Positions 1-64,000 of a stretch of DNA of 64,000 nt are shown one piece after another. Every line of letters begins with the position of its first letter. Position 1 is the stretch's first letter. A program made the translations under genes and the position numbers. The notes under the pieces were generated by a model. It made no database searches, was not told the DNA's origin, and saw nothing but the letters and a program-made list of their open reading frames with translations. This DNA comes from Oscillospiraceae bacterium. Its GTDB lineage: Bacteria > Bacillota > Clostridia > Oscillospirales > Oscillospiraceae. The stretch lies in the NCBI GenBank assembly GCA_902779945.1, contig CACZDN010000002.1:62001-126000 (forward strand). The letters run 5' to 3'.

Positions 1-281
1 AGGACCGCGCCGCAGCGCTTCTGAAAATTCTCGGAGATCTGGCGGGTATAGCGCGTGGTGCTCTTTTCATTGAGCTTGAAGCCTGCCGCCATGCCCGCTC
101 CGACGAGCGCGCCGCAGGTGCCCTCCATATTGCCCATGCCGGAGCCGAAGCCGGAGCCGAGCTGCATGAGCTGCTCCTCCGTCAGTCCCGTCTGGTCCTT
201 CAGCGCCAGCAGCGCAGCCTGGCAGCAGTTGCAGCTTCTCTTGTATACCGCGCCCTGCTCGGCGCGTTCTTCGATGGTCAT
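1..281 (-). CDS. C_GCAxxG_C_C family protein, C-terminus cut off by window edge
   Basis: The first 93 residues are visible; the gene runs off the left edge. Two cysteine clusters can be seen: CNCCQAAL near residues 17-24 and GTCGALVGAGM near 56-66. The second matches the core of the C_GCAxxG_C_C family, small proteins of probable redox or metal-related function whose reaction is unknown. The start at 281 is chosen because a GGGAGGG ribosome-binding site lies just upstream on the minus strand. A sigma-A-type promoter at 311-338 would give a short leader. The reading frame on the opposite strand (55-288) is a composition shadow. Confidence 0.75.
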   Translation of the reverse strand, partial: MTIEERAEQGAVYKRSCNCCQAALLALKDQTGLTEEQLMQLGSGFGSGMGNMEGTCGALVGAGMAAGFKLNEKSTTRYTRQISENFQKRCGAV

Positions 282-310
282 AATCTGATCCCTCCCGTTT
301 TTTCCAACAG

Positions 311-338
311 TATAACATGGGGCGGGGAAAAGTCAAGA
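311..338 (-). promoter_or_regulatory. Sigma-A-type promoter of the C_GCAxxG_C_C gene
   Basis: Read on the minus strand: TTGACT, a 16-base spacer, then TATACT, about 30 bases before the start codon at 281. The match is good but the spacer is one base shorter than ideal. Confidence 0.55.
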
Positions 339-355
339 AACGCCTGAGGCACCGC

Positions 356-394
356 AAAAAAGAAAATGCGGAACAGCCCGTAGACTGTTCCGCA
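356..394 (-). terminator. Rho-independent terminator of the spore protein gene
   Basis: A perfect 10-bp stem (TGCGGAACAG paired with CTGTTCCGCA, loop of 8) lies 20 bases beyond the stop of the minus-strand spore protein gene. On that strand it is followed by a T-rich tract (TTTTCTTTTTT). Confidence 0.85.
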
Positions 395-413
395 TCCGCA
401 AAAGCTGAGACGC

Positions 414-614
414 TTACTTCATGCCGTTTTCGTAGGCCTCGATCATCTTCTTGACCATCTGGCCGCCGACAGAACCGGCCTGACGGCTGGTGAGCTCGCC
501 GTTATACCCGTTCTTGAGGTTTACGCCGACCTCGGACGCGGCCTCCATCTTGAAACGATCCATGGCCTCGCGGGCCGCGGGGTTGACCAGATGATTGCTG
601 GTGTTGGCAGACAT
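414..614 (-). CDS. Alpha/beta-type small acid-soluble spore protein
   Basis: This 66-residue protein coats and protects DNA in dormant spores and is degraded by the GPR protease at germination. It shows the family's conserved blocks: the first helix with EAASEVGVNL around residues 22-31 (GPR cleavage region) and the second with GELTSRQAGSVGGQMVKKMI near 36-55. Length is typical. The start at 614 has AAGGAG just upstream; the longer frame to 692 is not needed. A sigma-G-like promoter sits about 90 bases upstream and a strong terminator follows. It is monocistronic and is evidence that the organism makes endospores. Confidence 0.95.
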   Translation of the reverse strand: MSANTSNHLVNPAAREAMDRFKMEAASEVGVNLKNGYNGELTSRQAGSVGGQMVKKMIEAYENGMK

Positions 615-703
615 ATTTCCATCTCCTTTTCTTCGATTCGGGAAACGAACGGGCGATGACAGAACCGGAAAGCTTTGTCTGCGCCTGCTCATTTGCCCGA
701 CCT

Positions 704-732
704 TATCATTTGCGGGAAAGGAGACGATATGC
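704..732 (-). promoter_or_regulatory. Possible sigma-G promoter of the spore protein gene
   Basis: On the minus strand GCATA, 17 bases, then AATGATA. This fits the forespore sigma-G pattern (GnATR, 17-18 bases, CATnnTA) apart from the first base of the -10. Its position about 90 bases upstream of a gene of a family classically under sigma-G supports it; the match alone is modest. Confidence 0.5.
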
Positions 733-783
733 GCTGCGCGCCTTTGTATTATTTTACAATCTTTTTAGAAAATGTATAAGCGC

Positions 784-1341
784 TCAATCTTTTTGGAAGC
801 GCTCCATGATGTTCTCGATGCTCTTGTCGAGCACACGCAGGACCTTGTCCGTGTTGATCTCTTTGGGAAGCTGCATTCCCTGATCCATCCACTGGGCGAT
901 GAGGCCGACGACGATATTGGAATAAAACTCCACGATGAATTCAAAATCGGCCCGGTCGATGGAGCGGTTTTCCGCCACGATCTCCGAAAAGCTGCGGATA
1001 CACTCGCGCAGGCGGCCCTTGATGTAGCGCAGCATATAAAGGCGGCTGTTGGAGTTATAAACGTTCAGCGCGAAGGCGGAGTTATCGTAGAGATATTTGA
1101 ACCAGAGCGTCACGTCGTACTGCCAGTTGTCATAGACGACCTCGCTCGGCAGGTTGGCATTGGCATCCTCCTCAAAAACCCACTCGAGCAGATCGTACAC
1201 GTCGTCAAAATGATAATAGAAGGTCTGACGGCTGACCCCGCAGGTCTCCACAAGATCGTTTACCGTGATGCGGTCGATGGGTTTTACCACCATCATTTTC
1301 TTCAACGCGTCCGCAAGCGCTTTTTTTGTCGAGCTTGCCAT
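784..1341 (-). CDS. TetR/AcrR family transcriptional regulator
   Basis: This 185-residue protein has an N-terminal helix-turn-helix at residues ~20-50 (ITVNDLVETCGVSRQTFYYH then FDDVYDLLEWVF), the classic TetR DNA-binding signature. The C-terminal ligand-binding region resembles those of DhaS-like regulators rather than classical TetR. GGGAGG precedes the ATG at 1341. The gene stands alone between the spore protein and the helicase, so its target and ligand cannot be read from context. Confidence 0.88.
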   Translation of the reverse strand: MASSTKKALADALKKMMVVKPIDRITVNDLVETCGVSRQTFYYHFDDVYDLLEWVFEEDANANLPSEVVYDNWQYDVTLWFKYLYDNSAFALNVYNSNSRLYMLRYIKGRLRECIRSFSEIVAENRSIDRADFEFIVEFYSNIVVGLIAQWMDQGMQLPKEINTDKVLRVLDKSIENIMERFQKD

Positions 1342-1483
1342 GCTGCACCTCCCGGTCCTGTCTGGGAATGTCTGACTTCAGTATACCACAAACTGAAAAA
1401 AAGGGAAGTACCAATTACACAAAATCCGAATTATGTAAAAACAGTTTTTCGGATTATTCAAAGAAACGCCCCGCGGAACCGTT

Positions 1484-3640
1484 TTACTCCGTCAAAAGCA
1501 GAGGCAGCTCAGAGGCCAGGCGCTCCTTTTCCAACTGGATGATTGCGGCGCCGATGCTCTTTTCGGCACGCATGTATTCACAGCCGGCGGTGGACTCCTC
1601 GGCAAAGGAGTCGAAGATGTCCTGCTTTTCGCGCAAGAGCTCCAGAATGCGCTCGTCCACGGTGTTGTCGCAGAGGAGGCGGTGTACCAAAACGGAACGG
1701 AGCTGCCCCATGCGGTAGGCGCGCGAGACGGCCTGCGTTTCCATCGAGGGCTTGATCTGCGGTTCGCAGAAGATAACGACGCTGGCCGCCTGGATGTTGA
1801 GACCCGTGCCGCCTGCCTGTACCTGGCAGATCAGCACCGCGCCGTCCCCGGCGGCGGCGAAGGCGTCGACAAGCTCCTGACGGCGCACGGGGGATACGGA
1901 GCCCGTGATCGGTCCGAAGGCGCGTCCGCCCAGAAGCTCATGCACGGCGCGCAGGGTCTCACGGAAGTAGGAGAAGACGATGACCTTGCGCCCGTCCTCC
2001 TTCGCCTCGTCGCAGAGCTCCAGGAGCCGCCGCGCCTTGGAGGATTTTTTCAGATCGCCCACGTCCCACGAGACCTGCCGCATGGCCATGAAGTTCTCTG
2101 CTGCAACGGAGAGCATATAGTGCTCCCACTCGGAAAGCCCCATCTCGCACCACTGTTCCTGTTCGACGAGCTCCGGCAGCTCGCTGAGCACATCCTCGCG
2201 CGTGCGGCGCAGATACACGGGGGCCAGCTTTTCACGAAACTGCGGCGCGGAGGAGATGTACTTCATCTCTCGGATCTGTCCCGCGATGTCCGCGCGCAGG
2301 CAGGAGACGAGAAAACACATCTCGTCCACCCGGTTTTCCAGCGGCGTGCCCGTCATGAACAGAACGCGCTCTGCTTTGCGCCGGAGGATCAGCAGCGCCT
2401 GTGTGCGAAGCGCCGCGGGATTCTTGACATAGTGCGCCTCGTCCGCGACCAGCATGGAAAAAGAGAAATCCTCCGGCAGTGAAAAGCGGCTGATCGACTC
2501 GTAGGTCGTGACGGCGACGCCGCCCGCCGCCCGCCACTTCTGCACCGCGGCAAGATCGCCGCCGCGGATCGACGTAACCATGAGATCGCTGAATTTCGCG
2601 ATTTCGCGTGACCAGTTGACCAGTACGCTCGCAGGGCAGACCACCATGAAATGCGTCGCGCCGAGGGCCCTGAGCGACACCATGGCGGCGATGGCCTGCA
2701 CGGTCTTGCCCAGACCCATCTCGTCGCCCAGCAGGACCTTCCCCTGACGGAGAATGTAGCGCGCGCCGAATTCCTGATAGGGTCTCAGCGCTGTGTGGAG
2801 TGCGTCAAGATAGAGCGGCTGCATCTCCACTTCGCGCACCAGCTCCTCGGGCAGGCCGCTGTAGCTGTTGTCGATGCGTGTGCCCAGCGCGCGGTCGAGC
2901 TTGTCGAGCTGCGCGTAGTAGGCCGCGCTGTTGCGCTTATAATCCTCCCAGACAAGAGCGGGGTCCGGAATCTTGCGCGCATCGTAGGCAGCGGTAAGCT
3001 CGCGCACACACTCACCGTAATCGCCGGTGAGGAGGCTGTAGAGATAGAGCGAGGCGTCCACGGCCGCCTTTTTCTTTTCCGCAGAGGCAAACAGCCAGCC
3101 GAACGTGCTGCCAGCGGGCTTTGCTGCGAGATACGCCGCGCGCAGAACGTCGTGGTATTCGTCGTAGACCGCCTGCGCTTTGCGCACAGCCTCTCCCGTG
3201 ACCATCGCGGTTTTGGCGGTGAGGAGCAGACTCGTCGCGGCCTCGCTCCGGTCGTCGAGGCTGACGCGGACACGGAGCCCTGTCGCCGCCTCCTGGCGGA
3301 TACGGCCCGCGAGCGTATAGATGAGCCATGCCGCCTCGTCTCCGATGCCCTTGACGCTGTTGATCTCATCGATCGACAGAGCGCATAGCTGCTCCATGTT
3401 TGTGATCCCGGCGCTGCGCAGGCTCGCTATCCGTATGCCGAGCCTGTCGCGGTTGATATTCTCCACGTCCATTCCGCGCAGCACGTCGTGAAGCTGCGCG
3501 TCGCACAGCTCCTTCATCGCCGCCGCTGCCGCGTCCTCCTGCCTGGACGCCTGGGACGCGATCTCACAGACGCTGTCATCAAACTGTTCGATCAGCGTCA
3601 GAATGTCCCGTATCTGCTGTTTGTCCCGTTTGATCGCCAT
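1484..3640 (-). CDS. SNF2-family DEAD/DEAH-box helicase
   Basis: A 718-residue Swi2/Snf2-type ATPase. The N-terminal ~270 residues include a helix-hairpin-helix-like stretch around residues 90-110 (INSVKGIGDEAAWLIYTLAG). The motor follows: Walker A GDEMGLGKT (~residue 307), Walker B VADEAHYVKN (~400), motif III FMTGTPLENR (~435), and a second RecA lobe ending in the motif V/VI region (TGLNIQAAS, then SRAYRMGQ). Such proteins translocate on double-stranded DNA and remodel bound proteins. The start at 3640 has GGAGG 7 bases upstream; the longer frame to 3685 would run into a hairpin. No restriction or phage-defence partners are adjacent, so its client is unknown. Confidence 0.85.
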   Translation of the reverse strand: MAIKRDKQQIRDILTLIEQFDDSVCEIASQASRQEDAAAAAMKELCDAQLHDVLRGMDVENINRDRLGIRIASLRSAGITNMEQLCALSIDEINSVKGIGDEAAWLIYTLAGRIRQEAATGLRVRVSLDDRSEAATSLLLTAKTAMVTGEAVRKAQAVYDEYHDVLRAAYLAAKPAGSTFGWLFASAEKKKAAVDASLYLYSLLTGDYGECVRELTAAYDARKIPDPALVWEDYKRNSAAYYAQLDKLDRALGTRIDNSYSGLPEELVREVEMQPLYLDALHTALRPYQEFGARYILRQGKVLLGDEMGLGKTVQAIAAMVSLRALGATHFMVVCPASVLVNWSREIAKFSDLMVTSIRGGDLAAVQKWRAAGGVAVTTYESISRFSLPEDFSFSMLVADEAHYVKNPAALRTQALLILRRKAERVLFMTGTPLENRVDEMCFLVSCLRADIAGQIREMKYISSAPQFREKLAPVYLRRTREDVLSELPELVEQEQWCEMGLSEWEHYMLSVAAENFMAMRQVSWDVGDLKKSSKARRLLELCDEAKEDGRKVIVFSYFRETLRAVHELLGGRAFGPITGSVSPVRRQELVDAFAAAGDGAVLICQVQAGGTGLNIQAASVVIFCEPQIKPSMETQAVSRAYRMGQLRSVLVHRLLCDNTVDERILELLREKQDIFDSFAEESTAGCEYMRAEKSIGAAIIQLEKERLASELPLLLTE

Positions 3641-3667
3641 AGCTCTGCCTCCGCACTTGCCGTGTTG

Positions 3668-3702
3668 CCGCAGGGGAGGGGACACAAGCCCCTCCCCTGC
3701 GG
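3668..3702 (-). other. Perfect 14-bp hairpin in the helicase leader
   Basis: Arms CCGCAGGGGAGGGG and CCCCTCCCCTGCGG pair perfectly around a 7-base loop. The hairpin ends 27 bases before the helicase start at 3640 on the minus strand. No T-run follows on that strand, so it is not a canonical terminator. It could terminate weakly, protect the 5' end or shape the leader. Confidence 0.6.
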
Positions 3703-3712
3703 TTATCTGTCC

Positions 3713-3878
3713 TTAAGGCAACACCGCACAATCCGCCTTCGGCGCCTCCTGGAAAATTCGCGCTCTGATTTTGTCACTTTTTCTTGCAATACACAAAGTA
3801 TTCCTGCAAAAAACTGCCTTCATCAGAACCCAAATTTTCTCAGGATTCGCTCTCGCCGATTATGCGGTGCTGCGTTAA
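3713..3878 (+). repeat. MITE-like repeat, copy 1 (158 bp plus TTAA direct repeats)
   Basis: The element body is 3717-3874. It starts GGCAACACCGCACAATCCGC and ends in the degenerate inverted terminus ATTATGCGGTGCTGCG. A perfect TTAA lies at both ends (3713-3716 and 3875-3878), as expected of a 4-bp target-site duplication. The centre carries the small hairpin AATAC-ACAAA-GTATT. It lies between the ACT-domain gene and the helicase. It encodes no protein of its own; frames crossing it are fortuitous. Confidence 0.85.
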
Positions 3879-3895
3879 AAATTCCCAAAGACTGT

Positions 3896-4333
3896 CTATT
3901 CGACGGCGAGGATGCGTACCTGCTCCACCCCGGATACTTCGCAGAGACCGGAGACAAAATCCTCCATGCTGCCGGCAACCTCGCTCACGTCGAGGGAGAT
4001 CGTGACGCTGGCCTTGTCGCGGATCGGCAGGCTCTGCGTGATGGTCAGCACATTCGCGCGCGCCTCGGAGATGCGCATGAGCAGCGCACTCAGCACGCCC
4101 TGTTCATGGTTCAGCATCATGGACAGGACCGCCTTGCGCCCGCCGGAGATCTCCGTGGGTTCCAGAATGAAGTCCTTGTATTTATAATAGGTGCTTCGGG
4201 AGATTCCCACCTGCCGGACGGCCTGGCTCACATCCCGTATTTTGCCGTCTTCAAGCAGGCGCCGCGTTTCGATTACCTTTTCATAGTATTCAGGCAGGAT
4301 GCTCTTGTGGATGATCAAATACTGATCCAGCAT
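3896..4333 (-). CDS. ACT domain-containing regulatory protein (UPF0735/PheB-like)
   Basis: This 145-residue protein has an N-terminal helix-turn-helix-like part (residues ~25-55, VSQAVRQVGISRSTYYKYKD) and a C-terminal ACT fold (~70-143) of the kind that binds amino acids. This arrangement is that of the UPF0735/PheB family, often linked to aromatic amino acid or threonine/homoserine metabolism. AAGGAGGG precedes the ATG at 4333. No biosynthetic genes adjoin it, so the effector is not predictable here. Confidence 0.85.
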   Translation of the reverse strand: MLDQYLIIHKSILPEYYEKVIETRRLLEDGKIRDVSQAVRQVGISRSTYYKYKDFILEPTEISGGRKAVLSMMLNHEQGVLSALLMRISEARANVLTITQSLPIRDKASVTISLDVSEVAGSMEDFVSGLCEVSGVEQVRILAVE

Positions 4334-4435
4334 GACGACCCTCCTTTTGACCTTTCATAACCCTTCCGCGGGAAAACGATGATCCGCATGTATCTGCAGT
4401 ATGTGCCCCGCACGGACCAACAGTTTTCCGTCATG

Positions 4436-5122
4436 TTATTCCGGCCCGATGCAGCTGGATTCTTTCTTCTGCGGATCAAATGTCCAAATCGAATACCGCA
4501 GATATGCCGATGAAATTTTGATACCGTTGATTCGTTCGACGGTCTCCGTGGTCTGGAGCTCCCATCCCGAACGGTTTTTGAGATAGTTTCCGCTTTGCTG
4601 ATCGTACCAGTATATAAGCGTAATCGGGTGCGTCAGCGTACTCTCGAGAAGATCCACACAGTTATAAAATGTTTTTGGCAAAAAAGGACGGGCGAGAGAC
4701 AAAACCGTAAATTTGTTGTAATCGAGCAAAAAAGCATCCCCGATTATAATGCTGATCTGTTTATATCGGCTTGCCCACTTTTCCGCCTCTTTCCCAACCG
4801 CTTCGTTAAGCTCAACGCCGTATAATGGACACGGACACTTCTGGCTGACAAGAAAGGCAAGTACGCGCCCCTTTCCGCAGCCGATATCCAGAAAAGCGTC
4901 ATCGCTTGAAAGGTGGACGTTTGAAAAAATTCTCTTCAAAATCACATAATGTGTCGACTGTGATCCTGTGCTCCCCACGCCCGCTTTGTCATCACGAAAA
5001 ACACTTGGAACATATCTGACCAGGCTCCTTCCGCAAATGCGCATATCATAGAAAAGATCAACACAGTTCCAGAATTGGAAACAGAGATTGTTTTCCGCTT
5101 TTTTGAAAAAACGAACAGGCAT
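4436..5122 (-). CDS. Class I SAM-dependent methyltransferase
   Basis: A 228-residue Rossmann-fold methyltransferase with motif I AFLDIGCGKGRVLAF (~residues 75-90), an acidic residue after strand 2 (YGVELNE) and a GDAFLLDY block corresponding to motif III. The substrate is not recognisable. The start at 5122 is preceded by GGAAGGG. The gene looks visibly richer in A and T than its neighbours and has an isolated position, which may point to horizontal acquisition. It has its own promoter (5145-5173) divergent from the 5324 oxidoreductase. Confidence 0.8.
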   Translation of the reverse strand: MPVRFFKKAENNLCFQFWNCVDLFYDMRICGRSLVRYVPSVFRDDKAGVGSTGSQSTHYVILKRIFSNVHLSSDDAFLDIGCGKGRVLAFLVSQKCPCPLYGVELNEAVGKEAEKWASRYKQISIIIGDAFLLDYNKFTVLSLARPFLPKTFYNCVDLLESTLTHPITLIYWYDQQSGNYLKNRSGWELQTTETVERINGIKISSAYLRYSIWTFDPQKKESSCIGPE

Positions 5123-5144
5123 ACGATCCCTTCCTTTCCAGCCT

Positions 5145-5173
5145 ATCATAACCCGTCCGCCCCAAAAAGACAA
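5145..5173 (-). promoter_or_regulatory. Sigma-A-type promoter of the methyltransferase gene
   Basis: On the minus strand TTGTCT, 17 bases, TATGAT, 23 bases before the start codon. The -35 overlaps an inverted repeat at 5164-5183 (AAAAAGAC-AAGT-GTCTTTTT), which could be an operator. Confidence 0.6.
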
Positions 5174-5198
5174 GTGTCTTTTTCACAAATCCGCGAAA

Positions 5199-5224
5199 GT
5201 GTATAAATTCATTCATTTATACAC
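5199..5224. promoter_or_regulatory. Perfect palindrome between divergent promoters, candidate operator
   Basis: Arms GTGTATAAAT and ATTTATACAC (10 bp each, perfect) around TCATTC. It lies 8 bases upstream of the -35 of the oxidoreductase promoter and about 25 bases upstream of the divergent methyltransferase -35. This placement suits a dimeric regulator controlling one or both genes. It does not match the FNR, Rex or CRP consensus as I know them. Confidence 0.5.
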
Positions 5225-5232
5225 AAATCCGG

Positions 5233-5261
5233 TTGAAAAAGCGGACCCTTTGTGTTATGCT
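5233..5261 (+). promoter_or_regulatory. Sigma-A-type promoter of the oxidoreductase-hypA operon
   Basis: TTGAAA, 17 bases, TATGCT, giving a start near 5268 and a leader of about 55 bases before the ATG at 5324. Confidence 0.7.
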
Positions 5262-5323
5262 ATTTATTAGACAAAATTTGCAAACCTGTTGTTATGATTA
5301 TATAGCGTTGAAAGGAGCTTACC

Positions 5324-8029
5324 ATGGCAAGAGAGATTCTGTTTGACCTCGGCAAAATGATCACAGACCGCCTGCCCTACAAGTTCGGGGTGAAAAAACT
5401 GACGGAAAACGACCCCGAATACATCATCCTGGACCGCGCCTGCTCGAACGACGAGATCGCGGAGATCATGCTCAAGATGGGCCTGCGCAAGCCGAAGACC
5501 ACGGCGGAGATCGCAAAGCTCACCGGCAAGTCCGAGGAGCGCGTGGTCGAGCTGCTGACCGACGCGGCCAAAAACGGCATTGTGGAGTACAACTGGGAGA
5601 ACCCGCAGCATGAGAAGCAGTGGTATGTCCAGCTCTTTGTCCCCGGCATCGCGGAGATGACCAACATGGTCCTCTGGCAGGTTGAGAAGTACCCGGAGCT
5701 GGCGGACGCCTTTGACAAGATGACCTTCCTTCCTCTTGAGGGCAAGACCCACCTCATCCCGCCCGGAGGCGACGGTATCGGCATGCACGTCATCCCCGTG
5801 GAGAACGCCATCCCCGCCAAGAGCGTCTCTGCCTCCATCGAACATATCTCCCACTGGCTCGACAAGTACGACGGCAAACTCTCCGTCGGCTACTGCTCCT
5901 GCCGCAACGCCCGCCGCCTCTACGGCGAGGGCTCCGGCGAGATCCAGGACGACTGCTGCATCGGTCTCGGCGATTTTGCCGACTACCTCATTGAGACCGG
6001 CAAGGGCCGCCCGATCACGAAGGAGGAAGCCCTGCACATCTGCCAGCGCGCCGAGGAGAACGGCTACGTCCACCAGGTCACAAACATCGACGGCCAGGAC
6101 AAGATTTTCGGCCTGTGCAACTGTGATCTCGGCGTCTGCTTTGCCCTGCGCACCAGCCAGTATTTTAACACCCCGAACCTCTCCGCCTCCGCCTACCGCG
6201 CTCACGTGGACAGGGAAAACTGCGTTGCCTGCGGCAAATGTGTCGAGGTATGTCCTGCCGGCGCTGTCAAGCTGGGCCAGAAGCTCTGCACCAAAAACGG
6301 CGAGATGGAGTACCCAAAGCAGGAGCTGCCCTCCGGACTCAAATGGGGCAAGGATAAGTGGAACCCCGACTATGTCGTCGACAACCGCAAGAACTGCCAC
6401 GAGTCCGGCACCGCCCCCTGCAAGACCGCATGTCCCGCCCACATTGCCATCCAGGGCTATATCAAGCTCGCCAAAGAGGGGCGCTATCTCGACGCGCTCA
6501 AGCTCATCAAGCAGGACAATCCCTTCCCCTCCGTCTGCGGCTACGTCTGCAACCGCCGCTGCGAGGACGCCTGCACCCGCGGCGCGCTGGACAAGGCTCT
6601 TGCCATCGACGAAATCAAAAAGTTTATCGCGGAGCAGGACCTCAGGAGCGAGGAGCCCTATGTCCCCGCGCCGCTCTACCGCCGTCCCATAGACAAGCCC
6701 TACGAGGAGAAGGTCGCCGTCATCGGTGCCGGCCCCGCGGGCCTGAGCTGCGCGTACTATCTGGCGCGCATGGGTTACGTGAACGTCACCGTCTTCGACC
6801 GCAATCCCCAGCCGGGCGGTATGCTCGTCATGGGCATCCCCGGCTACCGTCTGGACCGCAGCGCCCTCAAGGGCGAGATCGCGGTGCTCGAGAAAATGGG
6901 CGTCAAGTTCCAGATGAATACCGAGATCGGCAGGGACATCACGATCGCAGAGCTTCGCCGGCAGGGCTACAAGGGCTTTTATGTCGCCATCGGCGCACAG
7001 AAGAGCTCCAGACTCAACATTCCCGGCGAGGAGCTTCGGGGCGTTTACGGCGGCGTCGACTTCCTGCGTGAGGTCAACCTCGGCAATAAGCCCGCCATCG
7101 GCAAGAAGTGCGCCGTCATCGGCGGCGGCAACGTCGCGATGGACGTATGCCGCACGGCCGTGCGCCTCGGCGCGGAGACCTGTGTGGTCTACCGCCGCAG
7201 TGAGGCAGAGATGCCCGCGGATAAGGAGGAGATTGCCGAGGCAAAGGCCGAGGGCGTCAAGCTCTGTTTCCTCAACGCGCCCGCCGAGATCATCGGCGCA
7301 GACGGCAGGGTCACAGGTCTCAAGGTTGAAATCATGGAGCTCGGCGCGCCGGACGAGAAGGGCAAGCGTGCCCCCGTCGGTACCGGGAAGTTTGAGACCA
7401 TTGAGGTCGATTCCGTCATCTCCGCCGTCGGCCAGACCATCGACTGGGGCGAGCTCGACGTCGGCGCGCTCAAGACCGGCCGGAACGGCTGTGCCATCGC
7501 GGACCCCGTCACCTGCCAGACCGAGCAGAACGACATCTTCGTCGGCGGCGACGTCTACACCGGCCCGAAGTTCGCCATCGACGCGATCGCGGCCGGCCGC
7601 GAGGGCGCGGAGTCGCTGCACCGCTTCGTCCAGGACGGGCAGAGTCTCACCAGAGGCCGCAACCTGCGCGAGTTCTATGAGCTCAACAAGAACGACATCG
7701 TCGTCGGTGTGGACAGCTTTGACAGGCCCGCCCGTCAGGAGATCCGGCACGATCCCGCGAAGGCCAGGTCCTTCGAGCATGACCGTCTCACCTTCACGGA
7801 GGAGCAGGTCAAGGCCGAGGCCAGCCGCTGCCTGGGCTGCGGCGTGAGCGTCGTGGACCCGAACCGCTGCATCGGCTGCGGTCTGTGCACCACACGCTGC
7901 ATGTTCGACGCCATCCATCTCCGACGCGACGTGCCTGAGGCCTCCAACATGGTCCGCTGCGAGGACAAGGTCGGCCCGATGCTCAAGTACGCCGCAAAGC
8001 AGAGCGTGCGCATCATCCGGAAAAAGTAA
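5324..8029 (+). CDS. Multidomain Fe-S/FAD NAD(P)H oxidoreductase (glutamate synthase small-subunit-like)
   Basis: A 901-residue electron-transfer protein. Residues 1-290 form an N-terminal part with a winged-helix-like stretch (~40-80) and cysteine clusters (CSCRNARR ~190, CNCDLGVCF ~265). A ferredoxin motif CVACGKCVEVCPAGAV lies near 299. Then follows a GltD-like core: the Cys cluster that holds [4Fe-4S] (~355-425), FAD-binding VIGAGPAGLSC (~464), NADP-binding VIGGGNVAMDV (~595) and FAD motif GGDVYTGP (~738). A second ferredoxin motif CIGCGLCTTRC closes the protein (~848). The family passes electrons between NAD(P)H and Fe-S partners; the partner here is unknown. The stop codon overlaps the ATG of hypA, so the two are translationally coupled. 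AAAGGAG precedes the start. Confidence 0.85.
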   Translation: MAREILFDLGKMITDRLPYKFGVKKLTENDPEYIILDRACSNDEIAEIMLKMGLRKPKTTAEIAKLTGKSEERVVELLTDAAKNGIVEYNWENPQHEKQWYVQLFVPGIAEMTNMVLWQVEKYPELADAFDKMTFLPLEGKTHLIPPGGDGIGMHVIPVENAIPAKSVSASIEHISHWLDKYDGKLSVGYCSCRNARRLYGEGSGEIQDDCCIGLGDFADYLIETGKGRPITKEEALHICQRAEENGYVHQVTNIDGQDKIFGLCNCDLGVCFALRTSQYFNTPNLSASAYRAHVDRENCVACGKCVEVCPAGAVKLGQKLCTKNGEMEYPKQELPSGLKWGKDKWNPDYVVDNRKNCHESGTAPCKTACPAHIAIQGYIKLAKEGRYLDALKLIKQDNPFPSVCGYVCNRRCEDACTRGALDKALAIDEIKKFIAEQDLRSEEPYVPAPLYRRPIDKPYEEKVAVIGAGPAGLSCAYYLARMGYVNVTVFDRNPQPGGMLVMGIPGYRLDRSALKGEIAVLEKMGVKFQMNTEIGRDITIAELRRQGYKGFYVAIGAQKSSRLNIPGEELRGVYGGVDFLREVNLGNKPAIGKKCAVIGGGNVAMDVCRTAVRLGAETCVVYRRSEAEMPADKEEIAEAKAEGVKLCFLNAPAEIIGADGRVTGLKVEIMELGAPDEKGKRAPVGTGKFETIEVDSVISAVGQTIDWGELDVGALKTGRNGCAIADPVTCQTEQNDIFVGGDVYTGPKFAIDAIAAGREGAESLHRFVQDGQSLTRGRNLREFYELNKNDIVVGVDSFDRPARQEIRHDPAKARSFEHDRLTFTEEQVKAEASRCLGCGVSVVDPNRCIGCGLCTTRCMFDAIHLRRDVPEASNMVRCEDKVGPMLKYAAKQSVRIIRKK

Positions 8030-8373
8030 TGCACGAATTAAGCACCATCTACTATGTGATCGAAACCGTGGAGAAGCTAATGGTGGAGAACGATCTCAAG
8101 AAGGTCGGCTCCATCACGCTGGAGGTCGGCGAGGTCAGCGGCATCATTCCAGGATATCTGACGGAGTTCTGGCAGTGGGCCCGGGCCAAGACGGACCACT
8201 TCCAGGACACGGAGCTCAAAATTGAGGAGCTCAAGGCCGTCACCTACTGTCAGGACTGCAAGGAGACCTATCCCACCATGCAGTACGGCAAGGAGTGCCC
8301 ATACTGCCACAGCGGCAACACCTTCCTCATAACGGGAAACGAGTATAATATCAAAGAGATCGAAGCCATGTAG
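8029..8373 (+). CDS. hypA: HypA/HybF-type nickel metallochaperone
   Basis: The 114-residue protein begins Met-His-Glu, the N-terminal Ni-binding motif of HypA. Its zinc-binding cysteines are CQDC (~residues 74-77) and CPYC (~91-94). HypA delivers nickel to [NiFe]-hydrogenase and in some species urease. The start overlaps the stop of the upstream oxidoreductase (TAATG). No hydrogenase structural genes or hypB-F genes are in this window, so the pairing with an NAD(P)H oxidoreductase is the only context. A long stem-loop terminator follows. Confidence 0.88.
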   Translation: MHELSTIYYVIETVEKLMVENDLKKVGSITLEVGEVSGIIPGYLTEFWQWARAKTDHFQDTELKIEELKAVTYCQDCKETYPTMQYGKECPYCHSGNTFLITGNEYNIKEIEAM

Positions 8374-8408
8374 CAACAGCGGGAGAGGCGAAAGCCTCCA
8401 TATGCAGC

Positions 8409-8492
8409 AAAGCCTGTCATTCTGTGCGGGGCGGAGCCGAAGGATCTTTCGGATTCTTCGCCGCCCTGCCCCTTGGAATGGCGGGCTTTTTT
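8409..8492 (+). terminator. Long stem-loop terminator after hypA
   Basis: The outer stem AAGCCTGTCATTCT pairs with GGAATGGCGGGCTT (G-U pairs included). An inner G+C-rich stem and a CCGAA/TTCGG tip lie within, and six T residues follow (8487-8492). The branched, 75-base structure is larger than a usual terminator. Confidence 0.75.
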
Positions 8493-8525
8493 ATGGAAAA
8501 CCCGCATTTTGGTTGATGATTATGC

Positions 8526-8554
8526 TTGAAACGCTGGAGAAAATGCGTTATAAT
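8526..8554 (+). promoter_or_regulatory. Strong sigma-A-type promoter of ybaK
   Basis: TTGAAA, exactly 17 bases, TATAAT, predicting a start near 8561 and a leader of about 30 bases. Confidence 0.8.
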
Positions 8555-8589
8555 AACAAAGTTACGAAAAATGCACCCGGGGTGGTATA

Positions 8590-9066
8590 ATGGCAGAGCA
8601 GAAAACGAATGTTATGCGCGTGCTGGATCAGAAGAAAATCGCTTATACCGCACACAGCTACCCGCACGGGGGTGAGGCTGTGGACGGCGTAACGGTCGCG
8701 CGGCTTACCGGGCTCGAACCCGCGCGGGTCTTCAAGACGCTGGTGACCCGCGGGGCAAGCAAGAAGAACTACGTCTTCGTGATCCCGGTCGCCGAGGAGC
8801 TGGATCTCAAAAAGGCAGCCAAAGCGGCGGGGGAGAAGTCCATCGCCATGATCCATGTGAGCGAGATCAACGCCCTCACCGGGTACGTGCGGGGCGGCTG
8901 CTCGCCCGTCGGGATGAAAAAGCAGTTCGAGACGTTTTATCACATAAGCTGCGAAGAGCTCCCCACCATGGCAGTCAGCGCCGGAAAAATCGGCGCGCAG
9001 GTGGAGCTTGCGCCCGCAGCCCTCATCCAAATCACACACGGCAAAACCGCCGATCTTATTGTTTAG
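8590..9066 (+). CDS. ybaK: Cys-tRNA(Pro)/Cys-tRNA(Cys) deacylase, YbaK/EbsC type
   Basis: A 158-residue trans-editing domain that hydrolyses mischarged aminoacyl-tRNA, notably Cys-tRNA(Pro). The family features VFKTLVTRG (~residue 48), [11 protein letters not shown] (~77) and [14 protein letters not shown] (~98-111) are present, the last forming part of the catalytic pocket. The length is that of a free-standing YbaK. Transcription probably starts at the 8526 promoter. uvrA begins 11 bases downstream, with no terminator between them. Confidence 0.93.
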
Positions 9067-9077
9067 GAGAAATATCC

Positions 9078-11921
<2,844 letters not shown>

Positions 11922-11929
11922 GGTGTCCC

Positions 11930-14149
11930 ATGGATCAGGAACTGGATTATCAGGAGCTCAACGGCACCGTCGAGGCCGTTATCTTCAAAAACGAGGAGAA
12001 CGGCTATACGGTCCTGAAGCTCCGCGACGACAAGGGTGAGAGCGTCACCGTCGTCGGCTGTTTTCCCTTTGCCGCGCCGGGCGAATCCATGATCGCCGTG
12101 GGCGAGTGGATGACGCACAGCGTCCACGGCAGACAGTTCAAGGCGGACTCCGCCCAGCGCTTTCTGCCGAGCTCCGCACCCGCCATCTATCAGTTCCTGG
12201 CCGGAGGCTCCATCAAGGGCGTGGGTCCCGCGACCGCCTCACTGATCGTTGAGCGCTTCGGGGACAGGACGCTGGACGTGATCTTGAACAAGGGCGATGA
12301 GCTCGCCTCCATCCGCGGGATCAGTTTGGCCAAGGCCCGGCAGATTTCAAAGAGCTTTCGCCAGCAGGCGGGACTGCGGATGCTGATGGAGTTCGTGTGC
12401 TCCTTCGGCCTGCGCCCGGTCCTTGCTCTGCGGGCTTATAAATACTACGGCGACACTGCGATGGACGCCCTGCGCGAAAACCCCTATCTCCTGTGCGGCT
12501 CTCTCATCGGCGGCACCTTCCGCGAAGCGGACGAGATGGCTCTCGGCCTCGGCATGAGCGGCAGCAGCAAAAACCGCGTCGGTGCGGCAATCCTTTTTGA
12601 GCTCCAGCACAACAGCGGCAACGGACACTGCTTCATCCCGCGGGAGAAGCTGGCGCAGGTGACGGCGGAGCTCATCAGCATTGAGCCCGAAGAGGCGGAC
12701 GAGCGCATCGGGGAGCTGATCGACGAGAAGCAGCTTTGCTATGAGGAGATCGCCGGGGTGCGCGCCTGCTATCTGCCGGAGCTCTACGAGGCCGAGACGC
12801 ATGCGGCGGAGAGCTTCGCTCGCATGGGCAGGCGCATGTTCACCGAGCGCCTCGATACCGAAACGCTCCTGCGCAAAATCGAAGTGCAGCAGCGCATCAC
12901 CTACGACGCCCGCCAGCGCGAGACGCTGGAGCTCGCCCTCCGTCACCAGCTCATGGCCCTCACCGGCGGACCCGGCACAGGCAAGACCACCTGCATACGC
13001 GCCATTCTCGCCATGTTCGACGAGCTGGGCTTTAAGACCCTGCTCTGCGCCCCCACGGGCCGTGCCGCCAAGCGCATGACCGAGGTGACGGGCCGCGAGG
13101 CTGCCACGATACACCGCCTTCTGGGCGCAAAGCTGGACGAGCAGAGCGACCGCGTCGTCTTCATGAAAAACGAAAACGACCGCCTCGACTGCGACGCCGT
13201 CATCCTGGACGAGTGCTCCATGGTGGACATTCTGCTGATGGACGCGCTTTTGAAAGCCCTGCCGCCGGACGCGCGGCTTGTCCTGGTCGGGGACGCGGAC
13301 CAGCTTCCGTCCGTCGGTCCGGGCAACGTGTTCTCTGCACTGATCCGCAGCCAGGCTGTGGCGACGGGCTTTCTCATGACCATCTACCGCCAGGGCGAGG
13401 GCAGCCGCATCCTGCGCAACGCCCACATGATCCGCGACGGGGAACACCCCGATTTCTCCGAGAACGCGGGCGACTTCTTCCGCCTCAGGCGACTCGAGGG
13501 GGCCGGCGCGGTGGAAACCATCACAGAGCTCGTCTCCGTGCGCCTGCCAAACAAAATGCACATCCCTTCCGAGGAGATCCAGGTCCTGTCCCCGACCAGA
13601 AAAGGGGAGACCGGCACCGTGAACCTCAACCAGAGACTGCAGGCCGCGCTCAATCCCCCGTCTCCGGAGAAGAAGGAAAAGCCCTTCGGCAGCGCCGTCT
13701 TCCGCGAGGGGGACCGCGTCATGCAGATCCGCAACAACTATGATATTCTGTGGAAAAGCGAGAACAATACCGAGGCGGGCACCGGTATCTACAACGGGGA
13801 TATGGGCGTACTGAGAGCCATTGACCCGGAAAATGAGACTCTGACCGTTGACTTTGACGGCCGCATCGCAAGCTACGGCTTCGACGCGCTGACGGAGCTG
13901 GAGCACGCCTGGGCCGTGACGGTGCACAAAGCCCAGGGCAGCGAATACCGTGCGGTCATCCTTGCCCTCAGCGGGAGCTATCAGAGCCTGATGACCAAGG
14001 CTGTCCTTTACACCGCGGTCACGCGGGCAAAAGAGCTTTTGATCCTCGTCGGGGACGATGCGGTTGCCCATCGCATGATCGATAATTACCGCCAGACGCG
14101 CCGTTATACCGCGCTGCGCGTGCGCATCAGAAAGCTGTGCGGCCTGTGA
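11930..14149 (+). CDS. recD2: RecD2-type ATP-dependent DNA helicase
   Basis: A 739-residue superfamily 1B 5'-3' helicase of the RecD2 type, which acts without RecBC in Firmicutes and helps with stalled forks and mismatch repair. An N-terminal OB-like and HhH region (~1-200) precedes the motor: Walker A TGGPGTGKTT (~346), Walker B VILDECSMVD (~423), LVGDADQLPSVGPGN (~450), and the C-terminal UvrD-like motif AVTVHKAQGSEYRAVIL (~663). The start at 11930 is chosen over an upstream frame inside uvrA because of GAGGTG just before it. Its stop overlaps the comF start (GTGA). Confidence 0.95.
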   Translation: MDQELDYQELNGTVEAVIFKNEENGYTVLKLRDDKGESVTVVGCFPFAAPGESMIAVGEWMTHSVHGRQFKADSAQRFLPSSAPAIYQFLAGGSIKGVGPATASLIVERFGDRTLDVILNKGDELASIRGISLAKARQISKSFRQQAGLRMLMEFVCSFGLRPVLALRAYKYYGDTAMDALRENPYLLCGSLIGGTFREADEMALGLGMSGSSKNRVGAAILFELQHNSGNGHCFIPREKLAQVTAELISIEPEEADERIGELIDEKQLCYEEIAGVRACYLPELYEAETHAAESFARMGRRMFTERLDTETLLRKIEVQQRITYDARQRETLELALRHQLMALTGGPGTGKTTCIRAILAMFDELGFKTLLCAPTGRAAKRMTEVTGREAATIHRLLGAKLDEQSDRVVFMKNENDRLDCDAVILDECSMVDILLMDALLKALPPDARLVLVGDADQLPSVGPGNVFSALIRSQAVATGFLMTIYRQGEGSRILRNAHMIRDGEHPDFSENAGDFFRLRRLEGAGAVETITELVSVRLPNKMHIPSEEIQVLSPTRKGETGTVNLNQRLQAALNPPSPEKKEKPFGSAVFREGDRVMQIRNNYDILWKSENNTEAGTGIYNGDMGVLRAIDPENETLTVDFDGRIASYGFDALTELEHAWAVTVHKAQGSEYRAVILALSGSYQSLMTKAVLYTAVTRAKELLILVGDDAVAHRMIDNYRQTRRYTALRVRIRKLCGL

Positions 14150-14790
14150 AGAGCCTGTGGGATCGTCTGCTTGACCTGCTTTACCCGCCGCGCTGCGCCT
14201 TCTGCTGCCGTCTGCTGAACGAGCGGGAGACGGGTGTCTGCCGCTTCTGCAGAAAGAAGTATGAGCACGACGGGCGGCGGCGCGAGCTCAAACATACCGA
14301 GACCTGCGTCGCGGCCTTTCGCTACGAGGGCGAGGTGCGCGAGTCGATCCTGCGATACAAGTTCCGCGGTGTGACCGCCTATGGTGAGGCTTATGCGGGT
14401 TTTCTTGCAAAACAGCTTGACGAATCGCAGATTTCCTGCGATATTATTACATGGGTACCCTTGAGCCGACGCAGACTTCGGCATCGAGGCTACGATCAGG
14501 CCCGCATACTCGCCGAGGAGACGGCAAAAATACTGGGTCTGCCCTGCGCGAAGCTGCTGGAAAAGCGGGTGCACACCAAGGCCCAGTCCGGCATCCGGAA
14601 CGCTCAGCAGCGGCGAAAAAACGCGAAGGGCGTTTACGTCTGCTGTGCACCGGAGCTTGCAGCCGGTAAGCGCGTCCTCCTCATCGACGACATTGTGACG
14701 ACGGGGGCCACGCTTACGGAGTGCGCCGCCGTGCTGAAGAAGGCAGGCTGTGGCGCGGTGATCGCCGCTGCCGCCGCGTCAAGAGATTGA
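14146..14790 (+). CDS. comF: ComF family phosphoribosyltransferase-like protein
   Basis: A 214-residue protein with an N-terminal zinc-ribbon-like set of cysteines (PPRCAFCCRLL...CRFC, ~residues 14-38) and a C-terminal PRTase fold with the PRPP loop VLLIDDIVTTGAT (~180-192). ComF proteins are needed for DNA uptake in competent bacteria, though many carriers are not known to be competent. I prefer GTG at 14146, which overlaps the recD2 stop; GTG at 14137 would add three residues. Confidence 0.88.
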   Translation: MKSLWDRLLDLLYPPRCAFCCRLLNERETGVCRFCRKKYEHDGRRRELKHTETCVAAFRYEGEVRESILRYKFRGVTAYGEAYAGFLAKQLDESQISCDIITWVPLSRRRLRHRGYDQARILAEETAKILGLPCAKLLEKRVHTKAQSGIRNAQQRRKNAKGVYVCCAPELAAGKRVLLIDDIVTTGATLTECAAVLKKAGCGAVIAAAAASRD

Positions 14791-14826
14791 GATTATTGCG
14801 ACCTGTACCCTGATAGGAGATCGACC

Positions 14827-15858
14827 ATGAATATATTTGAGAGAGATATCGCCATCGACCTGGGCACGTCCTCCACACTGCTGTTTGAGCAGGGGAAGGG
14901 CGTGGTCGCCAGGGAGCCGACCGTGGTGGCCGTGGACAAGTTCAGCGGTAAGATCCTCAAGATCGGCCAGGACGCGCAGAAGATGCTGGGCCGGACTCCG
15001 GCCAACATCGTCGCCATCCACCCGGTCAACGCGGGCGTGATCTCGGACTATGAGATGACGGCCCAGATGCTGCGGGAGCTTGTCAGCCGCATCACCTCCT
15101 TCAGTCTCTTCAAGCCCTGCGTGCTGGCATGCGTGCCCAGCTCCATCACCGGCGTGGAGGAGCGCGCCATGATCGGCGCGGCTATCGAGGCCGGTGCGCG
15201 CAAGGTCTACCTGCTGGAGACGGCGGTCGCCACCGCGATGGGCGCGGGCGTCGATATCTCCAAGGCGGACGGACACATGGTCATCGACATCGGCGGCGGC
15301 ACGACGGAGGTGGCCGTCGTCTCGGGCGGCGGCGTGGTGGAATGCCAGTCCATCAAGGTCGCCGGCACCAGCTTTGACGAATCCATCGTCAAGTTCATCC
15401 GCCGCAAATACGACCTGCTGATCGGCCTGAGCACGGCGGAGGAGCTCAAGCGCAGCATCGGCTGCGTGATCCAGCGCCCGGATATCAGCTTTGAGGAGAT
15501 CAAGGGCCGCGACCTCTCCAACGGCCTGCCCAAGACCGTGAAAGTCAGCTCGACGGAGCTGATCGAGGCCTTTGTCGAGCCGATGAACCGCATTCTGGAG
15601 ACCATCCACATCGTACTGGAGAGCACGCCCCCACAACTGGTGGGCGATCTGGATAAAAACGGCATCATCATGTCAGGCGGCGGCAGCCTTATCTACGGCA
15701 TCGACCGCCTCATTGAGCGCAGCACCGGCATCCGCACTCTCGTCGTGGACGACGCGGTCTCCTGTGCGGCTTATGGGGCGGGCAAGATGCTCATGCACCT
15801 GGACATGCTGCAGGACGGCATGATGAACTTTTACCGCAAACGTCAGCTCAAGGGCTGA
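14827..15858 (+). CDS. mreB: MreB-family actin-like cell-shape protein
   Basis: This 343-residue bacterial actin has phosphate-1 IDLGTSST (~residues 10-17), phosphate-2 VIDIGGGTTEVAV (~155-167) and the adenosine motif GIIMSGGGSLIYG (~278-290). It forms membrane-associated filaments that guide side-wall synthesis. No mreC/mreD genes follow, so it could be an Mbl or MreBH-type paralogue. ATAGGAG lies upstream of the ATG. It sits 36 bases after comF and before ispD, probably in one transcript. Confidence 0.92.
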   Translation: MNIFERDIAIDLGTSSTLLFEQGKGVVAREPTVVAVDKFSGKILKIGQDAQKMLGRTPANIVAIHPVNAGVISDYEMTAQMLRELVSRITSFSLFKPCVLACVPSSITGVEERAMIGAAIEAGARKVYLLETAVATAMGAGVDISKADGHMVIDIGGGTTEVAVVSGGGVVECQSIKVAGTSFDESIVKFIRRKYDLLIGLSTAEELKRSIGCVIQRPDISFEEIKGRDLSNGLPKTVKVSSTELIEAFVEPMNRILETIHIVLESTPPQLVGDLDKNGIIMSGGGSLIYGIDRLIERSTGIRTLVVDDAVSCAAYGAGKMLMHLDMLQDGMMNFYRKRQLKG

Positions 15859-15879
15859 TACAAAAGGAGGGATGCCGCT

Positions 15880-16623
15880 ATGCGCTGTCCGCTGAAACGA
15901 AAAAACGACACGCCCCCGCGCTGCTCCGCAGTCATCGTCGCCGCCGGCAGTTCCCAGCGCATGGGGAGCGACAAGATCATGATGAAGCTCGGCGCGATGC
16001 CCGTGCTGGCAAGGACGGTCCTCGCCTTTGAGAACAACGAGTATGTCGATGAGATCATCATTGTCACGAAAACCGAGAAGATCGAGGAGATCGCCGATCT
16101 CTGCTACAAAAACGGCCTGCACAAGGTCAGGCAGGTCGTGAGCGGCGGGAGCACGCGCATGGAGTCCGCCCTCGCCGGCGTCTCGGCGGCACGGCACGGC
16201 GCGGAGCTTATCGCAATCCACGACGGGGCGCGGCCTCTCGTCTCGCAGGAACTCATCACGCGGACGATCCTCGCCGCGCAGAAGCATCGCTCCGTCGTCC
16301 CGGCCATTGCCAGCACCGACACGCTCAGGACTGTGGACGAGAAGGGCTATATCGTGGGGACGGTGGACCGGGACAGCACCGTCCGGATCCAGACGCCGCA
16401 GGTCTTCGACGCGGATCTCATCAAGGGCGCGCTCACCAGGGCGGTCGAGGACGGGCTCACGCTGACGGACGACGCTTCGGCCATGGACAGGATGGGCGGC
16501 AAGACCTTCGTCGTCGCGGGAGAGCCCGAAAACATCAAGATCACTACGCCGGACGATCTTGTCTACGCAAAGGCGATCGTGGAGAGCAGGGGGGACTGGA
16601 ATGCGAATCGGACATGGGTATGA
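15880..16623 (+). CDS. ispD: 2-C-methyl-D-erythritol 4-phosphate cytidylyltransferase
   Basis: The third enzyme of the MEP isoprenoid pathway: it joins CTP and MEP. 247 residues, with the nucleotide-binding signature [15 protein letters not shown] (~residues 18-32) and [10 protein letters not shown] (~112-121) and RIQTPQVF (~169-176), all diagnostic of IspD. AAGGAGG precedes the ATG. It overlaps ispF by 23 bases; a dxs gene for the same pathway lies at 56155. Confidence 0.96.
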
Positions 16624-17068
16624 TGTACACCGCCTGGTCGAGGGCCGAAGGCTCATCCTCGGCGGGATCGAGATTCCATACGAAAAGGGACTTCTGGGCC
16701 ACTCGGACGCGGACGTTCTGACCCACGCGCTGATGGACGCGCTTCTCGGCGCGGCGGCGCTGGGGGACATCGGCAAGCTCTTCCCGGACAACGACGCGCG
16801 CTATGAGGGGGCAGACAGCGTGGCGCTTTTGAAGCGTGTGCGGCAGGTTCTCACCGACGCCGGGTACCGGATCGGGAATGTCGACTGCACCGTGATCGCC
16901 CAGCGTCCCAGACTGGCCGTCCACATTCCGGCGATGCGGGAAAAGCTGGCTGCGGCGATGGAGGTCCCGGTCGACCGCGTCAGCGTCAAGGCGACAACGG
17001 AGGAGGGCCTCGGCTTTTCCGGCGAAGGTCTGGGAATTGCCGCCCACGCTGTCGCACTGATCGAATGA
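16601..17068 (+). CDS. ispF: 2-C-methyl-D-erythritol 2,4-cyclodiphosphate synthase
   Basis: Fifth MEP-pathway enzyme, 155 residues, normally a trimer with zinc at the active site. It begins [12 protein letters not shown], the family's fixed N-terminus with Asp and His metal ligands, followed by LGHSDADVL (~40-48) and the C-terminal [12 protein letters not shown] (~131-142). The start inside ispD (overlap 23 bases) is set by this motif and by the upstream AGGGGGG. A strong terminator follows. Confidence 0.96.
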
Positions 17069-17129
17069 CAAATCCAGCCTCTCTCGCATAGGATGAGACA
17101 GCCCTGTGTGAGTTTTTTCGGCAGAAGCT

Positions 17130-17180
17130 GCGATCTGCCCCCTGCGGACACACGCGGGGGCGGATCGCGTTTTTTGCTTT
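17130..17180 (+). terminator. Rho-independent terminator after ispF
   Basis: A 13-bp stem beginning GCGATCTGCCCCC and closing with its complement ending GGATCGC, followed by GTTTTTTGCTTTTT. It likely ends the ybaK/uvrA-to-ispF transcript. Confidence 0.85.
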
Positions 17181-17193
17181 TTGGAGGATGGAT

Positions 17194-17457
17194 ATGAAAT
17201 ACCTGATCATGTGCAAATCGCTGACCAACGCGCAGCGGGCGGCGCTGGAGCTTACGCGGCGCGGGATCGACGCATCGGTGGTGAAGGCCCCGCAGAGCCT
17301 GCGCGAAAACGGCTGCGGCTATGCGGTCAGCCTCTACCGGCGGCTGGATGAGGCGGCGGTGATCCTGCGAGACGCAAGGGTCCTCACCGGCAGGATCTAC
17401 CGACGCGCCGACGACGGCTCGTATCGGGAGGTGGAGGATCGTGATCTATCTCGATAA
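17194..17457 (+). CDS. DUF3343 family protein (putative Se/S carrier-like)
   Basis: This 87-residue protein matches the DUF3343 pattern: a single small domain starting MKYLIMCKSLTNAQRA, a helix (AALELTRRGID) and a conserved GCGYAVSLY near residues 47-55 with one cysteine. The family is annotated as possible sulfur or selenium carrier and often lies next to a class V aminotransferase, as here: the cysteine desulfurase start lies inside this gene. I chose the ATG at 17194 over 17188 because GGAGG sits 6 bases before it. The actual function is unproven. Confidence 0.72.
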   Translation: MKYLIMCKSLTNAQRAALELTRRGIDASVVKAPQSLRENGCGYAVSLYRRLDEAAVILRDARVLTGRIYRRADDGSYREVEDRDLSR

Positions 17458-18562
17458 CGCGGCCACAAGCCTGATAAAGCCCGCCGCAGTCGGCAGGGAG
17501 ATGCTGCGTGCGATGCAGTGCTGCGCAAGCCCGGGACGCGGCGGCCACAGCGCGGCCATGCGGGCCTCCGAGCTGGTGTATCGCTGCCGTGAAAAGGCGG
17601 CGGCACTCTTTCACGTGCCGGAGAGCGAAAACGTCGTCTTCACGATGAACGCGACGCACGGCCTGAATGTCGCGATAAACTCGCTTGTTTCAAAGGGGAC
17701 GCGGGTACTGATCTCCGGCTATGAGCACAATGCGGTCACGCGTCCGCTCAAAAAAGCGGGGGCGGAGATCCTTGTTGCACGCTCGCCTCTTTTCGATCAG
17801 GCTTCCTGCCTGCGCGCGTTCAGGGAACAGATCGGGCGCGCGCAGCTCCTCGTCTGCACCATGGTGTCCAACGTGTTCGGCTTTATACTCCCTGTCCGGG
17901 AGATCGCGGCGCTGTGCCGGGAAAACGGCGTGCCGCTCATCGTGGACGCCTCGCAGGCCGCCGGAACGCTGGACGTGGATTTCGAAGCGCTCGGCGCGGC
18001 GTTTCTCGCCATGCCCGGACACAAGGGCCTCTTCGGACCGCAGGGGACGGGGCTGCTTCTGTGCCGGAAAAAGGGCACGCCGCTGCTGGCCGGCGGTTCC
18101 GGCTCGGACAGCATTTTGCAGGAGATGCCGGACTACCTGCCCGACCGTCATGAGGCCGGCACCCAGAACGTCCCCGGCATCGCGGGCCTTCTCGCGGGGA
18201 TGGAATACGTGGAGCAGAAAACGCCGCGGGCGATTCTGGAGGAGGAGCACGCGCTGCTGCGTCTCACGGGAGAGAGCCTTGCGGAGGACGAGAGGATCGA
18301 GCTTTTCCGCGGTCCTGACGGAACGCAGAGCGGCGTCCTGTCATTTCGCATCCGCGGGATGGACTGCGATGAGGCGGCAGGGCTCCTCTCCGAGCGCGGC
18401 GTCTGCCTTCGCAGCGGCCTGCACTGTGCGCCGCTTGCGCACCGAAGCGCCGGAACCCTGGACACCGGCACGCTTAGACTCAGCCTCTCGCCCTTTGTCA
18501 GCCGGGAGGAGATCCGGGCTTTCTGCGGTATGCTCAGAGAATTGTTGGACGGACTGCGCTAA
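17441..18562 (+). CDS. Cysteine desulfurase family protein (class V aminotransferase)
   Basis: A 373-residue PLP enzyme starting IYLDNAATSLIKP, the family hallmark. The PLP lysine is in MPGHKGLFGPQGTG (~residues 190-203), and CLRSGLHCAPLAH (~324-336) supplies the cysteine that carries persulfide. It probably removes sulfur (or selenium) from cysteine (or selenocysteine). It belongs to the 'cysteine desulfurase family' subgroup rather than clear SufS or IscS. The GTG start at 17441 overlaps the DUF3343 gene by 17 bases and has GGAGG before it, so the pair is coupled. Confidence 0.88.
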   Translation: MIYLDNAATSLIKPAAVGREMLRAMQCCASPGRGGHSAAMRASELVYRCREKAAALFHVPESENVVFTMNATHGLNVAINSLVSKGTRVLISGYEHNAVTRPLKKAGAEILVARSPLFDQASCLRAFREQIGRAQLLVCTMVSNVFGFILPVREIAALCRENGVPLIVDASQAAGTLDVDFEALGAAFLAMPGHKGLFGPQGTGLLLCRKKGTPLLAGGSGSDSILQEMPDYLPDRHEAGTQNVPGIAGLLAGMEYVEQKTPRAILEEEHALLRLTGESLAEDERIELFRGPDGTQSGVLSFRIRGMDCDEAAGLLSERGVCLRSGLHCAPLAHRSAGTLDTGTLRLSLSPFVSREEIRAFCGMLRELLDGLR

Positions 18563-18567
18563 ATAAC

Positions 18568-18596
18568 TTGCCTTTTTGCGCTTCCTGCGGTATAAT
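18568..18596 (+). promoter_or_regulatory. Sigma-A-type promoter of the cdaA operon
   Basis: TTGCCT, 17 bases, TATAAT, with a predicted start near 18603. That leaves an untranslated leader of about 325 bases before cdaA. Confidence 0.75.
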
Positions 18597-18602
18597 ATCA
18601 GA

Positions 18603-18927
18603 ATAGGATTAGCATAAAAGCTGACGCCTTTATAGTATTTGAGTGTGCGAAATCCTCGCCGCTCACGCGGCAACCGGATTTCATGCACATGTAAATCCCC
18701 ATGAATCAGGTTTTATTTATTGTGGCGAGGCTTGCCGCATGGGGATTTACTGTGAAAGCATCGCTTTCATGGTTATTTGAAATGCTCCAGAACTCTGCCG
18801 CTTCCGCGGAAGCCCGCGTTGAGGCGCAAAAACCCCATACGCGCATGGGGATTGATTACAGAAGGACTCAGCACGGGGAGCGACTGCCTGTTCCCGTCCC
18901 GCTTCCGTTCAGATAAAAGGAGAACGC
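18603..18927 (+). ncRNA. Structured leader upstream of cdaA, candidate regulatory RNA of unknown class
   Basis: No gene is visible in this 325-base stretch, but several hairpins are. A nested hairpin at ~18644-18687 holds GCCGC-TCAC-GCGGC. GTAAATCCCCATG (18691-18703) pairs perfectly with CATGGGGATTTAC (18738-18750). A third similar block at 18844-18859 (CATGGGGATTGATTAC) could compete for the same arm, and its own local partner CCCCAT lies at 18833-18838. Further short hairpins include GCTTCCGCGGAAGC. The three related arms allow mutually exclusive folds, as in riboswitches. It does not resemble the ydaO c-di-AMP riboswitch to my eye. Confidence 0.5.
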
Positions 18928-19815
18928 ATGGATACCATTACCAATGCGCTTGGCCGCGCAGGCAATTATATGGCGACGATCGGGATCGCCGATTTTATTG
19001 ACATCATCATCGTCGCCTATCTCATATACAGGATCATCTGGTTCATCCGCAAATCGAGCTTTATCAACCTGGCCAAGGGTCTGATCCTGGTCCTGGCCGC
19101 GCTGTGGCTGTCCGAATTCTTCGGGCTCATCATGATCAACTATCTGCTGCGCAAGGCTGTGGAATTGGGGATGATCTCGCTGGTCATCCTGTTCCAGCCT
19201 GAGCTTCGGCGTCTGCTGGAGCGCATGGGCAGCACGCTCAACACCAACATCGGCAATTCCGGTACGAACATGTCCCGCGCCATCAGCGAGGTTGCGCTGG
19301 CCTGCGGCGATATGGCCGCAACCAAGACCGGCGCCCTGCTGGTGTTCGAGCGCAACGTCTCCCTCTCGCCGATCATCGCGACGGGCTCCGTCATCAACGC
19401 CGACGTAAACGCCCAGCTCATCAAAAACCTGTTCTTCAAAAACTCACCCCTGCACGACGGAGCCGTCGTCCTGCGCGACGGACGGATCGAGGCTGCCGCC
19501 TGTATTCTCCCGCTGTCGAGAAACCAGAACCTGAGCATGGACCTGGGCACGCGGCACAGAGCCGGTCTCGGCATGGCCGAGGAGACCGACGCCGTGGTCG
19601 TCGTCGTCTCGGAGGAGCGCGGGGACATCTCTCTCGCAATCGACTCGAAGCTTAAGCGCCATCTCTCCACCGGTCAGCTCGCCTCGGAGCTCTCCAAGGT
19701 GCTGATCCACGAGGAGAAAAAGGACAAGAAGACCGGTCTCTTGGAAGACGTCAAGCATTTCTTCAAGCCGATGGCGGAAAACAGTGAGGACGAGAATGAA
19801 GACAAATCTGAGTAA
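18928..19815 (+). CDS. cdaA: Diadenylate cyclase CdaA
   Basis: Membrane-bound enzyme making the second messenger c-di-AMP from two ATP. In 295 residues there are three N-terminal membrane segments (~20-95) followed by the DisA_N catalytic domain with LHDGAVV (DGA, ~176) and GTRHRAGLG (RHR, ~208), both required for catalysis. AAAGGAG precedes the ATG. cdaR overlaps its end by 20 bases, the usual pairing in Firmicutes, where CdaR modulates CdaA in osmotic and cell-wall control. Confidence 0.96.
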   Translation: MDTITNALGRAGNYMATIGIADFIDIIIVAYLIYRIIWFIRKSSFINLAKGLILVLAALWLSEFFGLIMINYLLRKAVELGMISLVILFQPELRRLLERMGSTLNTNIGNSGTNMSRAISEVALACGDMAATKTGALLVFERNVSLSPIIATGSVINADVNAQLIKNLFFKNSPLHDGAVVLRDGRIEAAACILPLSRNQNLSMDLGTRHRAGLGMAEETDAVVVVVSEERGDISLAIDSKLKRHLSTGQLASELSKVLIHEEKKDKKTGLLEDVKHFFKPMAENSEDENEDKSE

Positions 19816-21085
19816 ACTGCATAACAGCAAAGCCTTCTGGGCCATCATCTCGCTGGTCTGCTCCATCATTATGTGGATCTATGTCGCAAGCGTGGAGACG
19901 GAGGAATTCAAGCAGACCTTCCGCGGCGTACACGTGCAGCTTGTGGGCGAGACGCTGCTCAGGAACTCCAAAAACCTGGTGATCACGGACATGGATACCA
20001 GCACCGTCACGGTGGAGGTGGTCGGTCCGCGCCGCATTGTCGGCAGCCTTGACTCCGACAGCATCTACGCCCAGATCGACGTGTCCAAGCTCTCCCGCGC
20101 GGCCTACACCTCCCAGCAGTATACGGTGAGCTTCCCGGACGGCACGGACACCAGCAACCTGACTGTCACCAGAAAAACGCCCGAGACCGTCAACTTCATG
20201 GTCTCGGCCCAGACGACCAAATCGGTCCAGGTGCGCGGCAGCTTCGACGGCTCGATCGCCGAGGGCTTCACCGGGGAGACGCCGATTTTCGACCCTGCGG
20301 TCATCACGATCTCGGGACCCGAGGCCTATCTGAAAAACGTGGAATACGCATGGGTGAGCTTCGGCATGGAAAATGTCGACAGCACCTATGAGGTGGAGAC
20401 AGGCTATACCCTCATGTCGGCGGACAACACCCCCGCTTCGACAACCGGCCTCACATTCTCCACGGACGTCGTCACGGCAACACTGCCGATTTTGACGCTC
20501 AAGGAGATCAGCCTCGGCGTCAACCTGATCGAGGGCGGCGGCGCGAGCGCAGAGAACACCAAGGTCAGCATCGAACCCGAGAGCATCACCCTGGCGGGCG
20601 ACTCCAAGCTCCTTGCCGGCATCAACAAGATCATGCTCACCACCATAGACCTGACCGACTTCACCACCTCCTTCAGCGACAAATTTGCCATCCCCATCGA
20701 CAACGGCGTACGGAACATCACCGGAGCGACCGAGGCGAAGGTGACGGTGGAGATCATCGGTCTGGAGACCAAGAACTTCCGTGTTACCAACATCTCCTGC
20801 ACCAATGTGAGCGAGGGCTACCATGCCGACATTCTGACCGAGAGTCTGATCGTCACCCTGCGCGGTAATCCCGAGAGTCTCGCGGCGCTCAAGAACGAGA
20901 ACATAAGGGCCGTCGCAGACCTCACGGACATGAACGCCTCCACCGGAATCTACATGCCGAAGGTCAAGATCTATGTGGACGGCTATACCGATGTCGGCGC
21001 GATCAAGGTCAACGGCGCGGATTACACGGTTTCCGTCGAGATCGAGAAGGCCGTGGAGCCGGAGAGAGAGCAGGTGGCGGAATGA
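19796..21085 (+). CDS. cdaR: CdaR, YbbR-domain regulator of CdaA
   Basis: A 429-residue protein with one N-terminal membrane anchor (~residues 11-32, AFWAIISLVCSIIMWIYVAS) and an extracytoplasmic region made of repeated YbbR-like beta domains (~35-420). CdaR binds CdaA at the membrane and tunes c-di-AMP synthesis. The ATG at 19796 has GAGGA upstream; a GTG at 19784 is an alternative. The stop overlaps the next start (ATGA). The common next partner glmM is not here. Confidence 0.93.
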   Translation: MKTNLSKLHNSKAFWAIISLVCSIIMWIYVASVETEEFKQTFRGVHVQLVGETLLRNSKNLVITDMDTSTVTVEVVGPRRIVGSLDSDSIYAQIDVSKLSRAAYTSQQYTVSFPDGTDTSNLTVTRKTPETVNFMVSAQTTKSVQVRGSFDGSIAEGFTGETPIFDPAVITISGPEAYLKNVEYAWVSFGMENVDSTYEVETGYTLMSADNTPASTTGLTFSTDVVTATLPILTLKEISLGVNLIEGGGASAENTKVSIEPESITLAGDSKLLAGINKIMLTTIDLTDFTTSFSDKFAIPIDNGVRNITGATEAKVTVEIIGLETKNFRVTNISCTNVSEGYHADILTESLIVTLRGNPESLAALKNENIRAVADLTDMNASTGIYMPKVKIYVDGYTDVGAIKVNGADYTVSVEIEKAVEPEREQVAE

Positions 21086-21489
21086 CGCAGGACGCCATCG
21101 TATACAGATGCCTGGACCCCGATATGGCAGAGGTGGTCGTCACGCGCACAACGGCCTGCGGCTCCAACTGCGGCAATTGCGAGGCCTGTGTGTTTCAGAA
21201 TGAGCTGAAAACCGTGGCCAGAAACCTCATCGGCGCGCGCCCCGGGCAGAGGGTACGGATCGAGAGCAAGTCCTCCCGCGTCTTCGGGGCGATCGCGCTG
21301 GTGTATATCGTGCCCATTCTGCTCGCCGTGCTGGGCTGCTTCTCGGCCTACGCCGCGGGCGCGTCGGAGGGGATCTGCGTGCTGTGCACCTTCGCGGGGT
21401 TCCTCCTCGGTGCTTTGGTCACGGTCCTGTCGCAAAAGCGCAGAACAGGAAAAAACGCCATCAGCTTTGACATCATCGAATTTCAATAA
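21082..21489 (+). CDS. RseC/MucC-like SoxR-reducing system protein
   Basis: This 135-residue protein has an N-terminal cysteine cluster CGSNCGNCEAC (~residues 27-37) and two membrane segments (~70-90, ~95-117), as in the RseC/MucC family linked to Fe-S redox control. Its start overlaps the cdaR stop. Its role beside c-di-AMP genes is not known; in other Clostridia RseC-like proteins go with Rnf complexes, which are absent here. Confidence 0.82.
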   Translation: MTQDAIVYRCLDPDMAEVVVTRTTACGSNCGNCEACVFQNELKTVARNLIGARPGQRVRIESKSSRVFGAIALVYIVPILLAVLGCFSAYAAGASEGICVLCTFAGFLLGALVTVLSQKRRTGKNAISFDIIEFQ

Positions 21490-21504
21490 AACCTGGGAGG
21501 CACT

Positions 21505-22383
21505 ATGATCAAGAGTATGACCGGCTACGGCAGCGCGAAGGGCACTGTCGAGGGCCTGCAAATCACCGTGGAGCTGAAAAGCGTCAACAACCGCTACCTG
21601 GACACATCCGTGCGGATGCCGAGAAGCTTCCTCTTCGCGGAGGACGCGGTGAAGTCCGCGGTCCAACGCCACATCAGCAGAGGTAAGGTGGACGTGTTTG
21701 TGAGCGTTGATTCCACCGAAGCCAGGGATATGACCGTCAAGGTCAACGAGGCCCTCCTGCGCGGCTATCTGGACGCCTTTCAGCATATCTCCGCGGAATA
21801 CGGCCTCCAGAACGACGCGACCGTGCTCTCGGTCAGCCGCTTCCCGGATGTGCTCACGGTCGAGAAAAAGGATCTGGACGCAGACGCCATCTCCGCCGGC
21901 ATACAGACGATCGCGGAGCAGGCGCTCAACGACTTCGACGCCATGCGCGAGCGCGAGGGTGCAAAGCTCCGGGAGGACGTGCTGGGGAGACTCGGGACCA
22001 TCGAAGCGCTGGTCGGGATCGTTGAGCGGGAGAGCCCCAAAACCGTCGCGGAATATCGCTCGCGGCTTGAGGCAAAGATGGCCGAGGTCCTGGACACCGC
22101 CGGCATCGACGAGAACCGCATTCTCGCGGAGGCCGCGATCTTTGCCGACCACATCGCCGTGGACGAGGAGACCGTGCGCCTGCGCAGCCATATGAGCCAG
22201 CTCAGAACCATGATCGACGGAAGTTCCCCGACGGGCAGAAAGATCGACTTTCTGATCCAGGAGTTCAACCGCGAGGCGAACACCATCGGCTCCAAGTGCC
22301 AGAGCTCGGACATTGCGCATACCGTTGTGGATCTCAAATCCGAGATCGAAAAGATCCGCGAGCAGATCCAGAACATCGAGTGA
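21505..22383 (+). CDS. yicC: YicC/YloC family endoribonuclease
   Basis: A 292-residue protein starting [13 protein letters not shown], the family signature. It continues with [19 protein letters not shown] (~24-42) and a C-terminal acidic DUF1732 part ([18 protein letters not shown], ~253-270). Members act as endoribonucleases in RNA turnover. GGGAGG precedes the ATG. It heads a block (yicC-remA-gmk-rpoZ-priA) with the same order in Bacillus. Confidence 0.93.
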
Positions 22384-22384
22384 T

Positions 22385-22645
22385 ATGAAGCTCATCGGAA
22401 TCGGCTTCGGCAACCTGGTGTCGGCCGGCAGGATCATCGCGATCGTCAGTCCCGAATCCGCGCCCATCAAGCGCATGATTCAGGATGCGCGCGAGCGCGG
22501 CCTGCTCATTGACGCATCCTTCGGGCGCAGCACCAGATCGGTCCTCACCATGGACAGCGGCAATGTGATACTCTCCGCGCTGCCGCCCGAGACGCTCGCG
22601 GCGCGCTGTGCGGACAATACGGAGGAAGGCGGGATAACGCAATGA
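22385..22645 (+). CDS. remA: Extracellular matrix regulator RemA (DUF370)
   Basis: An 86-residue DNA-binding regulator known in Bacillus subtilis to activate biofilm-matrix and osmoprotection genes. The sequence [19 protein letters not shown] with [14 protein letters not shown] and the [13 protein letters not shown] segment (~residues 50-62) is that of the DUF370 family. It starts one base after the yicC stop with a weak ribosome-binding site and ends overlapping gmk, so its expression probably depends on translational coupling. Confidence 0.92.
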
Positions 22646-23244
22646 TGAACAGCAAGGGCAAGCTTCTGGTGATCTCCGGCCCGTCCGGCGCGGGGAAGAG
22701 CACCGTGGTCGCAAAGGCGATCGAGGGGCGGACGGACATCTGCTTCTCAACCTCAGTCACAACGCGAGACCCCAGGCCGGGCGAGGTGGACGGCAGAGAA
22801 TATTTCTTCGTCAGCTTCGAGCGCTTTCGCGAAATGGTCGAAAACGATGAGCTCCTGGAGCACGCCGAATACGTGGCGAACCGCTACGGTACACCGCGCT
22901 CATACGTCAATCAGCGTCTTGAGGAGGGGCTGAACGTGCTGCTGGATATCGAGGTCCAGGGCGCGCGCCAGGTCCGCAAAAAAATGCCGGAGGCCGTGCT
23001 GATCTTCATTGCGCCCCCCTCCCTGGAGGAGCTGGAGCGCCGTCTCAGAGGCCGCGGGACAGACAGCGAGAGCGCCATCGAGGGCCGCCTGATCCGCGCC
23101 AGGCAGGAATTCCAGGAGGCGGACTTCTACGACTACCTCATTGTGAACGACGATGTGGAACGCGCCGCCGCAAAGCTCAGCTCCATCATCGAGGCGGAGC
23201 GCTGCCGCTTCGCCGACTGGGCCGACTGGCTCAGATCCAATTGA
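22642..23244 (+). CDS. gmk: Guanylate kinase
   Basis: Converts GMP (dGMP) to GDP with ATP. 200 residues with the P-loop [11 protein letters not shown] (~11-21), the GMP-binding segment [19 protein letters not shown] (~38-56) and the lid region with [10 protein letters not shown] (~133-142). The start overlaps the remA stop. In the stringent response this enzyme is a (p)ppGpp target in Firmicutes. It is followed by rpoZ after 65 bases. Confidence 0.97.
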
Positions 23245-23309
23245 CAGATACGCCTGCATTGTTTAATATTTGCGCGCCGCGGCTTTCAGCGGCAGATTGG
23301 AGAATTGTT

Positions 23310-23501
23310 ATGATGCTTTATCCCCCCGTTGCCGAGCTTGTTGATAAAATCGGCAGCCGTTACCAGCTTGTGAACCTCGTCGCCAGACGTGCCAGGACCA
23401 TCTCCTCCGAGGCGGAGGAGAAACAGATCCCGCTCGAGCGCAAGGCGGTCTCCACCGCAATCGAGGAGGTCTATACCGGAAAGCTCAGCATCGAAAAGTA
23501 A
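23310..23501 (+). CDS. rpoZ: RNA polymerase omega subunit
   Basis: This 63-residue subunit helps RNA polymerase assembly. The omega signature is seen: DKIGSRYQLVNLVARRAR (~residues 12-29) and a second helix KAVSTAIEEVYTGK. The start at 23310 follows TTGGAG; earlier in-frame codons give an implausible extension. Its place between gmk and priA is conserved. Confidence 0.93.
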   Translation: MMLYPPVAELVDKIGSRYQLVNLVARRARTISSEAEEKQIPLERKAVSTAIEEVYTGKLSIEK

Positions 23502-23518
23502 TCCGGCAAAGGAGAGAG

Positions 23519-25777
23519 ATGCGTATGTCCGGGACGGTGGCGAGGATCGCTGTCTCCGCCGCGACCTATTGGCTTGACAGGCCTTATGATTATCTTGTCC
23601 CGCCGGAGTTCTCGGACAAGGCCCTCCCCGGTATGCGGGTTTACGTCCCGTTTTCCAGAGGAAACCGCAGGACGGAGGGCGTGATCCTCGCCCTGGCGGA
23701 GCACAGCAGCTATGAGCGCCCCCTGAAGCCCGTCCTGGCCCTGCTGGATGCGGAGCCAATTTTGACGCTGGAGCAGCTCAGACTTGCCCTCTTCATGCGG
23801 GAGCGCTTCTTCTGCACCGTGTACGACGCGATCCGCGCCATGCTTCCCGTCGGCCTGTGGTTCGACGACGAAGGGCGCCGCCGCGCCAGCGACAAGAGCG
23901 TGGAGATGGCCCGCCTCGCGATCGAGCCGGAGGAGGCTGATGCCCTGCGGGACGCAAAGCGTATGCGCTCTCCCGGGCAGGCGGCGATCCTCGAACAGCT
24001 CTGCGCCTTCGAGTGTCTGCCGAGTCATGACCTGCTTCTGCACACCGGTGCAAAGCGGCAGGCACTCAAGGCGCTTGAGAAGGCCGGCGCTGTCGAGCTC
24101 TATCATAAGGAGGCCTTTCGCCGCCCTCAGATCCATATCGGGCAAACCGAGCCGCTGCCCCTTCTCTCGTCCGAGCAGGAGAAAGCCTTCGACGGGATCG
24201 AGGCGCTCGCTCAGGCGGACAAGGCCGGAGCGGCCCTTCTCTTCGGCGTGACCGGCAGCGGCAAGACCAGCGTCTATATCCACCTCATCGACAGAGAGCT
24301 CCGGCGCGGCCGCGCCGTGATCCTGCTGGTCCCCGAGATCGCGCTCACGCCGCAGATGATCCAGACCTTCTCCTCCCACTTCGGGGACGAGGTCGCCGTG
24401 TTGCACAGCAGCCTCTCCGTCGGGGAGCGCTATGACGAGTGGAAGCGGGTGAAGACCGGCAGCGCGCGCGTCGTCATCGGCACGCGCAGCGCGGTCTTTG
24501 CGCCGACGCCGTCCCTCGGCCTCATCATCATCGACGAGGAACAGGAGGAGACGTATAAATCCGAAAACATCCCGCGCTACAACGCAAGAGACGTGGCGAA
24601 ATACCGCTGCGCCCGGGCAAACTGCCTGCTGCTGCTGGGCTCCGCGACGCCGGACGTCGTCAGTATGCACAGCGCGGAGACCGGAAAATACGCGCTTTTC
24701 GAGCTGCAGAGCCGCTATAACGCGCAGGATCTGCCCGCGGTCGAGATCGTCGACATGAAACGGGAGCTGCGCCAGGGTAACAGCGGCAGCATCAGCAGCG
24801 TCCTGCAAAGAGAGCTCGAAACCAATATCGGGCGCGGCGAGCAGAGCATTCTGTTCATCAACCGCCGCGGTGCGAACCGTCTCATCAGCTGCGGGGAGTG
24901 CGGCTTTGTCTACAAGTGCCCGCGCTGCAGCGTATCACTGACCTACCACAGTACGAACAAGCGACTTCTCTGCCATTACTGCGGCTACTCCCGGAGGCCG
25001 GACGAGTGCTGCCCGGACTGCGGCGGGACGCTGCGCTATGTCGGCGTCGGCACCCAGATGGTGGAGACGGAGCTGAAGGAGCTCTTTCCGGACGCCGCCG
25101 TACTGAGGATGGACGCGGATTCCGTGGCCCCCGCGGGCTCGCATGAAAAGATACTCGAGCAGTTTCGCACGGAGAAGGTCCCGATTCTGGTCGGGACCCA
25201 GATGGTCACCAAGGGCCTCAATTTTGAAAACGTTACGCTGGTCGGTGTAATCTCAGCCGATCAGAGCTTATACGCCGGCAGCTACCGCGCGGGGGAGCGC
25301 AGCTTCTCCCTGATGACGCAGGTGGTCGGGCGCAGCGGCCGCGGGCGCAAGCCCGGGCGCGCCGTGATCCAGACCTTCACGCCGGAAAACGAGATCATCA
25401 TCCAGGCGGCAAGGCAGGACTATCCGGCCTTCTACCGCTCGGAGCTCGAGCTCAGGCGGCTCCAGCACACTCCGCCCTTTTCGCTGCTTCTCTCCGTCAC
25501 GGTCTCCGGGATGGACGAGGAGCATGTATACCGCGCCTGCCGCATGATCCGTGGGCGGCTGGACGGTCTGACAAAAACCCTTCCGAATACCGAGATCCTG
25601 GGCCCTGCGCCTCTGAGCGTCGTCAAGGTCAACAACCGCTACCGCTACCGCGTGATGATCCACGGCGCGGAGAACACGGGACTGCGGGCGACCGTCGCAG
25701 GCGTGGTGATGGAGTTTTGTCAGGACAAACGCTTTTCGGACCTTGCGATCTACGCGGACAACGACCCCAACGATTGA
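23519..25777 (+). CDS. priA: Primosomal protein N' (replication restart helicase)
   Basis: A 752-residue PriA: N-terminal 3'-DNA-binding domain (~1-105), Walker A GVTGSGKTS (~243), Walker B LIIIDEEQEETYKSE (~337-351), a zinc-binding insertion with cysteines CGECGFVYKCPRC...CHYCG...CCPDCGG (~459-505) and a second helicase lobe (VVGRSGRGRKPGRA, ~602-615). It reloads the replisome at stalled forks. The usual DEEH box reads DEEQ here. The first ATG (23519) is close to AAGGAG; ATG at 23525 is also possible. Confidence 0.96.
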   Translation: MRMSGTVARIAVSAATYWLDRPYDYLVPPEFSDKALPGMRVYVPFSRGNRRTEGVILALAEHSSYERPLKPVLALLDAEPILTLEQLRLALFMRERFFCTVYDAIRAMLPVGLWFDDEGRRRASDKSVEMARLAIEPEEADALRDAKRMRSPGQAAILEQLCAFECLPSHDLLLHTGAKRQALKALEKAGAVELYHKEAFRRPQIHIGQTEPLPLLSSEQEKAFDGIEALAQADKAGAALLFGVTGSGKTSVYIHLIDRELRRGRAVILLVPEIALTPQMIQTFSSHFGDEVAVLHSSLSVGERYDEWKRVKTGSARVVIGTRSAVFAPTPSLGLIIIDEEQEETYKSENIPRYNARDVAKYRCARANCLLLLGSATPDVVSMHSAETGKYALFELQSRYNAQDLPAVEIVDMKRELRQGNSGSISSVLQRELETNIGRGEQSILFINRRGANRLISCGECGFVYKCPRCSVSLTYHSTNKRLLCHYCGYSRRPDECCPDCGGTLRYVGVGTQMVETELKELFPDAAVLRMDADSVAPAGSHEKILEQFRTEKVPILVGTQMVTKGLNFENVTLVGVISADQSLYAGSYRAGERSFSLMTQVVGRSGRGRKPGRAVIQTFTPENEIIIQAARQDYPAFYRSELELRRLQHTPPFSLLLSVTVSGMDEEHVYRACRMIRGRLDGLTKTLPNTEILGPAPLSVVKVNNRYRYRVMIHGAENTGLRATVAGVVMEFCQDKRFSDLAIYADNDPND

Positions 25778-25793
25778 AAGATTGGAGACAGAA

Positions 25794-26300
25794 ATGGCAC
25801 GCAGAAACATTCTCACCAAGGAGGAGCCGGCACTTTACAAAAAGTGCCGCCCCGTCACGGACTTCAACCCCAGGCTCCACCAGCTTCTTGACGACATGCG
25901 GGAAACGCTCTCGCAGGAAAACGGCGTCGGACTTGCCGCGCCCCAGGTGGGCGTGCTGCGACGCGCGGTGATCGTACTCGAGACCAATGTCCCCGAGGGC
26001 GAGGAGGAGTACCTGATCGAGCTTGTCAATCCCGAGATCGTCGAGAGCTCGGGTGAGCAGTACGGGGCCGAGGGCTGTCTCAGCGTCCCGGACGAGTACG
26101 GTATGGTGAGAAGACCGATGAACGTAAAGGTCCGTGCGCAGGACCGCAACGGCAACTTTTTCAAGGTCGAGGGCACGGGCCTCACCGCCCGCTGCTTCTG
26201 TCACGAGATCGACCATCTCGAGGGCATTATCTTCACCTCCAAGTGCGAACGGATGCTGACCAGAGAAGAGATCGAGTCGGGCGAGCTCGAAGAAGAATAA
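25794..26300 (+). CDS. def: Peptide deformylase
   Basis: Removes the formyl group from new proteins. 168 residues with all three motifs: GVGLAAPQVG (~residues 43-52), EGCLSVP (~92-98, metal-binding Cys) and HEIDHLEG (~137-144, metal-binding His pair). The start at 25794 has TTGGAG upstream; a longer frame overlapping priA is not needed. It is followed 13 bases later by fmt, the classic def-fmt pair. Confidence 0.97.
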   Translation: MARRNILTKEEPALYKKCRPVTDFNPRLHQLLDDMRETLSQENGVGLAAPQVGVLRRAVIVLETNVPEGEEEYLIELVNPEIVESSGEQYGAEGCLSVPDEYGMVRRPMNVKVRAQDRNGNFFKVEGTGLTARCFCHEIDHLEGIIFTSKCERMLTREEIESGELEEE

Positions 26301-26313
26301 GGACGGTGTGCCC

Positions 26314-27249
26314 ATGCGCGTCGTATTTATGGGGACGCCCGATTTCGCGGCGGCCTCACTGAAAAAACTGATTGAGGAAAACTATGAGATCGCCGGCGTT
26401 TTTACCCAGCCGGACAAGCCGAAGGGCCGCGGGATGGAGATGAGCATCTCTCCCGTCAAGGCGCTCGCTCTCGCCAACAATCTCCCGGTCTACCAGCCGG
26501 AGAAGATGCGGGACGGGAAGGCCCTCGGCATCATCAAAGATTTGCAGCCGGATATTCTCGTCGTGGTGGCCTACGGCCGCATCCTGCCGGACGATATACT
26601 CGCCGTGCCGAAGTACGGCGCGGTGAACGTCCACGGCTCGCTCCTGCCGAAGTACCGCGGCGCAGCCCCCATCCAGTGGGCGGTGCTCAACGGGGACAGA
26701 ACCAGCGGCGTCACCACCATGTACCTTGCGCACGATATGGACGCGGGGGACATCATCTACGCAGAGGAGACCGGGATCGGTGATTTCGAGACCGCGGGGG
26801 AGCTTTTTGACCGCCTCATGGAGATGGGCGCAGCGCTTCTCATCAAAACGCTGCGGGCTATTGAAAACGGCACCGCGCCGCGCGTGCCGCAGGATGATTC
26901 CAAGGCCACCTACGTCACCATGCTGGATAAGTCCATCTGCCCGATCGACTGGAACAAAAGCCCGCGGGAGATCGTCAAGCACATCTACGGCCTGCGCCCC
27001 TGGCCGGTCGCGACCACGGAGCTGGAGGCGGGAAAGACAGTCCGCGTCTTCTGTGCGGCGTACACCGACACGCGCACCGACTGTGCGCCGGGCACGATCA
27101 TCGCCGCCGGGAAGGACGGCATCGAGATCGCCTGCGCCGGCGGGAAGACCCTGCTCATCACGGAGCTTCAGGCCCCCGGCAAAAAACGCATGAGGGCCGA
27201 GGACTTCCTGCGCGGCAATAAAATCACAACAGTATGCAAAAAACAGTGA
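26314..27249 (+). CDS. fmt: Methionyl-tRNA formyltransferase
   Basis: Formylates initiator Met-tRNA. 311 residues: VVFMGTPDFAAASL at the N-terminus, the formyl-folate signature VNVHGSLLPKYRGAAPIQWA (~109-128) containing the catalytic His, and a C-terminal tRNA-binding barrel (~205-300). The ATG at 26314 lies 10 bases after AAGGA; GTG at 26308 is closer than ideal. It overlaps rsmB by 16 bases. Confidence 0.97.
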   Translation: MRVVFMGTPDFAAASLKKLIEENYEIAGVFTQPDKPKGRGMEMSISPVKALALANNLPVYQPEKMRDGKALGIIKDLQPDILVVVAYGRILPDDILAVPKYGAVNVHGSLLPKYRGAAPIQWAVLNGDRTSGVTTMYLAHDMDAGDIIYAEETGIGDFETAGELFDRLMEMGAALLIKTLRAIENGTAPRVPQDDSKATYVTMLDKSICPIDWNKSPREIVKHIYGLRPWPVATTELEAGKTVRVFCAAYTDTRTDCAPGTIIAAGKDGIEIACAGGKTLLITELQAPGKKRMRAEDFLRGNKITTVCKKQ

Positions 27250-28550
27250 ACGCCCGCACAGCCGCGCTGGACATGCTGACACGCTGCCGCAGAGATGGGG
27301 CCTTTTCGGGTGCTGCGCTGGATGCCGGGATACGCAAATACGGTCTCGACCGGCGAGACGCGGCCCTGGCCTCAAGAATCTGCCTCGGCGTACTACAAAA
27401 CGACAGGCTCTGCGACTACTATATCGGCTGTTTCTGCGAGCAGAGGCTTGAGCCCCTTGTACGGGATATACTGCGCATCGGGATCTATCAGCTCCTGTTT
27501 CTCGACCGCATACCCGCGAGGGCGGCGGTCAGCGAGACAGTGGCTCTCTGCAATGCGAAAAATATCCGCCGCGCCGCAGGGCTTGTGAATGCGGTCCTGC
27601 GGCGCATTGCGGAAGGGAAGGACAAGCTGCCGGAAATCCCGGGGAAGGGGACAGCCGCTTATCTCTCTGTCCGTTACAGTCACCCCCTGTGGCTGTGTGA
27701 AAATCTGGTCGAGAAGAAGGACTATGCGTTTGCGGAGGCCTTTCTCGCCGAAAACAACAGACCTCCGAAGCTCTTTATTCAGGTCAACACCCTGAAAGTC
27801 AGACCGGAGGACTATGCGCGCGCCCTTGCAAGAGCGGACATTCCCTGCCGCGAAATGCAGCCAGCGGGCTGTATTGAGCTTGAGGGCGGCGCCGCGTCGG
27901 AGCTGCCCGGCTATGAGGAAGGGCTTTTCTATGTGCAGGACAGGGCGGCCCGCCTGACGGTGGAGATCGCCTCCCCGGAGCCGGGGATGCGCGTGCTCGA
28001 CGCCTGCGCCTGTCCCGGCGGGAAGAGCTTTGCTTCCGCCATCCGCATGGATAACCGGGGATATATTCTCTCCTGCGACATCCACGGGAAGAAGCTGCGC
28101 CTGTTGGAGGACGGCGCCTCCCGCCTTGGGATCGGCATCATCGAGACGCGGGAGATGGACGCGCGTGGATTTGACCCTGCGCTCGAGCAGAGCTTCGGGC
28201 TCGTGATCGCGGACGTGCCCTGTTCGGGCCTCGGCGTGATCGCAAAGAAGCCGGAGATCCGGAATAAGGATCCCGAAAGCCTGCGCGGTCTGCCGGAGAT
28301 CCAGTGCGACATACTGGACAACCTGAGTCGCTATGTAAAGCCGGGCGGTGCGCTCCTGTATTCGACCTGCACCATCCTCACGGAGGAGAACGAGGGGACG
28401 GCGAGGCGCTTTCTGGAACGGCACCCGGAGTACCGGGCGGACGACTTCTCGCTTTACAATATCAAAAGCCGGGACGGGATGTACACGTTCTGGCCCAATA
28501 TCGACGGGACCGACGGCTTCTTTGCCGCCAGGTTCAGAAGGATTTCTTGA
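27234..28550 (+). CDS. rsmB: 16S rRNA (cytosine-967-C5)-methyltransferase
   Basis: A 438-residue enzyme with an N-terminal NusB-like RNA-binding domain (~1-130) and a C-terminal SAM-dependent m5C methyltransferase. It shows motif I LDACACPGGKSF (~257-268), motif IV with the cysteine ADVPCSGLG (~325-333) and motif VI YSTCTILTEENE (~378-389), the two cysteines of the m5C mechanism. It overlaps fmt; rlmN follows at once. Confidence 0.95.
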   Translation: MQKTVNARTAALDMLTRCRRDGAFSGAALDAGIRKYGLDRRDAALASRICLGVLQNDRLCDYYIGCFCEQRLEPLVRDILRIGIYQLLFLDRIPARAAVSETVALCNAKNIRRAAGLVNAVLRRIAEGKDKLPEIPGKGTAAYLSVRYSHPLWLCENLVEKKDYAFAEAFLAENNRPPKLFIQVNTLKVRPEDYARALARADIPCREMQPAGCIELEGGAASELPGYEEGLFYVQDRAARLTVEIASPEPGMRVLDACACPGGKSFASAIRMDNRGYILSCDIHGKKLRLLEDGASRLGIGIIETREMDARGFDPALEQSFGLVIADVPCSGLGVIAKKPEIRNKDPESLRGLPEIQCDILDNLSRYVKPGGALLYSTCTILTEENEGTARRFLERHPEYRADDFSLYNIKSRDGMYTFWPNIDGTDGFFAARFRRIS

Positions 28551-28559
28551 CGCTTGACG

Positions 28560-29624
28560 ATGGAAGAATACGGCAAAAAAGACATACTTTCCCTCCTGCC
28601 GGAGGAGCTTGAGGCAGAGCTTGCCCAAATGGGGGAGCCGAAATTTCGCGCTGCCCAGGTATTCCAGTGGCTTGGCCGCGGTGTGCGTACCTTCGATTCG
28701 ATGAGCAATCTTTCCAAGGACCTGCGCCAGAAGCTCTCGGAGCGCTTTTTCCTCTACGAGCCGAAGGTCCTGCGCAAGCAGGTCTCCGCGATCGACGGCA
28801 CCGTAAAATACCTGTGGGAGCTCTTTGACGGCAACGCGGTCGAGACGGTGGTGATGCGCTATCAGCACGGCAACACGGTCTGCGTCTCCTCCCAGGTCGG
28901 ATGCAGGCAGGGCTGCGCCTTCTGCGCCTCCACCATCGGGGGCCTGGTACGGAATTTGCGTGCATCGGAGATCCTGGACGAGGTGATTTTTTCCGAGCGC
29001 GACTCCGGCATGAAGATTTCCAACATCGTCCTGATGGGGATCGGCGAGCCGCTGGATAACTTTGACAACGTCATGCGCTTTCTGACGCTGGTTAACCATC
29101 CCGGGGGAATGAACATTGGGATGCGCCACATCTCCCTGTCCACCTGCGGCCTGATCGAGCGCTTTGAGGATCTCGCCGCGCGCGATCTCCAGCTCACGCT
29201 CTCGGTTTCCCTGCACGCGCCGGACGACGAAACCCGCTCACGCATCATGCCGGCAAACCGCGGCCGCGGCGTCGACAAGCTGATCGCGGCCTGCAGGGAG
29301 TATTATGAAATGACCGGGCGGCGCATCTCCTTCGAGTACGCCATGATCGACGGCGTGAACGACACCCCGGACCACGCACGTCTGCTTGCAAGGCACGCGC
29401 GGGAGGTCTCGGCCCATGTGAACCTCATCCCGCTCAACCACGTAGAGGAGCGGCAGTTTCAGCCCTCAACGCCCGAGCATATGAAGCGCTTTATCAAAAT
29501 CCTGGAGGACAGCGGCGTCAACGTCACGGTCCGCCGCAGGCTTGGCAGCGACGTGGACGCCTCCTGCGGTCAGCTCAGAAGAAAGATGGAAAAGAACAGG
29601 AAGGGAGGACAGGGACCGGCATGA
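28560..29624 (+). CDS. rlmN: 23S rRNA (adenine-2503-C2)/tRNA methyltransferase RlmN
   Basis: A radical-SAM dual-specificity RNA methylase, 354 residues. CRQGCAFCAS (~residues 115-124) is the CxxxCxxC [4Fe-4S] site; the C-terminal GSDVDASCGQLR (~334-345) carries the methyl-accepting cysteine, as required for RlmN. The ATG at 28560 is preferred, with TTG at 28554 as an alternative. The gene ends overlapping the phosphatase start (ATGA). Confidence 0.96.
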   Translation: MEEYGKKDILSLLPEELEAELAQMGEPKFRAAQVFQWLGRGVRTFDSMSNLSKDLRQKLSERFFLYEPKVLRKQVSAIDGTVKYLWELFDGNAVETVVMRYQHGNTVCVSSQVGCRQGCAFCASTIGGLVRNLRASEILDEVIFSERDSGMKISNIVLMGIGEPLDNFDNVMRFLTLVNHPGGMNIGMRHISLSTCGLIERFEDLAARDLQLTLSVSLHAPDDETRSRIMPANRGRGVDKLIAACREYYEMTGRRISFEYAMIDGVNDTPDHARLLARHAREVSAHVNLIPLNHVEERQFQPSTPEHMKRFIKILEDSGVNVTVRRRLGSDVDASCGQLRRKMEKNRKGGQGPA

Positions 29625-30367
29625 AGAGCTTCGGCCTCACGGACAAGGGCGCGATCCGGAAGGACAATCAGGATTGCTTCATCCTTGAAAAATGCGACAC
29701 GAAGAACTGCCTCATCGCAGCGCTGTGCGACGGGATGGGTGGCGCGAAGGCCGGCGGCATCGCAAGCCAGCTCTCCAACAAGGCCTTTGTCTCCTATATC
29801 TATACGAAGCTGAGCTCCAGACTTGCCCGCAGCGTCGATTATAAAAAAACCCTCGAGGACGCGTGCGCCGAGGCCAACGGCGTCTCCTATGAGTATTCCC
29901 ACTTCGGCGACGAGTTTGACGGAATGGGCACAACGATCGTAGGCGGCGTGATTAAAAACAACGGAAATGGGCATATTATCAACGTGGGCGACAGCCGCGC
30001 ATACCTGATCTCCCGGCGCGGCTCCAGCATCCGCCAGATCACCCGGGACCACTCCCTGGTGGAGGAGCTGATGGAGGCCGGTGCCATCACAGCCGAACAG
30101 GCGCGCAGTCACCCGCAGAAGAATATCATCACCCGCGCCCTCGGCTCTGACGCGCGTGTGGAGTGCGACTATTTTACCTTCACGCTCTCAAACGGCGACA
30201 TTCTTCTCATGTGCTCGGACGGACTTTCCAACATCGTGTCGGACCTTGAAATGCTGGAATGCGCCAAGGAGTTCCATGAGCCGGAGCCGCTCTGCCGCGC
30301 GCTGATGAGCAAGGCTCTGAACCGCGGCGCGCGGGACAACGTAACGATTCTTGCCGTCATGAGGTAA
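29621..30367 (+). CDS. prpC: PP2C-family Ser/Thr protein phosphatase
   Basis: 248-residue metal-dependent phosphatase of the Stp/PrpC type. The metal-binding motifs are seen: RKDNQDCF (~13-20), ALCDGMGG (~34-41), NVGDSRAYL (~120-128), MCSDGLSN (~197-204) and RDNVTILAV (~238-246). It reverses phosphorylation by the adjacent PASTA kinase. Start overlaps the rlmN stop; the kinase follows 24 bases downstream. Confidence 0.95.
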   Translation: MKSFGLTDKGAIRKDNQDCFILEKCDTKNCLIAALCDGMGGAKAGGIASQLSNKAFVSYIYTKLSSRLARSVDYKKTLEDACAEANGVSYEYSHFGDEFDGMGTTIVGGVIKNNGNGHIINVGDSRAYLISRRGSSIRQITRDHSLVEELMEAGAITAEQARSHPQKNIITRALGSDARVECDYFTFTLSNGDILLMCSDGLSNIVSDLEMLECAKEFHEPEPLCRALMSKALNRGARDNVTILAVMR

Positions 30368-30391
30368 ATTCCCCCCGGATCGGAGTACGGT

Positions 30392-32071
30392 ATGGACAAC
30401 AAGGATAAGTATATAGGCAGGGTCTTCGACGACCGCTATGAGATCCAGAGCCTTATCGGCGAGGGCGGCATGTCCATCGTCTACAGGGCGCGGGATCTGC
30501 GGCTCAATCGCAGCGTCGCCGTGAAGATCATGCGCGACGAGATGGCCTCGGACGAGGATTTTCGCAGCACCTTCTGCGCCGAGGCGCACGCCGTCGCGAT
30601 GCTCTCCAATCCCAATATCGTGGCCGTCTATGACGTCAGTCACAGCGATGATATTGAATACATAGTTATGGAACTTGTAGACGGTATCACACTGAGACAG
30701 TATATGGACAGACGCGGCAAGCTGCAATGGCGGGAGGTGCTGCACTTCACGCGGCAGATCGCCCGTGCGCTCTCACATGCCCATGAGCGCGGCATCATCC
30801 ACCGGGACATCAAGCCCCAGAACATCATGATGCTGCGCGACGGCACGGTCAAGGTCGAGGATTTCGGCATCGCCGCGCTGGAGAACGAGGTGTATGAAAA
30901 CGACGGCCAGGCCATCGGCTCCATCCACTATATCGCACCGGAGCAGGCAAGGGGCGAGCTGCCCGACGCCCGGAGCGATCTCTATTCCCTCGGCATCGTG
31001 ATGTATGAGATGCTGACCGCGCAGAAGCCCTATGAAGGGGACACCATCGCCGAGATCGCGGTCAAGCACATCAACGCCGTGGCCACTCCTCCGCATGAGC
31101 TTGCGGAGAACGTACCGCCGGAGCTGGAGCGTATCACCATGAAGGCCATGTGCGCCGACATCGAACAGCGCTACCAGACGGCGGAGGAGCTTCTGGAGGA
31201 CCTGGAGCATTTCTCTCAGGAGCAGCTCAAGCCCGCGGAGCCGGAGGAGAAGCCGCTGGAAAACCCGGCGGTTATGCCCATCCGCTCGGTGAGCGAGATG
31301 AGCAAGGAGCGCTTTCTGCTCCGCCACCGCAGGGCGCGGCGCGTCACCTATCTTCTGGGCAGCTTCGGCGCGCTGGGGCTCTGCGTCGTGATGTTCGTCT
31401 TCATGTGGAACTTCTGGCTGCGTGACGTCTTCTCCCCGGCAGAGCGCATCAGCCTGCCCAACTTTGTCGGCAGCGACTACCAGCGCGTCCTGGATAACGC
31501 GGAGCTTGCCTCGCTCTACAGCTTCGATATCGTATATGTCATCAACACCGAAACCGAGAGCGGCACAGTCCTCTCCCAGAATCCTGATCCGGGGCGCAGC
31601 ATGATGATCACTCCCGACGGGATCAAGGTGGTTCTCTCCGTCAGCACGGGCAAGGTCTTCAACCCCGTGCCGGATGTGGTCAATCTCGACTACCGGGAGG
31701 CGAAAACGCGCCTCAAGAAGGCGGGCTTCATCGTTGATATCGAAAACGCCACCTCTGACAGCGTGACCAAGGACTATGTCATCAGCACCAGCCCCATGGC
31801 GGGCGAGCAGATGAGCTCAGGCTCCACCGTGTACGTGGTGGTCAGCACCGGTCCGCAGACCAGCTATATCCGTATGCCGAACGTGATTGGCCTGAGCGAG
31901 GAGGCCGCGATCACAAGACTGGAGAGCGCGGGACTGAGCTACGGCGGCTCCGACCGCGTATACAGTGACGTGGACCCCGGCACCGTGATCGGGCAGAGCG
32001 CCGACGCGTTCACGGAAATCGAAGAGCACTCGAAGATCTATCTCAAGATCTCTCTGGGGCCGCAGATGTAA
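30392..32071 (+). CDS. prkC: PASTA-domain Ser/Thr protein kinase
   Basis: A 559-residue membrane kinase. The cytoplasmic kinase domain (~1-275) has [11 protein letters not shown], the ATP lysine in VAVKIM, catalytic HRDIKPQN (~130) and DFG (~152). A basic juxtamembrane stretch leads into one membrane segment (~319-340), then three extracellular PASTA repeats (~355-559) that sense cell-wall muropeptides in homologues. Such kinases govern growth, wall synthesis and germination. It is paired with the prpC phosphatase and followed by rsgA, as in Bacillus. Confidence 0.96.
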
Positions 32072-32082
32072 GGGAGATGCCG

Positions 32083-32970
32083 ATGGTAGAGGGCATCATC
32101 GTCAAAGCGCTCAGCGGCTTCTATTATGTCGCGGCGGAGGGAAGGATCATCGACTGCAAGGCCCGCGGCCGCTTCCGGCTCGACGGGAGCTCGCCCCTGG
32201 TGGGGGACCGCGTAGCGTGCAGTCTGGACGCCCACGGCAAGGGCCGCATTGACGTCGTGCGCGAGCGTAAGAATTTCTTCATCCGTCCCGCGGTCGCGAA
32301 CGTCGACACGCTGGTCTTTGTCGCAGCCAACACAAATCCCGTCACGGACCCCTTCCTGGTGGACCGCTTCTCCGTCATAGCGGCGGAGGCGGGGTGCGGG
32401 CTTGTCATCTGCATTAACAAGACGGACCTCGACCCGGGCGACGAGCTGTACGCGATCTTCACGAAGGCGGGCTTTCCCGTCGTCCGCACCAGCGCCGAGA
32501 CGGGGGCCGGCCTTTCGGAGCTTGCGTCGCTCCTGCGCGGGAAGCTCTGCGCGTTCAGCGGCAACTCCGGCGTGGGCAAGTCCAGCATCCTGAACGCCCT
32601 TATCCCCGACGCGCACATCAAGACCGGCGAAGTCAGCGACAAGCTGGGCCGCGGCAGACACACGACCCGCCATGTGGAGCTCTACAGTCTCGGCGGAGAT
32701 ACATACATCGCGGATACCCCGGGCTTTGCGTCCCTGGACGTGACCATGACGAACGTCATTTTGAAAGAGCAGCTTCAATACGATTTTCCGGATTTTGCGC
32801 CCTGTCTCGGCAAATGCCGCTTTCTCGACTGCGCGCATCTCAAGGAGCCGGGCTGCGCGGTTACCGCCGCGGTCGCAAACGGTGAGATCGCCGAGAGCCG
32901 TTACCGCTCCTACGCCAGACTCTATGAGATCAGCGCCCAGCACAGATTCTGGGAATATAAAGATATTTGA
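32083..32970 (+). CDS. rsgA: Ribosome small-subunit GTPase RsgA
   Basis: A circularly permuted GTPase that matures the 30S subunit. In 295 residues: an OB-fold (~1-65), G4 ICINKTDLD (~109-117), G1 FSGNSGVGKSS (~156-166), G3 DTPGF (~212-216) and a C-terminal zinc site with cysteines and His (CLGKCRFLDCAHLKEPGC, ~243-260). The ATG at 32083 is preferred over 32077 because GGGAG directly abuts the earlier one. Its 3' end carries a sigma-E-like promoter for the next genes. Confidence 0.95.
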   Translation: MVEGIIVKALSGFYYVAAEGRIIDCKARGRFRLDGSSPLVGDRVACSLDAHGKGRIDVVRERKNFFIRPAVANVDTLVFVAANTNPVTDPFLVDRFSVIAAEAGCGLVICINKTDLDPGDELYAIFTKAGFPVVRTSAETGAGLSELASLLRGKLCAFSGNSGVGKSSILNALIPDAHIKTGEVSDKLGRGRHTTRHVELYSLGGDTYIADTPGFASLDVTMTNVILKEQLQYDFPDFAPCLGKCRFLDCAHLKEPGCAVTAAVANGEIAESRYRSYARLYEISAQHRFWEYKDI

Positions 32971-32980
32971 TCAGAAAAGC

Positions 32981-33009
32981 GAATATCGGAAGCGCCTCCC
33001 GCATATGCT
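32981..33009 (+). promoter_or_regulatory. Candidate sigma-E promoter for the spoVM unit
   Basis: GAATATC, 14 bases, CATATGCT: close to the mother-cell sigma-E pattern (KMATATT, 14-15 bases, CATACAnT), with CATA and the last T intact. It starts just after the rsgA stop and predicts transcription from ~33017, ahead of three genes with sporulation links. spoVM is under sigma-E in Bacillus. Confidence 0.5.
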
Positions 33010-33041
33010 GTGATGAGTTCACAGCGCGGGGGGCGATTATT

Positions 33042-33197
33042 TTGCGCAGAGGAAGCCGCCGGCCCTGGGGCCTGACCGCCGTGACCGCAGGGCTGGTCAT
33101 TCTTTTGTACCTGATCCTGCCATCGTCGTTCTGGTGGTTTTCCCTGGCATTCGGACTGATCGGATTCGGACTGTGGTATATGCGCTGCTGCTGGTGA
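33042..33197 (+). CDS. Small membrane protein upstream of spoVM, function unknown
   Basis: A 51-residue protein with a basic N-terminus (RRGSRRPWG) and two close hydrophobic segments (~11-26 and ~28-44) ending in WYMRCCW. I do not recognise the family. I chose TTG at 33042 because it follows a G-rich ribosome-binding site (GGGGGGCG) and lies downstream of the sigma-E-like promoter; a TTG at 32967 would precede that promoter's start point. spoVM begins 12 bases after its stop, so it is a plausible sporulation membrane protein. Confidence 0.6.
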   Translation: MRRGSRRPWGLTAVTAGLVILLYLILPSSFWWFSLAFGLIGFGLWYMRCCW

Positions 33198-33209
33198 AAG
33201 GAGAGGGCG

Positions 33210-33275
33210 ATGAAGGTAATCATTTTCCGGCTGCCCCGGTTTCTGGCAAGAATACTGCTCCGGCTGCGGGTATAG
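33210..33275 (+). CDS. spoVM: Stage V sporulation protein SpoVM (21 residues)
   Basis: A tiny amphipathic peptide that in Bacillus sits on the convex forespore membrane and anchors SpoIVA, the base of the spore coat. The ORF has a strong AAGGAG 7 bases before the ATG. Its N-terminal 16 residues, MKVIIFRLPRFLARIL, align with the Bacillus peptide (Met1, Lys2, Leu8, the key Pro9, Phe11, Leu12 and Ile15 shared). At 21 residues it is a few shorter than the 26 of Bacillus. Its position after prkC-rsgA matches Bacillus, where spoVM closes the same gene block. A SipL-like coat gene follows. Confidence 0.85.
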   Translation: MKVIIFRLPRFLARILLRLRV

Positions 33276-33402
33276 CGGACAGCCGAGGCGAATAAGCTGT
33301 ACAGGACGGGAGCGGACGCAGGTCTCTCCCGGGAAGATCTCCATCTGCCGCTTATGGAGATCACGCGCCGATCATTATCCGAGCGGCAGAATGGAGCTTT
33401 GC

Positions 33403-34893
33403 ATGGAAATCAGCTTTGACAGCAGAGACATTTCGGTATACAGGGAATTCAGCCGCCAGACCAGGCGGACACAGGAGAACGTGGAGTGCGTCGTCCCGGA
33501 TACGGACGCCGACATGGAGAAGATCGCCTCCGTGCAGAGCGAAGTCTTTCTCAAGAGCAAGGACCTCAGCGCGCGCGGCGTCATGATCGCGGGAGAGCTC
33601 ACGGCGAGCGTACTGTATATACGAGACGGACAGACGGGACTCTCGTTTATACGGGTCAAGAAGCCATTCTCCATGGAGTTTGAGACTGAGTGCCCGGATT
33701 CGGAGACGCTGGCGCAGATCAGTCTTCTGATCCAGGCCTGCGACGTCCGCGTGGTCAACCCGCGGAAGATCGCCGTGTCCTTCGAGGTGGAGGGGGAGCT
33801 GTGCTGCTATCGGGAGGAGAGTCTGTGCGTGGAGTCGTCGCTGCCTCAGAATGCGCAGGGCCTCCACGGGAAAACGGAGGAGTGCACGCTCACGCTGCCG
33901 AACGCGGTGTGCGAGAAGAGCGTCGCCGTCAACGAGCAGTTCATTTTTCCCGAGGGCAGCCTGCCCGACAGACTGGTCAGCGAGCGGTCACAGCTCTATG
34001 TCACCGATGCCCAGCTCATCGGCAGCAAGGTCATTGTCAAAGGCAGCGCGGAGATCTCGCTCTGCGCCCTGACGGAGAGCGGGGAGCTTCTGAGCTGTGC
34101 CTTTTCCGCGCCGTTTTCACAGATCGTCGACGTCGGCGTCGAGAGCATGAGCGGCTGCGCCGTGAGGCCGGAGATTACCGGCGCGTATTTCAATCTGATC
34201 GACACCATCAAGGGAGAGAAGGCCCTGGATGCCGAGCTGCACGCAGTTTTGCAGCTCGTATGCAGCGACCGCCGGGACATCAGTACCATCGCGGACGCCT
34301 ACAGCAATCTCATGCCGGCGGAGCTTCTGCGCCGCACGGAGAGCCTTGCGCTCGCCCCCGTACCCGGGACGCGGAAGCTGCAGAAGGCGGAGCGCGTCGC
34401 CCTCATGGAGGAATGCGGAGCGCTGCTCGGGACCCTTGCGTCGCCGGTGCGCCTTTCGTCGCAGGACGGGAAGCTCAGCGCTGCAGTGAATGTCGATTTT
34501 CTCTATCAAAATGCGGAGGGCCGCCTGTCCGCGGCGCGGCGCACGATCTCACTCGAGATGCAGACGGATGAGCCGCAGCTTCGCATCCTGCGCGCAGGTC
34601 CCGTGCAGCTGAGCGCGCGCATCGAAGGGGAATATGTGGACTGCGCCGCGGAGCTGACGCTGGAATGCCTCACCGGTGAAACGGCGGAGCTCTCATCCGT
34701 GACCGGCGTCGTACTGGACGAGGAGCGGGCCTATCACCAGGAAAGTCTTCCGACTCTCACGCTGGTCAGACGCGGAGGCGAGAGCTTGTGGACACTCGCC
34801 CGGAAATACCACTCCAGCGAGGAAAAAATACGCGAGCTCAACGAAGACCCCGAGACCACAACGCGTATGCTGCTGATCCCGAAGTGCATATAA
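33403..34893 (+). CDS. sipL: SPOCS (DUF3794) and LysM domain protein, SipL-like spore coat factor
   Basis: A 496-residue protein built from repeated beta-rich SPOCS/DUF3794 units (~1-430) and a C-terminal LysM domain (~445-494, TLVRRGGESLWTLARKYHSS). This is the layout of SipL, the clostridial coat morphogenetic protein that binds SpoIVA. Its place directly after spoVM strengthens the coat role. The start at 33403 follows GGAGCTTTGC; an ATG at 33391 has no good ribosome-binding site. The symbol is by architecture and context; other DUF3794-LysM paralogues exist. Confidence 0.78.
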   Translation: MEISFDSRDISVYREFSRQTRRTQENVECVVPDTDADMEKIASVQSEVFLKSKDLSARGVMIAGELTASVLYIRDGQTGLSFIRVKKPFSMEFETECPDSETLAQISLLIQACDVRVVNPRKIAVSFEVEGELCCYREESLCVESSLPQNAQGLHGKTEECTLTLPNAVCEKSVAVNEQFIFPEGSLPDRLVSERSQLYVTDAQLIGSKVIVKGSAEISLCALTESGELLSCAFSAPFSQIVDVGVESMSGCAVRPEITGAYFNLIDTIKGEKALDAELHAVLQLVCSDRRDISTIADAYSNLMPAELLRRTESLALAPVPGTRKLQKAERVALMEECGALLGTLASPVRLSSQDGKLSAAVNVDFLYQNAEGRLSAARRTISLEMQTDEPQLRILRAGPVQLSARIEGEYVDCAAELTLECLTGETAELSSVTGVVLDEERAYHQESLPTLTLVRRGGESLWTLARKYHSSEEKIRELNEDPETTTRMLLIPKCI

Positions 34894-34923
34894 AAAACCG
34901 GCGCTCCGATAATGGAGCGCCGG
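34892..34923 (-). terminator. Rho-independent terminator of the 5'-nucleotidase gene
   Basis: A perfect 10-bp stem (CCGGCGCTCC and GGAGCGCCGG, loop GATAAT) followed on the minus strand by TTTTTTAT. It lies between convergent genes; on the plus strand there is no T-run after the stem. Confidence 0.8.
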
Positions 34924-34942
34924 CAAATGCTTTGAAGGGGGA

Positions 34943-36613
34943 TTACGGGGCCTGCTCGACGATAATGATTCTGCCTTCGCCGGTGAGGTTTTCATACTCA
35001 GGGCCGATCACACCGCCGAGATTCTCGGTGATATAGTCGATCAGGACCTGGTTGTCAAGCTTCACGCGGTCCTGGAGCAGGGGAGCGCCGGCAAACATGG
35101 TGTAGCCGTCGCCGGCGTCGAGGAGCATGTAGTCATGGGCCGCGAGGGTGTAGGTCTTCTCGGGATCAATAGGCTCGCCGCCGACGAGGACGTTCTTCAC
35201 GCGCCGCTCGCCCTCAATGCCGGCAAACATGCCGTGATCGTCGGTCACGCAGGGAGTGTCAATGTAGCTGTGGATCTCATAGCTGAGACCCGATACCTGC
35301 AGGAAGCCGCCGGTCTCGCCGGGAACAAAGCGGGAGCCCCATTCGAGCGCGTCGAGGATCTGCTGGCCGCTCACCTCAATGACGCACATGGCGTTGCCGA
35401 AGGGGTGGACACTCAGGATATTGCCGCGGGTAATGTCGCCTGCGTTGATGCTGACGCGCACGCCGCCGCCATTGAGAATGGAGACGTCGGCGCCGGACTG
35501 GATGCGGTAGGCGTCGGCGCAGAGGTCGCCAAGGTTGGTCTCGGCTCTGCGGACCATGCGGATGGGCTTGCCATTTGCGTCAACGGCCTCGGGATCATAG
35601 ATGGTGAGATCGACCATGGAGGTTGCCACGACCTCCTGAAGCTTCTGGTTCAGCACGTCGACAGCGGCAGAGACGGCCTTGGACATGTCGTTCTCGATGC
35701 CGAGAAGCGCGGGGGCAGGCTCCTTGTTGCTCCAGGTGTAGAGGCCGGTGGTGACAGTGCCGTCAACGGCGATTCTGCACCAGCCGATGCAGGCGAGCTT
35801 TGTGCCGCAGGCGGAGCGCAGGACATCCTCGCCGTTCTTGTTCTTCATGACGATCTGGTCGGTGTCGTGGCTGTGGCCGTCGAGGAGAACGTCGATGCCG
35901 CTGGTGTTCGAGAGGACATCGCCGTAGGTCCAGGGATGAACCTCCTCCTCGTTGCCGAGGTGGGCCATCACAACCACATTGTCGGCGCCTTCGGCACGGG
36001 CGGCGTCAACAGCGGCCTGCAGGGCGTTGTAGACGGCCTCGCCGGTCTCGTCCTGGAGAAAGCCGTAGACATACTCGCCGTTTTCATCCTGGAAGTACTT
36101 GGGGGTGGAGGTGGTGAGCGTGCAGGGAGTGGTCACGCCGACGAAAGCGATCTTCCTGCCGCCGAGCTCACGGATCACATAAGGCTCAAAAACAAGCTCG
36201 CCCTTGTAGTTGAAGTTGCAGCTGATGTAGGGGAACTCGGCCTTCTCGGTGAGAGCCAGGAAGTTCTCCATGCCGTAGTCGAATTCGTGGTTGCCGGGGA
36301 TGGCCACGCTGTACCCCATCTGGTTCATCAGGTCGATCAGCGCCTCGCCCTTGGTCATGGTGCCGATGGGTTCGCCCTGAATGTTGTCGCCGTCATCGAC
36401 GAGGATGACGTCGTTGCCCTGGGCGATGAGATAATCGCGCACCTGCTGCAGGCCCGCGTAGCCGAAGCCCTGGTCGATGCCGCAGTGGATGTCACTGGTA
36501 TACAGGATGACGATGTCCTTCTCGCCATCGGCAAACGCTGTCCCGCCAAGCGCCGCCAGCAGCATGATGCCGGCCAGAAGCATACAGACCATTCTTCTCT
36601 TCATGCTTTTCAT
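34943..36613 (-). CDS. Secreted 5'-nucleotidase/UshA-like metallophosphoesterase
   Basis: A 556-residue exported enzyme. The signal peptide (~1-27, MLLAGIMLLAALGGTAFAD) is followed by a dinuclear metallophosphatase domain: TSDIHCG (~37), VDDGDNIQGE (~69), PGNHEFDYG (~102), MAHLGNE (~213) and DGHSHD (~242). The C-terminal 5'-nucleotidase domain (~325-556) contains NGGGVR and the substrate-stacking region. It hydrolyses extracellular nucleotides to nucleosides and phosphate. AAGGAG precedes the ATG at 36613. No sortase motif is seen at the C-terminus. Guanine deaminase nearby is a possible functional companion. Confidence 0.92.
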   Translation of the reverse strand: MKSMKRRMVCMLLAGIMLLAALGGTAFADGEKDIVILYTSDIHCGIDQGFGYAGLQQVRDYLIAQGNDVILVDDGDNIQGEPIGTMTKGEALIDLMNQMGYSVAIPGNHEFDYGMENFLALTEKAEFPYISCNFNYKGELVFEPYVIRELGGRKIAFVGVTTPCTLTTSTPKYFQDENGEYVYGFLQDETGEAVYNALQAAVDAARAEGADNVVVMAHLGNEEEVHPWTYGDVLSNTSGIDVLLDGHSHDTDQIVMKNKNGEDVLRSACGTKLACIGWCRIAVDGTVTTGLYTWSNKEPAPALLGIENDMSKAVSAAVDVLNQKLQEVVATSMVDLTIYDPEAVDANGKPIRMVRRAETNLGDLCADAYRIQSGADVSILNGGGVRVSINAGDITRGNILSVHPFGNAMCVIEVSGQQILDALEWGSRFVPGETGGFLQVSGLSYEIHSYIDTPCVTDDHGMFAGIEGERRVKNVLVGGEPIDPEKTYTLAAHDYMLLDAGDGYTMFAGAPLLQDRVKLDNQVLIDYITENLGGVIGPEYENLTGEGRIIIVEQAP

Positions 36614-36726
36614 AAGATTCTCCTTTTCTGTATTGTTGATTCGTGCATCCCTGCACATTCTTATCATACCACAAATACGCGCACAATTCCACTGTGAATA
36701 TGAGCGACAGAGAAAAAACTCACAGG

Positions 36727-36838
36727 GCTTCAGGCGCGGCGCGTTCGCTGAGAGCGCGCTTGACAGTGTATTTGCCTGCGTGGTAAAATCAATTATAATA
36801 TACCAAAACAGAGGATTTCAAACGAAAGCGCCTGAAGC
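36727..36838. repeat. 11-bp inverted repeats flanking a promoter
   Basis: GCTTCAGGCGC at 36727-36737 and its exact complement GCGCCTGAAGC at 36828-36838 bracket the promoter at 36760-36789. Such a layout occurs in invertible promoters, but an 11-bp repeat can arise by chance at this scale. Confidence 0.35.
36760..36789 (+). promoter_or_regulatory. Strong sigma-A-type promoter, start near 36797
   Basis: TTGACA, 18 bases, TAAAAT, with TATAAT also just downstream. The next plus-strand gene is the TGPL-repeat peptide at 37199, about 400 bases away. Confidence 0.65.
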
Positions 36839-37013
36839 AGTCATGCAGGCCGGATGCGTAATATAGTCCGGCCACGGGAACGGAAGTCCGGTATGCAGCG
36901 GCACGGCGGCCTCCGTCCGAACCTTGGCCCACTCTTGCGGCAGACCCCTGTTTGTATGACACTTCTGTGACAGATGCTGTGTTAAGTTGTTCCCGCAGGC
37001 AAGAGGAACGCGA
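36797..37013 (+). other. Untranslated stretch with hairpins between promoter and mobile repeat
   Basis: No convincing gene is present on either strand. Several short stems can be drawn, for example GGCCGGA with TCCGGCC (~36849-36874) and CGGA with TCCG. It may be a leader or a small RNA driven from 36760. I cannot match it to a known RNA family. Confidence 0.3.
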
Positions 37014-37153
37014 CTAGGGCAACACCGCACAATTCGCCTGCGGCATCTCCTGGGAAATTTGCGCCCTGATTTCGTCACTTTTTCTTGAGGTACACAAAGT
37101 ACATCTGCGAAAAAGTGCCTTTATCAGAACCCAAATTTTCTCAGGATCTGCTC
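37014..37153 (+). repeat. MITE-like repeat, copy 2 left part
   Basis: The element begins GGCAACACCGCACAATTCGC at 37018, preceded by CTAG, and runs in the same orientation as copy 1 up to ~37153. Its expected last ~23 bases reappear at 37602-37624 (AGTATTGTGCGGTGTTGCC) after the peptide gene; the two parts add to about 159 bp, the length of an intact copy. The central hairpin reads GTAC-ACAAA-GTAC. Confidence 0.75.
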
Positions 37154-37198
37154 GGCCTGAGGCCGTGACTAAACAGAAATAGTAAAGGAGAGATAAAA

Positions 37199-37558
37199 AT
37201 GAACCCCGCCAACAACATCAGCCCCGAACTGCAAAAGAAGCTCAAGGATTGCAAAAGCAGAGAGGAAATGGAAAAGCTGCTTGCTGAACACGGTCTCAGT
37301 ATGGAGGAAGACATCCTGAACATCGTAGGAGGAGGCACCGGCCCCCTGGACGAGACCGGACCTCTCGGCACCGGACCTCTGGGCACCGGACCTCTGGGCA
37401 CCGGACCTCTGGGTACCGGACCTCTGGGTACCGGACCTCTCAGCACCGGGCCTCTGGGTACCGGACCTCTCGGCACCGGGCCTCTGGGCACCGGACCTCT
37501 CGGTACCGGACCTCTCGGCACCGGGCCCCTCGGCACGGGGCCTCTTAAGGACAAATAA
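37199..37558 (+). CDS. Orphan leader-plus-repeat peptide (14 TGPL units), RiPP-precursor-like
   Basis: A 119-residue protein in two parts. Residues 1-46 look like a peptide leader: a charged amphipathic helix ([20 protein letters not shown]) and the acidic [12 protein letters not shown] ending in a Gly-Gly-type cleavage motif, reminiscent of Nif11-class leaders. Residues 47-119 are TGPLDE, twelve TGPLG pentads (one TGPLS) and TGPLKDK. The repeats have many Thr and Pro and no Cys. AAGGAG lies 8 bases before the ATG. No maturation enzyme or C39-peptidase exporter is in the window. The peptide may be modified by enzymes elsewhere, or exported unmodified as an elastin-like chain. The gene is bounded on both sides by copies of the mobile repeat. 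Confidence 0.75.
37337..37546 (+). repeat. 15-bp tandem repeat encoding TGPLG
   Basis: About fourteen tandem units of the type ACCGGACCTCTGGGT with synonymous changes (GGC/GGT, GGA/GGG, CTG/CTC). All units stay in frame. Arrays of this kind are prone to gain and loss of units by slippage. Confidence 0.9.
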
Positions 37559-37601
37559 ACCGCAGCGTATTTCATCCGTGACAACTAACCGGAAACATAA
37601 G

Positions 37602-37624
37602 GCGAAGTATTGTGCGGTGTTGCC
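37602..37624 (+). repeat. MITE-like repeat, copy 2 right terminus
   Basis: GCGAAGTATTGTGCGGTGTT and the closing GCC form a right terminal repeat, joined by TTAA (37625-37628) to the left end of copy 3. Together with copy 3 it makes an 18-bp hairpin (37607-37646) that could also end transcription of the peptide gene. Confidence 0.7.
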
Positions 37625-37628
37625 TTAA

Positions 37629-37723
37629 GGCAATACCGCATAATTCGGCAAGAGCAGATCCTGAGAAAAATTGGGTTCTGATAAAGGCACTTTTTCGCAG
37701 ATGTACTTTGTGTACCTCAAGAA
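37629..37723 (-). repeat. MITE-like repeat, copy 3, truncated
   Basis: Starts GGCAATACCGCATAATTCGG and runs in the opposite orientation to copies 1 and 2. It shares private variants with copy 2 (the GTACCTCAAG block and GATAAAGGCAC), so the pair may derive from one duplication. Similarity stops near 37723, just before the 3' end of guanine deaminase, with about 64 bp missing. Confidence 0.8.
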
Positions 37724-37731
37724 GCTTATTT

Positions 37732-39051
37732 TCAATGCTGATAGATCATCCGGCCATCTGCAAATTTGGCGCGGATGCCGAGCTGATCGAGGCCGAGATA
37801 GAAGGCGCGCTCGAGTCTCTGCTCGACGGTGAATTCCCGTGGGGTCGGCATGACGGCGTCGTCCAAGACGAGAGCGTCGAACGCAAAGCCGTCCGCAAAG
37901 CTGCCGACCTTTCCGAAGAAGGAGCCGCCGCCCCTGGTCGCCATGTAAAAGCTCTCCGGGAAGGTGAGAGGCCTGGCACCGCTGTCGATGTGCCGCCAGT
38001 AGAGCTTGGAGATCTGTATGGCGTCCGTTACGGCGCGGAACATGGATTCCGTCTGCCCGCCGGCAACGTCACTCCCCAGACCGACACGCATCCCGAGATC
38101 GAGATACCGGCGCACCGGCGCGATACCCGAGGCGAGGTTCATGTTGGAGTTTGGACAGTGCGCGACCCATACGCCATTTTTCAGGAGGCGTCGGATCTCC
38201 TCATCGGAGGAGTAGACACAGTGCGCCATGACGGTGCGCGACTCGTTGCCGAACAGACCGTAGCGGTCATAGCCGTCGCCGTAGAAGCGGGCGTCCGGCA
38301 TGAGCTTTTTGACAAGCTCCACCTCGCCCGGATTTTCGGACAGGTGCGACTGTACCGGCAGGTCATAGGTCCTGCGTACCTCGCTCAGCTCGCTGAGAAG
38401 ACTGTCGCTGCAGCAGGGGATGAAACGGGGCGTCAGGATAGGCTTTGTGCGCCGGTAATTCCTTTTTGCGGCCGCGTTCACAAATCCGAAGGTGTCAAAG
38501 GCGGAGAGGTCGGCGGCCGGCTCTCTGAGCGCCGGCGGCGCGTCCCGGTCCATGTTGACCTTGCCGACATAGCTGACTATCCCCGTCTTCTCCATCAGAT
38601 CCATGAGCAGCAGCGTCGCCTCCCGGTGTATCGTCCCGAAGATCACGGCCCTGGTGGTGGCGCTCTTTCGCATCTGCTCGGCGAAAATTCCGTAGGCTCC
38701 GGCGGCGTAGTCGGGATCGGCGTACCTGGACTCCTCCGGGAACGCGAAGCGCGCCAGCCAATCCAGCAGCTCGCAGTCCATCCCGGTCCCGCGGTAAGCA
38801 AACTGTGAGGCGTGGATATGCAGATCAACCATGCCGGGCATGATCAGACATCCGCCGTAGTCCAGCACGGGGACAGAGGCAAACTCGGGCGGGACAGTCT
38901 TGAAAATCCCCGCGCACTGACCGTTTTTACACAGGAGATAGGAGGACGCATGAATGTCAAGACGGCCGATCACCGGGGCGTGACAGAGATCGCCGTACAG
39001 AAAAAACGTGTCAGCCCCGCTCTTTTCTATCTGACAGCAGTCCGTATCCAT
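37732..39051 (-). CDS. guaD: Guanine deaminase
   Basis: A 439-residue amidohydrolase converting guanine to xanthine. It shows the zinc-binding PGMVDLHIHASQFAYRG (~72-88), the guanine-deaminase block around QSHLSEN (~235-241), AHCVYSSDEE and HCPNSN (~290-312), and the catalytic SDVAGG (~330-335). GGAGG precedes the ATG at 39051. The lipoprotein gene upstream ends 13 bases before, so the two are probably cotranscribed. Its 3' end abuts the truncated mobile repeat, and no ordinary terminator is visible. Confidence 0.93.
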   Translation of the reverse strand: MDTDCCQIEKSGADTFFLYGDLCHAPVIGRLDIHASSYLLCKNGQCAGIFKTVPPEFASVPVLDYGGCLIMPGMVDLHIHASQFAYRGTGMDCELLDWLARFAFPEESRYADPDYAAGAYGIFAEQMRKSATTRAVIFGTIHREATLLLMDLMEKTGIVSYVGKVNMDRDAPPALREPAADLSAFDTFGFVNAAAKRNYRRTKPILTPRFIPCCSDSLLSELSEVRRTYDLPVQSHLSENPGEVELVKKLMPDARFYGDGYDRYGLFGNESRTVMAHCVYSSDEEIRRLLKNGVWVAHCPNSNMNLASGIAPVRRYLDLGMRVGLGSDVAGGQTESMFRAVTDAIQISKLYWRHIDSGARPLTFPESFYMATRGGGSFFGKVGSFADGFAFDALVLDDAVMPTPREFTVEQRLERAFYLGLDQLGIRAKFADGRMIYQH

Positions 39052-39064
39052 AGCTTTCCTCCTG

Positions 39065-39709
39065 TCAGGATTGGCTTTCTGCGGTGCGGGTGATGACCTC
39101 GAGCGTGTTCAGCATGTTGCGGAAGCGGACGCCCAAGCCCTCTGCGCTTTCAATTTCGCAGTGCTGTACTGCAACGCGGCAGCCGTCGGGTGCGGGGATG
39201 ACGTACACCGTCTGCAGCTTATCCGGCATGGTCAGCCCGCCTTTGTTCGCGGAGGCGTCGATCCGTATGCAGCTGCCCGCATAGTTCAGGGGGAACGCGT
39301 CGTCCCGACTGAGCTCGTACTCTGCGGAGAGAGCGGCGGCTATCTCCGCGGCAACGGACCCCGCATCCTCCGCACGGTATGTCAGCTCAAGATAGTTCTG
39401 CGGGTCCTCGGGCCTGTCCCAGTTCGAGACAAAGCATTCGCGCTCCGGCTCGCTACGCCGCACAAAGTTTTCAAATTCATAGTCGATCTCGATCCCGACC
39501 GAGGCGCTGCGGATATGCTCATACTGCACAGCCTCCTCCATCCCCTCGAGCGTGATATGCCCCTCATAACGTTCGCCGACCTGCCTGCCGGATCTCGCCG
39601 CCTGTACGGGCGCGGCTGAGGGTTCGGCTGCGCCGCGCTTCCCGCCGCAGCCGGTGAGCAGCGCCAGCGCAAGGATGACGCACAGAATCTGAACAGCTTT
39701 TTTCATCAT
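39065..39709 (-). CDS. Putative lipoprotein, function unknown
   Basis: A 214-residue protein with a lipoprotein signal (LALALLTGCGG, lipid-bearing Cys ~21), a low-complexity linker (SAAPVQAARSG) and a compact exported domain (~45-205). I do not recognise the domain; its alternating strands and helices could be a small mixed fold. AAAGGAG precedes the ATG at 39709. The next gene is guaD, which could hint at nucleobase uptake, but nothing in the sequence shows that. Confidence 0.75.
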   Translation of the reverse strand: MMKKAVQILCVILALALLTGCGGKRGAAEPSAAPVQAARSGRQVGERYEGHITLEGMEEAVQYEHIRSASVGIEIDYEFENFVRRSEPERECFVSNWDRPEDPQNYLELTYRAEDAGSVAAEIAAALSAEYELSRDDAFPLNYAGSCIRIDASANKGGLTMPDKLQTVYVIPAPDGCRVAVQHCEIESAEGLGVRFRNMLNTLEVITRTAESQS

Positions 39710-39811
39710 TTGCAGGCTCCTTTATCTGAATTCGGATGATTATAAGTTTATCATGCAAAAACCGCCCTGACAAGCAGAAAGAACACAGAGCACAAAGAAT
39801 GATTCAGACGC

Positions 39812-39840
39812 TTGAAGGATGCGTGCAGGAATGGTAAAAT
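39812..39840 (+). promoter_or_regulatory. Sigma-A-type promoter of the small secreted protein gene
   Basis: TTGAAG, 17 bases, TAAAAT, with a start near 39848 and a leader of about 58 bases. Confidence 0.65.
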
Positions 39841-39905
39841 AGGCGTCGTCAGAAGAAACGCCCGGCACAGTCAGGCCGGGAGAAAAATCGGAAGGAGCAA
39901 CCGTC

Positions 39906-40229
39906 ATGAAAAAATGGATCGTCTGCATTCTCACTGTCCTCATGCTCTGCATCCCTGCGGCCGCCTGTGCGGAAGAATGGGATATGTCAGTGCCGACCGA
40001 GATTACAGAGGACGTTCAGGCGCTCTTTGACAAGGCGACGGAAGGACTTGTGGGGGTCAAGTATACACCCGTGGCCGTGCTTGGAAAAAACGACAGCACC
40101 TTCTGCATACTCTGCAAGGCGGCGGTGGTTTATCCGGGCGCGGAGCCGTTCAACGTGCTCGTGTACATGAATGAGAGCGGCGTTCAGAACATCTATGAGC
40201 TCTGGATCGAGAAGCACGCTGAGAAATAA
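39906..40229 (+). CDS. Small secreted protein, function unknown
   Basis: 107 residues with a clear signal peptide (~1-22, cleavage after AACA). The mature part of about 85 residues contains two cysteines three residues apart (FCILCKAAVVY, ~67-77) and a beta-rich pattern. I do not recognise a family. GGAAGGAG precedes the ATG. The DMT transporter follows after 72 bases and may share its promoter. Confidence 0.7.
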   Translation: MKKWIVCILTVLMLCIPAAACAEEWDMSVPTEITEDVQALFDKATEGLVGVKYTPVAVLGKNDSTFCILCKAAVVYPGAEPFNVLVYMNESGVQNIYELWIEKHAEK

Positions 40230-40301
40230 CAAACCGCCGAAGCTGCTCAGACGGCACGTCCGGGCAATTGCGGCGCCATTGCGGGAAAAGAGGGAGAAAA
40301 T

Positions 40302-41195
40302 ATGGAGAAAATGAAACATAAAATTGGCCCGGCCTTGATTATTCTTGCCGGGTGCTTCTGGGGTAGTATGGGCATTTTTGTCAGAAGACTCAGCGCCTTC
40401 TGCTTCGACTCCGTCCAGATCGTCTCCATCCGTGTGACGCTGGCTGCCCTGTTCTTTTGCCTGCTGCTGGTTGTCGTGGACCGCTCCGGTTTCCGGATTT
40501 CCCCGCATGATCTCCCACTGTTTTTCGGGCTTGGCTTCGGAAGCATCCTGTTTTTTACCGTCTGCTATTTCTCCGCCATAGCGATCATGCCGCTGTCCAC
40601 CGCGGCGATCCTGCTCTACACGTCCCCGATCTGGATCATGCTCATGTCGGCCGTGTTCTTTCATGAAAAGCTGAACGGCAGAAAGCTTCTCGCCCTGGCC
40701 CTGGCCTTTGCCGGCTGTGTGCTGGTCTCCGGTATCTCCGGGGAAAAGATCACCCTGACAGGATTGCTTCTCGGCCTCGGCTCCGGCATCGGATACGGGC
40801 TGTACAGCATTTTGGGCACCATCGCGCTGCGCCGGTACTCTCCCTATGCGGTCACGGCTTATACCTTTTTGTTTGCGGCTATCGGGTCCTGGCTGATTTG
40901 CCGTCCCGCGGACATGATTTCAAAGTTTGCCGGCGCGCCTGACCGGACGGGTCTGCTGCTTTTCTGCTGCCTGACCGCGCTGGTCACGGCTGTGATCCCT
41001 TTTCTGGCCTACACGCTCGGCCTTCGCAGCGTGGAGGCCAGCAGAGCCGGCGTCCTTGCCACCATCGAACCCATGGTGGCAACGCTGATCGGCATTCTGT
41101 TCTTCCACGAGCCCCTGACTCTGCTCTCCGGGCTTGGCATCATGCTGATTCTTGCGGCCGTTATCGTATTGAACTCTCCATCCGGCAGTAATTAA
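40302..41195 (+). CDS. DMT superfamily (EamA) transporter
   Basis: A 297-residue inner-membrane protein with ten predicted membrane helices in two EamA halves (~10-140 and ~150-290). Sequence marks include LAGCFWGSMGIFVRRLS at the start and the second-half EPMVATLIG (~253-261). EamA proteins export or import amino acids, sugars and other small metabolites; the substrate is not predictable. GAGGGAG precedes the ATG. It converges on the flavin-type oxidase gene. Confidence 0.88.
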   Translation: MEKMKHKIGPALIILAGCFWGSMGIFVRRLSAFCFDSVQIVSIRVTLAALFFCLLLVVVDRSGFRISPHDLPLFFGLGFGSILFFTVCYFSAIAIMPLSTAAILLYTSPIWIMLMSAVFFHEKLNGRKLLALALAFAGCVLVSGISGEKITLTGLLLGLGSGIGYGLYSILGTIALRRYSPYAVTAYTFLFAAIGSWLICRPADMISKFAGAPDRTGLLLFCCLTALVTAVIPFLAYTLGLRSVEASRAGVLATIEPMVATLIGILFFHEPLTLLSGLGIMLILAAVIVLNSPSGSN

Positions 41196-41272
41196 ACCGG
41201 ATTCACAAAATCGCAATCATACGGAAAACGGAATACACAGCAAGAGCGGCCGTTTGCCATGTCTGAATTGCC

Positions 41273-41749
41273 TCAGGACTCATTGACCAGCTTGCCGGTC
41301 ATATGCTCAATCGTCAGCTCCAGACAGTTGACCCTCGGAAAAGCGTACGTCAGCTCCTTTTGGAGAAAGGCTTCATCATCGGTAAACTTTCTGACAAGGT
41401 TTGTACAGATTTCCCTTTTTTTCTCCTCATCCTCAACAATGCGAATCCTCCCGAACACAATCACGCTGTTGATATTGAGCGCCCATTCCCCGTCTCTGCG
41501 GAAGCCCTCGTCCATCACACAGTAGCTGACTCTGTCACAGGCGGTGATGGCATCAATCTTATGGCCGACCTTCGCACAGTGGAAATAGAGCCTGTTGTCC
41601 TTTTCCGAGTACCAGTGGTCGAGCGGAATCCCATAGGGGTACCCGCCGTCACCGATCATGGAGAGAACGCCCCTGGGCTGTTCCCTTAACACCCGGATAC
41701 ATTCTTCTTCGCTGATCTGCTGCTTGAATCGACGCATTCCTCTGAACAT
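41273..41749 (-). CDS. Pyridoxamine 5'-phosphate oxidase family (FMN-binding split barrel) protein
   Basis: 158 residues with the split-barrel pattern: GVLSMIGDGGYPYGIPLDHW (~27-46), RLYFHCAKVGHKIDAI (~53-68) and the C-terminal IEHMTGK. Closest in look to NimA-like 5-nitroimidazole reductase/antibiotic-resistance-type members and related flavoproteins. The actual substrate is unknown. GGGAGGG precedes the ATG at 41749. The gene is monocistronic. Confidence 0.85.
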   Translation of the reverse strand: MFRGMRRFKQQISEEECIRVLREQPRGVLSMIGDGGYPYGIPLDHWYSEKDNRLYFHCAKVGHKIDAITACDRVSYCVMDEGFRRDGEWALNINSVIVFGRIRIVEDEEKKREICTNLVRKFTDDEAFLQKELTYAFPRVNCLELTIEHMTGKLVNES

Positions 41750-41792
41750 TGTTTTCCCTCCCGTATCATCACGGTCAGCGTTGCCGTTTCAT

Positions 41793-41826
41793 CAAGGCAA
41801 CGCGCACAATCTGCCTTCGGCACAGC
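41793..41826 (+). repeat. Decayed fragment of the MITE-like repeat
   Basis: AAGGCAACGCGCACAATCTG followed by CCTTCGGC matches the left ~34 bases of copy 1 with a few changes; nothing further downstream matches. The rest of 41750-41984 holds no gene that I can see. Confidence 0.55.
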
Positions 41827-41984
41827 CCGGGGACGGAGACAGCGTCCTTCGTATTTGACTTCTTTTTGCTGCCTGGCTGTTTCCGCACAGGCATCGGTCC
41901 GCTGTGACGAAGACTGAAAAAGAGGCGGAAAAAGCGGCCCCGACATTACAGGATTATAGCATAGACGACCGTTTATCGAAAGAC

Positions 41985-42013
41985 TTGAAATGATGATCAA
42001 TGTGTGGTATGCT
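41985..42013 (+). promoter_or_regulatory. Sigma-A-type promoter of a putative small RNA
   Basis: TTGAAA, 17 bases, TATGCT; predicted start near 42020, about 70 bases before a hairpin terminator. Confidence 0.55.
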
Positions 42014-42019
42014 TGCGAT

Positions 42020-42091
42020 CAATCCGCATGAGGAATAGATGAAAGCTCCTGCCGCTCTGTGCTTTCTGGCGTTGGGCGGCAGGAGTTTCTT
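42020..42091 (+). ncRNA. Putative small RNA of about 70 bases
   Basis: A promoter at 41985-42013 and a terminator-like hairpin (CTCCTGCCGC at 42046-42055 pairing with GCGGCAGGAG at 42076-42085, followed by TTTCTT) bracket a stretch without a credible ORF. This spacing suits a stand-alone small RNA. The class is unknown. Confidence 0.45.
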
Positions 42092-42136
42092 GTGAAGACA
42101 TCAGATCATGCGCGTGCCGGTCCGCTTGAGGCGGTA

Positions 42137-42165
42137 TTGCCTGACAGAGATACCTGTGGTAATAT
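42137..42165 (+). promoter_or_regulatory. Promoter-like sequence upstream of the ABC transporter
   Basis: TTGCCT, 17 bases, TAATAT. If used, its transcript would run through the antisense of tRNA-Arg into the ABC gene at 42448. Between here and the tRNA there are only short palindromes (GGCAATAC-GATGT-GTATTGCC at 42169-42189 and TTGAAAC-C-GTTTCAA at 42244-42258). Confidence 0.35.
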
Positions 42166-42263
42166 AAGGGCAATACGATGTGTATTGCCGACGCTGACAA
42201 CATAGCAGCGTGCGGAAAAGACCGGCCGGCATGTACAGACTGGTTGAAACCGTTTCAAGATCG

Positions 42264-42294
42264 AAAAAAGGAAGCCGGCAATAAGCCGACTTCC
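42264..42294 (-). terminator. Terminator of tRNA-Arg
   Basis: On the minus strand GGAAGTCGGC-TTATT-GCCGGCTTCC followed by TTTTTTCG, directly after the tRNA 3' end. Confidence 0.9.
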
Positions 42295-42296
42295 TG

Positions 42297-42373
42297 TGGC
42301 ACCCACGAGAGGATTCGAACCTCCGACCCCTCGCTTAGGAGGCGAGTGCTCTATCCTGCTGAGCTACGTGGGC
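42297..42373 (-). tRNA. tRNA-Arg (anticodon CCT)
   Basis: A complete 77-base tRNA including an encoded CCA end. The anticodon stem-loop is CTCGC-CTCCTAA-GCGAG, giving anticodon CCT, which reads AGG. The acceptor arm GCCCACG pairs with CGTGGGT (a G-U first pair) and the T arm contains GGTTCGAATCC. A consensus promoter and a terminator frame it. Confidence 0.97.
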
Positions 42374-42390
42374 CAATATCAAGCTTTGGT

Positions 42391-42419
42391 ATTTTACAGC
42401 AGATTATTCATATTGTCAA
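42391..42419 (-). promoter_or_regulatory. Consensus sigma-A promoter of tRNA-Arg
   Basis: On the minus strand TTGACA, 17 bases, TAAAAT, placing the start about 10 bases before the tRNA 5' end. Confidence 0.85.
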
Positions 42420-42447
42420 CATGGAATTCTCAGGAAAGGTAGACCTC

Positions 42448-45378
42448 ATGCTCAAACTCTGTCAAATCAAAAAAGACTATGAGGTCGGTGATACGCTGGT
42501 ACACGCGCTCAAGGGCGTGGATCTCGAGTTCCGGGAGAATGAGTTCGTCGCTATTCTGGGCCATTCCGGCTGCGGCAAGACGACACTTTTGAACATCATC
42601 GGCGGCCTCGACCAGTACAGCTCCGGCGACCTCATCATCAATAACAAGTCCACCAAACACTTCACGGACGCAGACTGGGACTCCTACCGCAACCACTCCA
42701 TCGGCTTCGTCTTCCAGTCCTACAACCTCATCCCGCACCAGACTGTCCTTTCAAACGTGGAGCTTGCGCTCACGCTCTCCGGCGTCGGCGCGGCGGAGCG
42801 GCGCAGGCGGGCTGCCGAGGCGCTGGAAAAGGTAGGGCTCGGCGATCAGCTCAACAAGAAGCCGAGTCAGATGTCCGGCGGCCAGATGCAGCGCGTCGCC
42901 ATCGCGCGCGCCCTGGTCAACAACCCCGACATCCTCCTTGCGGACGAGCCGACCGGCGCCCTCGATACCGAGACCTCCGTGCAGATCATGGATCTTTTGA
43001 AGGAAATCTCGAAGGACAAGCTCATCATCATGGTCACGCACAACCCGGACCTCGCGATGGATTATGCAAGCCGTATCATCAGACTCAAGGACGGCATCAT
43101 CACCGACGACTCGGACCCCTACGTCTCCGGCAGCACCGAGGAGGCCGTGAGTGTGAAGACAAAGCGCAGGGACAAGACCTCCATGAGCTTTTTCACGGCC
43201 CTCGCCCTGTCCACCAATAATCTCCTCACAAAGAAGGCGCGCACGATCCTGACCTCCTTTGCCGGCAGCATCGGCATCATCGGCATCGCCCTCATTATGT
43301 CCCTCTCCAACGGCATCCAGAACTACATCGACAAAGTTCAGGAGGACACGCTCTCCAGTTATCCCATCACGATCCAGGCCGAGAGCGTGGATATGACCAG
43401 CATGATGACCTCCCTCATGGGCATCCAGGCCCAGGCCGAGGGCAATCAGCACGAGAGGGACGCGGTCTACTCCAGCACCGTCCTCTACGACATGATGAAC
43501 TCCATGGTCTCGGCGGAGATGCAGACCAACAACCTCAAGCCCTTCAAGCAGTATCTCGAGCGCGTGGATTCGCCCATCGCCGCCCACATCAGCTCCATCC
43601 AGTACACCTACGATCTCGACATGAACATCTATGCCGAGGACTGCGACGGTGCGATCGTCAAGACCGACGTGACCGATCTCATGCAGCGCGCCATGAGCAG
43701 CACCTTCGGCGGGGACTACAGCAGCTACTTTTCCACCTTCGGTCAGGCTTACAACATGTTGAACGCATGGCAGGAGATACTGCCCGGCGAAAACGGGGAG
43801 CTAATAAACCCCCTCATCGTGAAGCAGTACGAGGTCATCTACGGCAAGTGGCCGGAGCGCTATGACGAGGTGGTGCTGGTCGTGGACAAGTTCAACAACG
43901 TTTCCGACCTCACGCTCTACGCCCTGGGCCTGAAACCCAGCGCCAGTCTCTCCGAGGACATGGAGACCTTCATCAACCAGGAAAACCTCACGAGCGAGCT
44001 GGAGAGCTGGAGCTATGAGGAGATCTGCGATCTGAAGCTGCGCTACATCTACCCCACCGACGAGTACCGCTATGACGAGGAGGAGGGTGTGTACACGAAT
44101 GTCGCGGACGAGACCCTGGGCCTGCCGACGCTCTTCGCAAACGGCCTTCCCATCCGCATCGTGGGCATCGTGCGCCAGCAGGAGGAAGCCATGACCGGTA
44201 TGATTGCAAGCAGCGCCGTGGGCTACACCCACAGCCTCGTGGAGTATGTGGTGCGGGAGGCGGAGAAAAAGCCCCTCGTCTCGCAGCAGCTCCATGACCC
44301 GGAAACTGACGTTCTGACCGGCCTTCCGTTTTTGGACGAGGAGGACGAGACGCTCTCCAAGTCCCTCAAGGCCGAGGCGGCGAAGGACTATATCGCAGCC
44401 GCCGACGATGAGCAGCTTGCCGAGCTCTATGTCGAGTACATGACTGTCCCGGACGACGGCTACATCGAGGAGCAGCTTGCCGAGCAGATGAAGGACCTGA
44501 CGCGCAAGGACATCGAAGACATGGTTCTCCAGTACTATCCGGGCTACGCCTCCTTCCTCAAGGAGATGGACGACGACACCCTCATGCAGTACATGCGCAC
44601 CATGTCCACCGAAACCGTCAAGGAGCAGTACGCCATCCAGATGCGCAACATGTACGCCTACCTCCCGGACGAGTCGCTGGCCCGTGATTTTGCGCTTCTC
44701 TCGCTCGAGGAGAACGACTACATCTGGCTCTATGACCACGCCATGCCCCCGATCTACTCCGAGAGCAGCCTCAAGGAAAATCTCAAGTCCCTCGGCTATG
44801 TGGATCTCGAAAACCCGAGCACCATCAACATCTATGCCTCCACGTTTGAGGACAAGGACGCCATCGCAAAGGCCATCACGGCCTATAACGACAGCGTGCC
44901 CGAGGACGATGAGATCGAATATACCGACATCGTTGCAATGCTCATGAGCTCCATCTCCACCATCATCGGCGTCGTGAGCTATGTGCTCATCGCCTTTGTG
45001 GCGATCTCCCTTGTGGTGTCGTCCATCATGATCGGCATCATCACCTATATCAGCGTCCTCGAGCGAACCAAGGAGATCGGCATCCTGCGCGCGATCGGGG
45101 CTTCCAAGCGTGACGTGTCCCGCGTCTTCAATGCCGAGACCTTTATCATCGGCCTCTTCGCGGGCCTCATCGGGATTGGGGCGACGATGCTGCTTAACAT
45201 CCCCATCAACATCATCATCCACGATCTCACGAATATTCATGACATGAACACAAGCCTCCCCCTTATCGGCGGGGTGGGTCTCGTGCTGGTGAGCGTCTCG
45301 CTGACCTTCATTGCGGGCCTCATCCCTTCGGGCCTCGCTGCGAAGAAGGACCCGGTAGAGGCACTGCGCAACGAATAA
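42448..45378 (+). CDS. MacB-like ABC transporter, fused ATPase and permease
   Basis: A 976-residue protein. The ATPase domain (~1-225) has Walker [11 protein letters not shown] (~36), the signature [15 protein letters not shown] (~143) and Walker [14 protein letters not shown] (~163). The first membrane helix (~265-285) is followed by a very large extracytoplasmic domain (~290-820) with charged helical segments, then three helices (~830-970) with the FtsX-like [19 protein letters not shown]. MacB-type proteins act as mechanotransmitters for antibiotic peptides, virulence factors or cell-wall work. The start at 42448 follows AGGAAAGG; the frame upstream reads through the tRNA and is not coding. 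A strong terminator follows. Confidence 0.92.
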
Positions 45379-45385
45379 AGCCCTC

Positions 45386-45416
45386 TCTTCCCGGCACCCA
45401 GCCGGGAAGATTTTTT
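45386..45416 (+). terminator. Rho-independent terminator after the ABC transporter
   Basis: TCTTCCCGGC-ACCCA-GCCGGGAAGA followed by TTTTTT, 8 bases after the stop. Confidence 0.92.
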
Positions 45417-45522
45417 GTGAGTCAATTCAAATCTTACATGTCATTCTGAGGAGCTATAAGACGAAGCATCCAGTCGATTTTGTAACCGACCACGTGATCC
45501 TTACTGCGGTAAAGATTGTTTA

Positions 45523-45552
45523 TTGACAGATGCGTGGTAAAAGATGTATCAT
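45523..45552 (+). promoter_or_regulatory. Sigma-A-type promoter of the P-type ATPase gene
   Basis: TTGACA, 18 bases, TATCAT; predicted start near 45560 with a leader of about 40 bases. Confidence 0.65.
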
Positions 45553-45598
45553 AACAAAATGTAAGAATATGCCCGAAAACGTTGTAAGGTGATACTGT

Positions 45599-47587
45599 AT
45601 GGGAAAGCATCTCGCGCCGAAGCAAAAGCACGAGCTGAATTTCATAAAGAAAAAGCCTACCCGCGTCACCGGGCATCAGGCGGAAGCGCCTGTGCGTAAG
45701 GCGAAGAGAGAGCCTGTTGTCAAGGCGCACAGTGAGAGAAAGCCGCTCAGGCTTCCGGAGCTCGGCGGTCATCCCGCCGTGTTTGCCGTGCTGGCCGCCG
45801 TTTTGCTCATCGCTGTCCGTTTTCTCCCGCTGGAGGGCTGGATGGTCCCGGCGGCCTGCGCGGTCCCGGCCCTGCTCTGTCTGGTCGAACATGCCGGAAA
45901 CGCCTGGGAGGGCGTAAAAGCCGGCCGCCGCCTGAACGACGCGCTTTTGAGCTGCGTCGCCGCCGTTGCGCTCTTCGCGACCGGCCTGTATACGGAATCG
46001 GTGCTTTTGCTTCTGCTCACGAGTGCGGTCAATTTTGCGGTGAAGCGTCTCTCGGAACGGGCGGAAGCGGAGCAGGCCAGGATCTCAGAGATCATGCCAC
46101 AGTACGCCACGCTTCTGACCGAGGATGGTGCGGAGCGTGTGGACCCGGCCACGGTGAATCCCGGCGACATTATCCTGGTCAGGGCCGGGGAGCGCATCCC
46201 TCTCGACGGCGTGATCACCGAGGGCATCACCACGATCGACACGATGGCGGTCTCCGGCCAGCGCTCACCCTGGGCCGTAAATACAGGCTACAAGGTCTAC
46301 TCCGGCTGCCGGAACCTTACAAGCGATATTGAGATCCGCGTCTCCCGCCCGCTTGCGCAGTCCACGGGGAGGGGTGTCGTGCGCATCACGGAGGCGGCCT
46401 CCGATTTTCCTTCGGAGCAGGAGACGATGGCGGCGCGCTTTCAGAAGTATTTCACGCCCACCGTCACAGCGCTCGCCCTCCTTGTGGGGCTGGTGCTTCC
46501 GATTTTCAGAGGCGCCTGGATCGCATATATCCGGCGCGCCGCCGTTTTGCTCATCACGGCCCGCGCCGCGGGAGATGCCTTCGGCATCCCCCTCATCTAT
46601 CGCAGGGCGCTGGCCCTTGCGACAGCCATGGGCGTGTTTGTCAAGGGCAAGGACTGCCTGGAATCCATGGCCAGGGCGGAGACGGTCATGTTCGACAAGA
46701 CCGGCACCATTACCGAGGGCCGCTACGCCGTCACGGACGCCTTTCCCGTCCAGATGAGCGAGAAGCAGCTTCTGACCATTGCCGCCGCCGCGGAGAGCTT
46801 TTCACGACATCCGATCTCCGCTGCGATCCGGGAGGCTGCCGGCAGTCTGGACGAGCGCATGGTCAAGGCCGTCAAGATCAAAGAGGTCCCCGGCAGGGGG
46901 ATCAGCGCCTTTGTCGGCAAGCGTCAGGTCTATGTCGGCAACGCCGCGCTGCTTGAGGAGCACGGCATCCGCTGCAACATCCCCGCTCGCCCCGGGACAG
47001 CGATCCACGTCTCAGTGGACGAGCACTACTGCGGCTATCTCCTTGTCGCGGACAAGGTTCGGCGGCGCGCCTTTGACGCTTTGGAGACGCTGCGCATCAA
47101 CGGTGTCAAGAAGCTCGTGCTGCTGACCGGGGATGTGATCTCGGTCGCGCGGCCTGTCGCTTCGAGGCTGAATTTTGATATGCTGCGCGCAGAGCTCAAG
47201 CCGGAGGACAAGGCCAAGGCCGTGAGCTATCTGATGAAAAACAAGGGCCAGCGTTCCACCATCGCCTTTGTCGGCGAGGGCGAGAACAGCGGAAGGATCC
47301 TGACCGGGGCCGACGTCGGTATCGCCATGGGCTCTCTCGGCTCGGATCAGGCGCTTGTCAACGCGGACGTGCTGATCATGGACCGGGACATCTTCAAGGT
47401 CCCGAAGGTCTTTTCGATCTCCCGGACCGCCTTCCGCGTCTCAATGGAAAACTTTGCCGCCGGGGCCGGAACAGGCGTGCTGGCGGTGCTGCTCGGCGTC
47501 TTCGGCGTGCTTTCTCCACTGGCGGCGGAGATCCTGTGCTTTGTTCTCAGCAGTGTGCTTCTGGCGAATATTTTGCGTATCAAATAG
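45599..47587 (+). CDS. P-type ATPase relative with degenerate transport motifs
   Basis: A 662-residue membrane protein with the fold of a P1B ATPase: a basic N-terminal tail (~1-50), paired helices, actuator domain (~150-240), phosphorylation motif MFDKTGTITEG (Asp ~366), nucleotide-domain HP motif in SRHPISAAI (~402) and C-terminal helices. Three hallmark motifs are altered. The actuator TGE reads SGQ (~218). The metal-site CPC in the membrane helix is missing (LLITARAAGD, ~317). The hinge GDGxND reads GEGENS (~559-564). ATP binding and the phosphorylated Asp look intact, but a normal transport cycle seems doubtful. AAGGTG precedes the ATG. A HAD phosphatase gene follows 10 bases downstream. 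Confidence 0.82.
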   Translation: MGKHLAPKQKHELNFIKKKPTRVTGHQAEAPVRKAKREPVVKAHSERKPLRLPELGGHPAVFAVLAAVLLIAVRFLPLEGWMVPAACAVPALLCLVEHAGNAWEGVKAGRRLNDALLSCVAAVALFATGLYTESVLLLLLTSAVNFAVKRLSERAEAEQARISEIMPQYATLLTEDGAERVDPATVNPGDIILVRAGERIPLDGVITEGITTIDTMAVSGQRSPWAVNTGYKVYSGCRNLTSDIEIRVSRPLAQSTGRGVVRITEAASDFPSEQETMAARFQKYFTPTVTALALLVGLVLPIFRGAWIAYIRRAAVLLITARAAGDAFGIPLIYRRALALATAMGVFVKGKDCLESMARAETVMFDKTGTITEGRYAVTDAFPVQMSEKQLLTIAAAAESFSRHPISAAIREAAGSLDERMVKAVKIKEVPGRGISAFVGKRQVYVGNAALLEEHGIRCNIPARPGTAIHVSVDEHYCGYLLVADKVRRRAFDALETLRINGVKKLVLLTGDVISVARPVASRLNFDMLRAELKPEDKAKAVSYLMKNKGQRSTIAFVGEGENSGRILTGADVGIAMGSLGSDQALVNADVLIMDRDIFKVPKVFSISRTAFRVSMENFAAGAGTGVLAVLLGVFGVLSPLAAEILCFVLSSVLLANILRIK

Positions 47588-47597
47588 GGCGGGACTC

Positions 47598-48161
47598 ATG
47601 AACACCTACGATTTTGACAAGACCATCTTCTACCCGGACAGCTCGTATTGCTTCGTGCGTTTTTGCCTGCGCCGCCACCCGGCGGCGGTCCTGCCGACGC
47701 TGCCAAGGAGTCTGTACATGGCTCTGCGCTACCGGAGGGGGAAGGAAAGCGCGAAAGCTCTGAAGCAGCAGGTTTTCTCCTTCCTCCCCAGAATCGCAGA
47801 CATTGACAGAACGGTGTGCGCCTTCTGGGAAAAGCACGAAAAGCGGATCGGCACATGGTATCTTCTGCAAAAGCAGAGCACAGACCTGATCCTCTCCGCC
47901 TCGCCGCGCTTTTTGCTGGAGCCGATCTGCGAAAGACTTCAGGTCAATCTGATCGCGACGGAGATGGACAAGCTGACCGGGCTGATCAGCGGCGCAAACT
48001 GTCATGACACCGAGAAGGTCCGCCGCTTCTACGAGCTGGACGCCGATGCGCACACGGAGGCTTTCTATTCGGATTCCCTTACCGACAGCCCCATGGCTGA
48101 AATCGCCGACAGGGCGTTTCTTGTAAAAAAGCATAGGCTCTTTCCCTGGCCGGGGAAATGA
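47598..48161 (+). CDS. HAD superfamily (subfamily IB-like) phosphatase
   Basis: 187 residues starting MNTYDFDKTIFYPDSS, whose DFDKT supplies the nucleophile and acid/base aspartates of HAD hydrolases. A helical cap region (~25-95) and a second motif SASPRFLL (~95-102, Ser of motif II) follow; a Lys/Asp-rich end (KLTGLISG...SDSLTDSPM, ~120-165) fits motifs III-IV. Similar enzymes include phosphoserine-phosphatase-like proteins; the substrate is unknown. The start at 47598 is fixed by this motif. It is probably cotranscribed with the ATPase-like gene and ends at a strong terminator. Confidence 0.82.
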   Translation: MNTYDFDKTIFYPDSSYCFVRFCLRRHPAAVLPTLPRSLYMALRYRRGKESAKALKQQVFSFLPRIADIDRTVCAFWEKHEKRIGTWYLLQKQSTDLILSASPRFLLEPICERLQVNLIATEMDKLTGLISGANCHDTEKVRRFYELDADAHTEAFYSDSLTDSPMAEIADRAFLVKKHRLFPWPGK

Positions 48162-48165
48162 CGAC

Positions 48166-48198
48166 AGTCCCGTGCGTAGCGCGGGGCTCTTTTTTTTT
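48166..48198 (+). terminator. Rho-independent terminator before spoIIIAA
   Basis: AGTCCCGTG paired with CGCGGGGCT (G-U pairs included), then nine T residues. It separates the HAD gene from the sporulation operon. Confidence 0.85.
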
Positions 48199-48227
48199 GC
48201 ATAGAACGGCTCCGGGCGGCATAGAGT
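48199..48227 (+). promoter_or_regulatory. Candidate sigma-E promoter of the spoIIIA operon
   Basis: GCATAGA, 14 bases, CATAGAGT: the -10 differs from the sigma-E pattern CATACAnT at one position and the spacing is ideal. The spoIIIA operon is under sigma-E in Bacillus. It begins inside the upstream terminator's T-run and points to the GTG start at 48247. Confidence 0.6.
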
Positions 48228-48246
48228 TTCCGTGGGGAGTGATGCT

Positions 48247-49104
48247 GTGGACACTTGGGATACCGCCCGGTCTCTGCTGCCGGGGCCTTTCTCGGGCGCG
48301 TTGGCGCGATATCCGGGGGCGGAGGAGATCCGCCTTCGCTTGGGCAGAGCGCCCGGCGTGGTCGTCGGCGGGAGAGAATTGCGGCTGTGTGAGGAGCGGG
48401 TGACACAGGATACGCTGCTGCACGTGCTTGAAAAAGCGACGGGGGCATCCCTCCACGCGGCGGCCCCGGCTCTGCGCGGCGGCTACGTCAGCTACCGGGG
48501 GCTGCGCATCGGCGTGTGCGGTGAGGCGGTGTATAACGGCGATAAGCTGAACGGTCTGCGCTCTTTCGGATCGCTTGCGATCCGCATCGCGCATGCGGAG
48601 CTCAGCGAGTGCGGCCCGCTGATCGAAAGTCTCCTCCGCCCCCAGCCGCAGAGCGTGCTGATCGCCGCGCCGCCTGGTGTCGGGAAGACGAGCTTTTTGC
48701 GCGAGCTGATCCGCCGCGCCGCATCCCTGCCGCTGCGCGTTGCGGTGATCGACGAGCGAAACGAGCTCTCTGCCAGTGTCTCGGGAAATCCGCAGTTTGA
48801 TCTGGGGCAGGGAAGTGATGTGATGGTCGGCGTGCCGAAGGCGCGCGCCGCCATGATGCTGCTGCGCGGCATGAACCCGCAGATCGTCGCGATGGACGAG
48901 ATCACCGGCGAGGACGAGCTCAGCGCGGTCGAACAGCTCGCGGGCTGCGGCGTACAGATCTACGCCACGGCGCACGGGAAGAACGCGGAGGATATGAGAA
49001 AGCGGACGTTGTATCGCGAGCTTTTCGCGCGCCAGATCTTCGGAGAGCTTGTCACGATCCGCTGTGTGGGAGAGAAGAGAGTGTATGAGAGGGAAGCGCT
49101 GTGA
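48247..49104 (+). CDS. spoIIIAA: Stage III sporulation protein AA (secretion ATPase-like)
   Basis: A 285-residue AAA/secretion-type ATPase thought to power the mother cell-forespore feeding channel. Walker A IAAPPGVGKTS lies at ~139-149, Walker B-like IVAMDEITGEDE at ~219-230 and GCGVQIYATAHG at ~239-250. I chose GTG at 48247, seven bases after GGGGAG and downstream of the sigma-E-like promoter; an earlier GTG (48232) would lie before the predicted transcript start. spoIIIAB overlaps the stop. Confidence 0.94.
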   Translation: MDTWDTARSLLPGPFSGALARYPGAEEIRLRLGRAPGVVVGGRELRLCEERVTQDTLLHVLEKATGASLHAAAPALRGGYVSYRGLRIGVCGEAVYNGDKLNGLRSFGSLAIRIAHAELSECGPLIESLLRPQPQSVLIAAPPGVGKTSFLRELIRRAASLPLRVAVIDERNELSASVSGNPQFDLGQGSDVMVGVPKARAAMMLLRGMNPQIVAMDEITGEDELSAVEQLAGCGVQIYATAHGKNAEDMRKRTLYRELFARQIFGELVTIRCVGEKRVYEREAL

Positions 49105-49616
49105 TGAGGAAATGGGCAGGATTCCTGCTGCTCCAGCTTGCGGCGCTCCTGTACGCGTCCCAGCTTGTCCAGGGCAGAGGCAGGCGGACGGAAGCCCTGC
49201 TGAGCTTCTGCGACATGCTTGCGCAGCTGCGCGGGATCCTGGAGGCCGAGGCCCCGCCTATGCCGGAGCTGCTGCAAACGCTCTCCCGGCGCTGCGGCGG
49301 AGAGGCGGCAGCGTTTGTGAACGCCCTCAGCGCCTCAATGGACGGGCTTGGCTCTCTGCGTTTTCAGGAGCTCTGGCAAGACGCGCTGCGCCGAAGCCGC
49401 ATCTGCGAGGACGCTGTCGCCCTGCGGGAGCTGGACGCTCTTGGCGAGGTCCTCGGACGCTACGCCCTTCCGGCGCAGCTCGATGCGGTAAGCGCCTGTC
49501 TGGAAACCCTGCGTCGAAAGGCGGAGCACACCCGGCGGGAGCAGCCGGTCATCAACAGACTGACCTGGGGCCTCGCGTTCTCGTGCTCGCTGCTGTGCGG
49601 GATACTGTTGCTTTAG
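49104..49616 (+). CDS. spoIIIAB: Stage III sporulation protein AB
   Basis: A 170-residue protein with an N-terminal membrane segment (~5-20), a helical middle (~25-145) and a C-terminal membrane segment (~152-170), like SpoIIIAB, which resembles type II secretion GspF cytoplasmic domains. ATG at 49104 shares a base with the spoIIIAA stop; GTG at 49101 is an alternative. Its stop codon TAG is part of the TTAG direct repeat of the mobile element inserted immediately downstream. Confidence 0.9.
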   Translation: MRKWAGFLLLQLAALLYASQLVQGRGRRTEALLSFCDMLAQLRGILEAEAPPMPELLQTLSRRCGGEAAAFVNALSASMDGLGSLRFQELWQDALRRSRICEDAVALRELDALGEVLGRYALPAQLDAVSACLETLRRKAEHTRREQPVINRLTWGLAFSCSLLCGILLL

Positions 49617-49778
49617 GGCAACACCGCATAATTTGGCGAGAGCGAATCCTGAGAAAAATTGAGTTCTTATGAAGGCAATTTTTCGCAGGAATACTTTGTG
49701 TATTGCAGGAGAAAGTGACAAAACCAGGGCGCATTTTTCCGGGAGGCGCCGATGGCGGATTCTGCGGTATTGTCTTAG
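49613..49778 (-). repeat. MITE-like repeat, copy 4, inside the spoIIIA operon (TTAG direct repeats)
   Basis: Element body 49617-49774 (158 bp), opposite in orientation to copy 1. It begins GGCAACACCGCATAATTTGG and ends TCTGCGGTATTGTC. TTAG flanks both ends (49613-49616, 49775-49778). The left TTAG holds the spoIIIAB stop; the right TTAG forms part of the ribosome-binding site TTAGGAG of spoIIIAC. Confidence 0.9.
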
Positions 49779-49786
49779 GAGTCGTG

Positions 49787-49981
49787 ATGGACGTCGATTT
49801 GATTTTTAAGATCGCAGCGGTCGGGATTCTTGTCGCCGTGCTGAACATACTGCTCCAGCGCTCAGGCAGAGAAGAGCAGGCGCTGATGACGACGATCGCG
49901 GCGCTTGTCGTGGTGCTGATGGTCGTCGTGCAGAAGATCAGCGAGCTTTTCCACATGATCAAGGCGCTTTTCGGGCTGTAG
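49787..49981 (+). CDS. spoIIIAC: Stage III sporulation protein AC
   Basis: A 64-residue membrane protein with two hydrophobic segments (~6-22, ~36-49) typical of SpoIIIAC. It begins MDVDLIFKIAAVGILVAVLN. The ATG at 49787 has AGGAG 7 bases upstream; in-frame codons further upstream lie inside the mobile repeat and are unlikely to be used. spoIIIAD starts one base after the stop. Confidence 0.92.
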   Translation: MDVDLIFKIAAVGILVAVLNILLQRSGREEQALMTTIAALVVVLMVVVQKISELFHMIKALFGL

Positions 49982-49982
49982 C

Positions 49983-50369
49983 ATGGAGATGATCATGAAA
50001 TGCGCGGCGCTGGCTGTTTTCGGCGCAATCAGCGTGCTGCTCGTCAGGCGCTCGAGTCCGGAATTCGCGTTCGTTCTCAGCGCGCTTACCGCGGTGGTGC
50101 TGCTGCTCTCCGGCGTCGCGCTACTGGACGAGGTTGTGCGCTCCTTCAAGAAGCTGACGACGCTCCTGGGGGCAGGCAACATCGAGCTCAGCCCCATCCT
50201 CAAATGCCTCGGGATCGCGGCGGTGTGCAGGCTCAGCGCCGACCTGTGCAGGGACGCCTCACAGTCCGCGGTAGCCTCTGCGGTGGAGACCATGGGGAGC
50301 GTCTGCGCAGCCGCGGTCGCCGCACCTATGATTCTCGGCCTTCTGACAACGATAGGCGGGTTACTGTGA
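49983..50369 (+). CDS. spoIIIAD: Stage III sporulation protein AD
   Basis: 128 residues with several membrane segments (~5-20, ~27-48, ~95-128) and the family sequence RRSSPEFAFVLSALTAVVLL (~22-41). It is a membrane component of the SpoIIIA-SpoIIQ complex. The stop overlaps the GTG start of spoIIIAE. Confidence 0.93.
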   Translation: MEMIMKCAALAVFGAISVLLVRRSSPEFAFVLSALTAVVLLLSGVALLDEVVRSFKKLTTLLGAGNIELSPILKCLGIAAVCRLSADLCRDASQSAVASAVETMGSVCAAAVAAPMILGLLTTIGGLL

Positions 50370-51460
50370 GACAGGCAATCATTGTCCTTCTGATCCTCCC
50401 GTTTTTCTTCTGCAGAGCCTATGCCGAGGAACTGCCCCGACAGGCCCTGAACGCCTTCGATGCCGGGAGGATGAAAAGCGGGCTGAACGAGGAGGAGCTC
50501 GAAATCAGCGGTGCGCTCGACTCCGACAGCTATGACGCAGGCTCGGCGCTGTCGCGGCTCTGGCATGTCCTCTTTGAAATGCTGCGGGCAAATCTCAGGA
50601 AGGAGCTTGGCTTCGCGCTCAGGCTTCTGACCCTGATTTTTCTATGCGGAAGCGCCCGCGCCGCCTGTCCTGTCGACAAAATCGGAGGCCTGATCGAGAT
50701 TTGCGCTGTCTGCGCGGCCGCGGCTCTTCTTGTTGGGAATGTGCACAGCCTGACCAGCCAGACAACGAACGCGCTCTACCGCCTGTCAGACTATTCCCGG
50801 GCGGCGCTCCCTGTCGTGTATACCGCGGCGGCGGCAAGCGGCGCCGTCAACTCCGCTGCGGCGCGCTACGCGGCCTCAGTCCTCGCGTTTGACGTGATCA
50901 TGGGTCTGTCGCAAAGGGCTGTGATCCCGCTGATCTACCTGTCGCTGAGCCTGTCGCTCACAAACGCCGTGTTCCCGAACCCCATCCTCGCTGCGGTGGA
51001 GCATTTCGCAAAATGGATGGCAAAGACGGCGATGACAGCCGCCTCCCTCGCGTTTACCGCCTATCTGGGAATGAGTGCCGTCATCACCGGCAGCGTCGAT
51101 GCGGCGGCGATCAAGACGGCGCGGAGCGTTATCTCTGGCGCGCTGCCGGTGGTGGGGGGCATGATCTCGGACGCCTCGTCCGCCGTGCTCTCCGCCGCCG
51201 GCGTGGTACGGAGCTGCACCGGCGCGTTCGGCCTTGTCTCGGTCTGCGCGATCTGTGCAGGGCCCTTTGCACTTTTGAGCGTGAAGAGCCTTGTGCTGAA
51301 GGCCGTCGCGGATGCGGCGGAGTCGGTACAGATTCCCCGGCTGCAAAAGCTTTTCTCCGGCGTTGGAAACGCGGCCGCCATGCTGCTGGGCCTGCTCGGC
51401 AGCTGCGCAGTCATGCTCTTTCTCTCCTTCGCCGTGGGGATGAAGGCGGTGACAGCCTGA
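50366..51460 (+). CDS. spoIIIAE: Stage III sporulation protein AE
   Basis: The largest membrane protein of the operon: 364 residues, an N-terminal signal-like segment (~2-20) and about seven further membrane helices (~85-360). The region QTTNALYRLSDYSRAALPV (~131-149) is typical. The GTG at 50366 overlaps the spoIIIAD stop (GTGA); an upstream in-frame extension is a shadow of spoIIIAD. The stop overlaps spoIIIAF. Confidence 0.93.
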   Translation: MRQAIIVLLILPFFFCRAYAEELPRQALNAFDAGRMKSGLNEEELEISGALDSDSYDAGSALSRLWHVLFEMLRANLRKELGFALRLLTLIFLCGSARAACPVDKIGGLIEICAVCAAAALLVGNVHSLTSQTTNALYRLSDYSRAALPVVYTAAAASGAVNSAAARYAASVLAFDVIMGLSQRAVIPLIYLSLSLSLTNAVFPNPILAAVEHFAKWMAKTAMTAASLAFTAYLGMSAVITGSVDAAAIKTARSVISGALPVVGGMISDASSAVLSAAGVVRSCTGAFGLVSVCAICAGPFALLSVKSLVLKAVADAAESVQIPRLQKLFSGVGNAAAMLLGLLGSCAVMLFLSFAVGMKAVTA

Positions 51461-51939
51461 TGTCGGAAGCTGCGCGCACGCTGATCTCCCTGGCCTTCTT
51501 CTGCGGCGCGGCTCTGTATTTCTGTCCCGAGGGGGGCGCGCGGCGCATCCTGGCGCTGCTGTGCACAGCGGTCCTGGCCTCTGCCGCGCTCTCGCCGCTG
51601 CGTGATTTCGACTATGCGTCGCTCAGCCTGACGGAGGCCAGGCTCGGCAGTGCGGAAGCCGACATTCTGCAAAACAGCCGGGAGAGCGGAGACAGGCTGC
51701 GTCTGCTCCTCTTCGAGGACAACTGTGCGCGCTATCTGGAGACGAAGGCGCAGGCCCTGCATCTGGAACTTTTGAGCGCCAGGATCGAGGTGACGCAGAC
51801 AGAGACCGGAGAGCTCCTGCCCTGGTCCGCCGCGATCCGCGCGGCGGGGTCGGAGGAGAACGCCGAAAAGCTCAGCCGGGTCTTGCAGGATGAGCTCGGA
51901 ATCCCGTTGGAAAGGCAGGCATGGACGCTGAATGAATAG
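51460..51939 (+). CDS. spoIIIAF: Stage III sporulation protein AF
   Basis: 159 residues: two N-terminal membrane segments (~7-22, ~28-46) followed by a soluble ring-building-motif-like domain (~85-155), the layout of SpoIIIAF. It begins MSEAARTLISLAFF. The ATG overlaps the spoIIIAE stop and its end overlaps spoIIIAG by 8 bases. Confidence 0.9.
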   Translation: MSEAARTLISLAFFCGAALYFCPEGGARRILALLCTAVLASAALSPLRDFDYASLSLTEARLGSAEADILQNSRESGDRLRLLLFEDNCARYLETKAQALHLELLSARIEVTQTETGELLPWSAAIRAAGSEENAEKLSRVLQDELGIPLERQAWTLNE

Positions 51940-52258
51940 CGAGCGCATCGACGTGCGGGCCATTGTGATCAAATGGAAGTATCCGCTTCTCGTCCTGCTG
52001 GCCGGGGTCCTGCTCATGCTGCTCCCAAACGCCGACAAGCCGGAGCCTGCCGCCCCTGACGCGCAGGAAGCGCTGGCCGCGGTCCTGTCAAAAACTCAGG
52101 GTGTCGGCGAGGCGCGGGTGCTGATTTCGGACAGCGGCGTCGTGGTCGCATGTACGGGGGCCGCGAACGCGGAGGTGCGGCTTGACATTTTGCGCGCGGT
52201 CCGCTCATATACTGGCTTTGGCTCTGATAAAATCACCATACTGAAAATGCGAAAATGA
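51932..52258 (+). CDS. spoIIIAG: Stage III sporulation protein AG, short form
   Basis: 108 residues with one membrane segment (~17-32, YPLLVLLAGVLLMLLP) and a short forespore-facing domain with GVGEARVLISDSGVVV (~57-72). SpoIIIAG forms a large ring in the intermembrane space in Bacillus, where it is about twice as long; the inserted beta region that builds the tall channel seems absent here. Start and stop overlap the neighbouring genes. Confidence 0.88.
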   Translation: MNSERIDVRAIVIKWKYPLLVLLAGVLLMLLPNADKPEPAAPDAQEALAAVLSKTQGVGEARVLISDSGVVVACTGAANAEVRLDILRAVRSYTGFGSDKITILKMRK

Positions 52259-52281
52259 GCAAGGAAGGAGTTTGTTGCAGC

Positions 52282-52821
52282 ATGAAGAATCGGAAAAGGA
52301 ACCTTACGATGCTGGCTGTGATGATGTTCGTGTGCGCCGCCGTCGCGCTGAACTGGAGCTACAACAGCCGATGGGGAAAGCCGGACGCCGAGATGGTCTA
52401 CGCGGAGGATGAGGCCATGATGGCCGCACAGATGGATTTTGAAAAGACGCTGATGACCTCCGGCACGGAGTACTTTGCCGAGGCACGCCTGACCCGCCAG
52501 GTCTCCCGCGACGAGGCGCTTGAGCTCCTTCAGACCGCCGCGGCGTCGGAGTCCGCCTCGCAGGAGACCATCGACGGGGCCATGAGTGCGATCGCCAACA
52601 TGGCGGCCTGCTCCATGCAGGAGGCGCAGATTGAAAACCTGCTGCTGGCCAAGAATTTTGAGGACTGCGTGGTGTATATCGGCTCCGACAAGGTGACCGT
52701 GGCCGTCCCCGCGCCCATGGAAGGGCTCAGTGAGGAGGCCGTTGCGAGGATCACGGATGTGATCTGTACGGAAACCAGCTACGGCCCGACGCAGCTGAGC
52801 ATTATTGAGGTCAAAGCATAA
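52282..52821 (+). CDS. spoIIIAH: Stage III sporulation protein AH
   Basis: 179 residues with one membrane segment (~9-26) and an extracytoplasmic domain (~85-179) similar to the YscJ/FliF ring-building fold; it pairs with SpoIIQ across the engulfing membranes. The AKNFEDCVVYIGSDKVTVAV segment (~122-141) is typical. I chose ATG 52282 after AAGGAG; ATG 52255, overlapping spoIIIAG, is possible. It is the last gene of the operon, ended by the 52855 terminator. Confidence 0.93.
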   Translation: MKNRKRNLTMLAVMMFVCAAVALNWSYNSRWGKPDAEMVYAEDEAMMAAQMDFEKTLMTSGTEYFAEARLTRQVSRDEALELLQTAAASESASQETIDGAMSAIANMAACSMQEAQIENLLLAKNFEDCVVYIGSDKVTVAVPAPMEGLSEEAVARITDVICTETSYGPTQLSIIEVKA

Positions 52822-52854
52822 TTTTTTGGGAGCTTCTCATCCGGAACCGTAAAA

Positions 52855-52890
52855 CAGGCGCGCCTTCGGGCTGCGCCTGAATATTTTTTT
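52855..52890 (+). terminator. Rho-independent terminator of the spoIIIA operon
   Basis: CAGGCGC paired with GCGCCTG, an inner GCC-TTC-GGC tip, then AATATTTTTTT. Confidence 0.85.
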
Positions 52891-52974
52891 ATTTTAAACG
52901 AATTTGTTTGAAAAGCGCTTCCTTTTTTCAAGATGTTGTGGTAAAATTACATGATACTATTTGGGAGGTTCAAA

Positions 52975-53337
52975 ATGGGTGAGACTTATATAAGCTGCCA
53001 GACCGAAAAGGGCAGCATCAATATTTCCGAAGAAGTAATCACCGGCGTCGTCAAATCCGCCGTCAGTGAGGTGGAGGGCGTCGCGGGCCTCTCCTATACC
53101 GCCGGAGCAGAGCTTGCGGAGCTCATGGGCTTCAAGACGGTCACCAAGGGCGTGAAGGTGCAGTTTATCGACGAGAAGATCATCGTCGACGTGATCATCA
53201 ACGTCATGTACGGGTGCAACATTGTCAAGGTCGCACATGAGGTGCAGGAGAAGGTCATGTCACTTGTCCAGGCCTCGACCGGGATCGAACAGGCCGAAGT
53301 CAACGTGCACGTGTCCGGCATCTCCTTTGACAAATAA
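52975..53337 (+). CDS. Asp23/Gls24 family envelope stress protein
   Basis: A 120-residue protein with the DUF322 pattern: INISEEVITGVVKSAVSEVE (~14-33) and VDVIINVMYGCNIVKVAHEV (~70-89). The equivalent gene beside nusB in Bacillus is yqhY, implicated in envelope or fatty-acid homeostasis. The ATG at 52975 has GGGAGG upstream; an earlier ATG (52951) lies before that site. It starts the nusB-xseA block after the terminator. Confidence 0.92.
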   Translation: MGETYISCQTEKGSINISEEVITGVVKSAVSEVEGVAGLSYTAGAELAELMGFKTVTKGVKVQFIDEKIIVDVIINVMYGCNIVKVAHEVQEKVMSLVQASTGIEQAEVNVHVSGISFDK

Positions 53338-53354
53338 AACCGGAGGGATCGACT

Positions 53355-53804
53355 ATGACCAGGACCATGGCGAGAGAGATCGCCATTCAGCTCGGCTTTG
53401 CCGCCGCCGCGACGGGCGAAGCGCCCGCCGCCGTTCTGGAACGCTTCTTCGAGCAGGAACACTATGACACTCTCGCACAGGAGGACGAGCTCTATGAGCA
53501 GCGCCCCAGCAAGAGCCAGATGGATTATATTGCGCGTCTCGTCACGCTCATCGACGAGCACCGGGATGAGATCGACGCGCAGATCCGCCGGTATTCAAAG
53601 GGCTGGAGGCTCGAGCGCATCTCCAAAACAGCTCTTGCCGTCCTGCGCTGCGCGCTTTGCGAGATCATGTATATGGACGAGGTCCCCAACGCCGCCGCGA
53701 TCAACGAGGCGGTCGAGCTCGCCAAGGGCTATGACGAGCCGGACACCGTTGCCTTCGTGAACGGCGTTCTGGGCGGATACATGCGCGGCGTGTCGGAGAG
53801 CTGA
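53355..53804 (+). CDS. nusB: Transcription antitermination factor NusB
   Basis: 149-residue all-helical RNA-binding factor needed for rRNA transcription antitermination. It begins MTRTMAREIAIQLGFA and has the C-terminal DEVPNAAAINEAVELAKGY (~106-124) and FVNGVLGGYMR (~134-144) typical of NusB. GGAGG lies upstream. xseA starts 2 bases after its stop. Confidence 0.95.
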   Translation: MTRTMAREIAIQLGFAAAATGEAPAAVLERFFEQEHYDTLAQEDELYEQRPSKSQMDYIARLVTLIDEHRDEIDAQIRRYSKGWRLERISKTALAVLRCALCEIMYMDEVPNAAAINEAVELAKGYDEPDTVAFVNGVLGGYMRGVSES

Positions 53805-53806
53805 CC

Positions 53807-55009
53807 ATGGATCAGACGCTGAGCGTTACCGAGCTCAATCTATACATCAAAAATCTCCTGGAGAGTCAGCCCATGCTCGCGCATATCAGCGTCCGGGGCG
53901 AGCTTTCCAACTATAAAATATACCCCTCGGGTCATCACTATTTCACCCTCAAGGACAGCGAGAGCAGCATCAGGTGCGTGATGTTCAAATCCAGCGCCGA
54001 CAAGCTGCGCTTTCGCCCGGAAGACGGCATGGGCGTCACGGTGTACGGGCGCGTGTCCGTATATCCGCGCGACGGGGCGTATCAGCTCTACTGCGCGCAT
54101 ATCATGCCGGAGGGGATCGGAGACTTGCAGGTCGCTTTTCGCCAGCTCAAGGAAAAGCTGGAGGCGGAGGGTCTGTTCGACGAGTCGCACAAAAAGCCCC
54201 TGCCCCGCTTCCCGGGAAAAATCGCGATCGTCACCTCCTCCGCCGGAGCCGCAGTCCATGATATGATCCGCATCCTCGGCAAGCGCTGGCCGATGGCAAA
54301 GATTCTTCTGCTACCGGTCCGCGTCCAGGGAACGGAAGCTCCGGCCGAAATCGCCGGGGCGATTCGCTACGCCAATGAGTTTGACGTGGCCGACCTCATC
54401 ATCACTGGCCGCGGCGGCGGCTCGATCGAGGACCTGTGGGCTTTTAACGACGAGCGCGTGGCGCGTGCCATCTATGTCTCCCGCATCCCCGTCATCTCCG
54501 CCGTCGGGCATGAGCCTGACGTCACCATCTCCGATTACGTCGCGGACAGAAGGGCGTCCACTCCCTCCAATGCGGCCGAGATCGCGGTTCCGGACTGCCG
54601 GGAGATCGCGGACCTGCTGGACGCCTTTGATCTTCGTTCCTCCCAGGCGATGCGAAAAAGGATCACGGCGCTGTGGGACAGGCTGGACTTTTGCAGCACA
54701 AGGCGGGTGATTACCGCGCCGACCGCGGCATTCGATCTGAGGCGGCTTGAGGTCGACCGTATGCGCGAGCGCATGTCCGCCGCCGGGGAAAAGCAGGTAA
54801 GCCGCTGTCGTCAGCAGTTTGTGGCCCTGACCTCGGCTATGGAGGCGATGAGCCCGCTGCTGGTCCTGACGCGCGGCTACGCCATCGCAAGCAGCGAAGA
54901 AGGAGAATGCGTCCGCAGCGTTGCGCAGCTGCAGAAGGGAGACAGGCTCTCCCTGCGTCTGTGCGACGGGACGGCGCAGTGCCTTGTGGAAGATACGAAA
55001 AGGAGTTAA
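53807..55009 (+). CDS. xseA: Exodeoxyribonuclease VII large subunit
   Basis: 400-residue catalytic subunit: N-terminal OB-fold (~1-100, HISVRGELSNYKIYPSGH), catalytic core with IAIVTSSAGAAVHDMI (~141-156), ITGRGGGSIEDLWAFND (~197-213) and SAVGHEPDVTISDYVADRRA (~228-247), then a shortened coiled-coil C-terminus. It digests single-stranded DNA with the small subunit, encoded immediately downstream. Confidence 0.96.
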   Translation: MDQTLSVTELNLYIKNLLESQPMLAHISVRGELSNYKIYPSGHHYFTLKDSESSIRCVMFKSSADKLRFRPEDGMGVTVYGRVSVYPRDGAYQLYCAHIMPEGIGDLQVAFRQLKEKLEAEGLFDESHKKPLPRFPGKIAIVTSSAGAAVHDMIRILGKRWPMAKILLLPVRVQGTEAPAEIAGAIRYANEFDVADLIITGRGGGSIEDLWAFNDERVARAIYVSRIPVISAVGHEPDVTISDYVADRRASTPSNAAEIAVPDCREIADLLDAFDLRSSQAMRKRITALWDRLDFCSTRRVITAPTAAFDLRRLEVDRMRERMSAAGEKQVSRCRQQFVALTSAMEAMSPLLVLTRGYAIASSEEGECVRSVAQLQKGDRLSLRLCDGTAQCLVEDTKRS

Positions 55010-55011
55010 GC

Positions 55012-55263
55012 ATGGCAGGAAAGAAACAGACTTTGAGCTTTGAGGAGTCTCTGGGCCGCCTCGAGGAGATCGTGCGTCACCTCGAAAAGGGCGATCTCCC
55101 GCTCAACGATACGCTGAAGCTGTATGAGGAGGGGACCGGACTGATCGCCTCCTGCAGCAAAATGCTGGACGAGGCGGAGCAGAAGGTCGTAAAGCTGAAA
55201 AAAGGCCCGGACCGGAGCCCCATCGAGAGTGATTTTGAGGATGAGAACAGCCATGACGCCTGA
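55012..55263 (+). CDS. xseB: Exodeoxyribonuclease VII small subunit
   Basis: 83 residues with the family pattern SFEESLGRLEEIVRHLEKGD (~9-28) and LPLNDTLKLYEEGTGLI (~29-45). It starts 2 bases after the xseA stop with AAGGAG overlapping that stop and overlaps ispA at its end. Confidence 0.95.
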   Translation: MAGKKQTLSFEESLGRLEEIVRHLEKGDLPLNDTLKLYEEGTGLIASCSKMLDEAEQKVVKLKKGPDRSPIESDFEDENSHDA

Positions 55264-56122
55264 AGAATACAGACAGCTAATCAACAGTGCGCTGGAGGCC
55301 TGCTTCCGCGTCCCGGAAAACACGCCCTATGCAGGTCTGGCAGAGGCCATGCGCTACAGCCTCCTTGCGGGGGGCAAGCGCATCCGGCCGATTCTGGTCC
55401 TGGAGTTCTGCCGGATCGCGGGCGGCAATACGGAAGAAGCCTTGCCGGTCGCCTGCGCGGTGGAGATGCTGCACACCTACAGCCTCATTCACGATGATCT
55501 GCCCTGCATGGATAATGACGAGCTTCGCCGCGGCAAGCCGACAAACCATGTGGTCTACGGGGAATGCACCGCCACTCTCGCAGGGGATACCCTGCAGGCC
55601 GAGGCATTCGGGACGATTCTGCGTTCCGCTCTCCCCGCCGAACGAAAAGCCGCCTGCGCGGAGATCCTTGCCGGTGCGGTCGGCCTTGACGGCATGTGCT
55701 GCGGACAGTACCTGGACATGCTGTGGGAAGGCCGCAGACTCACCGAGCAGGAGCTTACCGAGATCAACAGCCGGAAAACCGGAGCGCTTCTGGCGGCGGC
55801 CTGCCAGATGGGCGTCGCCGCTGCCGGCGGCTCCGGGCGTATGCTCGACTGCGCCGGTCATTTCGGAGCGGCACTGGGCATGGCGTTTCAGATCCGGGAC
55901 GATATGCTGGATGTGACCGGCACGGCAGAGAGCTTCGGCAAGCCCATCGGCTCAGACGCGCAGGAGGGCAAGAACACCTATATGGTTCTGCTCGGTCCCG
56001 AGGGCTGTGAAAAGACTGTCAACGAGCTCACAACCGCTGCGAAAAGCATCCTGTCCGAAGCGTTTGAGGACACGGCATTTCTGTGCGCCCTCGCCGACGA
56101 GCTTGCGGTCAGAGAAAAATAA
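55253..56122 (+). CDS. ispA: Farnesyl diphosphate synthase (geranyltranstransferase)
   Basis: A 289-residue trans-prenyltransferase. The first Asp-rich motif is in LIHDDLPCMDNDELRRGKPT (~80-99) and the second is in FQIRDDMLDVTGT (~217-229); GGKRIRP (~43-49) binds IPP. It makes the C15 precursor for undecaprenyl phosphate and quinones. Start candidates are 55241 and 55253; spacing from GAGG favours 55253. dxs follows. Confidence 0.95.
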   Translation: MTPEEYRQLINSALEACFRVPENTPYAGLAEAMRYSLLAGGKRIRPILVLEFCRIAGGNTEEALPVACAVEMLHTYSLIHDDLPCMDNDELRRGKPTNHVVYGECTATLAGDTLQAEAFGTILRSALPAERKAACAEILAGAVGLDGMCCGQYLDMLWEGRRLTEQELTEINSRKTGALLAAACQMGVAAAGGSGRMLDCAGHFGAALGMAFQIRDDMLDVTGTAESFGKPIGSDAQEGKNTYMVLLGPEGCEKTVNELTTAAKSILSEAFEDTAFLCALADELAVREK

Positions 56123-56154
56123 AACCGTTCCGACGGGGTTTTCAGAGGAACATC

Positions 56155-58008
56155 TTGAGCATACTAGAGACGATAAACAGCTCTGCCGATATCAAGACAT
56201 TGAGCAGAGCCGAGCTGCATGAGCTGTGCGCCGAGCTGCGCCGCTTTGAGATTGAGAGCATCGCCAGAACAGGCGGTCATCTCGCTTCCAATCTCGGGGC
56301 GGTGGAGCTCACTGTTGCCATTCACAGGGTGTATGATACGTCGCGGGACAGACTCATCTTCGACGTCGGACACCAGAGCTATACACATAAGATCATCACC
56401 GGCAGGCAAGACGCCTTTCATACCCTGCGCCAGCGCGGCGGGATCTCCGGCTTTCCCAAGCCGAACGAGTCGGGGGACGACGCGTTTATCGCCGGTCACG
56501 CCTCCACCTCGGTCGCGGCGGCTCTCGGCATGGCAAGAGCGCGCACCCTGCAAAATGAAGACTACGACGTCGTGGCCGTGATCGGTGACGGCGCGCTCAC
56601 CGGAGGGCTTGCGTACGAGGGCCTGTGCAACGCCGCAGCGAGCGAGGAGCCCGTCGTGATCATCCTGAACGACAACAACATGTCGATCAGCGAGAACGTG
56701 GGCGGTATGGCGCGTATGCTGCAATTTCTGCGCATGAGGCCCGGCTACATCAACTTCAAGAAGTGGTTTCGCAGTGTCTCCTCCCATACGCAGCACATCT
56801 ACGAATTTGTCCACAGAACCAAGGAAAAGCTCAAATCCTGGATCCTGCCCAGCAACGTGTTCAGCGACATGGGACTGTACTACCTCGGCCCGGTGGACGG
56901 GCACGATGTTGAGAAACTCGAAAACGCCATACGCCTGGCGAAGGATCTGGAGAGACCGGTCCTGCTGCACGTCCTCACCCGAAAAGGGAAGGGCTGTCCC
57001 TATGCCGAAGCCCATCCGGACAAGTACCACGGCGTCGGTCCCTTTGACGCGGCGACGGGAGAGCTTGCTCCCGCGGGCACCTGCTTCTCGGACAAGGTCG
57101 GTGAATACCTCTGCCAGTACGCCGAGCATGACGCCCGCATCGTCGTAATCACGGCGGCCATGGCCGGCGGCACGGGGACCGAGTGCTTCGCCGCGAAGTT
57201 TCCGAAGCGCTTTTTTGACGTCGGCATCGCTGAGGGGAGCGCCGTCACCATGGCTGGCGCGATGGCAAAGCAGGGGCTTGTGCCGGTGTTCGCCGTTTAT
57301 TCCAGCTTCCTGCAGCGCAGTCTGGACATGATGATCCATGATGTCGCCCTGCTGAACCTGCATGTCGTCTTCTGCGTCGACCGCGCAGGTCTTGTCGGAA
57401 GCGACGGAGAGACCCACCAGGGCCTCTTTGATATCAGCTATCTCGGTTCCGTTCCCGGCATGACCGTGCTTGCGCCCGGCAGCTTTGACGAACTGCGTGA
57501 GATGATCGGCTATGCGCTCCACAGTGTCAGCGGGCCTGTTGCGGTGCGTTATCCGCGCGGCGGCGAGGGGCGGTATACGGACTGTCACATCTGCGCGGAA
57601 TCCGTTCTGCGCGAGGGCGGCGACATTACCGTCGTCTGCTGCGGCACCATGGTGAACGAAGCGCTGGACGCAGCCGACAAGCTTGCGGTACAGGGCATCT
57701 CGGCGGAAGTCGTCAAGCTCGGCATCCTCTTTCCGAACACGTATGAGCAGTGTCTCGCGTCTTTGAAAAAGACCGGGCGGCTTCTTGCGGTGGAGGAGGT
57801 CTGCGCCGCCGGCTGCATCGGCAGGCGCATTCTGGAGGCTTGCGCGGAGAGCGACCTGCATCTCAACGCGGTGAGTCTCCTGAATCTCGGCGACGGCATC
57901 ATCCCCCACGGCACGGTGCCTGAGCTGCGGCACGACTACGGAATCGACGCAGATGCCATCCTCCGCTGTGCGACAGAGCTCTGCGGCCGCGATATGGTGG
58001 AGTCATGA
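56155..58008 (+). CDS. dxs: 1-deoxy-D-xylulose-5-phosphate synthase
   Basis: First enzyme of the MEP pathway, thiamine-diphosphate dependent, 617 residues. ThDP motif GDGALTGGLAYEGLCNAA (~145-162) with NDNNMSIS (~173-180), the N-terminal GGHLASNLGAVELTVAIH (~38-55) and the transketolase pyrimidine domain (FDVGIAEGSAVTMAGAMA, ~358-375). The TTG start at 56155 follows AGAGGA; longer frames run into ispA. It overlaps tlyA (ATGA) and works with ispD/ispF at 15880-17068. Confidence 0.96.
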   Translation: MSILETINSSADIKTLSRAELHELCAELRRFEIESIARTGGHLASNLGAVELTVAIHRVYDTSRDRLIFDVGHQSYTHKIITGRQDAFHTLRQRGGISGFPKPNESGDDAFIAGHASTSVAAALGMARARTLQNEDYDVVAVIGDGALTGGLAYEGLCNAAASEEPVVIILNDNNMSISENVGGMARMLQFLRMRPGYINFKKWFRSVSSHTQHIYEFVHRTKEKLKSWILPSNVFSDMGLYYLGPVDGHDVEKLENAIRLAKDLERPVLLHVLTRKGKGCPYAEAHPDKYHGVGPFDAATGELAPAGTCFSDKVGEYLCQYAEHDARIVVITAAMAGGTGTECFAAKFPKRFFDVGIAEGSAVTMAGAMAKQGLVPVFAVYSSFLQRSLDMMIHDVALLNLHVVFCVDRAGLVGSDGETHQGLFDISYLGSVPGMTVLAPGSFDELREMIGYALHSVSGPVAVRYPRGGEGRYTDCHICAESVLREGGDITVVCCGTMVNEALDAADKLAVQGISAEVVKLGILFPNTYEQCLASLKKTGRLLAVEEVCAAGCIGRRILEACAESDLHLNAVSLLNLGDGIIPHGTVPELRHDYGIDADAILRCATELCGRDMVES

Positions 58009-58799
58009 AGAAAACAAGGCTGGATCAGCTCGTCTTTGAGCGCGGCCTCACCGAAAGCCGCGAGCGCGCGAAGACCACGATCATGAGCGGACTCGTATTT
58101 GTCAACGGCCAGCGGATGGACAAGCCCGGCACTGCCGTCGACCCAGAGGCGAAAATCGAGCTGCACGGCGAGGCGCTGCCGTTTGTGAGCCGGGGCGGCT
58201 TCAAGCTCGACAAGGCTTTGAAGGTATTCCCGGTCGATCCCGCGGGCAAGATCTGCCTGGACTGCGGCGCATCCACGGGCGGCTTTACAGACGTGCTTCT
58301 CCAGCACGAGGCAAAAAAGGTCTACGCCGTCGATGTCGGCTACGGGCAGCTCGCCTGGAAGCTGCGCACGGACGAGCGTGTCGTCAATCTTGAGCGTACC
58401 AATCTGCGCTACGTCACATCGGAGCAGATTCCGGAGCCTGTCGATCTGGCTGTGATGGACGTGTCGTTCATCTCCATCCGGCTCGTGATCCCGGCGGTGA
58501 AGGCGCTTTTAAAGCCGGACGCCGATTTCATCTGTCTCATCAAGCCGCAGTTTGAGGCGGGGCGCGAGGAAGTGGGGAAGAAGGGCGTCGTCCGGGACAG
58601 GGCCGTGCATGAGCGCGTGATCCGCGATATTCTGGATTTTGTTCCCGGCGTCGGCCTGTGCGCCGAGGGGCTCGATTATTCCCCGATCAAAGGCCCGGAG
58701 GGTAATATCGAATATCTCTGCCACCTGAAAAACCATGGGGGCGAACGAAGGGAGTTCGACGTCGCCGGGATCGTGTCGGCGTCCCATGAGAGCTTATAA
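58005..58799 (+). CDS. tlyA: TlyA-family rRNA methyltransferase
   Basis: 264 residues: an N-terminal S4 RNA-binding domain (~1-62, RLDQLVFERGLTESRERAKT) and an FtsJ-like SAM methyltransferase (~63-264) with LDCGASTGGFTDVLLQHEA (~85-103), AVDVGYGQL and VMDVSFISI (~150-158). The family 2'-O-methylates rRNA; the Bacillus counterpart yqxC sits at the same place after dxs. It overlaps the dxs stop. Confidence 0.93.
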   Translation: MKKTRLDQLVFERGLTESRERAKTTIMSGLVFVNGQRMDKPGTAVDPEAKIELHGEALPFVSRGGFKLDKALKVFPVDPAGKICLDCGASTGGFTDVLLQHEAKKVYAVDVGYGQLAWKLRTDERVVNLERTNLRYVTSEQIPEPVDLAVMDVSFISIRLVIPAVKALLKPDADFICLIKPQFEAGREEVGKKGVVRDRAVHERVIRDILDFVPGVGLCAEGLDYSPIKGPEGNIEYLCHLKNHGGERREFDVAGIVSASHESL

Positions 58800-58844
58800 T
58801 ACGTTCTGCCGAACGTTTGCGAAAAACCAACGCCGGAGGTGCTT

Positions 58845-59690
58845 ATGGTCGCAATCTGTCCCAATCCCTTTCGTGACAAGGCTTGCATTCTCAGCAGGCG
58901 GGTCGCTTCTCTATTAAACAGCAACGGCTTTGATACCTGCTTCTGTCCGATCTTCGCGGACGACGGGGACGCGGTCCTGCCGGATGATCTCACGTTCCGT
59001 CCGCTCTCCGAGGCGGCTCCGGACTGCTCCCTGATCGTTGTGATCGGGGGAGACGGGACCATCCTCCACGCGGCAAGACAGATCCATCCGCACGCTGTCC
59101 CGCTCATCGGCATCAACCTTGGCTCCAAGGGCTTCATGGCGAATCTGGAGCCGGAGGAATACGAGTACGTCCTGCGCGCGGCAAGAGGGGAGTACAGGCT
59201 CAGCCGCCGGATGAAGCTGGACGTGAGCCTCTATCGAAACGGCCTGGAAATCTGCCGCGACCAGGCGCTGAACGATGTGGTCATGCACGGCTACGGCGAC
59301 TGCATCAAAATCACCGCGCTCTGTAACGACAGCCGCATCACCGCCTTCTCGGGCGACGGGATCATCCTCTCTACCCCGACGGGCTCCACCGGCTATTCCA
59401 TGTCCGCCGGCGGACCTATCGTGGAGCCCGACGCGGAGGCCATCATCATCAGCCCCATCTGCGCGCACATGATGAGCTCGCGCAGCTTTGTTCTCGGCTC
59501 TGGCAATGTGATCACCGTCGAGATGGAAAAGCAGCATGACCGGCGCGCCTATCTCTCGGTAGACGGGACCTCGGTCATGGACCTCTCGGGCGGCGACAGG
59601 CTCGTCGTGCGCCGCTCGGAGAGCTTTACCCACATGGCAGACCTCGGACTCAGGAGCTTCTATGCGATAGCATTTGAAAAATTAAGGTAA
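58845..59690 (+). CDS. nadK: NAD kinase
   Basis: 281 residues converting NAD to NADP. The motifs GGDGTIL (~68-74), the NLGSKGFMANLEP block (~89-101), the NDVVMHG turn (~143-149) and the PTGSTGYSMSAGGPIVEP core (~177-194) are all present. ATG 58845 follows CGGAGG by 7 bases; GTG 58839 is less likely. It lies between tlyA and argR as often found in Clostridia. Confidence 0.95.
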   Translation: MVAICPNPFRDKACILSRRVASLLNSNGFDTCFCPIFADDGDAVLPDDLTFRPLSEAAPDCSLIVVIGGDGTILHAARQIHPHAVPLIGINLGSKGFMANLEPEEYEYVLRAARGEYRLSRRMKLDVSLYRNGLEICRDQALNDVVMHGYGDCIKITALCNDSRITAFSGDGIILSTPTGSTGYSMSAGGPIVEPDAEAIIISPICAHMMSSRSFVLGSGNVITVEMEKQHDRRAYLSVDGTSVMDLSGGDRLVVRRSESFTHMADLGLRSFYAIAFEKLR

Positions 59691-59705
59691 TATACAGGAG
59701 GACGC

Positions 59706-60158
59706 ATGATGAAACTCGGAAGACAGAGCGTTATCATGGAAATCATCAACGAAAGAGACATCGAGACCCAGAACCAGCTTATGGCAGCCCTGGCGGAGCG
59801 CGGCGTAAAGAGCACGCAGGCGACCCTTTCTAGAGATATCCGGGATATGCGGCTCGTCAAAGAGCTTGGACCAAAGGGCACTTATCGCTACGTGGCCGCC
59901 GTCAAGCAGGACACGCCGGATCTGGACCAGCGGCTCAAAAAAATCTTCAAGGAAAGCGTCGTCTCCTATGATCTCGCGCAGAATATTCTGGTGATCAAGA
60001 CGCTGCCGGGCCTGGCAAACGGGGCCTGCTCCGCGCTGGACGGCATGGAGATCGACGGTCTCGTCGGTACGCTCGCCGGCGACGATACCGCGTTTCTCGC
60101 CATGAAGGACAACACCAGCGCCATCAATCTGTACAAGGAAATCGACCAACTTTTTTGA
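59706..60158 (+). CDS. argR: Arginine repressor
   Basis: A 150-residue repressor with an N-terminal winged helix (~1-68; QATLSRDIRDMRLVKELG) and a C-terminal arginine-binding hexamerisation domain (~78-150; GLANGACSALDGMEIDGLVG, GDDTAF). It represses arginine biosynthesis and activates catabolism with arginine bound. GGAGG precedes tandem ATGs. In Bacillus its counterpart ahrC also precedes recN. Confidence 0.95.
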   Translation: MMKLGRQSVIMEIINERDIETQNQLMAALAERGVKSTQATLSRDIRDMRLVKELGPKGTYRYVAAVKQDTPDLDQRLKKIFKESVVSYDLAQNILVIKTLPGLANGACSALDGMEIDGLVGTLAGDDTAFLAMKDNTSAINLYKEIDQLF

Positions 60159-60176
60159 TCCTACAGGGGGCATAGT

Positions 60177-61871
60177 ATGCTCAACGAGCTCCATATCGAA
60201 AACATTGCCGTCATTGAGCGGGCTGACATCTCCTTCGGTCGGGGGCTGAACGTCCTGACCGGTGAGACCGGCGCGGGCAAGTCTATCGTGATTGATTCCA
60301 TCGGCGCGGTCCTCGGGGAGAGGGTCAGCCGGGAGCTTGTGCGCCGCGGCGCGGAGAAGGGCACGGTCACGGCAGCCTTTGACCTGGACGGCTGCGAGGA
60401 CTGGCTCCGGGAGAATGAGATCGAAGCTGAGGACGAGCTGATCATCCAGCGCCGCATCACGGCGGACGGAAAGAGCGGCTGCCGCGTCTGCGGGACGCCT
60501 GTCACCGCGGCCCAGCTCAAGGAGCTTGCCGCACTGCTGGTGGATATTCACGGGCAGAACGACGGCCGCCAGCTCATGGATGAGAGACGCCACCGCGAAT
60601 ATCTCGACCGCTTCGGCCTGAACGAGACAGAGCTGTCACCCTACCGGGAGGCCTACCGGCAGTACAGCGCGATCCGGAAGGAGCTCTCCTCGCTGGAGAT
60701 GGACGAGATCGAAAAGGAACGTCTCAGCGACAGCCTGCGTTATCAGATTGAGGAGCTGGAACGTGCGGAGCTGAAGGCCGGGGAGTACGACGCCCTCTGC
60801 GCAAGGCGCGACCTGCTGCGAAACGCCGAGAAGCTGAGTGAGGCACTTGACGCCGCGATCGCCATGCTCTCCGGCGAGGAGGACAGCGCACTCAGCCTGA
60901 CGCAGAACGCGGCCTACTACGTCGGAAAGGCAGCGGCCTACGCCCCGGAGCTGGAGAATACCTCCGGGACCCTGGAGTCTGCCGCGTTCAGCTTGGCCGA
61001 CGCTTCGGAATCCCTGCGCGACTTTCGGGAGAGCCTCGATTTCTCACCGGGGGAATACGACAGTCTCGAGACGCGCATCGCGGCGCTGAACAAGCTCCTG
61101 CGAAAATACGGGCGGGATGAGGACGCGCTGATCCCGTACCTCGACGAATGCCGCGAAAAGCTCGACAACATCCAGTACGCGGATGAGCGCAGCGAAAAGC
61201 TTAAAAAGCAGCTGGCCGAGGCGGCTGAAAAATGCCGCACAGAGGCTGACAGGCTGAGCAAGACGCGCCGGAAAGCCGCGAAAACGTTGGAGGAGCGCAT
61301 CAGCGGCGAGCTCAGGCAGCTCAACATGCCCTCCGTGCGCTTTCAGGTCTCCTTCTCCCCGATCGGAGGGGAGCCGGGCTTTGATATAAACGGCTGCGAC
61401 GAGATCCGCTTTCTCATGTCGGCCAACGCCGGGGAGGAGCCCGGCCGTATCAGCCGCATCGCTTCCGGCGGCGAGCTGAGCCGTATCATGCTGGCGATGA
61501 AAAACGTCTTTGCCGAGAACGATCCCGTCCAGACCATGGTGTTCGACGAGATCGATACCGGTGTCTCCGGCATTGCGGCCCAGAGAGTGGGGGAAAAGCT
61601 GTACTGCGTCTCTCTCGGCAGACAGGTCATGTGCGTTACCCATCTGCCGCAGATTGCCGCCATGGCCGACCAGCACTACCTGATCCGAAAGGAAGAGCGC
61701 GGCGGCAGGACCTATACGGACGTGCTGGCTCTCGACAGAGACGGCAGGCGGCATGAGCTTGCAAGACTCCACGGCGGCGACAACATCACCGACACCACAC
61801 TTCAAAGCGCGGAGGAGCAGCTGGAGTCGTGCGAGCATTTTAAACACGGCCTTTCACATACTTGCGTGTGA
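60177..61871 (+). CDS. recN: DNA repair protein RecN
   Basis: A 564-residue SMC-like repair ATPase. Walker A LTGETGAGKS (~26-35), two coiled-coil arms (~150-240 and ~300-375) and, at the C-terminus, signature SGGELSRIMLAMK (~431-443), Walker B TMVFDEIDTGVSG (~455-467). It works early in double-strand break repair. It starts 18 bases after argR with AGGGGG upstream. Confidence 0.96.
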   Translation: MLNELHIENIAVIERADISFGRGLNVLTGETGAGKSIVIDSIGAVLGERVSRELVRRGAEKGTVTAAFDLDGCEDWLRENEIEAEDELIIQRRITADGKSGCRVCGTPVTAAQLKELAALLVDIHGQNDGRQLMDERRHREYLDRFGLNETELSPYREAYRQYSAIRKELSSLEMDEIEKERLSDSLRYQIEELERAELKAGEYDALCARRDLLRNAEKLSEALDAAIAMLSGEEDSALSLTQNAAYYVGKAAAYAPELENTSGTLESAAFSLADASESLRDFRESLDFSPGEYDSLETRIAALNKLLRKYGRDEDALIPYLDECREKLDNIQYADERSEKLKKQLAEAAEKCRTEADRLSKTRRKAAKTLEERISGELRQLNMPSVRFQVSFSPIGGEPGFDINGCDEIRFLMSANAGEEPGRISRIASGGELSRIMLAMKNVFAENDPVQTMVFDEIDTGVSGIAAQRVGEKLYCVSLGRQVMCVTHLPQIAAMADQHYLIRKEERGGRTYTDVLALDRDGRRHELARLHGGDNITDTTLQSAEEQLESCEHFKHGLSHTCV

Positions 61872-61902
61872 TCAAGAAAATAACAATACAGGGAGAATGA
61901 AA

Positions 61903-63123
61903 ATGGGAATCTACGAAGAACTGGTCGCCCGCGGCCTGATCGCACAGGTCACGAACGAGGATGAGATCCGCGAGATGGTCAACAACGGCAAAGCGGTTTT
62001 CTACATCGGCTTTGACTGCACGGCAGACTCACTCCATGTCGGGCACTTCATGGCGCTGTGCCTGATGAAGCGCCTGCAGATGGCGGGCAACAAGCCCATC
62101 GCCCTCATCGGCGACGGGACCACGCTCATCGGCGACCCCTCCGGCCGCAGCGATATGCGCAAGATGTTGAGCCGGGAGGACATTCAGCATAACGCCGAGT
62201 GCTTCAAGCGCCAGATGGAGAAGTTCATCGACTTCTCCGACGGCAAGGCCCTCATGCTCTATAACTCGGAATGGCTGGTGCCGCTGAATTATATCGAGCT
62301 TCTGCGCGAGGTGGGCGCCTGCTTCTCCGTGAACAACATGCTCCGGGCCGAGTGCTACAAGCAGCGCATGGAGAAGGGCCTGAGCTTTTTGGAGTTCAAT
62401 TATATGATTATGCAGTCCTACGACTTTTACTACATGTTCCAGCATTACGGCTGCAACATGCAGTTTGGCGGCAACGACCAGTGGAGCAACATGCTCGGCG
62501 GCACGGAGCTGATCCGCAGAAAGCTCGGCAAAGATGCGCACGCCATGACCATCACGCTCCTGCTCAACTCCGAGGGCAAGAAGATGGGCAAGACCGCGTC
62601 CGGCGCGGTGTGGCTCGATCCCAACAAGACAAGCCCCTTCGAGTTCTATCAGTACTGGCGCAACGTCGGCGACGCGGATGTGCTCAAATGCATCCGTATG
62701 CTGACCTTCCTCCCGCTCGAACAGATCGACGAGATGGACAAATGGGAGGGCAGCGAACTCAACCGCGCCAAGGAGATTCTGGCCTTTGAGCTGACCAGGC
62801 TCGTCCACGGCGAGGAGGAGGCCAAAAAGGCGGAGGCGTCGGCCAAGGCGCTCTTCGGCGGCGGCGAGGGCGGCGACCTGCCCGCTTCGGAGCTGGGCGA
62901 GACCGATCTGATCGACGGAAAGCTCGACATCCTGAGCATTCTTGTCAAGAGCGGACTGTGCCCCTCCAAGTCCGACGCCCGCCGCAACGTCCAGCAGGGC
63001 GGCGTCACAGTCGACGACGTGAAGATTTCCGACATTGCGGCAAGCTACGACGCGGATACCCTGCGCAATGGCATCATTGTGCGCCGCGGCAAGAAGAGCT
63101 TCAGTAAGGTCGTTTTGAAATAA
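61903..63123 (+). CDS. tyrS: Tyrosyl-tRNA synthetase
   Basis: A 406-residue class I synthetase: HIGH-type motif HVGH (~45-48), KMSKS-type loop KKMGKTASGAVWLD (~225-238), and a C-terminal S4-like domain (~335-406) that binds tRNA(Tyr). The start at 61903 follows AGGGAG by 7 bases; earlier frames read recN. No T-box leader is visible. In Bacillus recN is followed by spoIVB-spo0A; tyrS replaces them here. The TAA stop lies in the ATAA direct repeat of the downstream mobile element. Confidence 0.96.
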   Translation: MGIYEELVARGLIAQVTNEDEIREMVNNGKAVFYIGFDCTADSLHVGHFMALCLMKRLQMAGNKPIALIGDGTTLIGDPSGRSDMRKMLSREDIQHNAECFKRQMEKFIDFSDGKALMLYNSEWLVPLNYIELLREVGACFSVNNMLRAECYKQRMEKGLSFLEFNYMIMQSYDFYYMFQHYGCNMQFGGNDQWSNMLGGTELIRRKLGKDAHAMTITLLLNSEGKKMGKTASGAVWLDPNKTSPFEFYQYWRNVGDADVLKCIRMLTFLPLEQIDEMDKWEGSELNRAKEILAFELTRLVHGEEEAKKAEASAKALFGGGEGGDLPASELGETDLIDGKLDILSILVKSGLCPSKSDARRNVQQGGVTVDDVKISDIAASYDADTLRNGIIVRRGKKSFSKVVLK

Positions 63124-63286
63124 GGCAGCACCGCATAATTCGGCGAGAGCGAATCCCGAGAAAAATTGGGTTCTGATGAAGGCAATTTTTCGCATGAATA
63201 CTTTGTATATTGCAAGAAAAAATGACAAAATCAGGGCACAATTTTTCCGGGAGGCGCCGATGGCGCATTGTGCGGTGTTGCCATAA
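63120..63286 (-). repeat. MITE-like repeat, copy 5 (159 bp plus ATAA direct repeats)
   Basis: Element body 63124-63282, oriented like copy 4. It begins GGCAGCACCGCATAATTCGG and ends CATTGTGCGGTGTTGCC, the best-preserved pair of terminal inverted repeats. ATAA lies on both sides (63120-63123 and 63283-63286); the left one contains the tyrS stop codon. Confidence 0.92.
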
Positions 63287-63300
63287 GCGATACCACGGAT

Positions 63301-63338
63301 AAAACCCATAGGAGGGGAATTCCCTTCCTATGGGTTTT
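63301..63338 (+). terminator. Probable terminator of tyrS
   Basis: AAAACCCATAGGAGGGG and its complement CCCTTCCTATGGGTTTT form a 17-bp stem with a 4-base loop. The T-run is only four bases, but the symmetrical A/T ends suit either strand. Confidence 0.65.
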
Positions 63339-63358
63339 GAGACAGGAGAGAGCCTGCA

Positions 63359-64000
63359 ATGTACGAATTCGACAAAATCAAGCTGGTTGTCTGGGACCTG
63401 GACTATACTCTGTGGCAGGGAACCCTGTCGGAGGGCGAGGTACAGGTTCCGGAGGAGAACCTGCGCCTTGTCAAACGCCTGACCGATGTGGGCATCGTCA
63501 ACTCCATATGCAGCAAAAACGACAGGGCGACTGTCGAGAAAAAGCTGCGATCTCTCGGCCTGCTGGACGATTTCGTCTTCACGTCCATCAACTGGGAGGC
63601 GAAGGGCCAGCGTGTCCGTCAGCTTATCCAGGACATGCAGCTTCGCCCGGTGAACGTGCTGTTCCTTGACGACAATCCCTCCAACCGCGGCGAAGTTGCC
63701 TATTTCAGCGAGGGGATCATGACCGAGGGACCAGAGATCATCCCGCGCCTGCTGGAGGACGTGCTTGCCTGTAAAAAAGCGGACCCCGAGCACAAGCGCC
63801 TTCGGCAGTACCGCCTGCTGGAGACCAGGCGCAGGGAAATGTTGCAGTACAGCTCAAATGAGGACTTTTTGCTGCACAGCGACGTGCGGGTGGTTGTCGG
63901 CCGCGACTGCCTCGATAACCTCAACCGCATCCACGATCTCATCCTGCGCTCCAACCAGCTTAATTTCACCAAGCTGCGCAGCACGGAGGAGGAGCTGCGG
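63359..64000 (+). CDS. HAD-IIIC/FkbH-like protein, C-terminus cut off by window edge
   Basis: The first 214 residues are visible. They begin with a HAD phosphatase part: VVWDLDYTLWQGTL (~10-23, nucleophile DLD), SICSKND (~55-61, motif II) and LFLDDNPSNRGEV (~103-115, motif IV). The part beyond ~175 with ILRSNQLNFTKLR (~197-209) is characteristic of FkbH-type proteins. FkbH enzymes load glycerate-derived units onto carrier proteins in polyketide and glycan pathways; others have unknown roles. AGGAGA precedes the ATG. What follows is outside the window. Confidence 0.82.
   Translation, partial: MYEFDKIKLVVWDLDYTLWQGTLSEGEVQVPEENLRLVKRLTDVGIVNSICSKNDRATVEKKLRSLGLLDDFVFTSINWEAKGQRVRQLIQDMQLRPVNVLFLDDNPSNRGEVAYFSEGIMTEGPEIIPRLLEDVLACKKADPEHKRLRQYRLLETRRREMLQYSSNEDFLLHSDVRVVVGRDCLDNLNRIHDLILRSNQLNFTKLRSTEEELR

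Follow-up and report, generated by a model that had tools for sequence, protein, structure and literature searches.

The window, a 64-kb stretch of DNA from an Oscillospiraceae bacterium, carries a small gene whose product is, on balance, read as an exported, leader-cleaved repeat peptide parted from its exporter. In the proposed mechanism, an NHLM-type ABC exporter (TIGR03796) would bind the Nif11-type leader through its C39 peptidase domain, the leader would be cut after GGG, and a 73-residue TGPL core would leave the cell, where it could serve as a signal, an antimicrobial or a surface coat. The candidate exporter is a stand-alone gene trio on contig C12 of the same genome (HlyD-like, peptidase-ABC and second ABC), which would make a split arrangement of precursor and exporter. 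The product is best read as a double-glycine (GG) leader repeat peptide, one of a patchy family, that a distant NHLM exporter probably serves. The leader, the core and the C12 trio were identified by sequence, as was a trio with this gene order that directly follows a TGPL precursor in another genome (locus L099), and from these we infer each step past translation, i.e. export, cleavage, pairing and function. The window gene draws attention to this patchy family, and the occurrence of a candidate orphan exporter and a candidate orphan substrate in one genome offers a testable pairing. The features of the gene and its flanks are collected in Table 1.

Table 1. Features of the precursor gene and its surroundings, in window positions
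Feature	Position	Strand	Remarks
sigma-70-like promoter TTGACA-18-TAAAAT	36760..36789	+	410 bases upstream of start codon; candidate only
MITE-like palindromic repeat, copy A	37015..37153	+	consensus 2-140, 3' end missing
AGGAG, ribosome-binding-like site	37186..37190	+	read from sequence
precursor gene, Nif11-type GG leader + 14-TGPL core	37199..37558	+	119 aa
leader, residues 1-46	37199..37336	+	predicted C39 cut after G46; M35 (-12), L40 (-7), V43 (-4)
core	37337..37555	+	73 aa, 14 TGPL units, no Cys
15-bp tandem array	37355..37545	+	12.7 copies, period 15
terminal fragment of MITE-like repeat	37600..37628	-	best fit is inverted 5' end
MITE-like repeat, copy B, inverted	37625..37723	-	consensus 69-167 only, 5' (outer) 68 bases missing

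The initial annotation of this DNA described a 119-residue reading frame with a leader (MNPANN...NIVGGG) and fourteen TGPL units, all of which were borne out. Its remark that the peptide lacks Cys holds for the core (0 Cys) and fails for the leader, which has one (C18). A single tandem array was reported in the 64-kb window, and it lies inside the precursor frame. Of the 15 substitutions that separate 12 of its units, 14 leave the sense-frame residue unchanged, where one third would be expected to be silent (binomial 2e-6, assuming independence, which duplicated units violate). Because the antisense reading, (RGPVP)n, is silent to the same extent (14/15), silence alone gives no strand; that comes from the homologues, together with the leader and the ribosome-binding-like site. 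In L099 and in the Selenomonas genes, leucine within TGPL is encoded by CTN as well as TTR codons, a pattern consistent with selection on the sense frame. A PDB search returned a single match, at E 0.29. Upstream, the candidate promoter matches 11/12 and is followed by approximately 220 bases before the left MITE-like copy (window 36760-37010), in which no Rfam match reached the gathering score; Rfam applied to the whole window returned one tRNA and nothing else.

The leader matches Pfam Nif11 (PF07862) at 27.9 bits alone and 24.9 bits within the whole ORF, above the cut-off of 23.8, whereas NCBIfam leader_Nif11 (TIGR03798) gives the leader 14.7 bits against a cut-off of 32.3 and the whole ORF no match. 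The predicted cut after G46 follows a double glycine with hydrophobic residues at -4, -7 and -12, as in substrates of C39 peptidases (PCATs), and its M, L and V at -12, -7 and -4 fit the rule of Val-4, Leu-7 and Leu-12 given for the C39 groove in the available part of the source (PMC6363468). An alternative cut after G45 would place Ser at -12. In all 11 complete leaders of the family described below, each of these three positions is V, I, L, M or F. The annotation had proposed a RiPP-type leader ending in GGG, and a GG leader of the RiPP/bacteriocin type is supported by the Nif11 score above the Pfam cut-off and by relatives that join a GG leader to TGPL, one of them directly before a C39 exporter. 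Leader homologues did not appear in the relatives sampled: 98 other relatives were queried with the ORF and the leader was matched in none. When all 99 relatives are counted, seven matched including the source genome itself, the other six only within residues 43-116. A search with the leader in 394 genomes of the order gave matches in four, own genome included; two of these look like sigma factors on reading and were set aside. A further genome with a leader match, G294, encodes three GG leaders, of which two adjoin radical-SAM-like genes. No TGPL core was present in the 29 translated genus loci with Nif11 matches (the matches outnumbered the loci).

Relatives of the peptide are scattered. A scan of 84,980 species genomes gave at least 588 stretches at no fewer than 33 loci, and among the 33 loci listed a GG precedes the TGPL core in four. 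Two of the four come from MAGs, L099 from a sheep-duodenum Clostridiales and L111 from Selenomonas ruminantium. The other two, L116 and L123, belong to one S. ruminantium record, with just nine residues from the previous stop to the core in L116; S. ruminantium ATCC 12561 carries the L123 gene. No GG leader was read in the 20 residues that precede the first TGP at 28 of the 33 loci among the matches listed, a figure that includes a few strings with GG inside long low-complexity frames, one locus without a TGP frame (L127), and six loci (L106, L110, L113, L117, L126 and L127) whose tblastn ranges extend into the query leader. At locus L131, in the MAG of an uncultured Clostridia member, three short TGPL ORFs occur, all leaderless. 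These leaderless genes suggest that the core is portable across leaders, in which case the core would be the functional unit. The same locus (8550-9170) also holds two copies of an 18-residue ORF, MGFDYPYFFYPYLEVRVK, between the three TGPL mini-genes.

Among 151 genomes of L111's family (Selenomonadaceae), ten gave a match and eight, including those of L111 and L116, have an ORF with at least two modules. Seven of these eight have a complete GG leader; G912 (L195) has the modules and no complete leader. Two further genomes, G935 and G973, have matches without any ORF of at least two modules and stand outside the main co-occurrence count given below. The complete precursors, the window and L099 included, number 11, in which L111/L123 and L198/L199 are pairs of near-copies; outside this number are L116, L184, L195 and L197, which lack a complete leader, the leaderless L131, the broken L183, and L177, L178 and L180, which repeat L111, L116 and L123. 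ETGP[LI] is present in 11/11 complete precursors compared with 3/28 other scan loci within approximately 250 bases of the match, a contrast that is only partly independent since the string extends one of the selection motifs. It occurs in 14 of 16 strings compared, the two without it being L131 ORFs. The window and L099 share the form DETGPL, and in both a GG leader is followed by TGPL and ETGP[LI]. YPY, CDP or VGPV is found in 9/11 complete precursors and in neither the window core nor L194, counts that are biased by selection of the family rows on TGP, YPY and CDP motifs.

GG leaders of 17-23 aa are found in the nine complete Selenomonadaceae precursors. The L099 leader has no Pfam Nif11 match, scores 13.8 bits for TIGR03798 and is 20% identical to the window leader over 45 residues. 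Nif11-domain proteins adjoin TGPL genes at two places in L111's family, L193 874-1287 (36.4 bits) and L201 645-1085 (34.7 bits), and they also match a double-glycine bacteriocin model below its cut-off. A double TGPL pattern was found in 1/391 genomes of the class, the source genome only. Phages and plasmids gave no match to the window ORF or to a Selenomonadaceae peptide, and patterns applied to viral DNA gave 0 matches. No description of a TGPL peptide family was found by text searches of open-licence papers. A tentative proposal, to which we give a low probability, is that TGPL peptides are an undescribed secreted modular class, in which a core of TGPL, YPY, CDP and VGPV modules would be passed among Nif11-type leaders, short GG-type leaders and leaderless forms in Clostridia and relatives of Selenomonas, and would be released as a multi-unit precursor trimmed to small repeated signals, the window gene being an expanded form. 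The window core itself looks like a nearly pure TGPLG version made by tandem expansion, without YPY, CDP or VGPV.

Such purity also suits a different and rather unlikely history, in which a once-functional GG-leader gene is no longer exported and its core is now a neutral 15-bp minisatellite kept by drift among repeats. The core lacks the modules of most relatives, TGPL-like runs without a leader arise elsewhere (28/33 among the matches listed), an in-frame stop interrupts a second GG-leader-like gene of the same genome (L183), and the sampled relatives have no orthologue. However, the frame of 119 codons is intact, all but one of the 15 unit changes are silent, and the gene keeps a ribosome-binding-like site and an intact leader with the C39 positions, all of which speak against decay.

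The exported-peptide reading is connected to a particular exporter through L099, where the precursor is followed directly by HlyD-like, peptidase-ABC and second ABC genes in that order. The L099 peptidase-ABC scores 903.6 bits for TIGR03796 (cut-off 853.3), the second ABC scores 681.5 bits for TIGR03797, below the cut-off of 709.4, and the HlyD-like protein has no NCBIfam match and is 32% identical over 85 residues to the one on C12. The source genome has two C39 exporters, on contigs C12 and C14, both outside the window. The C12 trio has the same gene order as L099, with an HlyD-like protein of 138 aa (TIGR03794 32.8 bits, below the cut-off of 156.2), a peptidase-ABC (TIGR03796 929.3 bits, cut-off 853.3) and a second ABC (709.8 bits). 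The peptidase-ABC of C12 is 51% identical to that of L099, compared with 35% for C14, whose TIGR03796 score of 790.5 bits is below the cut-off. The genome therefore holds, on C12, an NHLM-type exporter over the TIGR03796 cut-off that is not adjacent to the precursor. Sites distant from the export genes are given as a trait of Nif11-related (N11P) precursors in the available part of the report on this family (Haft et al., 2010; PMC2887384). No GG-leader gene was read near the C12 trio, where a motif screen of 18 kb, which odd leaders could escape, gave three frames in an assembly that is approximately 86% complete.

The annotation also stated that no modifying enzyme or C39 exporter is nearby. 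This holds for the window, in which neither a RiPP enzyme nor a C39 exporter was seen on reading 76 ORFs of 200 aa or more, and the two exporters of the genome lie elsewhere. Around L099, no RiPP enzyme was found among eight neighbours scanned with Pfam (ORFs of at least 80 aa in 12 kb), a scan that left out at least two ORFs, one of them kinase-like on reading. Four of these neighbours exceed a Pfam cut-off (CAAX-type protease, cyclic-nucleotide-type regulator, acetyltransferase and RibD-like), AAA-like and zinc-ribbon matches fall below it, and two neighbours have no match. The suggestion of a modified multi-core precursor consequently found no support, as no modification enzyme was recognised around L099 or in the window. 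There is a small probability that a multi-core RiPP precursor is modified in trans before export, for example by radical-SAM-like enzymes of the C14 cluster; the Nif11 leader would suit such a route and C14 has radical-SAM-like genes (labelled by reading) beside exporter genes, yet this cluster has precursors of its own with a different, NHLP-like leader (by reading), L099 lacks a recognised modification enzyme and the core has no Cys. The C14 cluster (L134 2164-13570) comprises two NHLP-like precursors, radical-SAM-like enzymes and its own C39 exporter, the enzyme and leader labels being by reading, and one of its precursors has a Cys/Gly/Ala-rich repeat core.

Pairing of the exported repeat peptide with a TIGR03796 exporter was also considered across genomes. 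Genes over the TIGR03796 cut-off number two in the L099 genome, two in the L111 genome and three in the L116 genome; the L131 genome, whose TGPL genes are leaderless, has none, and 0/14 control genomes have one. Only one of the seven exporters in the L099, L111 and L116 genomes, that of L099, lies beside a TGPL ORF, and no TGPL ORF was found in the stretches around the other six. At least two exporters (L164 and L167) have other GG-leader ORFs nearby, and the Selenomonas TGPL stretch L184 is approximately 12 kb from an exporter. Within L111's family, TIGR03796 is present in 7/8 module-bearing genomes compared with 28/70 without modules (Fisher p 0.013), the latter being the first 70 of 141 in handle order. 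With GG-leader ORFs only, the count is 6/7 genomes (p 0.026), and inclusion of G935 and G973 gives 9/10 against 28/70 (p 0.003). For one TGPL-positive genome, G998, the TIGR03796 search gave no match at E <= 1e-240. The co-occurrence lends weak support to the exporter link, because the p values ignore kinship and TIGR03796 exporters are common in L111's family.

Several known systems resemble the window gene in part. Like the N11P precursors with NHLM export (TIGR03796, TIGR03797 and TIGR03794), it has a Nif11 domain, a Gly-Gly end, an exporter of that family in the genome and a precursor far from the exporter; unlike them, its leader is 46 aa long whereas the GG position averages 70 for N11P, as far as the available part of the source describes them (Haft et al., 2010; PMC2887384). 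The window leader also falls below the TIGR03798 cut-off, its core is a Cys-free series of TGPL repeats, and no modification enzyme was recognised in its vicinity. Unmodified class II (double-glycine) bacteriocins share GG leaders with the nine complete Selenomonadaceae precursors, in which these are 17-23 aa long, and TIGR03949 matched two of the four peptides scanned weakly (15.3 and 16.9 bits, cut-off 21.5). However, TGPL peptides have no known activity or immunity gene, and their repeat modules are unlike bacteriocin cores.

Collagen-like proteins consist of GXY triplets. Those of viral contigs surfaced in the viral scan and have Gly/Pro/Thr repeats, mostly of three residues on reading, whereas the window gene has a period of 15 bp, or five residues, and a GG leader. 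Of the 20 viral-scan loci, 15 were translated, and 14 of these were rejected as TGPL relatives, their match falling inside a collagen-like frame rich in Gly/Pro/Thr. The translated frame of the fifteenth, L093, is short and non-repeat. A separate observation is L054 (G481:C119:36720), a 251-aa frame with a Nif11-type leader that ends in a Gly run and is followed by what looks, on reading, like a Hint/intein-type domain. Elastin-like proteins are composed of VPGXG units, and the units of the window are TGPLG. It is improbable that the gene encodes an elastin-like or coat-forming secreted chain whose function lies in repeat length; an almost uniform Gly/Pro pentamer over 73 aa with a net charge of -1 would suit such a chain, but nine of the ten other complete relatives contain other modules too and one unit may suffice.

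The gene lies among MITE-like repeats, whose consensus of 167 bases was taken by majority of 29 copies and folds as one long hairpin, an imperfect palindrome of approximately 167 bases (z -7.6). The left copy used as a query gave 49 match rows in its own genome, and nine copies occur in 121 kb of this genome's sequence, window included. An inverted second copy to the right of the gene, as annotated, was borne out. The annotation also described a split copy (37018-37153 plus 37602-37624) that shares private variants with the second one. The left copy differs from the consensus at 4, 21 and 41 and the right at 122, so none is common. The fragment between gene and right copy scores 43 as an inverted 5' end and 30 as a 3' end; a simple split is thus not the best fit. 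As the 3' end is missing from copy A and the 5' 68 bases from copy B, no variant is common and the fragment is best placed as an inverted 5' end, neither a split copy nor a composite cassette is demonstrated, and the two complete flanking copies of a composite transposon are not found.

Movement of the gene as a cassette by these repeats, either as a composite or as captured cargo, is accordingly highly improbable. Repeats do flank both sides and the fragment is inverted relative to the left end, but the genome has only one intact copy of the gene, the repeat is dense regardless of the gene, and synteny is not conserved in relatives bearing the amidohydrolase neighbour. An orthologue of this neighbour (E <= 1e-100) is present in 6/101 genus genomes, own included, and nine other window ORFs, the precursor among them, had no match in the stretches of the five amidohydrolase-bearing relatives. 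All four Nif11-like or GG-leader matches of the source genome (C2:99220, which is window 37220, C7:8498, C34:4023 and C19:70276) have a MITE-like copy no more than 500 bases away, compared with 8.1% of the 121 kb; the window match had been selected in advance, the four differ in type, small genes tend to occupy intergenic space and the 121 kb includes the window, so the proximity of such genes to MITE-like copies is only suggestive. At L185 8277-8420, on contig C19 of the same genome, a GG-leader-like gene with an in-frame stop lies 96 bases from a complete MITE-like copy.
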